The position numbers and the translations under genes were made by a program. The notes beneath the pieces were generated by a model, which did not search any database, was not told the origin of the DNA, and saw nothing but the letters and a program-made list of their open reading frames with translations. This document shows, piece after piece, positions 1-64,000 of a DNA stretch of 64,000 bases (position 1 is the first letter of the stretch; each line of letters starts with the position of its first letter). Source of the stretch: Utricularia gibba (lineage: Eukaryota; Streptophyta; Magnoliopsida; Lamiales; Lentibulariaceae); assembly GCA_002189035.1 (NCBI GenBank), contig NEEC01000017.1, forward strand, positions 1,054,001 through 1,118,000, given 5' to 3'.

Positions 1-541
1 AGGATTCTCTCAAAATTCTTATGATTATCTTACACAATTTCGTATTTAGTAAGTGATTCTTGATGAAATGATTTAATTAATATTTTTAAATTACATATTT
101 TTAGATAAACACTAATTATAATTGAAAATGTGTTCCATAAATACAATTAAAAAAATTAGAAATTATGTGTGTGTTGAAAAATACGTATTTCTAGAGATGC
201 AAACAAAGTACCAAATGATACCTACTTTAGACCCCATAATAACAACAAAATTTGGGAAATTATACCTTCTAAAATTAGCTACATGCTGAACCCTAATTAG
301 GGCACAGGATCGGTGGGAGATTGACACAAATCAAATAAAAAAAAATTAATATATATAAACAAAGTTATTAATTATTAATAATTCCATTTGTACGGCCCAC
401 AAACCACTCTGTGTGGAACAAGGCCTGGCCCACTTGCAGTGTAGTCTTTTTGATTGAAAGAACGCCACCAGAGGTGGAGTTATCACTGTCCAAGTGTTTA
501 GCACGACACATCGTCCATGGGCGAAGCTTAAAGAAACCTTA
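1..541. other. AT-rich spacer, no gene seen
   Basis: This is AT-rich sequence with short A/T runs and no reading frame resembling a known protein. Its right end should contain the 3' UTR of the minus-strand UBX gene that stops at 542. Confidence 0.5.
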
Positions 542-1949
542 TCACATTTTCAACCACTTGGGCTTGATCTTCTTCTTGTCGACGGGCTTCTGCTCCGGAA
601 CTACTGCAACTGTCGTTTGTGTCGACGCGCTCGGACTAGATGCAGTCTGTGGCTCGGTTTCCTCTGGGTGAAGGAAAGCTTCCAAGCCTTTCAAAGCCAT
701 GAGATCCTCCTGAAGAAAGGGATCAGTTACTGGGGCTCCATCAGCACCTGAAATGGGTAGCGAATTCATGATGCAACGGTGGCTGAGGAAGTTCGAGAAG
801 ATACAGTGAGGTATCATGATTACCATCCTTTGGAATATCGTATGTGAAATAGACGATTGCACCAGGTACAAATCCGGAAGAGTAGAAGTCCTGGGAAAGA
901 TCCTTTATTTTCTTCTTGGGAGGAGTGGTATCTGAAAATACAAGAGAATCGGGATCCATGTTTAACTTCAAGCGCGGGAATATGAGAGTTGCTATTAGGG
1001 AGTACTCACAGATGTAGAAAGGCAGCTCTGGGTGCAGAATTGCTTTCTTGAGGAGTTCGACTAGACTATTGATCGTCTCAGATGGGTGAAATGAGGCTTC
1101 TAGTGTATGATGATCAGGAAAACGAACTCTGATTGTTGCCTGTTGCAAGGGGATGAGGCAGTTAAGTAACAGATTATCATATTGTGAAATAGGTAACATG
1201 AAAAGAAAGCAGATAAAATAGCTACCTTGGTCATCCGTGCTCTGCGAGCAGCCTCCTCGGCATCCCGGATCTTTTTTGTCTTCAAATGCTTCTCTATAAA
1301 TACTCCACAAGTTAGCACAAGCAATGCAACAACCCCTAGTTCTCTATCATGAAAGATTCAGATCCAGGTAGCATTTGGTAATCCATTTTCAGCAGCAACC
1401 AACACACACACACACGAACGCAGGCATTCTGCCCTTCCATGTCATCAAAGAGAATGACAGTACTCGTTACGGGAAAAAAGCAACTATTCAATACCTTCCT
1501 TCTTAGAAGCCATGAGGCGATAGTAATCTTCAGCTGTGAACTCATAAAAAGCATCCGCTTCCTCTGTAATCAAGTTACAGTTTCAAATTCAATCAATCGA
1601 GAACACTAGAAGCTCCAAGATGAAGTGAAACCAACTTAGCACCCCTAAAAAATACCCATATCCACATCCGCGGAATCGGCGGATGAAGCTGAAGCAGTAG
1701 AAGTTTCAAAAACTCGAATTGCTCGTCCGTACTTGTCTTTTATAGCAGCAATCATTTCCTACCTCCGAAAACAAAAACAACTCAACTTAAATCGAAGCTA
1801 ATCAGACGGAATAAAACACATTCCATGAATGATTCCAATGATGGAGCAATCTCAAATTTCACCAAAAAACTCAAAATCCGTCCAGAGAAAAACAATAAAG
1901 AGTCGATACTTATCTCCAGAGATTCTACCTTTTCCGATTCGCACTCCAT
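542..1949 (-). CDS. PUX1: Plant UBX domain-containing protein 1 (PUX1-like)
   Basis: This is a regulator of the AAA-ATPase CDC48/p97; the Arabidopsis relative binds CDC48 and promotes hexamer disassembly. Seven exons are inferred on the minus strand: 1949-1929, 1758-1656, 1563-1495, 1293-1226, 1139-1010, 931-824 and 747-542. They sum to 705 nt, or 234 codons plus stop, with every junction in phase. Visible landmarks are EADAFYEFTAEDYYRLMA, then the basic stretch KTKKIRDAEEAARRARMTK, then the UBX fold starting ATIRVRFPDHHTLEASFHPS and containing TTPPKKKIKDLSQDFYSSGF, and the C-terminal KPKWLKM typical of the family. The start is uncertain. The first in-frame ATG is at 1949, but a PUX1-like basic stretch (RKRARF) lies just upstream in the same frame, which opens with GTG at 2054 after a stop codon. 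The nearest gene to the right, PP2A B', is divergent. Confidence 0.9.
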
Positions 1950-2054
1950 TGAAGAAACAGGAACAAATCTAGCGCGCTTCCTATCCGGTGAAGAAGAATC
2001 CCCCTCATCAGATATTTGAATGGATTTCGGTGCCGTACGGCGTGCACCGCTCAC

Positions 2055-3165
2055 GGGTCAAGAAAACGGGTCAAAACTCGGTGAGGTGAATTGACTGAAT
2101 AGCCCCTTTCTTCTATCCTTGGGGAATAAAAAAACCTCAAAACCGGAAATATTTGGAAGCGAGCCGTATAGCTTCTGTATGGTATGAAGAGGCATGTCTG
2201 CGTCCACTATGGTTCTGAATATAATGAAATGGGTTTAAGGATAAAGATGGCTTCCAATGGGAGAATACTTACTGTGGGTAGTATGAACGCGAAAGCTTGT
2301 TCTTTTTTATGGCGAGATAAGATCTTAAACCTGCTACAGATCATCATCTAACCTCTTCATTTATCGCTTCTGCTTCTTCTGTCTGTGGGTCTTCCACAAT
2401 CCTTGAAGGATACTGTAAAAGTGAAACCTTTCTTGATTTCCGCTCCCATTAAACATTGAAGCTTCTAACTTTTGGCGATGAGGTATTTTGGGTTTTCTTT
2501 GTGGTTGATGGCTTTTGTGGGTGTCTTGATCCAAGGGTATATGGTCTTTAACACCTGCTGTGAATTATTGGGTTTTCGTTTTTTCTTTCAATAGAAACTA
2601 CACATTCTTGCATCTTGTAGGGTGTTTTCAAATGTGGGCTTAGTAGATGTGGCGTTTCTTGCATTTAAACTTGATCTATTGAAGTTGTAAAGCGATCGTT
2701 CCTTGAACTTAGTCTGACTAACTATCATGAAATCTGCTGATTCTTTGGTTTGCTTTTGCAAGCTAGTGACAGGAAGAAAGGAAAAGCGATCGCATTGAAA
2801 ATAATTTGTTGCCAATTTGTTCATGTAGTGGTTTAGTAAAGGCACTGAGAATCCAAAAAAAAAAGAGTAGAACAAACTGTGAATGTTTCAGAGACATGCT
2901 TTTTTTAGCAATGAGTTGTTTTCTTTTGTTTTGCCTAAAGTGGTGTAAGTTAAAGTGCTTCTAGATTCCATGAACTTATGTGGCTTTCATTTTTGGTGTT
3001 ACCCTTTTGTTTCCTCCTCCGACAGATGATAGGTTTGTGGTGCTGATATCTGGAACCGCATCCAGAGTAGCTGTGATCTGCCTGCATCACCTCACTTTTC
3101 CCTCTGGTTTTGGATGCTTCATTTGTGGGTGATGTTGGGTTTACCAGAGTGAGCTTGCCATTGTG
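2055..3165 (+). other. Divergent PUX1 / PP2A-B' intergenic region and probable PP2A 5' leader
   Basis: This 1.1-kb stretch separates the divergent PUX1-like and PP2A B' genes. T-rich sequence from about 2380 to 3160 looks like an untranslated leader and probable leader intron of the PP2A gene, since the first usable ATG is 3166. No other gene is seen. The transcription start cannot be fixed from sequence. Confidence 0.4.
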
Positions 3166-4760
3166 ATGATCAAAAATATCCTCAATAAGCTCCCTCGGAA
3201 ACAAGGCAAATCAGTTGAGAATCGCAATGAAGTACCATCTACTTCATCTTCTATGGGGTCAAGTACTTTGAACAGCAGCACCATTTCTAGTTCTCGAAGC
3301 ACCACTTTCCATGCTCCAGTTCCTAACGGGAGCATCTTACATGAATCTCTAGATGCAACGGAAGATGGGATTTCAAGACCAATGCCTTATGAGGCTCAGC
3401 CTAATTTCAATGATGTTCCGAGTTCTGAGAGGCAAGCACTGTTTCTCAGAAAGTTGAGTTTGTGCTGCGTGGTATTTGATTTCACTGATCCCACCAAGAA
3501 CTTGAAGGAGAAAGACATTAAGCGGCAGACTCTGATTGAAATTGTTGATTATCTTTCTTCAGCAAGTGAAAAGTTCAATGGCATTGCTTTGGAAGAGTTC
3601 ATCAGAATGGTATCTGTTAACTTGTTTCGGACCCTCTTCTCTCGGCCTCGTGAAAACAAAGTCTTGCAGAGTTTTGATGTAGAAGAAGAAGAACCTCTCG
3701 TAGACCCATCTTGGCCACATTTGCAAATTGTCTATGAATCCCTTTTAACGCTGGTTACTTCCCCTGAAATGGACACAAAGCTGGCGAAACGGTATATCAG
3801 TCGCTCCTTCCTTGTCAGGTTCATAGATCTTTTTGATTCAGAAGATTCAAGAGAAAGGGAGTACCTGAAAACCGTCCTACACCGGATATACGGGAAGTTT
3901 ATGGTCCATCGCCCCTTCATCAGGAAGATGATCAACAACATCTTTTACAGGTTCACTTTTGAAACTGAAAAGTACAATGGGATAGCTGAGCTCTTAGAAA
4001 TCCTGGGAAGCATCATCAATGGCCTTGCTCTTCCCTTGAAGGAAGAGCACAAACTTTTTCTTACAAGGGCCCTCATTCCACTCCACAAACCAAAGTCTGC
4101 ATCCATATACCATCAGCAACTAACTTATTGCATCACTCAGTTTGTGGAGAAAGACTGCAAGCTTGCTGATACAGTCATACGAGGCTTACTCAAGTATTGG
4201 CCGGTTACAAGTAGCACAAAGGAAGTTATGTTCCTGGGCGAGCTTGAGGAGGTTCTTGAAGCAACTCAATCTCCTGAGTTCCTTCGCTGTATGGTTCCTT
4301 TGTTCCATCAGATTGCTCGTTGCCTTCGTAGTTCACATTTTCAGGTTTGTCAGCATCTCAGCATACCCTCCCTCTGCTTGATTCTCTTCCAGGCTTTATA
4401 TTCTGACACTTAATGCTGCTGCAGGTGGCGGAAAGGACTCTCTTTCTATGGAACAACGATCGCGTTGCGAACCTTGTCAAGCAAAACCGCAAACAGATAC
4501 TGCCGATCATCTTCTACTCCCTGGAGAAGAATGCAACAAGCCACTGGAATCAAGGCGTCAGGAGCTTAACTGTCAATGTTCGCAAGATCTTCTCAGACTC
4601 TGATCCAGAGTTGTATGCGGAGTGCTTGCGCAAGTTCCACGAAGATGAAGCACAAAAAGAAAAAGTCGATCGACAACGCGAGGCAACATGGAAACGATTA
4701 GAGGAAATCGCTTCAAGCAATGAAGCTGCAACTCCTCCGGCACAGAAGAAGCTCAGATAG
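3166..4760 (+). CDS. Serine/threonine protein phosphatase 2A regulatory subunit B' (B56 family)
   Basis: This is a substrate-specifying regulatory subunit of the PP2A heterotrimer. Two exons, 3166-4344 and 4425-4760, are joined at a GT-AG intron and give 504 residues, normal for the family. The N-terminus [12 protein letters not shown] is the signature opening of the plant B' eta/theta/gamma/zeta group, followed by a Ser-rich linker of about 60 residues. The B56 helical-repeat domain then runs from about residue 85 ([19 protein letters not shown]) to near residue 490, with [18 protein letters not shown] and the exon-spanning [14 protein letters not shown]. The C-terminus is charged (Lys/Arg/Glu). 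A GTG directly precedes the ATG, but the family begins at this ATG. No frame break is seen. The exact B' isoform cannot be decided from sequence alone. Confidence 0.96.
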
Positions 4761-5133
4761 GCATTTGCTCACATCATGATGCTACGATTGGATGATCCAG
4801 GAGCTCTAAGCTGCAGTTTTGGGGCAGTTTTGAGGATCTACCGGTGATGCAATTCCCTGGAAGAAGAACGATCGATCCCTTTCGCTCTTGTGGCTACTGG
4901 TCTGGTTGTGCCACGTGTCGCTTTCTCGTGTATTGATTTTGCGGTAGTGATGTTTTAGAACGGTGGAAGGGATGTACGGACACATTAATTCATGTTTATT
5001 ACTAGTATCATTAGCCTAATTAATATATTGATGGATGATTATATTAAATTAATTCTCCTATTGGTCAATTAGTGAATACAAATTACAGAATGGGAATAAG
5101 AGTGCATTTTTTCCACGGAGGAATTCGTTTTCG

Positions 5134-5213
5134 ATGGCGACCTGAATTCAATCATCGTCCCGAATTCCACAATCCGAATCCCGATGAATTTTGTTCTACG
5201 GCAGGTTGGCTGA
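5134..5213 (+). other. Two short upstream ORFs before the CXE gene
   Basis: ATG GCG ACC TGA (5134-5145) and a nine-codon ORF (5184-5213) lie ahead of the carboxylesterase ATG at 5317. If the transcript begins left of 5134, both could reduce initiation at the main ATG. The transcription start is unknown, so their presence in the mRNA is inferred. Confidence 0.4.
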
Positions 5214-5316
5214 TCTTGGATCTGGATTGAATCGATTTGCTATTGGTTGTTGTCCTGAAACCGTTGAACGATTTGGTGGTTGGGAAGAGTTCCTGGATTT
5301 GATTGTTCCAGGGGAA

Positions 5317-7038
5317 ATGCCGAGCATCGGCGTGAAATTGTATAGCGTGTTTTTCAAGTTTATGCTGAGGCAGCGGTTGCAAAGCCGGTTGCAGGGGTTG
5401 GAGAACGACGCTGTCGGCGGTGGGGGTTCGTTTGGTGTGACATCGAGACCGGAGGAGGAGATGGCGGCGGCTGCGAGGCCGACGTTCACCGACGGAGTCG
5501 CCACCAAGGATATACATATTGATCCTGTGACGTCTCTGTCGATTAGGATTTTTCTACCGGATACTTGTCTTCAGTTACCGGATACTGTGGCGAAGTCCCG
5601 CCTTGAGAAGGTGAATTCCGGATCTGATCGAAATCGTCGCAGCAGTTACGGATCGACGCATGACGGGGTTGTGTCCACCAGCAATGGTGATTCAGTTGTG
5701 ACTCGTGCTGTGGGAATTAATAATACCCGTCGGCGGAGTAGCTATGGGGGTAGCTCTGAGGACGGGATGATTTTGAAAAGCGAAGGTGGGAGTTACAGAG
5801 GGTATAATCCCGTGGGGAACAACTGTCGTAAATTACCAGTGATGTTGCAGTTTCACGGTGGAGGTTTTGTGAGTGGAAGCAATGTTTCAGAAGCAAACGA
5901 CACCTTCTGTAGGCGAATTGCGAAATTGTGTGATGTAATTGTTCTAGCCGTAGGATACAGGTTAGCGCCAGAGAACAAGTACCCTGCAGCATTTGATGAT
6001 GGTCTAAAGGTGCTGCATTGGCTTGCAAAGCAGGCAAATCTTGCTGAATGCGGCAAGTCATTGGTTAGAGGAGGTGGGGCAAGTTTAAGGAGGTCAGAGG
6101 GGAATTGGCATGTTGCAGATGCGTTTGGTGCGTCAATGGTAGAACCTTGGTTGGCTGCTCACGGGAATCCATCAAGGTTGGTTTTTTGTACCATTATTTC
6201 ACTTGATTGGTTTTATGGGCTTGTGTGTGCACTTTACTTCCATCGAAATCGAATGAACTACGTGCCTTATTGTTTTAACAGTATTCAAAGAGAAGAATCT
6301 GTATGCAAGTATGAGCTGATTGAGGCCTTTGGTTTTGTATCAATCCTGAACCTTTGAAAACGTTAAATTCATCTAACATGGCAATGTGATTCATATTCTT
6401 CCAACGGGAAATGCTTCTCTCTTTATAACAGAACTCCACTTTCAGCATGAGTTATGATGATTTGTCTGTTAGCTCTAACAAAAGAACCCCCAAACAGGTG
6501 TGTTCTCCTCGGAGTGAGCTGCGGTGCCAACATTTCCGATTTCTTAACAAGGAAAGCAGTTGAGGCGAGCAAACTCCTGGACCCAGTAAAGGTGGTTGCC
6601 CAAGTCTTGATGTACCCCTTTTTCATGGGGAGTTCCCCGACACACTCAGAGCTAAAACTCTCCAACTCCTACTTCTTCGACAAGCCCATGAGTGTGCTTG
6701 CTTGGAGACTATTCTTACCCGAGGAGGAGTTCGACTTGGATCATCCCGCCGCCAATCCACTCAACCCCGACAGAGGAGGGCCTCCCCTGAAGCAGATGCC
6801 TCCCACACTCACAGTGGTGGCCGAACATGACTGGATGAGGGATCGAGCTATCGCGTACTCAGAAGAGCTCAGGAAGGTGAACGTGGACGCCCCCGTCCTG
6901 GAGTACAAGGATGCGGTTCACGAGTTCGCCACACTGGACATCCTCCTCAAGACACCTCAAGCTTTTGCATGCGCAGAGGACATTGCGATCTGGGTCAAGA
7001 AGTACATCTCCCTGCGAGGCCACGAATTCTCGTATTGA
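5317..7038 (+). CDS. CXE11: CXE-type carboxylesterase (carboxylesterase 11-like), alpha/beta hydrolase
   Basis: This is a plant class-I carboxylesterase of the hormone-sensitive-lipase/GID1-related family; substrate unknown. Exons 5317-6176 and 6498-7038 join in phase to give 466 residues. The N-terminus (MPSIGVKLYSVFFKFMLRQR) and FTDGVATKDIHIDPVTSLSI match the CXE11 group as I remember it. The oxyanion-hole motif HGGGF is near residue 180. The nucleophile elbow GVSCG, with Ser at about residue 294, lies just after the intron. The likely acid and base are in EHDWMRDR and AVHEFAT. All catalytic elements are present, unlike in GID1, where the His is replaced. A low-complexity Ser/Arg insertion (about residues 100-160) is typical of this subgroup. 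The start is the first ATG in this frame; the frame is open further upstream but without ATG. Confidence 0.93.
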
Positions 7039-8214
7039 TTCATTCATGTGGCTTTTGAAGGTGTGTTGTGAGATATGTGGTTTTGGTTGCTGAGCTTTCG
7101 GCGGCTTCAGGAGGCCCTTCATGTGCACAGAGAGACGCCAACAAACATTCATTCTATTGGTCCAAATGGCATGACTTTGCAGTGTCGTTCGGGCGTCAAT
7201 CATGAGGCTACAAGCTAATGTTTTTCCTTGGGGCTAATGAGTATCGAGCTGGCATGAGTGTTTTGAAATTGGGGATTAAATAAGAGATTATATTCAATGG
7301 AACTCAAAAACTTTTAAAAATTCAAAAATTTAAAAACATTAGATTTAAATAATTATTATTGATTTTCTACAATTAATTTATTATACAAAGGATTCAACCT
7401 AAAAACTTTAGTAAATCGAAAAATGATTCGAATCTAATTTTAAAACATTTCGGGGTTATGATGGAATCCTAAACACTATACCTTAGATTAAAGGATGATA
7501 TTCAAGTATATGATGCTTTCATGCATGATTTATTTTTAATGTACATACGATATTTTTCAAATCATGATAATTTATAATATCCATAATATACCATTTCGAA
7601 ACTCGTTTAAAATCTATCATATTGAGTAATAGAGGCGTGATGGTCCAATGAAACTTTGGTGCTCAAAATATGATCTTAGGTTAACTTTTAGGATGAATCA
7701 AATTATAATAGGCATTTCAAGAATTAAACGGGTGATTTACATCAATTAATCGATTTTGTTCATTTTCAATGGTGATTAAATAAATTAGTAAATTAACATG
7801 GTAATTAGTTAATGGTGATAACTCTACTTAGGGAAAGGTTTCCTTTTCCGCATTTCAAGAATTTATCGTAATTAATATGAAATCAAATTCAAATGAAACC
7901 CAAATGAGTTGCTTCGCTGATCTAAATCATCGAAATCCGACTGCTGCGTTGCTCGTGGCTCCGCCTCGGCGGCATAAACGATAAACAACATGTCATGATT
8001 CCCACCTCCGTTGATCCACCTCAAAAGCCAGAATTCTTTTGTTTTTCGAGGGTCCACTTCAATGTCTCTCTGAATCTGAAGCTGAAAACCCCCTTTTTTG
8101 TAAAGTTTGCGGGCTCGCCCCACTTTTAACTTCTCCGGCGACACTGCGGTACCGTTCCAGCTTCGTCTGTTACCAATCACTTCTTGTTCAGGGTTCCAGA
8201 TTTCGCGCCTCCAA
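7039..8214. other. Spacer with DHHC gene leader
   Basis: About 7200-7890 is AT-rich sequence with no coding signal. From about 7900 the base composition rises, and this is probably the 5' leader of the downstream S-acyltransferase, whose ATG is at 8215. A minus-strand open frame here lacks any recognisable domain. Confidence 0.4.
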
Positions 8215-10421
8215 ATGTATGTCGTGCCTCCAACAAATCGATCAGATCCAGCCGTCAGTGGGTCGGGGGACCTGCGAGTTTATCAGGCTTGGAAAGGAAG
8301 CAATGTTAGTTCCTTTTGTGCCATAAATCCCTGAATTCTGCAAGGACTTTGACCTCTGGGCTTCATCTTTTCGTAATTTTTTTCGCTAAAAGAGATTTGT
8401 GGTCTGGGTTTTTTCTGCTTCCTTTTTATCCTGATTTTTGATGAATCTTCATTAACCTTCTCAATGTATTTCTGTGGGAATTTGTCTATCCTCGGAGTAT
8501 TTCTGTGGGTCGTTTTTCGTAGACAATTGTTTGATTCTTATGGGTGTCGTTGAAAATAATGAATCCCCCTAGCTTGAACATAAACAGTTTTTTTAGTGGA
8601 ATCTGGATGGTGATTTCAAAGCGGTAAACTTGTTCTTTTCCCCAACTTCAGGTTCTACAACCATCTTTTTCTTTTTTTCTTTCTCTGCAAATGAGGGAAG
8701 TATTTTACTACACAGATTGGTTAGATTCAAGACAGAAAATTATTTCGTACTTACTTCACCAGCCTGCTTTCCTTACCGTCATCAAAAGTAAAGGATGATT
8801 GGTTTTTATTTTCACCAGATGGCGTGTCCTTTCCTTTTTTGCAGAAATTTTGTCTTCAAGGAAGGTTGATATTCGGGCCAGATGTGAGGTCATTAGCGCT
8901 CACAGTGTTCCTCATTCTTGCTCCGATGTCCGTGTTTTGTGTATTTGTTGCTAGAAAGCTAATGAATGATTTTCCAAACCATTGGGGAATATCGATCGTT
9001 GTTGCTGCTGCTGTCTTCACATTTTTTGTAAGATTATCTCTCCTTGCCCATTTCTTTGTTGCTGCTGTGTACTTTGTGTCATCTTTTCAAACCACCGCTG
9101 CATCCATGTCTTTCATCCCAAATGCAAAACTCTTTACAATATCTTTTGGTGTTCAAGATTCCATGATCATGCAACACATTATGAAGTTGATGTTCTCACA
9201 TTTGACTGGTAGGATTTGGTCCTCCTCTTGCTAACATCTGGAAGGGACCCTGGGATAATTCCTAGAAATGCCCACCCCCAGAACCTGAAATTTCTGATGG
9301 GAATACTGAAGGAGTTCAAACACCACAGCTGCGGTTGCCTCGTATCAAGGAGGTAGTGGTGAATGGCACTACTGTAAAGGTTAAGTACTGCGATACATGC
9401 ATGCTCTATCGGCCTCCCCGTTGCTCTCACTGCTCAATATGCAACAACTGTGTTGAAAAATTTGATCATCACTGCCCCTGGGTTGGCCAGTGCATTGGAC
9501 TGGTAAGATTCTTGTACTCTTATCATACTTTTGTAACTGATTTTTCTAAACCTTTTGTGGTGTGTTATGCAGAGGAACTACCGGTTTTTTTTCATGTTTG
9601 TCTTCTCAACAACTCTGCTCTGTGTGTACGTCTTTGGTTTCTGCTGGGTTTATATTACAAGGATCATGGATTCACACAGAATATCTGTATGGAGAGCAAT
9701 GATCCAGACACCTGCTTCAATTGTCTTGATCATCTACACGTTTATCGCTGTTTGGTTCGTTGGTGGCCTTACAGGATTCCATCTTTATCTCATCTCTAGA
9801 AATCAGGTAACTGCTGGAGGTCTCATGAAGAGGAAACAACTACCTCATTCTTGGCCCTTGGCCATATGATATTATGCAAATGTGCTTTTCTTGGTGACAT
9901 AAACTTCTTGATACTTCTTGCAGACAACTTATGAAAATTTCAGATACAGATACGATCAGCGTGCGAATCCGTATAACAAGGGAATGGTGGAGAATTTCAA
10001 GGACATATTCTGCAGTCAGATACCTCCATCCAAGAACAAGTTCACAGCTAAAGTGCCAAGGGAGACGAGCTTACCAGCTCGAGCTGTAGCTGGAGGCTTT
10101 GTGAGCCCCAGCATGAGCAAAGCTGTGGAAGACATTGAAGCGGGGAGAAAAGCAGTATGGGGTGATGTGAATTCTGTTCTGGATCAACTGAGTAGCCTGG
10201 ATAACAAGGATAGTATCAGTGGCTTAGCTGATGTATCACCGGAGACGACGAGGACCACAGTAGATGAAACCGATCGAATACACGCCCGGCGAGCAAGCTG
10301 GGGAAGAAGACGAAGTGGGAACTGGGAGATGTCACCTGAAGTCATGACAATGGCATCGAGAATGGGAGGAGAAGGTGGAAGTTCTGGAACCAGACCCTCC
10401 GATCGGCGGCTCTCAGGGTAA
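8215..10421 (+). CDS. DHHC-type protein S-acyltransferase (frame broken by one base)
   Basis: This is a palmitoyltransferase of the endomembrane system. Exons inferred: 8215-8304, 8845-9027, 9213-9502, 9573-9806 and 9924-10421. The N-terminus ([12 protein letters not shown], then [13 protein letters not shown]), the four-TM layout, RDPGIIPR, the zinc-binding DHHC-CRD with [20 protein letters not shown] and [10 protein letters not shown], and the TTYENF (TTxE) motif are all present and strongly conserved. Cys of DHHC is the acylated catalytic residue. Exon 3 is 290 nt where 291 are needed. The shift lies in a five-C run at 9275-9279, between codons for RNAHP and PEPEISDGN. With one extra base the total is 1296 nt (431 residues). 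As written, the frame terminates before the DHHC domain. Either a sequence error or a recent null allele would explain this; the flanking conservation favours error. Confidence 0.92.
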
Positions 10422-10766
10422 ATAAAAGCCTGAAGGTACCCTCTGGGATAGTCCATTTGTTGTTGTGGTTATTGTGTTTCAGAAGGATTGCTGCTGCTGC
10501 TTGGTATGTGTGTAAAGTGGATTCAGGATTGGGTTCATTAACCTCAAAACTTGCTGTCTAGTGTACTTATTCTTCAGTTGGGTTCATCCATCCATCCATC
10601 ATCTAGAAGGCTCTTTTCCAAATTTCCAAGACCAACAATCTGATGATGTACAAAAATGAACAGGCAACAACGCATTGATATTCAACATGCATATGTTAAG
10701 CTAGAAACAGAACTCTTGCAGCATCACATGGAAAAGTGATTTCGCACTTGTGTGCTGCACAGTGCA

Positions 10767-13700
10767 TCAAGAAGAACCAGAAAGAGAAGACGAACCAGTA
10801 GAGGCTTGGCTAGCTTTCAGTACGACCTCCTCCGTGGTCATTCCTATGATTTCGTTCGCGCGCTTTAGGGGAACGGAGTAATACCTTCCAATGGTGTCCT
10901 GGCATTCATTACATACGGTGTTAAAAAGCTTGGCTAATCGCTCATGCAGTGTTGAAAGAGGGGTGATGGTGAATAGCACTAGTTTTGAGCTCACCCGACA
11001 AACGATGCCTAGTTTCTCCAGTTTCTGAACTGCATCATCAACATCAAAGTTGCATTGTACACCAAACTCTTCTTGTATAAGTTCCTCACATTGCTTGTCA
11101 AGGTCCTGGGTTGAGTGACTAAAAGATGTTACTTCTCGGTCAACAATATGAAAAGATACCTCATTCGAACCAACATAGGAAGCCAATTCATACCTCCAAA
11201 GTTGCTTTACCTTGTTCCATCAATATGAAAAATGAAATTATGACCTCCTTTACCTGCACTTGGGCAATAGATACATAAAGCCTACGCAAGTGAAAAGCAT
11301 TCAAAGCATAGAGAGATTAACAAGTCATGATATGGTATCGATCTTTCCTTATGGGTCAAGATCAAACTAGTACTGTGGTTTTAATTGACTACAGTATTGC
11401 ATAAAAAGAATCTGAAATAAATACTGCACTCAAGTTCTCTGTACGAAAATCCATGGTTCATCAACGGAAGCATGACCAACAATAAGTTTAATTTGAAACA
11501 TTACTGAATGTTCAGCTAACCTCTTGTTGGATTACATCATCGCACATGTGAAGAAGTGTTCCCTTCCCACTATCTAACTGCTTATCGTACATTGACTTGG
11601 TGATTAGATTTTGATAGGCCGCCATATTCTGCTGAAACCTGGTAACCCAAAACATCAGGTAAACTTAAATGATGGGTATTTCAATCGATCCAAAGGGCAG
11701 TATTTCATTGAAGATATCTTACGTGAAGTATATCTTAGCACAATAGCCAATCACAGTTGAAAGAATAGCAAATATGACCCAGAGGTCAGCGTTAGGCATT
11801 TCAATGGATCCTGCAACGGCAACCTGAAAAGAGTTACAAAGATTTGTGAACATAAAGTGATTTAGTAGATCCAATGTTTGAATAATAAAGAGACAAACCA
11901 GTCCAACAACTGCAGATATAAGAAATTTAACCCAGTCCATTGGAGTTAAACTAGGATTTTTCTTCTCTGGCTGTTGAAAACAGGGAAGGTCCGAAGGTGA
12001 TTAGTCATGAGTTAAAATACATAGTGCAAATTCTAAAATTATTTTAGGGAAGCTACAAATCTACTAGAATGTAGGACTCACAAGGACAATTTCCATATCA
12101 GCCATAGGGATGTTTTTGAAATGCTTTACAAATATTCCTCTGTCTGGTTTGGCTTTGGAACTTGCTCGTCTGCAAGATGATTTTAATAAAAATGGTTTAA
12201 ATATTCCAAGAAATATCATTGTGATTGAAATGCACATTCCGTTTGGTTCCTCTGTTGGTCAAGTTGTCTGTGGATCATGAACTTGATCCAAGACTTGAGA
12301 GCAATTGAAGGGACCAAAGAAATTGTTGTAGACCCCTAGTAATTAGGTACGTGAACATAGACAAGTGGCATGCAAGGGTAAGCAAACAATAAAGCTGAAG
12401 TTGAAGATCCTCAGGCATCATGCTAATCCTTCTTAACAACAGTATTGTACTTGGATAATTTTAGGAAAAAAATTCAGAAAGGGGTTTACACTGAATGAGA
12501 ACCTGTTATGATCTCTAAGTTTAGGGAAGGAATATGCTTTTCAGATCACATAATAATGAATTTTACTGATCATATTACAAAACAGCATACCTGTAGATGA
12601 CAATGATTCGATCAAAAGTGGGTTCCTGAATTGTAATTTTGCTAAAAAGATTGTGGAAACTGCAAAACATAGAAACAAGATAATATATTAGGGAACGAAA
12701 TGCTTTTTAATATTTTTACTAGCCTTCAGCCAACGGACGATTTTTTAGTATTAAGAATCTGAAATTTTATACATTAAAAATGTTAATTCATCGAATCTAA
12801 AATATAAAAAATGGTTTCCCCGACACAGTGTAAAAAATATAATGTAGCAACAACCTGAGTTCCAAGTTCTCAAGGTGAATCCGCTCAATGCTTAATTCAG
12901 AGCTATGTGATTCAGAGGTGATTTCATCAGATTCCCTTTTTTCCTTCTTAGATTTTGTTGGCCTCCTAGACAAAACCCTCTCCAACCTGTAAATAGGAGA
13001 AAATGCATTGAAGAGTTTATAGATCAAATGTGCATAACGAGGAAACTACATTTTTTACATCCCAAACCACAAACATTCACGTCAGATACATTAAAAAAAT
13101 AAAGAATCTCCTCACTTGCCTCGTTTTCTTCAAAAACCATGACCAAAAGCGTCCAATCATAGCATCAACTTTCTCCATGAAAAAATAATCAGTTGTCTTA
13201 TCAATGCCAATGCCACGCCGGAAGATTATATACTGAAAAAGGGAAAGGGGAAATTTCTGGCTTTCAGAAGAGATTATCTAAAACAAGCAAATTTATAGCT
13301 CACAGTTAATGAATGCAAAGAAAGTAACCAACTGAGAAGTATACCTTGTCAGCAAAATCTGGAAGATCCCCATGAGGATGAGATTCAAAGTAGCCCCTCA
13401 AAAGCTTTTTATCAAGCTGCAGTTACATATATAGTTTTTAGAATAAATGGGCACCACATTTGTTTAGAGTATAAGACGCAATTCAACACTGAACCTTTGT
13501 TTCATCAACTACGATCGGAAGATTTAGGAGATACTGCCCTGATTGTGCAACCTCAACCTCTTCATCCGTTACTATTTTGAAATTACTCTTTTGCATAATC
13601 TGTCCAAAGAAAAAGGAAGACGTCTACTCAAAGGAAACAGAAAAGCCCTAGAGTGGACTTTCATTTCTTCTACACTCTAATCAGCATGAGGATCCACTGA

Positions 13701-14787
13701 TATGAAGAATTCATACTATTCATTAACTTTTCAAACTATGGATACTTGAAAAATACTAACAGAAAGTAACATGAGATCATTTGGAATGAGAGTCTTCCAT
13801 GCTAATGAAGTTTGACAGAAGCAGCGAAGTAACAGTAGGAAAAGCAGGAGATAAGCTAATATTCAGCAAGGGAATAGCCTCGTGGGCATTTCATCCTGTT
13901 AAATATACCTGAAACAAGTATTGTAAGAAATTTCTTTCAAGCGTTTCAATTTCGTCATTATTCAAATTCTGCTGCTCCAACTTTTCAGCGCCATGAACAG
14001 GATCAAAGAGGGAATACAGTTGCTTCCAATAAGAGTAAAAGTAACTAATGAGGCCCTAAAAATCTGGGAGAAAAATGTCTACAGAAACATAATGGAAGGC
14101 ACTGATACCATGAGGTCCTCAAACTGTAACGTATACCAAGCTCTTATGGTATACTCTATCCTCTTGCATAATTTCAGAAAGTCAGCACGATCAGAACTGT
14201 GCTCTGCGAGGAATTCAGAATTACATATAGAATGGATGAAGAAACTAAATACTGAAAATGAAAGACCAAATTACACAATATCTCTTCGCTGTTTTGTTAT
14301 GAATATCCGTCACTACCGTTTTCATTTGTTTACTCCCTATCAAACATCCAAATTTCTTCCCCCCAAGGAAAAATGAGATTAATCCAGTTCATATATATTT
14401 AGGTTTCTCCACAAACACATCGATCGAAAAAATATCAATTTTGGCCCACTTTCTGCAACTAACCAATTTCATATTCTCCAGACCACAAGGAAAATGACAT
14501 TACGCCACTCTCACACTTCTCTCTTTGTAATCTTAAACAAGAATCGAAGTTTTCCGAAACAACAAAAACACCGAACGGAAAAGAAATTCAAGGTTACAGA
14601 ATTTATAGCCTTCGAACGTTGTTCCTCTACATAGGAATTGAAATCAAAGAGAAAAAGTACCAATGAGATTGGCCAAGTGAACGATCAGCTTAGGCTTGAG
14701 GATTGGGATTACGGACTCCCGCTCCAAGCGAATCATTATCTTGTTCTTCCTCATCGGCTTCCTTTCTTCCGCTTCGTCTTTCGCCAT
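10767..14787 (-). CDS. DUF3754 family membrane protein (TMEM143-like)
   Basis: The function of this family is unknown; plant members are sometimes labelled aminopeptidase without clear basis. Fifteen exons on the minus strand: 14787-14661, 14203-14109, 14022-13909, 13599-13495, 13416-13345, 13232-13120, 12986-12855, 12659-12591, 12169-12082, 11970-11899, 11823-11723, 11638-11521, 11253-11194, 11105-10995 and 10898-10767. They sum to 1509 nt, 502 residues, all in phase. Landmarks in order are [87 protein letters not shown], then two hydrophobic segments ([19 protein letters not shown] and [20 protein letters not shown]), and a C-terminal winged-helix-like stretch ending with [16 protein letters not shown]. 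The exon pair 13120/12986 needs a GC-AG intron. The 96-nt last intron is open in frame. Confidence 0.93.
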
Positions 14788-15479
14788 CGTCTTTCACATC
14801 AGCAATAACGGCTCTCTGCAGAAAAAACTGACAAGACAGGATAGATCTGCTGTTAATGCCTTCATAATATCTGCAACGGAAAAAGAAATGCAAAATCATG
14901 TGCCACCCTCACGTGATTTAAAACAAAATAGCCGTCTTTTAAACGTATATAATCCTAAAATTGGAATTTTTTTTTAAAAAATAGCAATAACAAATACCTA
15001 ACTTGTAATCACCCTAAATTCACAATAATACCACATTAGTTAAGAAATGAAGAGAAGAAATAATTAAATATAAAAATCACTTTAATTTTGTATAATTTTT
15101 TTAAAAAAATATAAAATTATAAGAAATAAATATGTAAAATGAATAATATCATATAATGAAAAGATAAATCGTAACATTTGATACGCTAGGTTAAATTGGC
15201 ATCACTCAACTTATTATCATTTCATCTAAATTAAATTATTATAAAAGCATAAATTTAACCTAAGGCTTGTGCTAGAACCATGATTCCCCCAACAGCTCCC
15301 TATCCATATTGTCACTATGGTTTACAGCAACTGAGACACGACCTTTCAAGCGAATGATTTTGAAAAATAATTAATGTAAAATAATTATGTAAGAAAATTA
15401 AACATCTTATATATAATTTTTTATTTTTAATGTGTAAAAAAAGAAATGAAAGATGGGTACTTTTATAAACAACCCCCTT
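14788..15479. other. AT-rich spacer
   Basis: This is promoter-side sequence of the DUF3754 gene followed by very AT-rich DNA from about 14930 to 15290. No gene is seen. A dispersed repeat copy occupies its right part and is listed separately. Confidence 0.4.
15355..15475. repeat. Dispersed AT-rich repeat, copy A
   Basis: It shares an ordered set of short blocks with 28655-28800: GATTTTGAAAAATA, then TTATGTRAGAAAATTA, then TRTGTGTRAAA, then TTTTATAARCAAC. Also shared is the exact block GGGTACTTTTATAAACAA, at 15454-15471 here and 28657-28674 there. The order of the inner blocks is the same in both copies. It is probably the remnant of a short non-coding element; no terminal inverted repeats or target duplications could be fixed. 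Confidence 0.5.
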
Positions 15480-15912
15480 TCAAGCAGGGTATTTATCAAC
15501 AACTTGCACATCCCACAGCATTTTATTCCAATGTTGAAGACCATGTTCTGAGGGTTCCTCTACCGTGCAGAAGTTGCCCAAATTGAACCTTAGCCTGAAT
15601 TGCATTCCATCACTGAAGGCTCCCATTCGGAATCACAGAGTACAGGCCATGTCTGTATGACCCTTTTTGCTGTGACTCCTGGAGGAGAGGAGGGCTTAAG
15701 GCTGTCAGGTGTGTTCCTTGGCCACACTTGAGACTTATGGCAGCCTTTCCATCAACAAACTCCACAGCCCAGAGCACGTTAGCAGTCAATCCACAAATGA
15801 CTGTCAGAATATCATCCTTTGCTAGGATGTATCTGCCATTGTGGCTGACCAATTTGGTTGTTTTTGCCTTTTGTAAAAGGTCCAGTATAAGTTTTTCTTG
15901 GTTGAATTTCAA
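15480..15912 (-). pseudogene. DUF569-domain gene fragment, frame broken twice
   Basis: The minus strand encodes a beta-trefoil-like DUF569 domain. It reads LLQKAKTTKLVSHNGRYILA, then LWAVEFVDGKAAISLKC, then (after a frame change) DSEWEPS, then (after a second change) DGMQFRLRFNLGNFCTVEEP and LWDVQVVD, with a stop at 15480-15482. Each change is explained by loss of one base, near 15628 and 15609. No ATG precedes the domain in frame. It may be a decayed gene, or an intact one affected by the same single-base losses seen in other genes of this window. DUF569 proteins are plant-specific, often fused to or grouped with actin-crosslinking-like folds, with no assigned activity. Confidence 0.7.
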
Positions 15913-16346
15913 TCAATGCAAGAAGTCAGAATCCAACTTTCGATTCTTGCACATTGTCAACTTATATTACTCCCTGTGAAACAAACTATGATTTCCTGAA
16001 ACGGCAGTAGATTACATCCGTCTGTAGAAAAGAGAAACCAGGTTACCTATTAATCCGATGACCATCCATTGTTGTTGATTACTAAACACAAAAGCCAAAA
16101 ATGCAATAAGCCTTCGCAAACATGAAACATTCGGCAAGTTCAACAAATAACGAATACATCATACATAATATGGAGGTGCTGTACTCTGGAAAAACTTGCA
16201 AAACAAAAAAAAATTCAAATAAAATGAAAGGAAACCAGTCTAATGAGTCCCATTTGTTGGTGGCTGCATGCAAAATATTATAACAGAATCCACTGAATGA
16301 TGTAGATTCGAACATAGCTTATGAGTTCAGTCGAAACATATAATGA
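15913..16346. other. Spacer, 3' side of SURF2
   Basis: There is no recognisable coding sequence here. It probably contains the 3' UTR of the minus-strand SURF2 gene and upstream remnants of the DUF569 fragment. Confidence 0.4.
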
Positions 16347-17608
16347 TCAAGAACCATTCATCTTCCTTTTTTTCTTTCTTGAGGCAAAGCTACTAGCCCC
16401 AATTTCTACTGAAAGCCGCTTCGTCCTGTAGAAGGTACAAATAAACAGTAATTTCAGTCAATCCGAAAATGCTTAGGGTGAGTGGATGAATTTTATACTA
16501 TATATATATATCACAAAAAAAAAACATGATTGTACGTACTTATTGGATAGCTCTCCAGCTTCATCTTCAGCAACTTCAGTTCCACCATCTGAAAAGTGAA
16601 ATGTTAATATTTATTAATATTGAGAGCCAAAAGTTCGTTTATATGTGTGGTTAGTTATTGAACCTTGGATAGCAAGAACAATAGAAAGGTCATTGGGCTA
16701 TGGACCTCGCAACTTTTAAAATTGTCTTTAATAGTGAACTGAGAATTTAATACCTTCATCAGCAACACCATCATCCGGAAATCCTGAATCTGAACCAGGA
16801 GACCATCGATCGCCTCCATCATCACAGTCCCAGCGTTCCCCAACAGGAGGCATCCAAAAATCTTCTTCACTCTCCACATCACTACTCTGTGCAGTGGAAT
16901 CCCTTACTTCAGAGACTATCTCATCAGATCTCTTCTCTTTCCTAAAAGTCTTCTTCTTTTTCAAACTTTTTTCTCCACCCTTCTTCTCCTCTCCTTCCGT
17001 GTTGGTGCCATTTTCTACATTCTTCTCGGCCTCCATTTTTTCTGTTAACTTCTTTGTTAAAACATAAAACTGATATACCTAGTAAAGAAAGTTAGCAACG
17101 ACTCTTTTGAGACAAACCTAGAGCATTCATAAAACGCCTCCCGTTTATATGCTTCCATATGTGCTCCTCGGTCTTGTTAATTGTAGCTCCTGTCAACTTG
17201 CATACCAACTTCAAACTGAAAATTGGAAGACAATCCACACAATTACCAAATCCCTTCTTCAAAAACAAAAAGATTTCTACCCTCTTGTCTAAAAAGCAAT
17301 AAAGAACCCGCCATCAGCAGATTCTTCACCACACACAAATAAGACAAGCAACGCAAACTCAACATAAACAAAAAACTAGAAATTTACCGAGAAGCAGGAT
17401 CCTGCTTGAACATATTGAGCGGCGGCTTTCCTCCAGCCAAGGCTGCGTCGATGAGCCCCAATCTACAGTGCTTTGATTGGGAGTAAGAATCTTTCGATTC
17501 ACCCGTTACCTCGTGTCCCGTTTCAAAGCATTTGAATCGGCCATTCTCGAGCTTCTCAAACGTAGGAGCGCCAAGAAGATTGTGACCTTCTTTCTTCATC
17601 TTCTCCAT
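16347..17608 (-). CDS. SURF2: Surfeit locus protein 2 (SURF2) family protein
   Basis: This is a conserved eukaryotic protein of poorly known function; the human relative is nucleolar and linked to 5S RNP/ribosome biogenesis. Exons are 17608-17388, 17215-17118, 17041-16754, 16588-16540 and 16425-16347, giving 735 nt (244 residues) in phase. The N-terminal domain is clear: HNLLGAPTFEKLENGRFKC, ETGHEV, KHCRLGLIDAAL and, across the first intron, KLVCKLTGATINKTEEHIWK. A Lys/Glu-rich linker follows, then acidic DVESEEDFWMPPVGERWD. The C-terminus is KRLSVEIGASSFASRKKK, a basic, likely nuclear-targeting tail. The ATG at 17608 is 256 bp from the divergent TOP3A ATG, so the two probably share a promoter. 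Confidence 0.93.
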
Positions 17609-17864
17609 TGCCGCAGCTAAAGCCTCTCTCTAAACGCAGGAAGCCAAGAAAAACTTGCCAAGGTTTTCCACTTTTCCTATTGGGCTTTTGTGATAAATCT
17701 CAAGCCCAATTACCCTATATTTTCTTCAGCGCAATTACGATTTGGCCGTTGAGGGCAAATCTGGTAAATTACATGAGACAAAAAGCGAAAAAGGGCGGGA
17801 AGGAGAACACCCCGCGAGAAGGGCAAACGCCGGCGTCAATTGAAACCGGAGAACAGCAATTTGG
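17609..17864. promoter_or_regulatory. Bidirectional promoter between SURF2 and TOP3A
   Basis: Only 256 bp separate the two divergent ATGs. The interval holds an inverted pair of TGGGCT elements (17681-17686 on plus, 17703-17708 on minus), the site II class bound by TCP factors and common in plant housekeeping and cell-cycle promoters. No TATA box is obvious on either side. Shared regulation is inferred from spacing and motifs. Confidence 0.65.
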
Positions 17865-20800
17865 ATGGCGGAGGGACGGTGGCTGAGGGCATTGAACGTA
17901 GCGGAGAAGCCGTCTGTAGCTAAGGCAGTTTCTGCGATACTCGCGAAAAATAGTGGTATGAGAGTGAGAGAGGGTCGGTCGAGATACAACAAGATATTTG
18001 AGTTTGAATATGTACTTCCGAACCAGAAGCTGCACATGTCGTTTACTTCAGTTACTGGGCATCTAATGGAGCTCGATTTCGATGACCGGTATCGGAAGTG
18101 GCATTCTTGTGACCCCGTGGAACTCTACCATGCCCCTGTCAAGAAATTTGTCCCTCAGGTACACGCGTATGATGATATTTTTTGTTGAAGGTTTGGCAGC
18201 TTGTTCTCGGTTTTAGTGTCTTTTCTATTTATTGGTCTGGGAAAAGCGATTGAGTTACGCCATGGGGCATGAAGATACAGGTGTTCAATTACAATTTAAT
18301 TAGTATGGATTAGAAACCTGCATTAGAGAATTTTTGATAATATATTGCTTTTAATTCTGTTTTCAACTGAGATTTGCTTGTTAATGGACCTATGCATGAG
18401 ACTGTGTTACTCCCACTGTATGCTTTTAAAGTTATGGACATTGTCATTGGCCAGTACAAGTAAAGTGTGTTACTCCCACTGTATGCTTTTAAAGTGTTTT
18501 ACTTCATCCTTCAATTTTTTAAATTCAATTAAGCTTGGATTGATAATGAATTCTATGGTACGTTTTGTTTGGTTTAGGATAAGCTGGACATTCAGAAAAC
18601 ATTAGAAGAAGAGGCTCGGAAGTCTCAGTGGCTTATTTTGTGGCTAGACTGTGACAGGGAAGGAGAGAACATAGCATTTGAAGTCATTGAAATCTGTACA
18701 CGAACAAATCGTAATCTTAACATCTGGAGAGCTAATTTTTCGGCCCTTATAGAGAGGTAGGATTCTTGAATTATCATTTAGATGTATTCAGAATACGCGC
18801 TTCAATCATAAATAAGTAGAGCAGTCTCTTGTGATTAGGGACATTCAAAATGCAATGCAGCGCCTTGGCCGGCCTAAACAGTTGGATGCTGATGCTGTAG
18901 ATGTTCGGCAAGTGAGATAGATATGCTAATTTTTCTTTTTTAGTTTTTTTTTTTGCATTTCTCTGATTCGTAGCTTACCTATGTAAATGTTATTCCTGAA
19001 GAATGTTTCATGTGTTCAAACAAGATGTTATCATGTAGGAAATAGATCTTCGGATTGGTGCTTCTTTCACACGTTTCCAGACCATGCTCTTAAGAGATGC
19101 GTTTGTCCTGGATTTCGCTGCTGATAACAACAATGTTATTTTAAGCTATGGCCCTTGTCAGGTAACTATATGTTTCAATTAAAACCAAGTTTTTGTTCAT
19201 ACTTCATTGATATCTTCTAATCAAATGTCTTAAATCTCTTTGTGTATATTGTGATTATCCCAGTTCCCTACTCTGGGGTTTATTGTGGAGAGGTTCTGGG
19301 AAATACAATCACACGAACCTGAAGAATTCTGGAGTATTGGGTGCACTCATGCTTCAGAAGAAGGAATCACTAAGTTCAATTGGATGTAATCATCTCTCAC
19401 TTGCATCATTTGTCACAAACTAGTAGGGTTGATTCTTATTCTTTTGCTAATGGCAGGCGTGGACACTTGTTTGACTACACATGTGCTAGTATTCTGTATG
19501 AAATGTGCGTCCAAGAACCTACTGCAACTGTGAGTTCAACTTTTTTTATCAATCGTTTTCAACATTTTTATCAATCGTTTTCTAATTTTAACTCTCTTTT
19601 ATGTTTTCAGGTAACAAGTGTACGGCATCAAGAAAAGCTGAAGTATCCTCCTTATCCTTTGAGCACGATTGAGCTTGAGAAGCGGGCTTCACGTTACTTT
19701 AGAATGAGCTCAGAACATACAATGAAAGTGAGAGCACTAACATATAGAACTCACTAGATGTCATTGTGTGGTAACATCATCTTGTGAAAATGGTTGCACT
19801 AATCCATGTTTGATGGCATTGTCACTTGAGTTGGTGCTTTTTTAATATTGACTTGTCATGTAGATTTTCAGTAATTACTAGTCACGCACATCACTTTTTT
19901 TTATAGATATAATGCTTGTGCCTATAGGAAATCCTTGAAGTATTAAGAATGTTTTGAGTATATTAGATATCACATGCCTTGACCATGTAAAATTTTCATA
20001 TTATGGCTGCGTACTTACATGCATTTCTTTATTCTTCTGATAGGTCGCTGAAGATTTGTATCAGGCTGGTTTCATAAGTTATCCTCGTACAGAGACAGAT
20101 TGCTTTTCGGAGCGAACAAACTTACGAGTATGTAACTGACAGTTGTCACGATGTATCTCATTTATCCAATGATGTATCTCGCAAATACTGCATGGCATTT
20201 TTCATCACATGTATTCTTTATTTTCATCTGGATCTCTCTCAAGACTTTTTTGGTATAGGCAATTGTGCAAGAACAACAAGAACATCCAGTTTGGGCCTCA
20301 TACGTGCAGAAGTTGCTGGATCCTGAATCTGGTCTGTGGAGAAACCCTAGTAATGGTGGACATGATGACAAAGCTCACCCTCCTATCCACCCCACAAAAT
20401 TTTCAGCTGGAGAGTCTGGATGGAGTCAGGATCACCATGTTTGTATTGATTTTTACTCCCCCTTCGTCTCATGATTTGTAATAATTTTTCACCTTAAAAT
20501 TTCAACTGATTTGCCACAGAAAGTCTATGAACTAGTGGTTCGCCATTTCTTAGCATGTGTTTCTCAACCAGCCATAGGTGCTGAGACTATTGTAGATATT
20601 GATATTGCCGGTGAGCAATTTTCTGCATCTGGGAGAACCATAGTTGCTGTAAGTTTAATTACCCTCTGATCATTTACTCTGGTTATGATCTACTGATTTC
20701 ATGTATTTCATTATGGCAGTAAGGTGAATTTTTATTGCTAAATTGATTTCTTGTTTCCATTTACATCCATATGCATGGGCTTTATTTTTTTGTTTTAATT

Positions 20801-23800
20801 CAAGCTTTTACAGTCAAAGGAGCATTATGCCCAAATTGTTTTCCCATCGATTGCAGACATCATGATGTATCTTAGCAATCTCACTTCATCGTTCCTGAAT
20901 GATGCATAATAATGAATTTTTTATGGAAATTTTTTTAAGGCACACCATAACTACTTTTTCTTGTATGTGTATTCATTTATCATTGCAGAAAAATTACTTG
21001 GATATTTATCGATTTGAAACATGGGGAGGTTCCCTCATCCCAACATACAACTATGGACAACAGGTTTGTCTATATATCCTAATAGGTTAAGATTACATTG
21101 TCTTGGGAAAGCATTTCTATGTTGATGGTAAGACCATCTCATGTTTCAGCCATGCTAATGTAAAATGCTTTTTTTTTTATGCAGTTTATACCTACAACTC
21201 TAACTCTAGATTCAGGAGTCACAAGGCCCCCTTCTCTACTGAGCGAAGCTGATTTACTTGGTTGCATGGATAAGGTAAGAACTACGGATTCTTCACAGTT
21301 TAAGGCATTTCCATTTATGGTTTAAAAATCAAATGTTATCTATTAATTTTATAGGCAGGTATTGGAACAGATGCAACCATGCACGATCACATAAAAAAGC
21401 TTCTTGATCGGTGCTATGCCATCAAAGATTCACAAACACGTTTCTCTCCAACAAAGATTGTAACTTCTTAACTTGCTTTTTCTTTGTTGCCTTTTTAAAC
21501 TTTTTTGGGGATGCAAATGGGCACAATCATGTCCTATGGCCCTTTGTAGCTGCGTTTTTTAAGTTCTAGATTAAAAAATCTGAGGCTAAGTAATGACTGT
21601 GGGAGTTTCATGTGATTTCAGGGAGAGGCTCTAGTGATGGGATACGATGATATGGGGTAAGATGATAACTTCCAACGCATTCTGTATATGTGTAGTGTTA
21701 CCACTTTCTGTCAGAACTTTCCAGTTGCTGAATGATCCTGAAATATGTGATTTCAATAATAAATGTGAAGTACGGAATCAGATTGAGAATTCACTGGAAG
21801 TTTTTATTTTTTTTATTTCTTTTGCATCAGTTATGAACTTTGGAAGCCACATCTCCGAGCTGCGATGGAAAGTGACATGAAATCAATTAGTGTGGGTGAA
21901 AAGAGAAGAGAAGAAGTTCTGGAAGCTTGTCTGCAGCAGATGAAAGCTTGTTTTTTGGATGTAGGTTTAATGTTCTTTTTATTCCTTGGATTGTTAATCT
22001 TCTGCTGCAATGCATATTTTCTTTGGATTTAGCACTTTGTATTGCTATTCTTCCTTTTTATCCTCTTCTACTAATAAGATCTGCTTGCAGGCTAGATCAA
22101 AAAAAGACAGGCTTTTTGATGCCATGGCTGTTTTCTTTGAGAGGTAATATGTAGTGCTGTATAATCTTAAAGATGTATGAATATATTCAGTGTCTTTTCT
22201 GTGCTATGTAGATCAACCAGATCCAATTCTAATGAGCAGCATACATCTGGGAGTGTCGTTCGAAAATGTGGTCTTTGTCTGGAATCAAATATGGTTCTTA
22301 AAAAGAAGCCGGTACTTACATGATACCTTTTCAACTGTATTGGGGCCAATTTTGGCGAAGGGTTGACAGTCCTGATGAACGTGCAACATACTGTGTTACC
22401 ATTTTTTTGTTCGTTTGTGCTATAGCAAAGAACATGTCATTTATATGAAGTGCTTGTTCAACATCTAGGGTGCTTTAGAAAGTCATTAACTGGATGATCC
22501 ACAAAATACTATTAGAGCATCTGAAAATCATCAGTGCGTATATGTAAGCACAATGCATTATGTATGATAATTATTTTAAGTTCACATACCACCTAGTTTT
22601 ATCAATCATAAACCAAGAAATAGCGTGCATCCAAGAAATGCTGCAAGCTATCTGCCTCTATATAAAGTTGAATGTATTTAGATTGATTTTCAATCTCCCT
22701 TTGAAGATTTATGCCATTTATCTGGTGCGCAGGATGGAAGCTTCATGGTGGGTGCTTGGGCTACCCTCTAGTAAGTTTCTTTTGTTACATGGTCAAGCAT
22801 GTCATGAATCTGTGATCACATAGGGGCGGTTTAGGAAATGGTGGCATTTCATTTTGTGAGTTTCATTGAGGGGAAGGAAAATATTTTTCTTTTGCAACAG
22901 CTTATTTGTTTATCGATTCTTTTCTCGTGTCATTGTAGTCTAATGTGTTCTTGCATTATCTTTATTTTTGCAATAAACCGTGTAACTGTAAATTGGTTTG
23001 TATCTCTACTTTTTGTAATGCTGAAGTGTAGGAATGTTGTGTGGCTTCCACGTTCGGTTTCAGAAGCACTGGTTACGACCATTCCTTGTGGCACTTGCTC
23101 ACCAGGTTTGCAGATATTATTTGTATTTACTTAATTCTTCAGGTGTGCTTCCACCCATTATAAATAAACTTAGACGTTCTTGTCTCATGTGCCACCTGAT
23201 TTCCAACTGTCATCTTCACTACCTGCCCTCAAAATTTCCCTGCCTGACTTTGCTGAACTAGATCCCTCTATTTTCTTACGCCTCATCTGATGTTCTTTTC
23301 GTCTATAAACCCGTTGAAGGTCCCGTCTACATGGTACAATTTAAATTTCGTCAGCTGGAGATACCACCGAACTACAATGTTGATCATTTAGGTAGGTGTA
23401 CACTTTTGGTCATGCTTTCTTGTTCATAGATTTGCATACTTTCATAAACTGTGCTTCTTCTATAGCACGTAAGATGATGGATCTATTGCTTTACAGCATG
23501 CTCTGCAGGAAGCTGTAAATTAACTAAAGACAATATATAAGTAACAAAACAAGAGAATACTCAATGTTTAGCATCTCAATTAATAGGTTTTTGTCTTTGT
23601 TCATGATCTCGCATGAAAATCTTCAGGTTGCATAGGTGGTTGTGACTCTATCTTGAGGCAGTTAGCTGACATATGCGGAACTGGCCCGCGCAACAACTCA
23701 ACTGCACCTGGTATATAATTTTTTTTTATTTGCAAGTGTTTTATCTTGTAAACCGTTTCTAAATTAAGTTGCATTCTTCAGCTAAATAGATGTCTTCGGT

Positions 23801-24762
23801 ATTTTTTTTAACTTTTTCGCTATCTTCAGCCACTGGAAGAGGACAAGCACAAACAGCGTCACGCATGAGCACACCACTCAGTAATTCTAGGAATCAGGTT
23901 TCTCGACAGGCAGCGATTCCTCCACCCTCTGATTCATCACCAAATACACAAGGTAACAATATTTAGGGAAGCTACATTTCCCACATAGTTTCTGCATAAT
24001 CCATATGCTTTTTCGCGGTCATCCAAATTTGTCGAAGTGCAGAATATTCGGGTATAATATACTGTACCTCGTTTCATCAGATGATTGAGCAAACAGATTG
24101 CTTTTCAGTATACCATTGTCTGGAATTGCTAGGATTTTCTGTGCATTGATCTTCATGAGCGTCACATCATTCTCTCGCGCAATACTTGATTTTGCAGTAG
24201 ATCTTAGTTATTGTCTGCATGAAAATCAAGCATTAGAGCCCTGCTGTAGAGTTGACTGACATCGACCTTTTTCTCCCTCCCTCCCTGTTTTCCCACATGA
24301 TGAACCAGGTGAACCCTCTATTCCTTGTGCTTCCTGTGGAGCACCTTGCAATCTGCGGACAGCCAACACTCCAGCAAACAGAGGGAGAAGGTTCTATTCA
24401 TGCCGGGACAATGGCTGCAACTTCTTTGTGTACGCCAACTTACTACGATCCATCCCCATCTTTATGTATTGTTATTATCATTCATACTCCATGCCTTGAT
24501 CATTTTCCAACTTCCCACTGGAGTGCAGGTGGGAGGATAATGCAGACATCCGAGGAGCCACCTCGAGACAAGCCCCTGGTAGATCCACGGCTAGCTCGGG
24601 AGGCGTGGCGGAGGTGGCCGGAGTAACAACGGGAGGAGGAGAGCACAAAGAAACGATAGAGGATCATTCGTTTCTGCATCCGGCGAGCCCATTTCTGGTA
24701 GATGCTTCATTTGTGGGGAGGCTTCACACTTCTCAAATGCCTGCCCCAGCCGCAGGAGGTAG
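17865..24762 (+). CDS. TOP3A: DNA topoisomerase 3-alpha (two single-base frame breaks)
   Basis: This is a type IA topoisomerase; with RecQ helicase and RMI1 it dissolves double Holliday junctions. Exons inferred: 17865-18158, 18578-18756, 18839-18911, 19039-19161, 19264-19385, 19457-19529, 19611-19727, 20044-20127, 20259-20438, 20520-20648, 20989-21063, 21185-21274, 21355-21459, 21622-21656, 21831-21960, 22091-22143, 22212-22311, about 22731-22768, 23027-23105, 23320-23391, 23627-23710, 23830-23952, 24309-24429 and 24529-24762. Seen in order: [19 protein letters not shown] and LDCDREGEN, catalytic Tyr near residue 340 in [26 protein letters not shown], a C4 zinc finger starting KCGLC, a GRF finger ([16 protein letters not shown]) and a CCHC knuckle ([14 protein letters not shown]). 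The C4-finger exon lacks one base near 22753, and the last exon lacks one near 24600. Adding both gives 2715 nt (904 residues). Confidence 0.93.
18403..18495. repeat. 30-bp direct repeat in TOP3A intron 1
   Basis: A 30-bp sequence beginning TGTGTTACTCCCACTGTATG occurs at 18403-18432 and again, identical, at 18466-18495, 63 bp apart. It lies wholly within the first intron, far from the splice sites. It is probably a local duplication. Confidence 0.8.
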
Positions 24763-25474
24763 AAGTCTGGGCTGATAAACCAACCCCCTTTAGGTTTGTT
24801 TCATTTTGGTGGGCTTTGAGTGGCTCTTGCTGAGTCAGTCAATTTCCTAAATTTGCTACTTTGAAAAATGATGGTAATATATGGTATTAATCTCATTTAA
24901 GGATCAATTTTATTATATAATAAAATGGTAGAAATGAAATATTTTCGATTTTTTAAATAATAAAGATGGTATTTAGATAATATAATTAAAAAAATGTTCG
25001 AATTAGGATATTAAAATTTATAAATTACCAAATAAATATAATCTACTATTTTTTAATGTATTTATCAAATAGTAATTTTATATCAAAACAAAAATAATAA
25101 TTTAATTTAAAATTTCAACATATCAAGTATTCTAAAAATTAAATTTTATTTAATTTATTGAAAATAGTATATTATTTTTATTTTTAAATAGTAAAAAATA
25201 TATTAAAAATTTTAAATATATTATTTTTTGACAAATAATAGTAACTAAGCTATCATTTTGATAAATAGTAGAAATTGAAAGGTCTATTAAAACTTTAGTT
25301 AAATTTTATTTTGTAATTAAATTTTTTAAGAAGTGTCAAGGGGTGGCAAATTTTTTAATATTTGTCATTTAAAAAATATTTCAAATAGTAAATTATTATA
25401 ATTTTTAATTAAGTAAATAATAGCAAACGGAAATGGAATAAAGAATATTCTTTTTTGGACTTTTTTTCGTAGGG
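24763..25474. other. AT-rich spacer between TOP3A and UGD
   Basis: This contains the TOP3A 3' UTR, then about 600 bp of extremely AT-rich sequence with no coding potential or clear repeat unit. Confidence 0.4.
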
Positions 25475-26218
25475 GTGGCATCGTCATTTGGCGGGGGTAT
25501 TCAGCGGAGGGCAGTTGAGAACTCATTTTCGCGTGTCTGGCTTGCAGTCGGTTTCAACTTCCAACTCAAGGATATTCTTCTGGTGAGCTTACTGGACTTC
25601 CCGATCCGCCGGAATTTGCTACGATTTTCAGCTAAATTTCTCTTAGTCTCCATGTGTCGAGAGTTGTTGGTTTCAGAATGTGAAAATGTGTTGATTATCA
25701 TGTTATTGATTTCTTTGTTTGCAGCTTGACATTCTTCCTTCTTACTTCCTGCGATCGGCATGTTTTCAGTTCACGTAACGTCATGGATTTGGATTTTTGT
25801 ACTTAATGTATCTTCGGTGTGCAGTTAGTTGAGCTGCTGGTGACTGAATTGCTTGGTTGTTTAATCAGATCTGCTTGTGCTAATGTTAAGATTTCGGATT
25901 TTATGGGTTAGACGATTCATGTGAACTGATGCACGGTTTTATGGCGCTTGCTGCTTGAAAATGAATGCTGCGGACTGATGCAGGGGTCCTTGATTCAAGT
26001 AAACATGTAGCTTCATGGATCTGTGTAATTTGGAAATTTAAAGCTTGAAACCAAAAGTAACAGCACATGTTGCTAGAGTTTTGCCTGTGCTGTTACTTTT
26101 GGAGCCACTGGTTATTTGGAAACATGTCACTGAGTGGATTATTTCTATATGCATCTGAAATGTATTTCCGTCTTGTTTGAATGTCTTGTCACCTGCTTTT
26201 TCAGGCAATAAGAGGAAC
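25475..26218 (+). other. Probable UGD 5' leader with intron
   Basis: A likely leader exon ends near 25581 (TTCTG|GTGAGC) and the acceptor TTTTTCAG lies at 26197-26204, 14 bp before the UGD ATG. Plant UGD genes commonly have an intronless CDS with a single leader intron, which fits. The transcription start is not visible. Confidence 0.5.
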
Positions 26219-27660
26219 ATGGTGAAGATTTGCTGTATAGGAGCAGGCTATGTTGGTGGGCCTACAATGGCTGTTATAGCACTAAACTGCCCTTCAATCG
26301 AAGTAGCTGTTGTCGATATTTCTGTTTCTCGCATCCATGCCTGGAACAGTGATCAGCTCCCCATTTATGAGCCTGGTCTTGATGAGGTGGTGAAACAATG
26401 CCGAGACAAGAATCTTTTCTTTAGTACTGAGGTGGAAAAACATGTTAGAGAGGCAGACATCGTCTTTGTCTCTGTTAATACCCCAACAAAGACACGGGGT
26501 CTTGGAGCTGGCAAGGCTGCAGATTTGACTTACTGGGAGAGTGCTGCTCGTATGATTGCTGATGTATCAAAATCAGATAAGATTGTGGTCGAGAAATCAA
26601 CTGTTCCTGTCAAAACAGCTGAGGCCATTGAGAAGATTTTGACTCACAACAGCAAAGGAATAAACTATCAGATTCTCTCAAATCCAGAATTCCTCGCAGA
26701 GGGACTGCAATTCAAGATCTCTTGAAACCAGACAGAGTTCTCATTGGTGGCAGGGAGACTCCTGAGGGTCATAAAGCTGTTCAAGTACTGAAGGAAGTTT
26801 ATGCACAGTGGGTTCCAGAGGATCGCATCATTACAACTAACTTGTGGTCTGCTGAGCTCTCCAAACTTGCTGCCAATGCGTTTTTAGCTCAAAGAATATC
26901 ATCCGTGAATGCCATGTCTGCTCTCTGTGAAGCCACCGGGGCAGATGTCACTCAGGTGTCCTTCGCTGTTGGAAAGGATACAAGAATTGGGCCCAAGTTC
27001 CTCAACGCCAGTGTTGGTTTCGGCGGATCCTGTTTCCAGAAGGACATCCTGAACTTGGTGTACATCTGCGAGTGCAACGGCCTTCCTGAGGTTGCCGAGT
27101 ACTGGAAACAAGTCATCAAAATCAATGATTACCAGAAGGACAGATTCGTCAACCGTGTGGTTGCTTCGATGTTCAACACCGTTTCCAACAAAAAGATCGC
27201 CATTCTGGGGTTCGCCTTCAAGAAAGACACCGGTGACACCAGAGAAACCCCTGCCATTGATGTATGCAAGGGACTGCTGGGTGACAATGCCCACCTTAGC
27301 ATCTACGACCCACAGGTAACTGAAGAGCAGATCCAGCGTGATCTCTCCCTGAACAAATTCGACTGGGACCATCCCCTTCATCTCCAGCCAACCAGTCCTA
27401 AAGCCATCAAGAAGGTCCGAGCCGTGTGGGATGCCTACGAGGCCACAAAGGATGCACATGCTGTATGCATAATCACAGAATGGGATGAGTTCAGGAAGCT
27501 TGACTACCAAAGAATATATGACAACATGCAGAAACCAGCCTTCATCTTCGATGGAAGGAACATCGTGGATGTGAACAAGCTCCGGGAGATGGGTTTCATC
27601 GTCTACTCCATCGGCAAACCTCTGGATCCGTGGCTCAAGGACATGCCTGCAGTTGCATAA
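26219..27660 (+). CDS. UGD: UDP-glucose 6-dehydrogenase (one-base frame break)
   Basis: This cytosolic enzyme oxidises UDP-glucose to UDP-glucuronate with two NAD+, feeding pectin and hemicellulose precursors. The CDS is uninterrupted by introns. The N-terminal NAD-binding motif GAGYVG (residues 8-13) is followed by VAVVDIS and [10 protein letters not shown]. The catalytic Cys is in [10 protein letters not shown] (about residue 272), then [19 protein letters not shown] and a C-terminus [19 protein letters not shown]. The span is 1442 nt, one short of a 480-residue ORF. The break is at about 26704, where the family motif [14 protein letters not shown] reads as NPEFLAEG then LQFKIS and stop; one extra A restores it. 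Both halves are otherwise highly conserved. Taken literally it is a truncated gene; sequence error is more likely. Confidence 0.95.
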
Positions 27661-28378
27661 TTCCCATTTCCCCTCCATTCTTGTTCCAGGTACCCATTCC
27701 ATTCCCTTTCTTTAATACAAGAAAAAGATACTTTCTTTTGCTAGCTTCCTGGAGGTGTGGATGCTTTTTCATCATCGTCCTCTGCCTGTGTAATAAGAAC
27801 TTGGTGAAAGCATGATAAACAATAGAATTGGTAGTATTTGTTAAACCGGCGGTTCAAACGGATGAACCGGATATCATCCACCGGGCGGTGGGTTGAATGC
27901 AAGACTCATCCCACACCCATCGATCACATGGAATAGAAGGAAGCCTTCACAAAAACCCACCATCTTAGCAACATGTTACTATTTCGACACAAGAAAAGTA
28001 ATTTTTTTTTGCATCCCCTTCTTGGTGTGTGTCAAAGATCAGGAACTAATGATTCCTAGAATTGAACGGCGTCGTTCCACCATCCATTTCTATATCGCCC
28101 TTCTCAAGATTTTAATTACATGGATTGGAAAGAAGAAATCCAGGTCCCATGTGGGGCATGTGCATGTGCATGTAGGAGGTGGGGAGGCTACTATGTGTAT
28201 GTGTGCATGCATGGTAGGACTAGGCTCACACACACACATGGCCAAATGTGGCCCATTAAACAAACACTATAAAAAATAATGTGAGGTTTGAGCGACAAAA
28301 GTATTGAGAGGAAGCACATGGCGTGTTCTCTCACGGCCGGTGGCGTAACATAACATGCCATGTGGGGAGGGGAGTATG

Positions 28379-28400
28379 CCCCTGCCCCTGCCCCTGCCCC
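28379..28400. repeat. CCCCTG microsatellite
   Basis: Three full hexamer units of CCCCTG plus a partial fourth lie in a spacer. It is a simple-sequence repeat with no known role here. Confidence 0.85.
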
Positions 28401-28654
28401 TCCCTCCTTTCCATTATTTTACTACTAATATGGCTGCTGTGCTGTGCTGGGCTACGGTGCAGTGTAGCAGCTGCTGCTAGGTATGGTTTCACTGAGTTTG
28501 AATGAATGCAGCATCCTCCCAAATGGTGAAACCCATGCAATCCAATACACCACAAGAATCAATCAATGACGTGAGGGAGGGGGAGACTTCCTTTCCCAAT
28601 CCCAACCCGTGACTGAGAACTCAGAATACAATAGGCAACATAGATAAATGTACT

Positions 28655-28800
28655 GTGGGTACTTTTATAAACAATCTGAAACGGTGATTTTGAAAAATAT
28701 ACACATTATGTGAGAAAATTATCCAACCTGTGTAATGATTTGTACTTAGTGTGTGAAAGATAAATACATGATGAATAATTTTATAAGCAACTTAACTTGA
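28655..28800. repeat. Dispersed AT-rich repeat, copy B
   Basis: This is the partner of 15355-15475. It contains GGGTACTTTTATAAACAA (28657-28674), GATTTTGAAAAATA, TTATGTGAGAAAATTA, TAGTGTGTGAAAGAT and, at the right end, ATTTTATAAGCAACTT. The left and right ends carry related TTTTATAARCAA blocks in direct orientation, suggesting a unit flanked by short direct repeats or a tandem join of two units. Confidence 0.5.
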
Positions 28801-29884
28801 GAGAGAGAGCCTTGCCGTGTCACCGGGAATGCGCCGACACGGATTCAGTATTCAGAGCCCTCCCCCTGTGGCTGTGATTCTCATTAATGTAGTCATGTCA
28901 ACCATATATTTACATACATGACCAATTTATGTGAAATATTGTTATTTTTTTAAAAGTAAAAACAGTTTTTTTTTTCAAAGCACTTTTATTTCTATAATTA
29001 TTTTTGTCAAAAATATTTTTGAATTTGAACTGTCAAAATTATTTATTCAAAAATAACAAAGTATTGCTTTTTTAATCTATTTCTGCTTTTGCGTAAAAAT
29101 ATTAAAATTATTTTTCATCCATCCCCTTCAATAAATCTATTTTTCCAAATCTTTAAAATTATTTTTAATCTCAAATAAAGATGTGTAAATTCAATCAATA
29201 ATCTAATTTCAAGAATATTCGAAACATAGTTTAAAATAATTTTTAATAATTACTCATCTCAAAATTATTTATATTTCTATTCATAGTTTTTCAAAACACA
29301 TGCAACCTATTTTTACTTTTATCAATTATCGCTGTAAAACTATAATAAATAGGTATACAAAATCTTACACAACACTCATTTAATATCTTTAGCTCTCCAT
29401 TTAAAAGATACCATGACTATTCCAAAAAATGTCATTTTACCAAGATCCACATTCAGTTAATTGAACTTTATCCACTTTAGTCATATTTAACATCCCACTT
29501 TTTTAATACTACAATCAAGATTTAGAATGTCACTCCCAAGGTACAATTACAAATACCCCATTTCAGTCAACCCCTTTTTTTCAATTTATTACTATTTTGT
29601 GGGGTCCATGTTGAATATATATATATATTATATTTTTTTCAGGAAATTGACCGGGAGTGAACTGGGCTAACTCTACTATATATTAATATCATAAATGGCC
29701 GCAGTCTTTTTTTTTGGTTTCGAAGGATTGGGGGGAAATTATTAAAAAAAAAAGAAAGAAGGAAAAAATTGCAGGGCGCTTCGATGACTTCTCCGGGTTG
29801 AAATTGATTCTCGCATTTTCTTTTTTTTAATCGCATCTTCTGGTTCATCAACCGCGGGGGACGGACGGAGGCGCGAGCGGTTGT

Positions 29885-30160
29885 CTATAGGCCGTCGTGG
29901 CTTTCTCCTGAGTGAGCGCCGTAGAAATCGACGAGCTTCTGCAGAACGAAGACCTGCCTTTCAAGAAACACAATGTACTCGGCGGTTTCCTGGAAAAGCC
30001 GATCGGGACTGACGTCGGCGTTAGGGATTAGGCTCCGGAGCGCCTCCAGCTTCTCGGACATCAACGCGTCGCCGTCGTGGTGGAGGCGGCGGCAGTGGAT
30101 TCGATTCGGAGATCTTCTCGTCGCAGCGGAGGGCGACGAGATCCTCGGATTCGATCCCAT
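29885..30160 (-). CDS. Small atypical bHLH protein (UPBEAT1/PAR1-like)
   Basis: This is a single-exon gene of 91 codons. An Arg/His/Pro-rich N-terminus (ATRRSPNRIHCRRLHH) is followed by helix 1 (LMSEKLEALRSLIP), a short loop (NADVSPDRLF) and helix 2 (QETAEYIVFLERQVFVLQKL). The basic segment lacks the His-Glu-Arg DNA-contact triad, so it is probably a non-canonical bHLH acting by dimerisation or atypical DNA binding. The FQETAEYI pattern resembles UPBEAT1, a regulator of peroxidase genes in roots, and the IBH1/PAR1 group; I cannot separate these. The ATG at 30160 is the first in frame. Both flanks are long spacers of more than 2 kb, suggesting extended regulatory sequence. Confidence 0.75.
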   Translation of the reverse strand: MGSNPRISSPSAATRRSPNRIHCRRLHHDGDALMSEKLEALRSLIPNADVSPDRLFQETAEYIVFLERQVFVLQKLVDFYGAHSGESHDGL

Positions 30161-32641
30161 CGCGGCTTCGGTTTTAATGGAGGGCAGGACGGCGTAACGG
30201 GTGGCGGTGGAGAATGGCGTTATGGTCTCTGTTTAAGTAAGGGTACCGGAGACAATTGCCACTGGATTTTGAAATAATCACCAAAATGCCATTCTATGTA
30301 TCCCCAGATAAAAAAAACCGTCATTTTGCATATTATTTTTAATCGTTTTGAATTATAACTTATTTGTCATTTTTTTATTATTTAAAACATGAATCACAAT
30401 TATTTCCTTAATTTCGAGACTCCGTACCGTACATGTTCTTGTTCCATGAGAGAGGAAGTTATTTTCAATAATTGGGCTGCAACCGAAAGGGTATTTTAGT
30501 CCAGTTCCGTTCATTGAGAGAGTGTGTGGGCCCACTCCTGAATTCACTTTCTAATTATACATTTGTACAAATAGGGGCATTCGTGTCATTTCGTGCAGGG
30601 AGAGTTCTCCGTACGAGATGGCCTGAGGGGGTATGGAGGCGCACAGGCACAGGCAGGCAGGCACGCCTGCGCATCTGCCATTCCGCCACGTGCCAAAATT
30701 CATAAATAACCTTGAAACTCGGATCCCATCCTCTCTGTACACAGCATCGGTTAAGCTATTGCGGTTCGAGATTCCGGCGACCGGCGGACCGGAAGAAAGA
30801 CAATCAATGTTATGGGGAAGGGCAGGATGGGTATTTACGTCAAGGACACTGGAAAGGACGGAAAATAATCAAGGCAGGAGGCATGTGATCTGAGAATCCC
30901 ATGACTTCTGCTGGGTGGTTTGTATCTTCACTGGGTGTGGGGGTGCCGACCTCCTTGAATTTCCGAAGCTACCCTCGACCCATCTTCCTCGAATGCCTCT
31001 TTCTTTATTCCATGGTATTGGAGGATAAAACAGGGAATGCGTGTGTGTGTTTTGATGCATTTGTGGGTGGCACCGCCTGTGGGATGCACATGGGGGCACA
31101 TGGAAAGACCTTTGTAGCTTTGCATGTGGGAGGGAGGACAGTGAAGCAACTGGTACACCATGTTGTGCACGCACATTCCCTCGATGCCAGGACACCCATC
31201 GGTGAATGCGATTTCTTGCATGTTTTTGGTCTGTGATTTGTCATCTTAATTGAGCGATAATGAATTGGGAATTGGGACTGCTGAGAGGGGAAAGCATTGG
31301 GACATTTGATTTAGAGATCATGTGTTTGTGAACGCTTTGCCCTTGCCAGTCAGACAAGGACGAGCAGTGTGGTTTCTGGAAGTAAAGAAATGATGGAATT
31401 CTTTAAGCTGCTGCTGCTGCTGCTGCTATGGCAAGCATGCCCTGGAAGTAACTGAGCTGATGCAGCAGCCTTTTCATGGATCCCATCGTTGAGCAAAGGA
31501 AGGGTGTGCTGAGACAGAAATGTGAATGGGAACAACTTGGCTCCATATGTTGGCCATTAGGGAGATCATGAGCCTCATCCAGGTCACCAGCGCCTTGCAT
31601 CATAGCAAGTCAACCAGTTCAGCAGCAGCCCACATCTGCAGCTACTCACTGCTTGCTTCTTGTTTCTTAAGTTCAGAAAATCTTACTCCAAATCGGAGCT
31701 TGATCGATCCGCAATGAAAACTGATCATAAAGTTGTCCAAATCTTATGATCCTCTTCCAAGCACTCTTCCTGTTTCTAAAGTTGTGTTCTTTGAACAACA
31801 CCTCAAAATATTTCTATGATCAGCTTCGAATGGTCCCATGGCTCCCACTGGTAGCCTTTTCTATTGACCACTCCCTCTGACGTTTCAGTTGCTCGTTGAA
31901 GAGACTAAAACCCAGCGAAAGAAGCCTTGGTTTAAAAAAATAAAGCCCACCAGTACCTCAACTGTCACAACTGAAATTGACCCAGCAAAAAAGCTAGATG
32001 TATCTCTCCTAGAAATTGCAACTTCGGTTGAAACTTCAAATCACTGCAGCAGCTAATGTCATGCAGTGATAATAATAATAAAGTATTATGTGCTTACAAA
32101 AGAGTTAGATTTGCGGCCTGTCTTTTTCACATTGACCGTGCCGTCATGAAATCAATTGTCTGGGAACAACCTCGTAGTCAGAATGAATAATTAACACCAG
32201 AACATTCCACAGTGTTTTCTATACCTTTTCAGACGTTTCCCTTTACAGGAAGAAAATCCCACTAACATAAAAAGGCCAAGAAAAGGGTACAGGTTGTCAG
32301 TGAAAATGAATTTTAAGTACACAGACAACAGCAGTATGAACAGGGAAAGGCATATGGTGAGGGCAGAGAATCTGAAACCACTTTAATAACATAGGGGACA
32401 CAAATTTAGGGGGACAGTGTAATTCCAAACAATAGCAAATGGAGCCTAGCTTAAGATAGACGATGAACTTCGATCCCATTGGAGATTGATCTATTATGAA
32501 CTAATACAAAGGTTTCCCTGACTAAAAGGGTGAGCTCCTAAATCTTGTTGTCCTTCACAGAAATGAATATATATTATATATATACCATCACTACCTCAAA
32601 AATAGATTAAGGGCCAACTAGCAGCCAACCGCAGTAATGTT
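30161..32641. other. 2.5-kb spacer, no gene supported
   Basis: This contains the bHLH promoter side, a GC-richer block from about 30590 to 31720 with several open frames on both strands that resemble nothing I know, and AT-richer sequence after 31740. The 3' UTR of the next minus-strand gene should lie at its right edge. A non-coding transcript or small-peptide gene near 31390-31720 is possible but unsupported. Confidence 0.35.
31407..31427. repeat. (GCT)7 microsatellite
   Basis: Seven tandem GCT units lie in the spacer. Read on the minus strand it would give polyalanine or polyserine. No convincing gene contains it. Confidence 0.9.
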
Positions 32642-35600
32642 TCACAACGAAAGACAATCTAATTCTTCTGGTATCACCTTTGGCATTGGAGAGGCTGATA
32701 TATATCGTTGGAGATGGCATGGTTTCGGCCCAGAGGATGACCCTTGATCAACTGCACTCTGGTAAGGCCTACTATGGAGCCTAGCAAAACGATTGATAAT
32801 GGAGATCTTTTCCAGTTCCTGGTTTTCAGCTTTGACATCAACCATCAATATACTTTTGTCCAGCCTGCAGCACCATCAAGTTCATAATCAAGTCATCATT
32901 TCCAACATATTAAAGAGTTTGAATAGATAAGTTCATAGCTATAGCTTTAAACAGGAAAAGGGTCATGTCATCACAAGCATCTCGTTCGGTTGTCGGCCAT
33001 GATGACTGACGAGTTAAAATCATTCCTAAGAGCATGAAAGTATATTTTACCTTGACAGATCGGCTTCAATTTTCTTTACTCTACTTTCTAATCCCTTGAC
33101 AATTTTTGAAATGTTAGCATCACTTGTTCTCCCAGGAGTTTTTGGCTTGTCATTTAATCTGTGCAATTTTGAAGGAAAAAATGGGTGAGACAACATAGCT
33201 CATTATACCTACCTTACTTGAGGAAATGGAGCAAATTTATTTACGTCTCGTCAGCATCTGATGATGGCTTGCTTTTCATGTTGCATAACCCTCCTAATAC
33301 TAATCTGGAGGCAAAATATGCCACAGAATCACACATCGAATTGGCATCTTCAGAGAGAATTGCAGCTGGAGCAGGTCGCAAAACTTTCTGAGTAAGTAGT
33401 GTTGTAAAAACAAGCCGCCGTTTTGCTTGAACCACAGGTGGTTCATCGATGATTTCAGCTTCAAGTTTAACCTGATTACAGGCAACCCAAATCAAATGGT
33501 TTAGTTTGAATACTACAGAAACCATTAAAGCCTGGCATTTAGTAGTATTGCCTCACCTCTTCTAGCTTGGAATTTGAAGCCTGTGCCCACTCTAAGTCTT
33601 CCATGCTGCAAAAGCACACACCCTATAATAAGGATTTATAGGAATTTTAATTCCCTTACGACCAAAAAAATGACAACTATAGCTGAACCTGATATTTTGA
33701 AGCCTTGGTGCGTCATTCTTTACTTCTTTATGCCAGGGCATTGTCTCAAATGCAACCACCTTGCGCTTCTTCGCCATGGAAACATCCAAATTCTGAGAAT
33801 TAGCATCAATGGAAGACAGATTGTGTTGGGGCAATAGTCCAGCTAATATGCTGGAAGATGAAGCAGGAGACACTGCATTTCCTTGCAAATTCCCCGTACC
33901 TATCTGAGAGACCAGCTGGCAGTTGTTCAAGGTTCCAACATTCTTAAACCAGGATGGGGCCATTTGCAGACTGACTGGAGATGCAAATGCTCCATTAGAA
34001 GTTTCATTCATGCTGGTGGAATGACTATGGAACTCTGTTTCACGATACATCTCCCCTGGTTGTAAAACCTGAACTTCAGCTGGCGATGACACTCTTCCTG
34101 ACTGATCTTCTTGGGCTTCAGCTGGTGAGCTTCGTTCATTATGTTCTCCACGCATAAGTGCACCATGTGATGTGACATCATTGGCAAGTGTCTGCTGGCT
34201 GTTAGCATCATAACTACTGCCTGACTTCTTATCAATTCCAGAATCTCTAGGAGAAATCACTTGTTGAAATATGGGATTATTCGGATTCAATGGCTGACCC
34301 AAGGCTCTGACTCCAGAAGGAAAAGGAAACACCTCAGTATCCTTTTTATCAGTGTATTGAGAAGGTTGCTGAGATACAGAACAAGATGGTGGAATCAAAT
34401 TATGAACCCTAAATGGGTTCATAGAAACTTCTTTCTCTGATGACTGTTCATTTGGAGATGCTGAATTGGTCTCTAGGTGGCTTGAAGATGAATCATTGGA
34501 CCGAAACAAATTGGAAGGAAACCTGTGAGCTTTTGGAGAAGACAACTCTTGTTGAGAAGAAATATGTTGTGAGGAAGTGGGAGGTCCCATCGGAGTACGA
34601 AAATGCTGTGAGTCAGCAGATACAGCTGATGGCTTAAAATTCGCTTGAGATGGACCTGTATGAACTGGAAATTTGGCAGCCATGTGATTTTGTGGACTTG
34701 AATTCTTAATGTAATCATTCACATACGGACTTTGAATAGATGTGCTACGTGAGTTCCCCTGCAAACGAGCCTACTTTTCAGAATCCGAAACAAGAGAATG
34801 CAGTAAGTGGAAATTTTAAGACATAGAATCTCGAATTCACATTGCATACCACAGGAGAATATGAGGTTCTCGAATTCTGTTGCATTATATCATTTTGCAT
34901 TTCATCCTTGTTAAGCAGCTCGGTCATCCTCCTGTTACAAAAAAAAAAAAAAAAAAAATCGATTATTAGACTAACTGAAGAAAATCTGGTGGTTAAAAGA
35001 TGACTTCAATAAGAAACTCAAAAGACCTTTGAACATTCATATTTTTTCCATGAGAAACAGAAGAAGCCAAAAAAGTTGTTGACATGGGTTCCTCATTGCC
35101 CCCAGAAACCATCTTATGAGGTTCAACAGAAAACCTGTTACCATTCATATGATTAACCTGCAAATTGGGAAAAGTATCATAAGCTCTGAACTTTCAGATG
35201 GAAGTCAATTAATCTTCCGTACTTTTGTTCATATACATGAATGGAAATATAAGAATGGATGCCTCGAACCTGATCAAATGTATCTTGCATACCAGAAGAG
35301 GCAGAGATTGATGTACCCCCATGAAGCCATACTGGTCCTTTTGCCTCATCACCTACAAAAGAACAAAATACTAGCATATTAGCATCAGAGAAACTGCACA
35401 GCGTTGCATAATCATCTAAAAACCACATGCATATTATTTCTCAAAAGCAACTATGCTACAAAACTTGAATTCTTACATTGGAACGGCAAACCATTAGATG
35501 AAGGTAATGTTTGAAACAGCTGAGTCCCTTCAGTAGCAAGGTTTTGCTGAAATTGCCGACCTAAAGGATGGGAAGAGTTGGGCTGCAATTCCTCGTCGCT

Positions 35601-36692
35601 CTTGCGATAGTGATGTCCTGAGAGCTGCAAACCAGGAAAACCATAATTTACATCTGATTTCTGAAGCTCTGCGCTTGAAGAAGAAGCATTATCCAGGTTC
35701 CTATCAACCCAAACATTCTGATGCTTTTGATTTTTTATGACAGTCAAAGGCATATTGTCAGCTGGCTGGTCTTGACCGTGGAAGCTCAATCCACTCCAGT
35801 CTTCTTCTGCAACAGCAGACTGCATGAGGGCACTCCATATGCCACTTTGTTGAGATTGAAACTTATCTCCATAGGAAATGCTTGCCGTTTTGCTGTTGAA
35901 ATCTCCTTTTCCAAGTTGGCTCCCACCAAATAAAAGGCCCAAGCTGTCATCATCGGTCTCATACAAGATCTTCCTTTCTAGAGGATCTAGAGAAGCATCA
36001 GCATCCGGTATGGTAAGATTAGATCCTTTAAAGGGAGAAGCTCCCTGCCAACTCGTATCTTCATCTCTCTGCACTCTGATTCTTTGGTTGGAATAATTTC
36101 CAGATACGATGTTATTATTCAAACTTTGAGCCGGTACCTCCCCAAAAAGATTATTCTCCTGAAACATTTGATTCGGAAGCAATGCACCATCTGCAATGCT
36201 TATTTGATCAGATGTGAAACTGGATTGTTGGCTGCCAAATGAGCTAGAAAAACTAGATGGATTTATACCAGATGTTCCAAGAAACTTGCAATTGTTCTTA
36301 GGCAGCATATTATCAGACTGACTTGAAAGCCCTTGGAATTGAGAATAAGGATTCAAGTTCTTATCACTATTTGAAGATACGGAACCATACCCAGACACAT
36401 CAAATTGCGGCGTCAATATGCCCTGACCATGATTCTGCCCTGGAAAGCCGGTGGGGAACCCTTGGTACACATTCGCTCCACCCTGCTGCATCATCCGCAT
36501 ATTTCCCAAAGCATGCATTTGGGGATCAAGAGGAGGTTCCCCAACATTGGAGGCAAACTGTACACCAGACGATTGCTTCAATGAACCTAATTGATTCAAA
36601 TACTCCTGATTTCTGGAATCACCCAAATCGTGAAGTTGCTGATTCTGCTGGAGCTCCTTCAGCTGTTTAAACATAATCTGCCGCTGCAACAT
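32642..36692 (-). CDS. Large plant-specific low-complexity protein (dentin sialophosphoprotein-like), N-terminus not found
   Basis: This belongs to a plant family of unknown function (Arabidopsis At5g07940/07970/07980 group). Exons inferred: 36692-35477, 35352-35270, 35157-35027, 34931-34850, 34758-33689, 33605-33557, 33471-33245, 33158-33051 and 32864-32642. They sum to 3189 nt (1062 residues) in phase. Family landmarks are the Gln-rich coil LQRQIMFKQLKELQQNQQL, WSALMQSAVAEEDWSGLSFH, KKRKVVAFETMPWHKEV, RRLVFTTLLTQKVLRPAPA, a coiled coil in VKGLESRVKKIEADLSRLDK, and a C-terminal INRFARLHSR. The first exon shown starts at an acceptor (36701-36702), so upstream coding exons are expected. The usual N-terminus (MPGNEVGDRVH-type) is not visible between here and RPL6. 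Either it is lost or the protein starts at the internal ATG. Confidence 0.8.
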
Positions 36693-36700
36693 CTGCACAT

Positions 36701-38028
36701 CTATGACAAGCTTGCACTAATAGCTAAACGAAACCGTCCTCAAATTCAACCTTCCATCAAGAAAACCAAATGACAACAAGATTATGACAAGAAGGACCAA
36801 TTGGAATACGCCACAAGCCTCTGAACCGGCTCCAGTTTCCCCAGCGAAACCAAAACACGCAAAATTTCCTAAAATACACTCAACCTCTGGCCAATTCACA
36901 TCGGAAAACAACAAATCGACATGAAAATTTCACACTACAAAAAAACAAAAAACAAGCACGCGCCTCACAACATACACACAACTTGCGAAATTTTGCTCAC
37001 ACCCTTTCTCCTCCCCGCCGCATACACAGATACAAATTTATGCTGCAGCTCAGTTTTGCTTTTCCTTCGTTTTGTTTTCCGGGCAGGTACTCGGTAATAA
37101 AAGCCATTAAGGGAAAAAAAATTACGAAATACAGAACTACGAAAAAAGTGGCTAGGTTCGGGCCCGAGCCTGAGGTCCCGAAATAGGTTGCGGATCCCCA
37201 GACCTGGAGAGAGAATTTTCCTCGTCGTTTAGTATCGTGGCGGCGGATCGGAAACCTAGACGCCAGTTTGGATTCTCGATTTGGGGATTTCGTTATTACT
37301 AAAACTTTTTAAATATTAATTTTAAAACATTACATTTATAGTTTTCAAATAATTCTAAAAAAATATCATACTCGTAATTTTCAAATAATTCATATTCGAA
37401 AATTCCCAAATCAAAATACGTTCAACCTTATTTCAATTGTTTCAATACACTTAAACGTCAATCTAACAACAAAAACTCAATTGGTATCACGTCCATTTTG
37501 ATTCAAGAGTTCTAAACAACATATTAATACGTTGATAGTAAAATATTAATATATTTAAATATAATATAATTTAATATATATATATATATATAATCAATTA
37601 TATATAATAATAATAAGTATGAATATAGAAGTGATATATATAATTAGGACTCACTTCCCCATTTGTAAATACTATTGGGGAAACTATAAAGGGTATTATC
37701 TATATATGTATATATAAAGGGTATTATCTAATTTATATAGATAATACCCTTTATATACACCTTGCCACGTCATCATAAGGAAAAAAAACAAAAAAGCGCG
37801 GCAGTTGCTTCAAAGATGGGCAAGAGTCACATTGCAGCAAAGTCAAATTGCATTATGACACGCTTGTCTTATTACAACGTGAGCGTGCTATATACCACCA
37901 GCCACGTGTGCCTATTGACCTGCCTTTTTCTTTTTCTAAAAGAAGAAATTTTGAGTGCAGTGAAGAAGTGTTGGGGGTTATGCAAGAACAAGTCTTTTTT
38001 GGGCGAGTCCAATGGGGGAGGAGGATTT
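36701..38028. other. Promoter-side spacer
   Basis: This contains the probable leader and leader intron of the minus-strand low-complexity gene (36701-37260), then AT-rich DNA, a TA microsatellite (about 37574-37592), a perfect palindrome (listed separately), and the RPL6 3' region. No other coding sequence is seen. Confidence 0.4.
37685..37757. repeat. Perfect 20-bp inverted repeat with a third direct copy
   Basis: TATATAAAGGGTATTATCTA (37711-37730) is matched exactly in reverse complement at 37738-37757 across a 7-bp spacer. A third, direct copy of its inner 18 bp lies at 37685-37702. The arms can form a stable hairpin. No coding or RNA gene is evident around it. Confidence 0.9.
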
Positions 38029-39250
38029 TTACTTCTTTTTGCCTGCTTTGCCTTCTTTCCTCTTCACAATCTCGTCTGCATACTTCACGCCCTTGCCTTT
38101 GTATGGCTCTGGAGGTCTCCATTTTCTTATGGAAGCGGCGAACTGGCCGATGGCGGATTTGTCGAATCCGGAGACTGTGATCCTTGTGTTCTCGTCCACC
38201 TTCACCTGCAGGCCGGCAGGGATTTCCATTCGGACAGGATGAGAGAAACCGAGGTTGAGGACTATGTCTTTTCCTTCCACTGCAGCACGGTATCCTGTTC
38301 CGACCAACTGGAGTTTCTTCTCGAAACCTTTGGAGACGCCCACCACCATGTTGTCAGTCAGCGTCCTGAGGGGTTCAAGTGACAAGCAAACTGAGCAGCA
38401 GACATGATAACTAGTGAAATGAAGAAATGGTCCATGATCATCGTATTCGGCATGATGTCTGTGTTGCCTGGACTAAGGGGTTGCAAAATGACGATAGGTA
38501 CCTGAATAAGCCATGCATCTGGTTGGCTCTTCTGGATTCCACTGCTTTTTTCACCATGAGAACTCCGGATTCATCCTTGAGAAGCTGAATTTCTCGTGGA
38601 TAAGTAATAGAAAGCTCTCCAAGAGGACCTTGGACTTTCAGATCTTGGCCTGCCTGTGTAAGAGTCACAGTGGATGGGACAGTAATTGGCTGCTTCCCAA
38701 TTCTGGACTCCTTGCATTCCACAGTTCTCAAAACGATGATACGAGGTGCAGGGACACCCGAAGCACGAAAACCATTTAGATCACCAAGGAAACGGCTACT
38801 CAGGCAACTGGTTGGAAGCAATACAGTTAATCAAAGTTTCCCAGCTATGGAAGATGCAACATTCAGAAGAAAACAGCACCACCATGGCAACACATTACAA
38901 ATGCGGAATGGAACACTTAAGTCACCAGGCAATCTGAAATCAGTCAATTGATCCATTCGTAATCAGAGGATTCTGTTTTTCAGGTTTTAGATCAGTTACA
39001 GTATCCCTAACTCTCATAAACCAAATTAATTTTCCAAAGTGAACAACTTTTCTATCTGAACGGATTCAGAAAGAACATATTAATTTCGACTACATCAACA
39101 AACCTACAAAAATGCTGCACTTATGCATTCAGGGAAGATTCAATTAAAGAAAATACAGCTGATGAATTTCCTATTTCAACCTCTGGATAATAAAGATTGA
39201 TAACTCAAAAGGCACCTGGACTGCGGAGAAGCAACCAGTGGCAACCCCAT
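38029..39250 (-). CDS. RPL6: 50S ribosomal protein L6, chloroplastic
   Basis: This is nuclear-encoded uL6 of the plastid large subunit, located near the factor-binding stalk base. Exons 39250-39216, 38807-38502 and 38365-38029 sum to 678 nt (225 residues). The N-terminal approximately 40 residues ([18 protein letters not shown]) are Ser-rich and look like a chloroplast transit peptide. The mature part begins around [12 protein letters not shown]. Two uL6 repeats are present, with [14 protein letters not shown] in the first, and [18 protein letters not shown] and [19 protein letters not shown] in the second. The C-terminus is [18 protein letters not shown], typical of L6. It is complete and unbroken. 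Confidence 0.96.
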
Positions 39251-39622
39251 TTTTTCAACTAGCCCTGCAGTAGAAAGAAAAAACTTGGAATCAATAGATT
39301 TCACTCTTTCTAATCCACTCCATTACTTAATTAGTTTCATGTAAACAAACATCACTTAAACTGGACACTTTCCCGTACTCTCAGAAAAATAAAAACACAA
39401 ATGAAGTGACGAAGAAGATCCCATCAACAATGGAGGTTATCTCAAGATACTAAAACCTAAAAATTCCCAAAAAGAACGCGAAATACACCTTAATCACGTA
39501 TTTGTACCCAGAAAAAAAAAACCCCCCGGCACCGGAGTAGAGCACAGCAGCGGAACGGTCGGAACAGAAGTTGAGATAAGGTAACGTTCAGAAGCTGCGA
39601 AAGTAAAGTGGCCTCCTACTAT

Positions 39623-39690
39623 TGGGCCTTCTTCAATGGGCTCATGAACACAACCAGGTTGAACGACCCAAATAGATTCACGTAGGCCCA
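39623..39690 (-). promoter_or_regulatory. Site II motif cluster upstream of RPL6
   Basis: TGGGCC (39623-39628), TGGGCT (39637-39642) and a reverse TGGGCC (39685-39690) lie about 370-440 bp upstream of the RPL6 ATG. Site II clusters are characteristic of plant ribosomal-protein and organelle-biogenesis promoters and bind TCP factors. Assignment to RPL6 is by proximity. Confidence 0.55.
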
Positions 39691-40157
39691 AATTTCAAAA
39701 AGTCTCCAAAATGGGTGGGAGGTGCGAAATTCAGGGTGCGTACACGCGAGATTCATTGTTTTCACAAATTCGATTTTTCGGGTATGTTAAAGGTGCATTA
39801 TTTTGAAATATAAATATATTATACAAATTAATACAATTACAAATAAAACAAAATAATCAAATACAACAACTAATTCCATGAAATCACAAGGAATCATCCA
39901 ACGTAGTCCCGAGAACTGTTGATGGTAGTTTATCAGGGTTAGAAGCATGACTTCTCTTCTGATGAACTAAACAAACGTGCATTTGATTCATAATCAGGCA
40001 GGTCTCCAGTACACAAATTAACCGGCAAAAGGCAGGAACTTGAAAGAGAACTTAGAATACGAGAAGCCAAAATACTAAAAGTTTGTTCAGAAAGACACCA
40101 GACCCCTCTGAAGGAAACCAGCTTCAGGGGTGTGTGTAAAACGAGTTTATTCGCCTT
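39691..40157. other. Spacer between RPL6 promoter and RNA-binding protein 3' end
   Basis: No gene is seen here. Its right part is probably the 3' UTR of the minus-strand glycine-rich RNA-binding protein. Confidence 0.4.
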
Positions 40158-41295
40158 CTATTTCCTCGTATTGGCGTAGTCATCCTCATCCTTGTTCAAA
40201 TCATCTCCAAAGACTTCAGCATCGGGCCCTCGTAGCCATCTTCCAATGGTTCTTGAATCCCATCACTTCTGTTATGTGGGCTGGAAGTGAAGTCCGTTTG
40301 ATGTCCAGGGAAATTGCTGCCGCTACTGTTGCCAAAGCCGCCGCCCAAGGAATCATCGCCACCATAGCTGCTGCGGTAACCGCCACTCACGTTATCAGAA
40401 GCACCGAATCCACCAGTATTAGCAAAGTTGCCTCCGCCAGAGTAACCGTCACTCACACTATCAGAAGCACCAAAGCCACCGGTATTCGCAAAATTGCCTC
40501 CACCACCGGAGTAACCGCCACCACCCCGATAACCGGAATCCTGACCTCCATACCCACCACCTCCGTACCCACCGTACCACCGCCTCCGTACCCACCACCT
40601 CCATAACCCCCTCGTGGTTTATCTGCAGCATAGTTCACTCTAATTCTGCGACCATGTAGATCCTGAAAAGCTTATATCAGATGTGGAATTCTAGTTGTGA
40701 AATGTCAACTGACGAGCAATACCACATTAGAGTAACACATCAGCTACATTGATTGATTGAACAACAAACTTCTAAACATTTCAGGAGCAACTGGTAGCAT
40801 AGAAAAAACTTAATGTTTTATCACCTGGCCATCAAGAGCCTGAATAGCGCTGGAAGCATCTTCAGTCGTAGTGTAACTGACAAAGCCAAAACCACGTGAC
40901 CGGCCGGAATCCCGGTCCAAAATGACTCTAGCTGTAAGTTGGAAAATTTTATGAAGCTTATGGCAAATTCACCTAAACTATGCAAATAATTATATCCCAA
41001 TGGAAACTTATACCTTCAACCACTTCACCGTACTGAGCAAACGCTTCCCTCAAACTCATTTCATCGGTGTTATAAGAGAGGCCTGGAGCAAGAGAAGAGC
41101 ATGAAGCACGCAGAAAACGAGAATAAGAACTACATATTATGAAACATCATGGTGTCAACCTCCGACAAAAAGTTTCGATGATGACATCCATCTTACTGAC
41201 TGGAGAAGTGAGCCATTTCCAGTAGAAAGCCCTGGCATGAGACTTTTGCCATAATTCTTCGTCAAAATTTTTCCGATTCTGTTGAAAAAAGCCAT
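40158..41295 (-). CDS. Glycine-rich RNA-binding protein, mitochondrial type (two one-base frame breaks)
   Basis: This is an RRM protein with a Gly-rich tail, of the class linked to organelle RNA editing/processing and cold response. Exons: 41295-41160, 41082-41014, 40931-40825 and 40662-40158. A Ser/basic N-terminus (MAFFNRIGKILTKNYGKSLM) fits a mitochondrial presequence. The RRM follows, with RNP2 KLFVGGLSYN and RNP1 RSRGFGFVSY, then RRIRVNYAADKPRGG and a Gly/Tyr/Ser tail. The tail loses frame near 40577-40578 (a G-run on the coding strand) and again near 40227. With both restored it ends DDLNKDEDDYANTRK, as expected for the family, and the total becomes 819 nt (272 residues). As written, the protein would run into a Val/Ile-rich alternate frame after the first break. 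Confidence 0.9.
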
Positions 41296-41780
41296 TTCCG
41301 CAACACACAATGGCCTGCACCCACCATGAGAGAAGGAATCAATGGAGAGAAACATACCCAACGCTCGGTGTATAATTTCAGCACGTGTTGAACAAACTAT
41401 TGCAAAATATTGCATACTCTCCCTCTGGATAACCAACTTCAAAGTCATTCCAAACATCAAAACGAAAGACTCCATAAGCCGATCACTTTCATCCACATGC
41501 CGCACACTTCACTCCAATCAAATATCAAAACTACTGATACACGTCAAAAAGCTTGGTAATTTCCCTGAAAGTTACAGCTTTTCGAAAAGAAATTGCCAAC
41601 AGTCGCATAAGCCCTACAAATGCATCGATTTCGAAAAAAAAAAGGAACCAATAAAAATCTAACACAAATCAAAGAAACGGCACCGAATCGTGCCCTTACG
41701 AAGGAAACTGGTAGCGAAAAGCACCTCCAAGTGAGCGAACCTACGCCGGGATTTTCCCACAATCGAACTCCAAGTGCCGA

Positions 41781-41920
41781 GGGTTTAGGGTTTAGTACTT
41801 TGCGTGTGATCTGCTGTGCGCAACTCCAGGACTTGAAGGCTAATCCAGCCGTCGGATACAATGGGGCCCAAAAAGGCATTACAGATGTTGGGCTATGGTT
41901 GGCCAAACCCACTGGGCCCA
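41781..41920 (-). promoter_or_regulatory. Telo-box and site II motifs upstream of the glycine-rich RBP
   Basis: A telo-box (AAACCCTAA on the minus strand, within 41781-41795) is combined with TGGGCC/TGGGCT elements at 41865-41870, 41889-41894 and 41913-41920. This telo-box plus site II pairing is a known signature of plant translation- and RNA-related promoters. It lies about 500-600 bp upstream of the ATG at 41295. Confidence 0.6.
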
Positions 41921-42501
41921 TTTTCGATAATCACAACCCACTTCTGATTCTTAAATACGCTGTTTTGTGAATCAAATTTATGCCATAATTTTATTTAATT
42001 TATTAAATAAATTAATAATTCGAATTTCAAGACTAATTTTAGAAATTATCATTTATTAAAATTTTATGATACAATAGAAAATTAATTAAAAAATCATACT
42101 ATAAAATTCACATATAATTCAAAAATATATTTAGATCATGTGTATTAAATTTTATAATATAATTTAATTTTTTTCAGGTTTTATAATATCATATAAAATA
42201 ATTTTATAATATAAAATTTATTTTACTTTATACAATTTAAAACAGTTTTTAAAAATACACATGTCCGAACGGTTCAATGTTGGACCAATTCAAGCATGGG
42301 TTCGACCGGCTCCAATGGATTGGCTTTTTGTGTAACATGTCTGAACCGGAGACTCGTTTTTTAGTTTTTTCATGGTCCTTACAAACAAGTTATACACTCA
42401 TTTATTGCAACAGTACAGATCCAGCATCGTGTATATTGTATTTTGCAAAAAAAACAAAGGAGACGAAGAGGGTAACTGTGTCAGTGTCCGAATACCTACC
42501 A
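41921..42501. other. AT-rich spacer
   Basis: AT-rich sequence separates the RNA-binding protein promoter from the EXO70 3' end. No gene is seen. Confidence 0.4.
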
Positions 42502-44433
42502 TTACCATTTCTTGAGGCCTCCATGTAAAGATCCCTGTGATCCTCCAAAGAGATCTGAGAGATAATTTTCCAGATCCTCCGATGTGTACTTGACATGCTT
42601 CTCAGGTATATGGTCGCAGTGTCTTTGGAAGGAACGATATGCGTGAGTCACATTGGACGATACTGAGAGTTTGAGATTCTCCCTGAGCTCCTCGTTGGGG
42701 ATGATCCACCCTGTTTGAGTTCGGTAGACCTCTTCAAAGGCAAGGTAGAAGCCGCGCAGTCTTTCTTTGATGATGTTGCGACAAGTGGCGTTGCTGATCC
42801 CTTCGTCTCGCAGGAAGGCGACGATTGGGCTCCAAGTGAGCCTCTGATAGCACATCGTATGATACTGAACCAGCCGGTTGTGTTTCCGGATCCAGTCGTC
42901 TTCCAGAATGGTCTGAAGATGATAGTCCCTGGCCTTGTCCGTCATGTACTGTATGTTGTTCATCAAGAAGATGTGTTGCAGGGATTCATTCTTGCAGAGC
43001 AACGCTTTCTCGATGAGGTTGCGTTCCAGGATCTCAGCCATGGATCTCAAGTGCCTCACCGTCGGAGAAGCGTCTGGCGCCTGAGAGGCATTCAGCTCCG
43101 GCTCTTTCTGAGGGCTGATCGCCGGTGAAACAGTAACAGAGGATTCATTGCCAGAGCCCATCATCAGCTCATCCAAAGTTCTTCTCCAACCCGTGAGAGT
43201 TCTCAGGTAGTTCATGACATATTTAGTGAGAACATGAACTCCACCATCGGCCTCGATTGCAGAAGTATGTGAGGCAATACGACCCTGAAATTCAACAACA
43301 GTTGCTCTTGCACAGTCTCCCAGTCTCCAAAGGGCATCTTCACACTCCCTGGTAATACATAAGCCATCCTCGGAGTACAGCGTTGTTACCTTTTGTCTGA
43401 GCTCTGAAACAGCTTCATACATGTCGAGGAGCCGAATCAGCTTTTCGGGTCGACGGGGGCCAACAGCCATGGCGTCGGTGAAGTTCAGAAGTGCCTGAAC
43501 AGCGGCTCTTGAACACTCATAAAAACAGGTGTTGCTCACGGATTCGATATCTCCAAATATCTGATCAGCTAGTGACTTTTCACCCACAAGATAGAATTCA
43601 ACAAAGGGCCTCATGGCTTTGAGCCATTTCCCAATCTTGCTGTTTAGTTTCTTCCAACTCATCTTGGAGACGTCTTCGATGCTCAGATTTTCCAGTTCGA
43701 GGCTCAAAAGGAGCTCATCCAGTGCATGTTTTCGAGCATTCACATAGACATGAAAACATTCATGGCCATAATTCGATCTGTACATCAGGTTAACAATGCT
43801 TTTCAGGAAAAGGGTGACTTCTTGAGGCACAAGCTCTACAGCATAATCCACAGATTCATCGCAGCTGCTGTCTCTTTGCTCTAACTCTTCAAAAGGATTA
43901 TCCCCCATTGATAGAACCGACCCTTCATCGGCATTCTCCTCCTCACTCGACCGAAATGATGTTTGCTCTTCCTCACTCGGCTGCCAGTTATGCAGAAGCA
44001 GCCTTCTGAACTCCTGTTCCAGTACAGCCATTCCGCTCTGGAGCAGATCATGTGCTCGGTGAAGCAACGTATCATAGTTTCTGCTGCTATTCCCACGTTC
44101 CAAGACCGTGGTCAGTTGATAGGCTTCTTCTACTGCATTCAGAAAAGCATACGCTTCCTCAGGATCCCAAATCACGGATGGCTCCTCAAAGTCATAACTC
44201 ATGATCTTAGTCTCAATCATACTCAGCTGCTGCTCGATCTCACCTACCTCCGGACCACCAATTTCCGTGGATAGAGCAATACTGATCAATCGATAACCCA
44301 AACTTGCCATCGTCTTCCTGGTGCCGCATCCTAAACTCCCGTTTGATTCTAGGGATCTAATAATTTTTTCCAAACTAGCGATCAACTCCGCCTCTTCTTC
44401 CACAGCGGTCTTCATTACTGAGATACTCCCCAT
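42502..44433 (-). CDS. EXO70 exocyst subunit
   Basis: This is a subunit of the exocyst complex that tethers secretory vesicles at the plasma membrane and binds phosphoinositides through its C-terminal domain. It is a single-exon gene of 643 codons from ATG 44433 (MGSISVMKTAVEEEAELI); a second ATG 6 codons on is an alternative. The N-terminal half contains the coiled-coil-like region with FRRLLLHNW. The EXO70 domain covers about residues 260-625, with WKKLNSKIGKWLKAMRPFVE, NFTDAMAVGPRRPEKLIRLL, FLMNNIQYMTDKA and, near the end, CRNIIKERLRGFYLAFEEVY followed by YTSEDLENYLSDLFGG. Intronless structure is common in plant EXO70 clades other than EXO70A; the exact clade is not assigned here. It is complete and unbroken. 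Confidence 0.95.
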   Translation of the reverse strand: MGSISVMKTAVEEEAELIASLEKIIRSLESNGSLGCGTRKTMASLGYRLISIALSTEIGGPEVGEIEQQLSMIETKIMSYDFEEPSVIWDPEEAYAFLNAVEEAYQLTTVLERGNSSRNYDTLLHRAHDLLQSGMAVLEQEFRRLLLHNWQPSEEEQTSFRSSEEENADEGSVLSMGDNPFEELEQRDSSCDESVDYAVELVPQEVTLFLKSIVNLMYRSNYGHECFHVYVNARKHALDELLLSLELENLSIEDVSKMSWKKLNSKIGKWLKAMRPFVEFYLVGEKSLADQIFGDIESVSNTCFYECSRAAVQALLNFTDAMAVGPRRPEKLIRLLDMYEAVSELRQKVTTLYSEDGLCITRECEDALWRLGDCARATVVEFQGRIASHTSAIEADGGVHVLTKYVMNYLRTLTGWRRTLDELMMGSGNESSVTVSPAISPQKEPELNASQAPDASPTVRHLRSMAEILERNLIEKALLCKNESLQHIFLMNNIQYMTDKARDYHLQTILEDDWIRKHNRLVQYHTMCYQRLTWSPIVAFLRDEGISNATCRNIIKERLRGFYLAFEEVYRTQTGWIIPNEELRENLKLSVSSNVTHAYRSFQRHCDHIPEKHVKYTSEDLENYLSDLFGGSQGSLHGGLKKW

Positions 44434-47172
44434 ATCGTAACAGCAGCACAAAGATTCACACCCACAAAAACTGGACCCAACCCATACAAATTTTCGGGAA
44501 AAAAACAACCAAAGAATCCATCAAGATTAACTTTCTTTGCAAGCCCAGATGAAGGGAAAACTAAAGAGTTACTTCAAGAGATAAAGATGATAAGTTCTTC
44601 CAAGCATGACTGGCACCTACCAACCCATCTTCCAAACCTGGGCAGAAAAAGCTGTTCGACTCCAAGGGCTATGGAACCTGCATCTGGAAACAGATTAGGG
44701 AATCAAATAAAAACTGCAGGCGAGGCACGGCGGTCTTCGCAGAAAAGTCGCGAAGTCAACGGTCGTCGTGGCTGGTCAAGCCTTGCAGAGCAAGGGAGGT
44801 GGTGTGTTTGTTCACGAGGGTGGTTTTGTATTTTCACAACCCATTGGGCAATAATGGACTTCATGAATATGACTACAGTTGACTTTTCTTCATAATTTAA
44901 GACACTTTCAACACATTTCCGGACATGGTATGAAATAATTTCTAGAAGTACTCACCGAGCATGCCTTAACGATTTTCGCATACAAAAACATTTTTTCATT
45001 TTTGCCCCCCAACGACCACCCCCTTTGAATAAGTCAAAGCTGTGGAATCGCCACAAGCCAAAACTAGAGCTACGTTGCACTATTCCGTGGAAAATCACGC
45101 ACCTGATCAATGTATACATGTAAGGTGCATATGTATATATATATATATTTAATCTTAATCAAGAGACATTAAGTGTGTTCTTTATTCCCTAACTTGAGTT
45201 TTGATATTAAATGGTTTATTATCTCAATATTCCTCTTATTTGAGTACGTTTCTTAACATATTTTGTATACTTGAATTATTTCTTGTTTTAAAACTCTTCT
45301 TTTTTAAGTAGATTCCTTAACTTAATTTTTTAGATTTATGTAATATATATATATATTAAATAACGTAGTCTTAACACATCCTAAAAATCGAATTTTTAAT
45401 ATCAATGAATCTCACACCCACACCAAAATCACACACCAAACAATCCCTTTTGGTGCAACCTACGACTAAAGTCGTCGACGGGCCTGAATATGGGGTCCCA
45501 CTCAGCAAAGGAAAATGGATCACACCTGGCCCAATCCTCGGCTTTGGATGTATATCATTTTTTTTCCCCAAAAATAATACTTTTTAATAAAATAAAATTA
45601 GATTTCAACCTTCTATGTTTATTTTCGAAAAAAATAGTTTTAAACAAAAACTAGTTTAGAATAAATATTAAATATATCTTATACAATATAGTTTATTTTA
45701 ATTCAATTTTTACGGTATTATCCTTTTATATACATTTTCTCTAATATTTTTTATTATTTGTTTAAATTTGGCGACAAGCGAGACGTAGATGTTTGCCACG
45801 TGGATCCCGCTCGACCGTCCTTTTAGTATTGGGCCCTGTACGGAAACGTTGACTGGGCCGCTGTTGTGGCCCGATTAGTGCATTAATCTTCCACGTGGCG
45901 CTTTCGGTCAAGAATCAGACCTCTCCCTCTCTGTGGTCCAAATTCATAACTCTACCGTACAAAATCCAAATCGAAAAGCTTTTCCCCTTTGCTTTCCGTA
46001 GCATTTCATGCTCGTAACTTCCTCAAGTCGTATACTCCACTTTTCTTTTTCTTTTAATTCCCTTTCCCTCAAAAACATTTTTCCTGGAATTATTTTAATG
46101 ATTTAAAAATGACTATCGAACAACAATAGTATAAAATTAAAATCCCGCAGCGAAAACGACAACTCAAAAGCCAAACATTCTCTACAATTTAATCGATAAA
46201 ATTTACAAAAATATTTCTCATTATTTTAATATTATTTTTATTTGACATAATTAATTTATACTATTTCAAAATAATGATAAAATTGATCTTAAAAAATTTG
46301 GCATCTACTATTTTATCATAATTGATATTACTAGTTTTCAATTGTGTAAAAATTTTGATAAAATTAGTTTTCAACTAATCGTGTCTAATTTTTTCAATAA
46401 TAAAGATTAATTGTATCTAATATTCAAATAATAAGAGATTACAAATATATAAAATACAAAGAAATATCAATCTAACTTCTTAAGTAGTATTGATACGATA
46501 CGTGTTATGTATCAGTTACGTTGGTGTGATTATGCTATGTACTCAGTTGTAACCTTTGAGATATTATACCAAAATTCGTTTGAATCGGTATTTGATTGAT
46601 TAGCCATGCGATTTGACGAACCGGGTTTAATATATTTGAATGATAGTCATGATATATTGCAACAATGAGTTTCGAATAATAGTCTTATTGGTTACAAGAA
46701 TGACAAAATATGGGACATCTAGAAAACTAACTATAGTTATTTTCTGTATCACATACTAAGATCAATTTTTTTATATATACGATGTTTATTTTTATCATAT
46801 ATTAAGAATATGATGGCTAGTTTTTCTAATTCATCCGAAAAAATACTTAGTTTTGGAAGTGTGAATATGCGTTCACATTTTCATTTGAATTTCTTCTATA
46901 TGCAAAGTGTGTGACTTTATTGCATTTCTTTTTCTTACTTATTGTTCACGTAGCATTTATTGGGTTTTCGTTTTCGCGGCTGAGTGCGTGGGTTTCTGTG
47001 CTGTAGCAACTAAAGCACATAGATCTACTTCATTTCCTTTCCAGGGTTTCACTTGGGATCTTCTTGATAGTACTGCGCCTCGCAGGTGCACGTTTCAGTC
47101 ATCTTGTTTGATTCTTGGCATGTTTACAGCTGGTTCAGGTTGAAGATTCGCCATTTGAGACGAGGGGAAGGG
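44434..47172. other. Long divergent spacer EXO70 / TCP
   Basis: A 2.7-kb region between divergent genes. About 44580-44880 is moderate-GC EXO70 leader or promoter. AT-rich sequence covers 44900-45760, a promoter-like block lies at 45790-45960 (listed), and very AT-rich DNA covers 46060-46900. The end of the block, with a possible acceptor CAG at 47127-47129, may be a leader intron of the TCP gene. No other coding gene is seen. Confidence 0.4.
45797..45897 (+). promoter_or_regulatory. Paired G-boxes with site II motifs, possible distal TCP promoter
   Basis: CACGTG at 45797-45802 and 45892-45897, each within CCACGTGG, flank TGGGCC-type elements at about 45829-45860. A pyrimidine-rich stretch near 45920-45945 follows. 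The arrangement resembles a light/ABA-responsive plant promoter. It is about 1.3 kb from the TCP ATG, so it would require a long leader intron to belong to that gene. Confidence 0.35.
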
Positions 47173-47889
47173 ATGAAGACTCTGGAGAGCAGCAAGAAGG
47201 GCTCGAAACCCTACTCGGGCGCATCGGCTCCAATAACATCTTGGTCATGCTCCCGGATCAGGGATCCTCGGATCGTCGGCGTTTCGAGGGCGTTCGGTCG
47301 GAAGGACCGGCACAGTAAGGTGTGCACCGTGAAGGGTTTGAGGGACCGGAGGGTCCGGCTTTCGATCCCGACGGCGATGCAGCTGTATGATCTCCAACAC
47401 AGGTTGGGGCTCAGCCAGCCCAGCAAGGTCGTGGACTGGCTCATGAATGCTGCCAAGAAGGATATCGATGAGCTGCCTCCATTGCAAATCCCTCCGGGGA
47501 GCTTCGTGAGCCCCAGCTTCCAGACGCTGATAGCGCCGATTTCCGATAAACCCGGCGGCGGGTTCAAGGTGAGTGGATCATCGTGGCCGCCGTATGCTGC
47601 AAACAAGAGTGTGTACGGGGGGTGCCTGAATCCCTCTACCAGCTCCTGCCTTAGATGGGGCTCACCAAGTTTGTCTCTTTCTCATCCGCCGAGTTCCAAG
47701 GAGGAAGATTGGCAGATACTTCACTGGCAGCAGTCTTTGATTTATCACCAAGGAATCACTCCACCAACCAGCTTACGATTCGGGCAGGAAACTGAATCAG
47801 AAAGGGCGGCAATGGAGTTCAACATAACTGAAAATTTCCTCCCAGAAGAGAATCTGCAGAGCAAAGACCATCCTTTTCTCACAAGATGA
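47173..47889 (+). CDS. CIN-class TCP transcription factor (TCP5/13/17-like)
   Basis: This is a transcription factor controlling leaf and petal cell proliferation. The single coding exon has 238 codons. The TCP basic-helix-loop-helix domain covers about residues 37-95: [20 protein letters not shown], then [20 protein letters not shown] and [20 protein letters not shown], followed by IDELPPL, the class II/CIN form with SKVCT rather than the class I deletion. A Ser/Pro-rich C-terminus follows. I see no miR319 target sequence and no R domain, which points to the TCP5/13/17 branch instead of TCP2/3/4/10/24. It is shorter than typical Arabidopsis members. The ATG at 47173 is chosen because it is the first in frame after GRGEG and matches the usual short N-terminus. 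Confidence 0.93.
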
Positions 47890-49201
47890 ACAGGGACGAT
47901 ACCACACCACAATCTCCTCCTCTAAACAGACTGAAGATTGATACTATGTAACCATAAGTTTCCCCCTTTCAAAACCCACCACACGCTTCCTTCTCTATGC
48001 AATATTGAACTGTAGTTTTATCATCGGATTCGGTATACAAAGTATGCAATATTTTAGTCTTTTTGTCCCGATACCAAAAGGAGAAATCGTGGTGAACATC
48101 AGCTAAACCGCGGTACACAAATCCATGGAGAATAAGCTGGAATTAGTGCAAAACGGCATGGTTATGTAAGCATAAACAATTTCACATTGTAAAATAAAAA
48201 TGAAAATAAAATAATTTAATCGATTGAATGTAATTTTTTTTAATATAATATATATTTATTATATGCTTACAATCACATAATTAATCTATCGAATAATTAA
48301 TTTCAAAAGCCTCATCCTCATCCTCAGGATCTTGGGTTGGGTTGGCTGGCGTTCGGAAGAAGAGGTTGATTTGGATGGAGTGGATGCTGCTGCAGATAAC
48401 ATACATTCGGTGGCGTGTGGAGTGTAGCTATAGAAGACATGGATGTGAATACGGGTGGTCCAAAGATTAGGAGTTAAGTGAGGTCATTAGTATTGGGCCT
48501 CTCATCACTTTACAGGCCCACCTCACCAATTCTACGTCTTTCAACCAAATTTCCTCGTATTTACAGTAATTTATGCACAAATTAATGATTTTAAAAAATA
48601 TGAATCTATTTTTTATTTTTAAAGGAATCATTTATTATATATTTTATTAAAAAAATATCGAAATTGTCCAATACCGAAATTGCAAGAAATATCATTTTTG
48701 TTTTGAATACAAGAAACCTAGGTGCTTATTATGCTAAAGTTCATGCAATCAAGTTTGATTATCAATTTTAAATTTCAGTTAGAACTAAAAAACACGAATT
48801 GCAACCAATAATATAAAAACACCAAACATGCTAATTCAAATACTAACTCTAATATATCAAATGGAATGTCTCAAAGGGTTATGTACTCTATGAAATTCTT
48901 GTCTTAATCTTATTAAATATTTTATTATTTCAAAGGTATTCAAGTTCCTTATTTCTTAAATTTTTTATTTTAAGTTTTCACATTTTCTTAAATCATCAAA
49001 TCCTATCTATACACATTATCATTCTAATTTGTCATCATTTATTCTAACATTGAATATAATTTGAGAATTTTAATTCTTCTATTTATTGCTTTCCCATTTT
49101 TTAATTTATTTTGTGGAGATTATTGCACTCATACAATAAAATTTAGAAACAAGCACTGTAGTAAAATAATGAGGAGGTTGAAGCAGTCTGTCTGCATGAA
49201 C
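47890..49201. other. AT-rich spacer between convergent genes
   Basis: This holds the 3' regions of the TCP (+) and LONGIFOLIA-like (-) genes, with AT-rich sequence from 48180. Nothing else is recognised. Confidence 0.4.
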
Positions 49202-51926
49202 TCAGTCTGGAGCAACTGCCTCGTCGATAAGATCTTTGAACACGAGGCGTTCAATTTCCAGCACGAGAAGGGGAATCCCATCACTGATTTCTCCCCATTC
49301 TTCCAATTGAAGAGTTATATCTCCGTTGGTTGTCAGCCCGTCTTCCTTTTCTTCCATACTGCGGTTGTGTACTCTGCAAAAGTTCTCAATATCTCTGTTT
49401 ATCTCTTTCAGCAGGCAATCCAGGGCTATGGGTTTCCTTCCCACTGCGTCTGGTCTCCCTGAATTCATCTTTCGAAGAAGTATCTCATCCACCAAATCAA
49501 ATGTCATCCTTCTGTTGATTCTGCTGCTCCAATTTGCCTCTGTTTTCTCGAGGAAATTGAAGAGTTCTGGATCAATTAGATGCCCCGACGGAAGAACCCG
49601 GCTGGATATGGGGATCGAGGTTAAGTTCTCTAGGATTCCCGAGGTGAGAAGTATCTTGTTTATGTATCTGTAATCTGGTTTGGGGCACTCATTTGGTGAT
49701 TCGTCGTGGATTGAACCGATTTCTTCAGGATCATTTTTGGGGATCTGGGATCCTTGAAAGAATGTTTCTTGTTTCTGGACTTGGGATTTATGCGATCAGA
49801 ACTTCTGCTGAGTGGCGTTTGCTTCAGTTTCTCAAGGTAAAGCATTGCTCCTTTGGGGCGAGACCTCGCATCTGATTTTCAATGTGTTTTAGTCAAAAAT
49901 TGGATTGAAAATGTGTCACGGAAATGGATGTTTTCCAGGAATTCGTAGGGTAAAAAGGCATCAACAATGGTTTTCCAAACAAGTCGATACTCATTGTCAA
50001 GTCCTTTTTTACCACCACTGGGGAAAACTGTAACCGTGAGAACAGAAACTACTTACTAGCTAAAGTGAAAAACAGAAGAAATATAGGAATACCTCGAGGA
50101 ACCTTGGCCACTTTCTTGACTGGAGATGGCCGACCTTCTCTATAAAATGCAGCCAAAGTCGGATATTGCCGTTCTTGTTGTCTTGATTCTGAACTAATGC
50201 CCTGAAGGGACACAGAAATGAAACATTAGATAATGAGTTACTAGAAGCAGTAAATGAATGAGTGTAGGGATGACATACTTGGTTGTTGATCTCTTTTCTT
50301 TCGGAGAACATGGTGATTGGATGAGCCATTTGCATAAACTCTGCTGTTTGTGAGAGGACGGTAGTGTGGATTGTTGAATACGCACATGTTTTACATCCCT
50401 GGCTTTTGCAGTGTTGATGAACTTCATTCAGATTGTATTTCCTGTCAGGAGAACCTTTTCCACCTAGTTTTTTACCTGAAATTTCATTGTCTCTTTTGTT
50501 TTTCCTCTGTAAATTCTGTCTTGTTCTCAGATTCTCTGTTGGAAAACTGCGTCCACAGGTAGCACAAGGCTCTTCTTTCACACATGTTGAAGAACTTTGG
50601 GCATCAATGCCCATGATGCGCCGGCCGTGTTGCCAGAGTATCTCTTGCTCCTGCACTGAAAGCATATTATGTTTGGGGCTCCGAAGTTGCTGTCTTTCTG
50701 CATGTGGTGCTTGGTCCTCATGTTTGGAAGGCTTCGTGATCATGATTGATGTAGAATGAATCTCCCTTGGAATAATTTTTGAGACTGATGTGCTGCTGTG
50801 TCTAGTCTTTTCTTCAGACATATCTTTTGCCTTCTGCATTCCTCCAAGTAGTTGTTTGAGAGCCCTGAGATCCTTCCCTAATTTATGGAATTGCAATTCA
50901 TTTATCCTTTTCTCTATCTCACCATATACTGAACCTTGTTGCCTACATGAGTCTGGCTCCGCCCGAATCCTTGAGCAGTCACCCGATTTCTTGATAGTAT
51001 CTTGTGAAACAGATGTACCTTTCACATCTAGATTTCTCATGCTATCCCCATGTCCAGAAGGAGAGGCTTCATTTCTATTCATCTTCATTTTCAGGCTTAT
51101 GCTTTCATGTCTGGAGAAAGACTCCAACCCCATAAGCCTTTCTACAATGCTGGTTGCTTTGTTAGTGGAAGTTGCTTTGCTGTCTTGGGATAATCTCGGT
51201 TGCCCAATGGAACGCTTCTTTTTCACGTCATTATCATCTCTATATCCAGAATGTGTTGCTTCCTGTTGCTCTGTTCCCTCAAAACATACAGCTTTTGTCT
51301 TCATCTCAAGCCATGTTCTTTCTTCACCATTACTGGATTTGATTCCCAAGACCCGTTGATCTCTATGCATAGCCATATCTCGAAACTGTTGTTGCCATTG
51401 TGTCTCCTTATTTTGTGGCGTGCTCGGCAGCGGACTTTCCGGCGGACTAAACCGTCTGAGTTGATGTGTTTCAGTTTCAAGAGATGACAATGTGGATGAA
51501 AAGGAAGAAGTGGAGCATGAATCTGAGGAGACTCTTGGTTTCTTTCTCTGAAACTGCTCATCCCTTACCTGTTAAATCAAGTGATGAGCCACCTCCGTGG
51601 AGCTTTAAATCATACTCATAATTCAATGCCTTTGTATACATCACGCTTTCTTAAATTTTACCATGTCTATTTTTTCTGCTGAGTGGGGCTCATGTTGGTG
51701 CTGCCTACCTAACAAAAACCATAGAAAAAAGTTACTGCATGCGCTCTGCTGAGTGGAGCTCATTTCTTGGTTGAAACTTACCTTCAGGCATCATTTGGAA
51801 GCTTGCATGTTGACCAGCGAAGCGATAGCGATCAAAGACTTGAAGAATTCCATCAATGCACCCAATGTTCTTTCTCAGATCTCCATGTCCATAGTCTACT
51901 AAATAGGCCATGGACTTTGCTGACAT
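49202..51926 (-). CDS. LONGIFOLIA/TRM-like protein
   Basis: This belongs to the TON1-recruiting-motif family that organises cortical microtubules; LONGIFOLIA members promote polar cell elongation. Exons 51926-51782, 51708-51662, 51568-50279, 50201-50093 and 49779-49202 sum to 2169 nt (722 residues) in phase. The N-terminal motif DLRKNIGCIDGILQVFDRYR is characteristic of LNG/TRM1-type proteins. The DUF3741-type motif SIVERLMGLES lies near residue 180. The C-terminal DUF4378 region contains RMTFDLVDEILLRKM and ends with LEIERLVFKDLIDEAV. A SPVKK motif precedes the last intron. The acceptor of the last exon (CCAAG before 49779) is the weakest junction but is required by phase. Confidence 0.88.
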
Positions 51927-53322
51927 TTTGGTTCCCTTGTTGCAGAAACAGATGAAGAAGATTAACTCAGGAGCTAGATCCCCCGCCCCGGTTCAGGCAT
52001 TTACAGTTTCAAGGAATCTGGCAAGAGAACAGGATATGAAAAAGGTCATCTCACAGAGGAAGAGCAGAGCAGAGCATTTCATCTTTTAGATTCTGTTCAG
52101 ACGCTTCCTCAGATGAAACACATCAGTAGCAGAGAAAGCTAAGAAATGGTCCCAAGTAACAACAATACTCACCACTAAATTTGTGCAGTGTATGGATTTC
52201 TCAGAACTTCCTTTTTCTTTCCCACAGGCTTTCCAGAGAAGATGCTATCTTTCACAGAGCAGAAGGATGTTGAGAGTTCAGAGCAAGGAATGCCGACATG
52301 CAAACATATTTATATGGAGAAGTAAGTTTCTCTTTGTTCGTGTTGTTTAGCTTGAAAGGGAAGGGTAGATTAGCTAATCTAGCGTGTACCTAAGGAATGA
52401 GTTCCAGCCGTAAAAAAGCAGTGAGACGACGGTCAAAGATCCACCAAACTCAATGATGCTAAGGCTTCTTAATGAGCCTCACTGGGGATTCCAGAACCGT
52501 AAAAATGGTAACATCCTGTGTTCTCACCATGCCTTCACAGCCACTCCGGTGTGTCTTGTCCCCTCAGTGTGGAACCTGGTAAGCCAGTTGACCATGTGGG
52601 TCTCTCTAGTAATTTAAAAAAATGCTTACCATATTATCTCTACAAGCTCTTCTATTGGTCTCACTCTCTGTTTGATTTGCATTATCAGAATATGCAGGCG
52701 ATTCTTTGACAATTTCAAGGAACCCATAATAAGGGAATTATGCCTACTACTCCTACTGTGGCTCATTGTGGGCATTGTAGATTCTGGTGGAAGAAGATTT
52801 TAGAGTTCAAAGACCGGAGGTAGGTATGCGGTGGTGACTGAAATAATCCAACAATTCATTTATGTTGGGTAGTTGCACTTTTATCGTGCAGCCATTAAAA
52901 ACTGCTCAACGGTTTCTGTACAGTGTTGGTTGAACTCTTAAATTTGCTCAATTCAGGCAACCGGAATTTTTTTCTTCAGAAAACAAAACAGGAATTAGAT
53001 GCATAGACCAGTAGCTGTGTTTCATGCAACGTCAATTGAAATCATGTACCAACAACTCAGATCATTAATGGGGTTTTGAGGCCGTGTGGTCAAAATAGCA
53101 ATAGGATGGGAACGAGGTCAGTCAAGGATGAGCCATTATTACAAGAAAAAATTCCACGTGGTAAAATCTGATATAAGGAGATAGATATGGGGGCATAGTT
53201 CTAGTTGATGCATCAGTAACTGGTGGATGATGTATGCTCAACAGACAGATATCCATCCACCAACAAAAGAATAGGGAATCCAGATATCTTTGGATAATCA
53301 GACTTACCGGAGTTTTTGTGCT
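51927..53322. other. LONGIFOLIA-like promoter side and spacer
   Basis: There are no coding sequences here apart from possible leader exons of the LONGIFOLIA-like gene. The right edge should carry the mitochondrial carrier 3' UTR. Confidence 0.35.
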
Positions 53323-55271
53323 TCAGGCAGACTGAGGCTGCCGTGGCCGTCCAAATCCTACCTCATAAAAATGTGAAATGTGGAAGAAGACAGCTCTTAG
53401 TTGATCACTGATAATGGGGTGAGTCATCTACAGCACACAACCGCTCTGCATTTTATGGTAGGAGCACCAGTGTTAAAGGTTTTAACGGAATTATGGAAGA
53501 GGGAGGAGGAAGGCTTACTTAGGTATTCATAAGCCAGTATCATTGAGGTTCCCCATGCTGACATGCTGAAGAGCCTAGGCCCGAGTCCTCGGTATAATCC
53601 GGTCCATCCATCCTCAGCGATCAGACTTTTTACTACTTCTTTCGCAGCTGGTCTCCTTTCTTGGGCCGTAACCTTGATGAAGTTTCATACAAAGCCATTG
53701 AAAAATACATTAGCACAGGAAAATATTAAAGGATTTGAAACCACCCTGTTGGATATAAAGTACCAGCAAGAAAATGCAGAAGGTGATGGTTTAAGATATA
53801 GGAACATTCATGATGTTTGATGTGGTTAAAAGAAAATATTTCTCTCAAAATGTATCACGCAATAAGGAAAGAAAAAAGGATGGATTATCAGTTGAAACCT
53901 GCAAGCGAGTTTTTATTGTGTCCAAGGGAGTTGTGATACAGGAAGCAGTGGCGCCAGCAAAAATGCCTCCTGCGGCTTGAACCATGACAAGTTTTCCTTC
54001 ACTTGCAGGTTTCCCTTCATTCCCAGTAATTCCTTGTAATAGGCTGGCAAGAAAAGTTGTGCAGAGTAAGCAGTCAACTAGAAGTTGAAAACGGAATAGC
54101 ACTAATGAATTTGAGAGGACAGGCATGGAATACAACAGTAAGGCAGAAGTTCATATAGAATACATGGGAATGGCTCTAGAAGTCACTTGAACATCTACTT
54201 TGATATGATATAGTAATATAGGACACCGAATACTTTCATTCAAATAACCAAGCAGCCCTCAAAATGATTGAACGGAAAGTTTGCGTGCATACCTCCAGAT
54301 AACACGTTGGCTAGTACCATAACTTGCCCACCAGACAGCACTAGAAGGTGAATATGTCATGACGGATAAACCAAACCCTCTGTACAAACCTCGAATACCA
54401 TCCGATTTGACGACCTTCCTTACAACATCCAAGCCCCCGTTGTAAGTAGCATGGCCAGCATATCCTTGGACCATCAACCTCTGGCTAACCTTTTAAAAGG
54501 CTCTGTCAATTAGATTAACATTTTTGGAAGAGCAATCACATCTCTAGGTAAAACAACACCAAAAAGGCTTACCACATCAATGGGAACAAAAACAGCTTGT
54601 GAACATAGAGAAGCCGTCATGCCAGCAACACCATTCGCAATAGCTGCCTGCGTAGGCTCTGAAACCTCAAATGGTTCCAAAACTTTGAGTGCTGTAACCT
54701 TTGTCGTCTCCAGTGCTGTGAGAAATATAATTCTTGCAGGTAATGCTCCGGTAACTACCGTTCCAAAACCTCGATACAAACCAGGAATTCCATCAGCCTT
54801 TAACAGGTTTTTGATGACAGAAAGTGCGTTTCTTTCTACACTATCATGTGAAGCCACTTGCATCCTTGTCTTAACAACAGAAATAGGATAAAGGGCCACA
54901 GTAACACCACTAAAAATCCCAGCCCCAACGACATAGAACTTTGTTTTATCAAGGCTGCATTAGAAAAACAACCAAAACAAGAAAATTTATCACATAAATG
55001 ACAAAAAGTATGCATACAGGAACTTACTGCATTCGTCAACGAAAACCCAGTCACAATCACGTAAAAAACTACCATCCCAATTCCCAAACAACCCAAAAAA
55101 CCCCATTTCGCGCAACGATCATGCGGTGTTCACTCAATGAAGCGGAATGAAAACAAAGGCAATCGAAGACCAAGGGCTCAACGCATCTACATAAGTTACA
55201 CATGAAGCTTACTTATCCCAATTAATCTCCGTTTGACCAAACGACTGCCTCTGCCCGGTAGCAACATCCAT
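53323..55271 (-). CDS. Mitochondrial carrier family protein (SLC25A44-like)
   Basis: This is an inner-membrane carrier; the human relative SLC25A44 transports branched-chain amino acids, while the plant substrate is unproven. Exons 55271-55213, 54954-54573, 54489-54293, 54043-53899, 53672-53519 and (less certain) 53357-53323 sum to 972 nt (323 residues). The three carrier repeats are visible by their PxD/PI-type signatures: YPISVVKTRMQVASHD, VPIDVVSQRLMVQG and TPLDTIKTRLQ. Each is followed by a LYRG motif (GIPGLYRGFG, GIRGLYRGFG, GWTGLYRGLG). The first signature has PIS in place of PID, as in this subfamily. The final exon encodes only 10 residues (RFGRPRQPQSA-type tail) and was chosen by phase; the true C-terminus may differ. 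Confidence 0.9.
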
Positions 55272-55822
55272 TTCGGCAAAACCAGACAGAAGAAAAACTG
55301 CAAAAGGAACAATTCCAATACTAGGCAAACCCAACCATCCCCATTCGAGAACCAAACACAGAAACACGGAAAGGGGAGAGAAAAATCGACAAATGGGGAA
55401 GGCGGTAGCCCAATTGAAAGTTCCTCGGGGACAAGTTAGCTCAAGGATGGAATAGTATCAAGCCTCAAGGCTTGACAATTTCAACGCATGATTTTTCTGC
55501 GCCATTTAGTACAGTATCCTTAGCGTCTATTTTAGGCGTAGATACTGTAATAGACCCAAAACTAGTTTGGGCCGATGAAGGCCCATTTATATTTTCCACA
55601 TTTGGGCCCATTCCGAATAAAATAGGCCACTAAGTTTGAGGTGCACGTGTGAAGTGGCGCGTGCGAATCGGATTGTTTGAAAATTGGAAGAATTCCATAG
55701 CCGTACGATGAAAATGGAAAAAATTAGCAATTGCGTGCGCTATAAATAGACTTGTCTCTGTAATTCGAATTCACGACTATACGTTATAGTAACCGACGAC
55801 GTCCGCCGCCGCCGCCACTGCA
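55272..55822. promoter_or_regulatory. Bidirectional promoter region, carrier / UDP-arabinopyranose mutase
   Basis: A 551-bp divergent interval. It has a TATA box TATAAATA at 55741-55748, about 75 bp before the mutase ATG, site II elements at 55568-55573, 55580-55585 and 55603-55610, and a G-box CACGTG at 55644-55649. The TATA serves the plus-strand gene; the site II cluster is placed to act on both. Coregulation is inferred. Confidence 0.6.
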
Positions 55823-57210
55823 ATGGCCACCACCGCACCGCCACTGAAGGATGAACTCGACATTGTGATACCTACCATCAGAAACCTCGATTTCCTGGAA
55901 ATGTGGAGGCCTTTTTTCCAGCCCTACCATCTAATCATTGTGCAGGACGGGGATCCTTCCAAGATCATCAATGTTCCTGATGGCTTCGACTACGAGCTTT
56001 ACAATCGGAATGATATTAATCGGATTCTTGGGCCCAAGGCCTCCTGTATTTCGTTCAAGGACTCCGCATGTCGCTGTTTCGGGTACATGGTGTCGAAGAA
56101 GAAGTATATTTTCACAATTGATGATGATTGCTTTGTAAGTTTCATCGTGGCAGATTAGAATCTGTTGCTCTGGTTTGTGGAGTGAATGTTGATTGCAGAT
56201 GAAGTGTTTGATGAATTGCTGTAGACGTTTTTTTTTTCTAAAAAAAAAAATCTATGTTTCACTATTTGCAATGCGTCTCCTAATTAATTTCTGATTTTGG
56301 TATCCTTGAAACTTTCAGGTTGCAAAGGACCCTGCTGGGAACCAGATAAATGCATTGGAACAACATATTAAGAATCTGCTGAGCCCATCAACACCCCTGT
56401 TCTTCAACACTTTGTATGATCCTTACAGACAAGGATCAGATTTTGTACGTGGATACCCCTTCAGTCTCCGAGAAGGCGTTCCGACGGCCGTGTCTCACGG
56501 CCTGTGGCTGAACATTCCTGACTACGATGCCCCAACACAGCTTGTGAAGCCCCTCGAAAGAAACACCAGGTAACTACGACCGTCGGATTTATCATCATCA
56601 GTCTTTTAAAGTATATTATGGCAGCAGAGCAGAGCAATATTATGCTATTTCCTCTGTTAGGTATGTTGATGCTGTCCTCACCATACCCAAGGGTACACTC
56701 TTCCCCATGTGTGGCATGAACCTGGCATTCGACCGTGATCTCATCGGCCCTGCGATGTACTTCGGCCTCATGGGAGACGGTCAGCCCATCGGCCGGTACG
56801 ATGACATGTGGGCCGGTTGGTGTGTCAAGGTATCATCCCCACAAACCACTCTTCTCCATTACCACCATCTCTCATCGCCATCCCTGCATTTGATTCAGGT
56901 GATATGTGATCATTTGCGGCTCGGAGTGAAAACAGGGCTGCCCTACATTTGGCATAGCAAGGCAAGCAACCCATTTGTGAATCTGAAGAAAGAGTACAAC
57001 GGCATATTCTGGCAAGAGGAGGCCATCCCCTTCTTCCAAAAAGCTACCCTTTCGAAAGAGTCAGCAACCGTGCAGACATGCTACATTGAACTGGCGAATC
57101 AAGTTAGGGAACAACTTGGGAAGGTAGATCCTTATTTTGTTAAGCTTGCCGATGCAATGGAGACATGGATCCAAGCTTGGGATGAGCTTAATCCTCCAAA
57201 ATCTATTTAA
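55823..57210 (+). CDS. UAM: UDP-arabinopyranose mutase / reversibly glycosylated polypeptide
   Basis: This cytosolic, Golgi-associated enzyme (GT75 family) interconverts UDP-arabinopyranose and UDP-arabinofuranose for arabinan, arabinoxylan and AGP synthesis. Exons 55823-56134, 56319-56569, 56661-56829 and 56899-57210 sum to 1044 nt (347 residues). Seen: [28 protein letters not shown], the metal-binding DDD motif in IFTIDDDCF, the segment with the glycosylated Arg (about residue 150) in [33 protein letters not shown] and [10 protein letters not shown]. All are intact. The neighbouring UDP-glucose dehydrogenase at 26 kb makes an earlier intermediate of the same pathway. Confidence 0.96.
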
Positions 57211-57649
57211 TCCTTTCGTATCATCCATTTAGCTAATCCAATTTCATCCCATACAGAGATTAACAAAACAACATGAGATTTTGGATTTCGCATTTGTCAG
57301 GGGGGACTCTACATATGAATTCCCACCATTGAAGGCTTGGCATGAATCCCCGGCCACACATCAACGTTAACTTTTTAAAATCACCAAAATCAACCTGATC
57401 ATGTAGGACATATATCTCTTAATATGACATGCCAACACCCAACTTTGATGTTTGGCAGGAGTTCACATCAAAGTTGGTGATACAGTCGGATGACTTCATT
57501 CATCCGATTCTTGATACTTTCTCTCAATCAATTCACCATAAAAAAATTGCATGATGCATGAAGTATTCTGCTCTTGTTGTCGTGTATTCTAATGACAGCA
57601 GAAACTGAGAAAACACACTGAAAATCTCAATCTTCAACTTCTATGCTAC

Positions 57650-59632
57650 TCAGTCCATCCTTTGTCTACAGTCCACCATGCTATATCCTGGCTCCTTTTT
57701 TATGTTTTTCCTCTCCATGACCATTCTAATTTCATCTGCATCACTCCATTTCCCGGCATCCACATACATATTATATAACAAGACATATGGCCCGGAGTTC
57801 TCTGGCTCCAGTAAAATCAATGCTTCAGCTGCTACTTTTGCTAGCTGCAGATTGTTATGCACCCTACAGGCACCCAACAATGCTCCCCATACAGGTTTAT
57901 CCGGTTCGACTGGCATGCTTTTGATGATATCCATGGCCTCATTAACCTTTCCATGTCTGCCAACAACATCTACGAGAGAAGTGAAATGTTCAACTCTTGG
58001 TTTGATCCCGAAATCACATGCCATGGACCTAAAATATGACTTAGCTTCTTCTACCAGACCACCATGAGCACACGCGCTCAGAACGGAGATGAAGGTGATG
58101 TAAGTCGGAGTCACTTTGAACACTTTCATTGATTCAAAAAGCTCCAGAGCCATCTTCGCATGCCCATGGGATGCATACCCTCCTATCATAGCGTTCCAAG
58201 ATATCACATTCTTGTGAAAAGTTGGATCATCAAAAATTCTCTTTGCTTCGGTGATCATCCCACATCTTGCATACATGGTGATTAAAGCATTATTCAGCGT
58301 AACATCTGGAATTACCTTCTTCACTACAAGCTGGTGAATCTGCACTCCCAGATGCTGCTCCGCAGACTGTGCACAAACACTGAGTAACGAAGAAAGGGTG
58401 TGCAGGTCTGGTTTCTCTCCTTGTTCTTGCATACCGAGAAAGAGTTGGATTGCTTCTTTGAAAAACAAATTCCTTTCATATCCAGCTATCATGGTGTTCC
58501 AAGAAATCAGGTTCTTCTGAGGCATCCTTTGGAAGATACTAAGCGCAAGTTCCATCTTTCCAGCCTGTGCATAACCTGAGATTAAGGAATTCCATGATAG
58601 GGAATCCGGACAACGCATTTGAGAGAAGAGCTTTAACGCTGTCTCCAAATCAGAGGCATGAACATAACCAGTAATCATCGTGTTCCAAGAAAAAGCATCT
58701 CGGCTCTTCATTTGATCAAAGAGATCCGCAGCAGATGGCATATTCCCATCATTTACATAAGCCATTAGCATTGAATTCCATGAGACAATGTTCTTCCCCG
58801 AATCGGGTATTGAATCAAAAATGCACCTTGCATCAGCTACCCTTCCTTTCCTGCCATAACCAGCAATTAAAGTATTGATGGCATGAACCAAATCCTCTTT
58901 CCTGCACGTTTCACTATATTCAAACAGGATCTTTTTAGCTTCATCCATTTCATCATTTTGAATCAAGCCAGACACAAGTGCATTGATAGAACCCGAATCC
59001 CGTATGGGCATTCTCTTGAACCATTCACAAGCTTTTTTCACATCACTGTTACTCAAAAACCCTGTGATGATTGTGTTCCATGTGACAACGTTCCTCTCGG
59101 GCATGCTGTCAAAAATTTTGATAGCATCTTCCATTCTTCCATTTTTCGCATACCCACTGATCATGGTGTTCCAAGTAACAATATCCCTTTCGAGCATATT
59201 TTCGAAGATATTTCTTCCTTCTTCTACATACCCTAAACTACAACAGGTCATGTAACCTTGGATCATGAGATTCCATGAATACATGTCCTTCATAGGCATT
59301 TCGTCAAACAGCTTGCGTGCTTTTAGAATCTCATTTTTCTTCAAGTATCCACTGATCATGGAATTCCATGTTACAGTATTTCTACACGACAAACTGTCGA
59401 AATAAGCTCTAGCATCTTCAATCCGCCCATCTCGTACTAATTCCCTGATCCTTCTATTTGCTGAACGAATCTCCGTAGAGACAGGAAATACATTCGATTT
59501 GACGTTCATTGTTGAAAAAGAGTAACCAATATGACACCGCGGATTCCTCCACAATCGCCAGGAACCACGTAGCACCGCCATGCTGCAGTGAATAATGAGT
59601 TTTTGAAGCAACCCAAGAGAACAACTTAGCAT
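57650..59632 (-). CDS. Pentatricopeptide repeat protein, PLS class with E-type tail
   Basis: This is an organelle RNA-binding protein of the class that specifies C-to-U editing. The single exon has 660 codons. After a basic, Ser-rich N-terminus (likely organelle presequence) come about 14 PPR motifs, many of the 31-residue S form, for example VTWNSMISGYLKKNEILKAR, VVTWNTIITGFLSNSDVKKA and LISWNTMIAGYERNLFFKEA. The protein then runs into an E-type region (PDKPVWGALLGACRVHNNLQ, YVLLYNMYVDAGKWSDADEI) and stops soon after EPGYSMVD. No DYW deaminase domain follows, so editing would need a partner in trans. The general layout resembles MEF9-like proteins, with low confidence. A 63-bp piece of this gene (58083-58145) is duplicated in inverted orientation near 59900. 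Confidence 0.92.
   Translation of the reverse strand: MLSCSLGLLQKLIIHCSMAVLRGSWRLWRNPRCHIGYSFSTMNVKSNVFPVSTEIRSANRRIRELVRDGRIEDARAYFDSLSCRNTVTWNSMISGYLKKNEILKARKLFDEMPMKDMYSWNLMIQGYMTCCSLGYVEEGRNIFENMLERDIVTWNTMISGYAKNGRMEDAIKIFDSMPERNVVTWNTIITGFLSNSDVKKACEWFKRMPIRDSGSINALVSGLIQNDEMDEAKKILFEYSETCRKEDLVHAINTLIAGYGRKGRVADARCIFDSIPDSGKNIVSWNSMLMAYVNDGNMPSAADLFDQMKSRDAFSWNTMITGYVHASDLETALKLFSQMRCPDSLSWNSLISGYAQAGKMELALSIFQRMPQKNLISWNTMIAGYERNLFFKEAIQLFLGMQEQGEKPDLHTLSSLLSVCAQSAEQHLGVQIHQLVVKKVIPDVTLNNALITMYARCGMITEAKRIFDDPTFHKNVISWNAMIGGYASHGHAKMALELFESMKVFKVTPTYITFISVLSACAHGGLVEEAKSYFRSMACDFGIKPRVEHFTSLVDVVGRHGKVNEAMDIIKSMPVEPDKPVWGALLGACRVHNNLQLAKVAAEALILLEPENSGPYVLLYNMYVDAGKWSDADEIRMVMERKNIKKEPGYSMVDCRQRMD
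58083..58145 (-). repeat. 63-bp inverted duplicate, source copy inside PPR gene
   Basis: The minus-strand sequence from 58145 down to 58083 is identical over 63 bp to the plus strand at 59900-59962. Here it encodes part of a PPR motif, ELFESMKVFKVTPTYITFIS. The two copies are in opposite orientation, 1.75 kb apart. Confidence 0.93.
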
Positions 59633-60019
59633 ACAGATGAATGGAAGGAAATTGGGGAGAAAAGGGAAGGCGAGCGTGATTATACCATATCAAAGCCCAT
59701 GCCGCCTCCTAGTACATTCGGAGGGTTGAAACTCTACAAAATACACCATCAAAATCAGTACCCCAAAACCAATGAAGGAAATTAGCGAAGGGGCGGTCGA
59801 ACTCTCTCTGATTCTCCGACCACCGGAGCCTCATACATCGACATCGGTTTGTGCGCAGTTTGATTTACAAAAATAATCTTAATTGATTCGATTTTGTGCG
59901 GAGCTTTTTGAATCAATGAAAGTGTTCAAAGTGACTCCGACTTACATCACCTTCATCTCCGTATTTCCTCGCGCTATTTCTAACGCATCTTCTATTTGGT
60001 GTTGCAGATACCATACTGG
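59633..60019. promoter_or_regulatory. Divergent promoter region of the two PPR genes
   Basis: A 387-bp interval lies between the two divergent PPR start codons. Its right half contains the 63-bp duplicated PPR segment (59900-59962) and an acceptor-like GTTGCAG at 60001-60007. No clear TATA box is identified. Shared transcriptional control is plausible but only inferred from spacing. Confidence 0.5.
59900..59962 (+). repeat. 63-bp inverted duplicate, intergenic copy
   Basis: This is an exact copy, in opposite orientation, of 58083-58145 from the neighbouring PPR gene. It contains the ATG at 59916, so it opens an upstream ORF of 46 codons (59916-60056) whose first 16 residues, MKVFKVTPTYITFISV, are the same as in the source PPR protein. 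Confidence 0.93.
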
Positions 60020-61765
60020 ATGTCTGCTTGCAAGAGCCTTTGCGCGATTGTGGTGAAAGGTCACTGGGATAAGATATTGAAAACCAGAATTGGTGATGCT
60101 TCGCTATCATTAGCTGTTGTAAGCGAAGCTTTAGAGCATCTCTCGGCATCCCATTTTGCTCTTTCTTGGGCATTCTTCAAATGGGTTGAGACGCTTCCAC
60201 ATTACAAGATTCCGTTGCAATGGAATTGGCTCATGGTTTGTGTACTAACAAAACAGGGGCATTTCAATGATGCTCGAGTTTTGCTCCATAAGATTGCTCA
60301 CAGGGAATTTTTATCTTCCCCATCTGTACTAAAAGCTCTTACTGATGGTCATGGGAATCCTGATATTTATTCGAATGTTTTGAGTTGGTTGGTGATATTC
60401 TATGCTAAAGCAAAGATGAATCCAGATGCACTTCAAGTATTTGAGCATATGAGAGTGTGTGGATATAAGCCTCATTTGCCTGCTTGCACGGTGTTGTTGA
60501 ATTCTCTGATCAAAGAGGGGTTGACGGATACTGTGTGGAAGTGTTTCAAAAAAATGGTGAAGTTGGGAGTTATCCCTAACTTGTATGTTTATAATGTGCT
60601 GATTCATGCTAGTTGCAAGTCAGAAGATGTTGAGAGAGCTGAGGCTTTGATGAGCGAATTGGACCTGAGGAACATATCTCCAGACATTTTCACTTACAAT
60701 ACATTGATTTCCTTGTACTGTAAAAAGGGTATGCATTATGAAGCTTTATGTGTTCAAGATCGAATGGAGCGGCGAGGTATGGCTCCGGATATTGTGACAT
60801 ATAACGCGCTTATCTATAGTTACTCTAGAGTAGGTAGAATGAGAGAAGCTATGAGGCTTTTCAAGGAAATCAAAGGTACTTCTCCTAATCATGTGACTTT
60901 CACCACACTAATTGATGGATATTGCAGAGCCGGAGATCTTAATGAAGCTTTGAATTTGCGGGATATGATGGAAGCAAAGCAGTTGTACCCGGGGGTAGTT
61001 ACTTATAATGCCATTCTCCGTAAATTATGTGAAGAGGGTCGGATGCAGGAAGCAAACAAGCTTCTAAATGACATGAGTGGTAAAAAGATAGAGCCTGATG
61101 TCATTACGTGTAACACGTTGATAAATGCTTATTGCAAGATTGGAGACATGAGATCTGGTTTGAAAGTTAAGAGTAAGATGCTGGATGCTGGGTTAAAGCC
61201 TGACCAATACAGTTACAAGGCCTTGATCCATGGATTTTGCAAGAAAATGGATATAAATGGTGCAAAAGAGATGTTGTTCGAAATGCTCAATGCTGGTTTT
61301 TCCACTAGCTATTGCACGTATGCATGGTTTGTTGATTTCTACTGCACCCGAAATGATGAGAATGCTATCTTCAATTTTCTTGATGAGATAACCGAAAAGG
61401 GCTTTTGTGTTGACATCAGTGCTTACCGTGCGATCATTCGAAGACTTGGTAAGAAAGAACGAACTGATGTTGCGGAAAGAATTTTTAGAGATATGCAAAG
61501 GAAAGGCATGGTGGGAGATGCTGTTGTTTACACAACTCTTGCTCATGCATTTTGGAGAAATGGTAATACTCATAAAGTTACATTACTTCTGGATGAAATG
61601 TATGAGAGAAGATTGATGGTGACTCTGAAAATCTTCAGAAATATGAGTGCTTCATATGTGGATGATGGCATCCAAATGGAGAAATTTTGGGACAACATGT
61701 TGGAAAGGGGCCTCATTTCTAAAGCAACACAAAAAAGAATCCTGGAACTGAAGTATGAAGTCTAG
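60020..61765 (+). CDS. Pentatricopeptide repeat protein, P class
   Basis: This is an organelle RNA-binding protein, probably involved in RNA stability, splicing or translation; it resembles Arabidopsis At5g38730, with moderate confidence. The single exon has 581 codons. After about 60 N-terminal residues and a divergent region, about 11-12 tandem 35-residue P motifs are visible, such as PNLYVYNVLIHASCKSEDVE, PDIFTYNTLISLYCKKGMHY, PDIVTYNALIYSYSRVGRMR and PDVITCNTLINAYCKIGDMR. No E, DYW or SMR domain is present. The start is the ATG at 60020; the frame is open to a stop at about 59976 without another ATG. An overlapping upstream ORF (59916-60056) in another frame may dampen translation. Confidence 0.92.
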   Translation: MSACKSLCAIVVKGHWDKILKTRIGDASLSLAVVSEALEHLSASHFALSWAFFKWVETLPHYKIPLQWNWLMVCVLTKQGHFNDARVLLHKIAHREFLSSPSVLKALTDGHGNPDIYSNVLSWLVIFYAKAKMNPDALQVFEHMRVCGYKPHLPACTVLLNSLIKEGLTDTVWKCFKKMVKLGVIPNLYVYNVLIHASCKSEDVERAEALMSELDLRNISPDIFTYNTLISLYCKKGMHYEALCVQDRMERRGMAPDIVTYNALIYSYSRVGRMREAMRLFKEIKGTSPNHVTFTTLIDGYCRAGDLNEALNLRDMMEAKQLYPGVVTYNAILRKLCEEGRMQEANKLLNDMSGKKIEPDVITCNTLINAYCKIGDMRSGLKVKSKMLDAGLKPDQYSYKALIHGFCKKMDINGAKEMLFEMLNAGFSTSYCTYAWFVDFYCTRNDENAIFNFLDEITEKGFCVDISAYRAIIRRLGKKERTDVAERIFRDMQRKGMVGDAVVYTTLAHAFWRNGNTHKVTLLLDEMYERRLMVTLKIFRNMSASYVDDGIQMEKFWDNMLERGLISKATQKRILELKYEV

Positions 61766-63815
61766 GCATAATAGCATCAGTTTTAAAACAGTATGACTTC
61801 AGACCCTGTGTTTTGTATCTGCTTCGACTACCTTCCCATCGATTACCGAGGCTGGCAATAGGGAAACAATGTCACCTAGTGGCTTCTGATTCATCTGAAG
61901 GCTCTGATTATCATGGCCAGAACCTTCCTTTCAGCACCAAAATTTTCACATATTGAAAGTTAAACCTTTCAATACCCAGAAAATGGACAAGTTTGACAAG
62001 ACAAAGTCAAGATCCAGGTTCATTTCCAAAAACAATCTATATGATATGAATGCATGTTCGTGCATGCTTAAGGATGTGTGTAGTTTGATGTCTTCCTACC
62101 TTTGTAGGAAAAAGGAAGCCAGATGGTGGAGAAGGTAACCAATACTGGGCAATCTGCTTAAGAATCAGTGCAACAGGTAAGCCTCCTAAGTCAGCTCATA
62201 AACCAACATGAGCACCATGATCACTACAAAAAATCTTGAATGATTTCCCCACTGGGACGTCATCTTTTTTAGTTTTAAATATTGTGGTGTTCTTAAGGGC
62301 TGCGGACCAGGTGTAGGCTAAGGCGCATGGCGCTGTGGATTCAATTGGGATTAACAAATGAGGAGCTCTTCACCCACGCTGTAGTTGTTTCTTCGGAGAC
62401 TTGATTCTTATCAAATGAATTCCAATGTTCCTTGGTTGTTTCCACATCTGTACTTGGATGATCACTCTTGAACAAAATCTTGGGACTTATGGCATAAAGG
62501 CAAAAGCTAAGTTTGTAGATTCTTGTGGGGCTAAAATGGAATTGAGGTTTATTTATTGTGGTGAAAATGAATTTATGTAAAGTTGTGGAACCAATCGCGA
62601 TCTTTAAACAAAGATAGAAAGAAAAAGATTCAACCCCCTCAGATTGTCGTGATAATAGAAGACTGGACTTTGGAAGACCTTTTGGATCTTATTGTGCATT
62701 GCTTAGACTTCAACGTCAAAAATGAATTAAGGAATACAAATTTGATAGGTTTTATTTATGTTGACTGAAAATGAATAAGAAAAATATTACAAATTGGGTA
62801 ATCCAATTTTTTTAAAGATATTTCTAATTACTCTTTTGATCAACTATCATTGGTATTCAAGTGATTTATTATAAAAGTAGATACTCTTTTACGAAGCATG
62901 AACAATCAAATAAAATACAATCGAATGCATAAAATTAGAAACATCCCTAATCTTACGTAAGACGAGGATGATCATCCAAAACCAAGTATTTACTGAATAA
63001 ACTTTCTTCATCAATATATTAATTAAATAATCCAACAACTTAACAGTTGAATGATTATTTTCAAATCGATTCCGCATTGAAAAATCTTGTATTTCATGTT
63101 TTATTCAATGTTCATTTCCCCACATAGAATCGAACACAAAGGTCAACGACATCGATGCGAATCAAAATGGGTCGGATCAAGTCATACCCGAAAACCCAAG
63201 AAAAACCACAGAAAACAAAATGAATAAATTAAAAATGGAAGTCACACCTCAAATGTCGACAACGCACCGCAGATGAGATGGGATGAAGGGGTCCCGCAGC
63301 TCGAACCCATTGAGTTCATCTCGTACGAGGTTGTTGCCTTGTCATGTCACAGCCACAGGTTGGGTGATGGGCATTTATCTTGTAAGAACAAAGTGTTGGG
63401 GAATAATAGGGTATGCTAATTTGGCTCTGCCTCTCTCTTTTCAATATTCCCCATATTTTTCACGTGCGCTTTTGCAGAAGTTGGTTGCCATGTGAATTGG
63501 ATTCAACCAAGTTTTAATTACAAAGTGAAGTAGGATGCCCTAAACTTCTCCCCACATGTGTGCATTACAAGGAGAGCTGTGATTGAGTACAGTAGGGTGT
63601 ACACTGGTTGCGATGCCCCACCCACTGCATTAAATGTCCCCCCACGCAGACTCCAAAGTCCAAAGCAAGCTCCCTCTGATGGCATCATCATCATCAGTAT
63701 CACTGTGGAGTGCTCTAAAAGTAGAGCTTTCCCTTCTTTTTTAGGGTTTTCAGGAGGGGTTGCAGTTTTAGCCAAGGAGGAGGCTAAATCTGTGCACGAC
63801 AGCAAGTCATCCAAC
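61766..63815. other. Spacer and MADS promoter region, no gene seen
   Basis: This contains the PPR 3' UTR, AT-rich sequence from about 62560 to 63110, then a mixed region from 63120 leading to the MADS ATG. Small open frames on both strands show no domain. Confidence 0.4.
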
Positions 63816-64000
63816 ATGGGAAGGGGAAAAATTGAGCTGAAGAGGATAGAAAACAAAATCAAGAGACAAGTCACTTTTGCCAAGAGGAGAAACGGGATTC
63901 TGAAAAAGGCTTACGAGCTCTCTGTTCTCTGTGACGCTGAAGTTGCTCTCATCATCTTCTCCAACCGTGGCAAGCTTTACGAGTTCTCCAGCTCCTCTAA
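63816..64000 (+). CDS. MIKC MADS-box transcription factor, SEPALLATA-like (partial, cut at window end)
   Basis: The visible 61 codons are the whole MADS domain: [20 protein letters not shown], then [53 protein letters not shown] and [10 protein letters not shown] are typical of the AGL2/SEP and AGL6 superclade; SNRGKLYEF with a Ser run favours SEP. Exon 1 of such genes normally ends just after this point, so the rest (I, K and C regions) lies beyond 64000. It would act as a floral organ-identity cofactor by forming tetramers with other MADS proteins. Ile in [10 protein letters not shown] (usually Leu) and Lys in NKIKRQ (usually Asn) are minor deviations. Confidence 0.92.

Follow-up and report, generated by a model that had tools for sequence, protein, structure and literature searches.

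Plant end joining mediated by Pol theta (TEBICHI) can leave filler DNA, a short exact copy of nearby sequence, reverse-complement copies included. In Arabidopsis, insertions at repaired CRISPR-induced breaks reach 60 bp in length, and some are the reverse complement of a template close by; most insertions are <10 bp, and the templates often lie within 100 bp (PMC5217109). Moreover, templated insertions can derive from separate donor molecules (PMC10923293). Pol theta insertions are typically 3-10 nt, and one described route to inverted templated insertions is snap-back synthesis, a reaction that the helicase domain of Pol theta is said to suppress (PMC9962433). Short-range template-switch mutations also copy nearby sequence in inverted orientation and are widespread in great ape genomes (PMC7954356). 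In the Lentibulariaceae, break-heavy, deletion-biased repair has been proposed to have shrunk genomes (PMC11688529).

Here we describe what is probably a natural case of inverted templated insertion, clear in form, from a plant with a compact genome: a 63-bp block lying between two divergent PPR genes in a 64-kb window (the whole stretch of DNA analysed). The block is real, probably young and looks ordinary in kind, a scar of DNA-break repair rather than a regulatory device. It resembles filler DNA in being a short exact copy of nearby sequence, and its 63 bp compare with the 60 bp reached by filler insertions in Arabidopsis. However, insertions in the Arabidopsis experiment are mostly much shorter and more locally templated, whereas this block is found 1.75 kb from its source; it is also natural and present in a reference assembly, in contrast to filler insertions obtained by experiment, and a Pol theta pathway is here putative. 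Similarly, it shares inverted copying with short-range template switches but differs from those of PMC7954356 in its kilobase-scale distance and in having no ancestral allele for comparison. One such scar is insufficient to test the idea of genome shrinkage by repair (PMC11688529).

The two arms, 58083-58145 on the minus strand and 59900-59962 on the plus strand, were recovered in a repeat search and are 100% complementary over 63 nt, 1754 bp apart; a script confirmed the exact reverse complement. The number of such pairs to be expected at random in 64 kb is about 3e-28, which excludes chance as the source of the match and bears out the initial annotation, where a perfect 63-bp identity far beyond chance had been claimed. 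That annotation also took the match for a single exact block and not for similarity among PPR repeats, and it saw a piece of the PLS gene placed inverted in the upstream region of its neighbour. Both points hold, the second from the positions of the arms and the first because the other repeats in the PLS gene align at just 63-87%, ruling out PPR-repeat similarity as the origin. A script turned up no other exact inverted repeat with arms of 24 bp or more within the window, where the only direct exact repeat of that length is a 30-bp pair at 18.4 kb. Whole-assembly searches, using as queries 2.7 kb of surrounding DNA and a 25-base pattern with 3 mismatches allowed, returned two copies only of the block in the 100-Mb assembly, and a search of plasmid records gave no match. 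For comparison, a total of 244 kb from this assembly was screened with a complexity filter applied: the window together with the DNA flanking it, two paralogous regions, and eight 10-kb stretches chosen arbitrarily. The next-longest local exact repeats were 30 bp direct, 63 bp apart, and 24 bp inverted, the latter being part of an older duplication.

The minus-strand gene (57650-59632) is an ORF for a 660-aa PLS-class PPR protein with an E motif (PF01535/PF13041/PF20431); it presumably resembles Arabidopsis MEF9 (At1g62260) and is likely a member of the MEF9-like group of mitochondrial editing factors. Its divergent neighbour on the plus strand (60020-61765) is an ORF for a 581-aa P-class PPR protein (PF13041/PF12854), presumably resembling Arabidopsis At5g38730. 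In the PLS/E-class gene, the source arm codes for residues ~496-517 (ELFESMKVFKVTPTYITFISV); these fall inside the Pfam PPR_3 match at 473-521 and align with the corresponding motif in PDB 9kfx, a synthetic PPR-DYW protein. The inverted copy ends 57 bp upstream of the ATG (60020) of the plus-strand PPR ORF. Since the coding arm specifies an in-frame conserved PPR segment, it is the ancestral one, from which the intergenic arm derives; judged from the sequence, the direction of copying is therefore from gene to intergenic region.

We sought an empty site for the insertion in two related regions. A broken PLS PPR copy of 57565-59758 is found at C409:1108659-1109835, with two large internal deletions and with the plus-strand PPR gene absent beside it. 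Homology to the minus-gene upstream region (59633-59758) ends 141 bp before the 63-bp copy, and both the source and the target regions are missing from this paralogue. A syntenic (homeologous) segment on C255 matches the window at 49-52 kb and a stretch at 66-82 kb, past the right end of the window, in reverse order; both PPR genes are absent between these flanking matches. Neither contig has an empty site, and we infer mechanism and age. Zero differences over 63 sites set an upper 95% bound on divergence of ~4.6%, whereas the PLS gene and its C409 copy are 83-84% identical where aligned (16-17% divergence). Thus, unless gene conversion has kept the arms identical, the block is probably young relative to the C409 duplication, in line with the initial annotation, which took the event to be recent. 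In the upstream region of the PLS gene, a GCCCA motif at 59690-59705, whose minus strand reads TGGGC, similar to site II, is retained in the C409 copy and is a possible shared divergent-promoter element.

Splice-site scoring, with rough consensus weights drawn from general knowledge, predicts a plus-strand intron at 59847-60007 that contains the copy and would measure 161 nt with the block and 98 nt without it. The donor TCG/GTTTGT at 59847 is the best-scoring donor-like site within 59640-60000, and the 3′ part of the predicted intron has CTAAC at 59980, resembling a branch site, followed by a T-rich acceptor, TTGCAG, whose last base is 60007. Predicted splicing brings an upstream ATG (59772) in frame with the plus-strand PPR ORF, a joining that may be fortuitous. 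If the intron were retained, the ATG within the block would open a 46-codon ORF (59916-60056, plus strand), overlapping the main ATG out of frame, and lower translation of the plus-strand gene would be expected. This overlap would readily explain tolerance of the block at an intronic position. The block thus probably sits in an intron before the neighbour's ORF and is likely absent from the mRNA. It had been assigned to the neighbour's leader; it does lie upstream of the plus-strand ORF, but on the splice-site prediction an intron upstream of the ORF is probably the better term.

We consider it fairly likely that the copy is a templated ("filler") insertion, left when a double-strand break or a stalled fork in the short stretch between the divergent PPR genes underwent error-prone repair. 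As is characteristic of filler DNA, the insert reproduces nearby sequence exactly, its source is intact, and it has neither a target-site duplication nor element termini. Under this proposal, a break would have occurred near 59900 and the left-hand plus-strand 3′ end, at or in ...GTGCGGAG, would have annealed to plus-strand sequence 1.75 kb leftward, in the PLS gene, over a match of a few nucleotides (GGAG with CTCC at 58142-58145). The template may have been the same resected strand folded back, or another molecule such as a sister chromatid. A polymerase, for example Pol theta, would then have copied 63 nt before the new end came free and was ligated to the far side of the break. With the same strand as template, the inverted orientation comes out exactly as seen. 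The block would have persisted, being near-neutral, on account of its probable position in an intron that is spliced out upstream of the neighbour's ORF. It starts with GGAG and ends with CTCCGT, which may or may not include priming microhomology. Against this proposal, a copy of 63 bp taken over a distance of 1.75 kb is at the limit of what Pol theta usually produces or exceeds it, and the suppression of snap-back synthesis ascribed to the Pol theta helicase domain also counts against it; Pol theta is accordingly a candidate enzyme.

A close rival to Pol theta break repair, possible but in our view rather unlikely, is a replication-based template switch (FoSTeS/MMBIR-like), in which a nascent strand left the intergenic template, copied 63 nt of the opposite-polarity strand next door and returned. 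An inverted copy is the outcome of switching to a complementary template, and the frequency of short-range switches in great apes (PMC7954356) lends this account some plausibility; against it, the 1.75-kb distance may exceed the short-range scale studied in that work. The two processes leave the same kind of scar and differ in their trigger, and telling them apart depends on an empty site.

Inverted duplication is a known origin of MIRNA genes, and the locus resembles such cases in having an inverted coding-fragment copy near its source gene. It differs in that a MIRNA-type foldback has both arms in one hairpin transcript, whereas here the arms are 1754 nt apart on divergent genes and no hairpin transcript is expected. 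From the gene layout, the minus-strand gene is predicted to be transcribed leftward from ~59.63-59.75 kb and the plus-strand gene rightward, with no expected transcript spanning both arms; the hairpin and small-RNA effects suggested in the initial annotation thus find no support. The same applies to RNA pairing via the block: in the leader of the plus-strand gene it would be of sense and not antisense polarity relative to the PLS mRNA, and two RNAs that carry the same strand cannot pair there. A functional inverted duplication, in which the block regulates one or both PPR genes through an siRNA hairpin in read-through RNA, a decoy for a small-RNA target or upstream-ORF control, is accordingly very improbable. 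The 46-codon ORF across the main ATG would permit the last of these, and sense identity to the PLS mRNA would let the block act as a decoy for a small RNA targeting that mRNA. Against these stand the divergent transcripts, each arm lying outside the other's expected transcript, an unremarkable leader fold (z = -1.3), the lack of an Rfam match at the block and predicted splicing that takes the block out. On the Rfam search we also dismissed an RNA element at the block. There is a slimmer chance still that a block copied by repair now links both PPR genes, either by decoying a small RNA or by providing an upstream ORF that intron retention switches; if so, a repair scar of one PPR gene would tune the expression of its divergent neighbour. 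The effect of the block on either gene is probably small, and unproven.

Fold-back read artefacts give palindromes centred on the junction. The block is known from one assembly only, and an assembly or library artefact would mean that it lies at a single site in the real genome; we consider such an error highly unlikely, given that both copies are found in gap-free sequence (no N in the window) inside a 2.6-Mb contig and that a 63-bp internal block with unique flanks is unlike a fold-back palindrome. Captured gene fragments are frequent in plants, yet mobile-element capture (Helitron, Pack-MULE) or a retroposed mRNA fragment is the least credible origin, since the fragment is internal to an ORF and no element-borne third copy was found in the assembly. 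At the 63-bp copy we found no target-site duplication, transposon ends or poly(A) and no terminal repeats beyond 5 bp (CGGAG/CTCCG), which largely rules out a transposon or retrocopy, while the two copies in the assembly rule out a multicopy element.

Lastly, two further features of the region were noted. Between the convergent 3′ ends of a glycosyltransferase-like gene and the PLS PPR gene, the segment 57313-57541 is single-copy and has a 13-bp stem, with an Rfam match well short of the gathering threshold (E 2e-4) and a folding z of -1.8; its stems are probably chance hairpins. At the other end of the pair, 61655-62601, comprising the last ~110 bp of the plus-strand PPR ORF and ~840 bp downstream, has a 68%-identical inverted copy ~14 kb rightward, at C328:1129912-1130776, and part of it has a 66% copy at C255:2952243-2952760. 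From these matches, an inverted duplication of part of the plus-strand PPR gene seems to predate the C328/C255 duplication.
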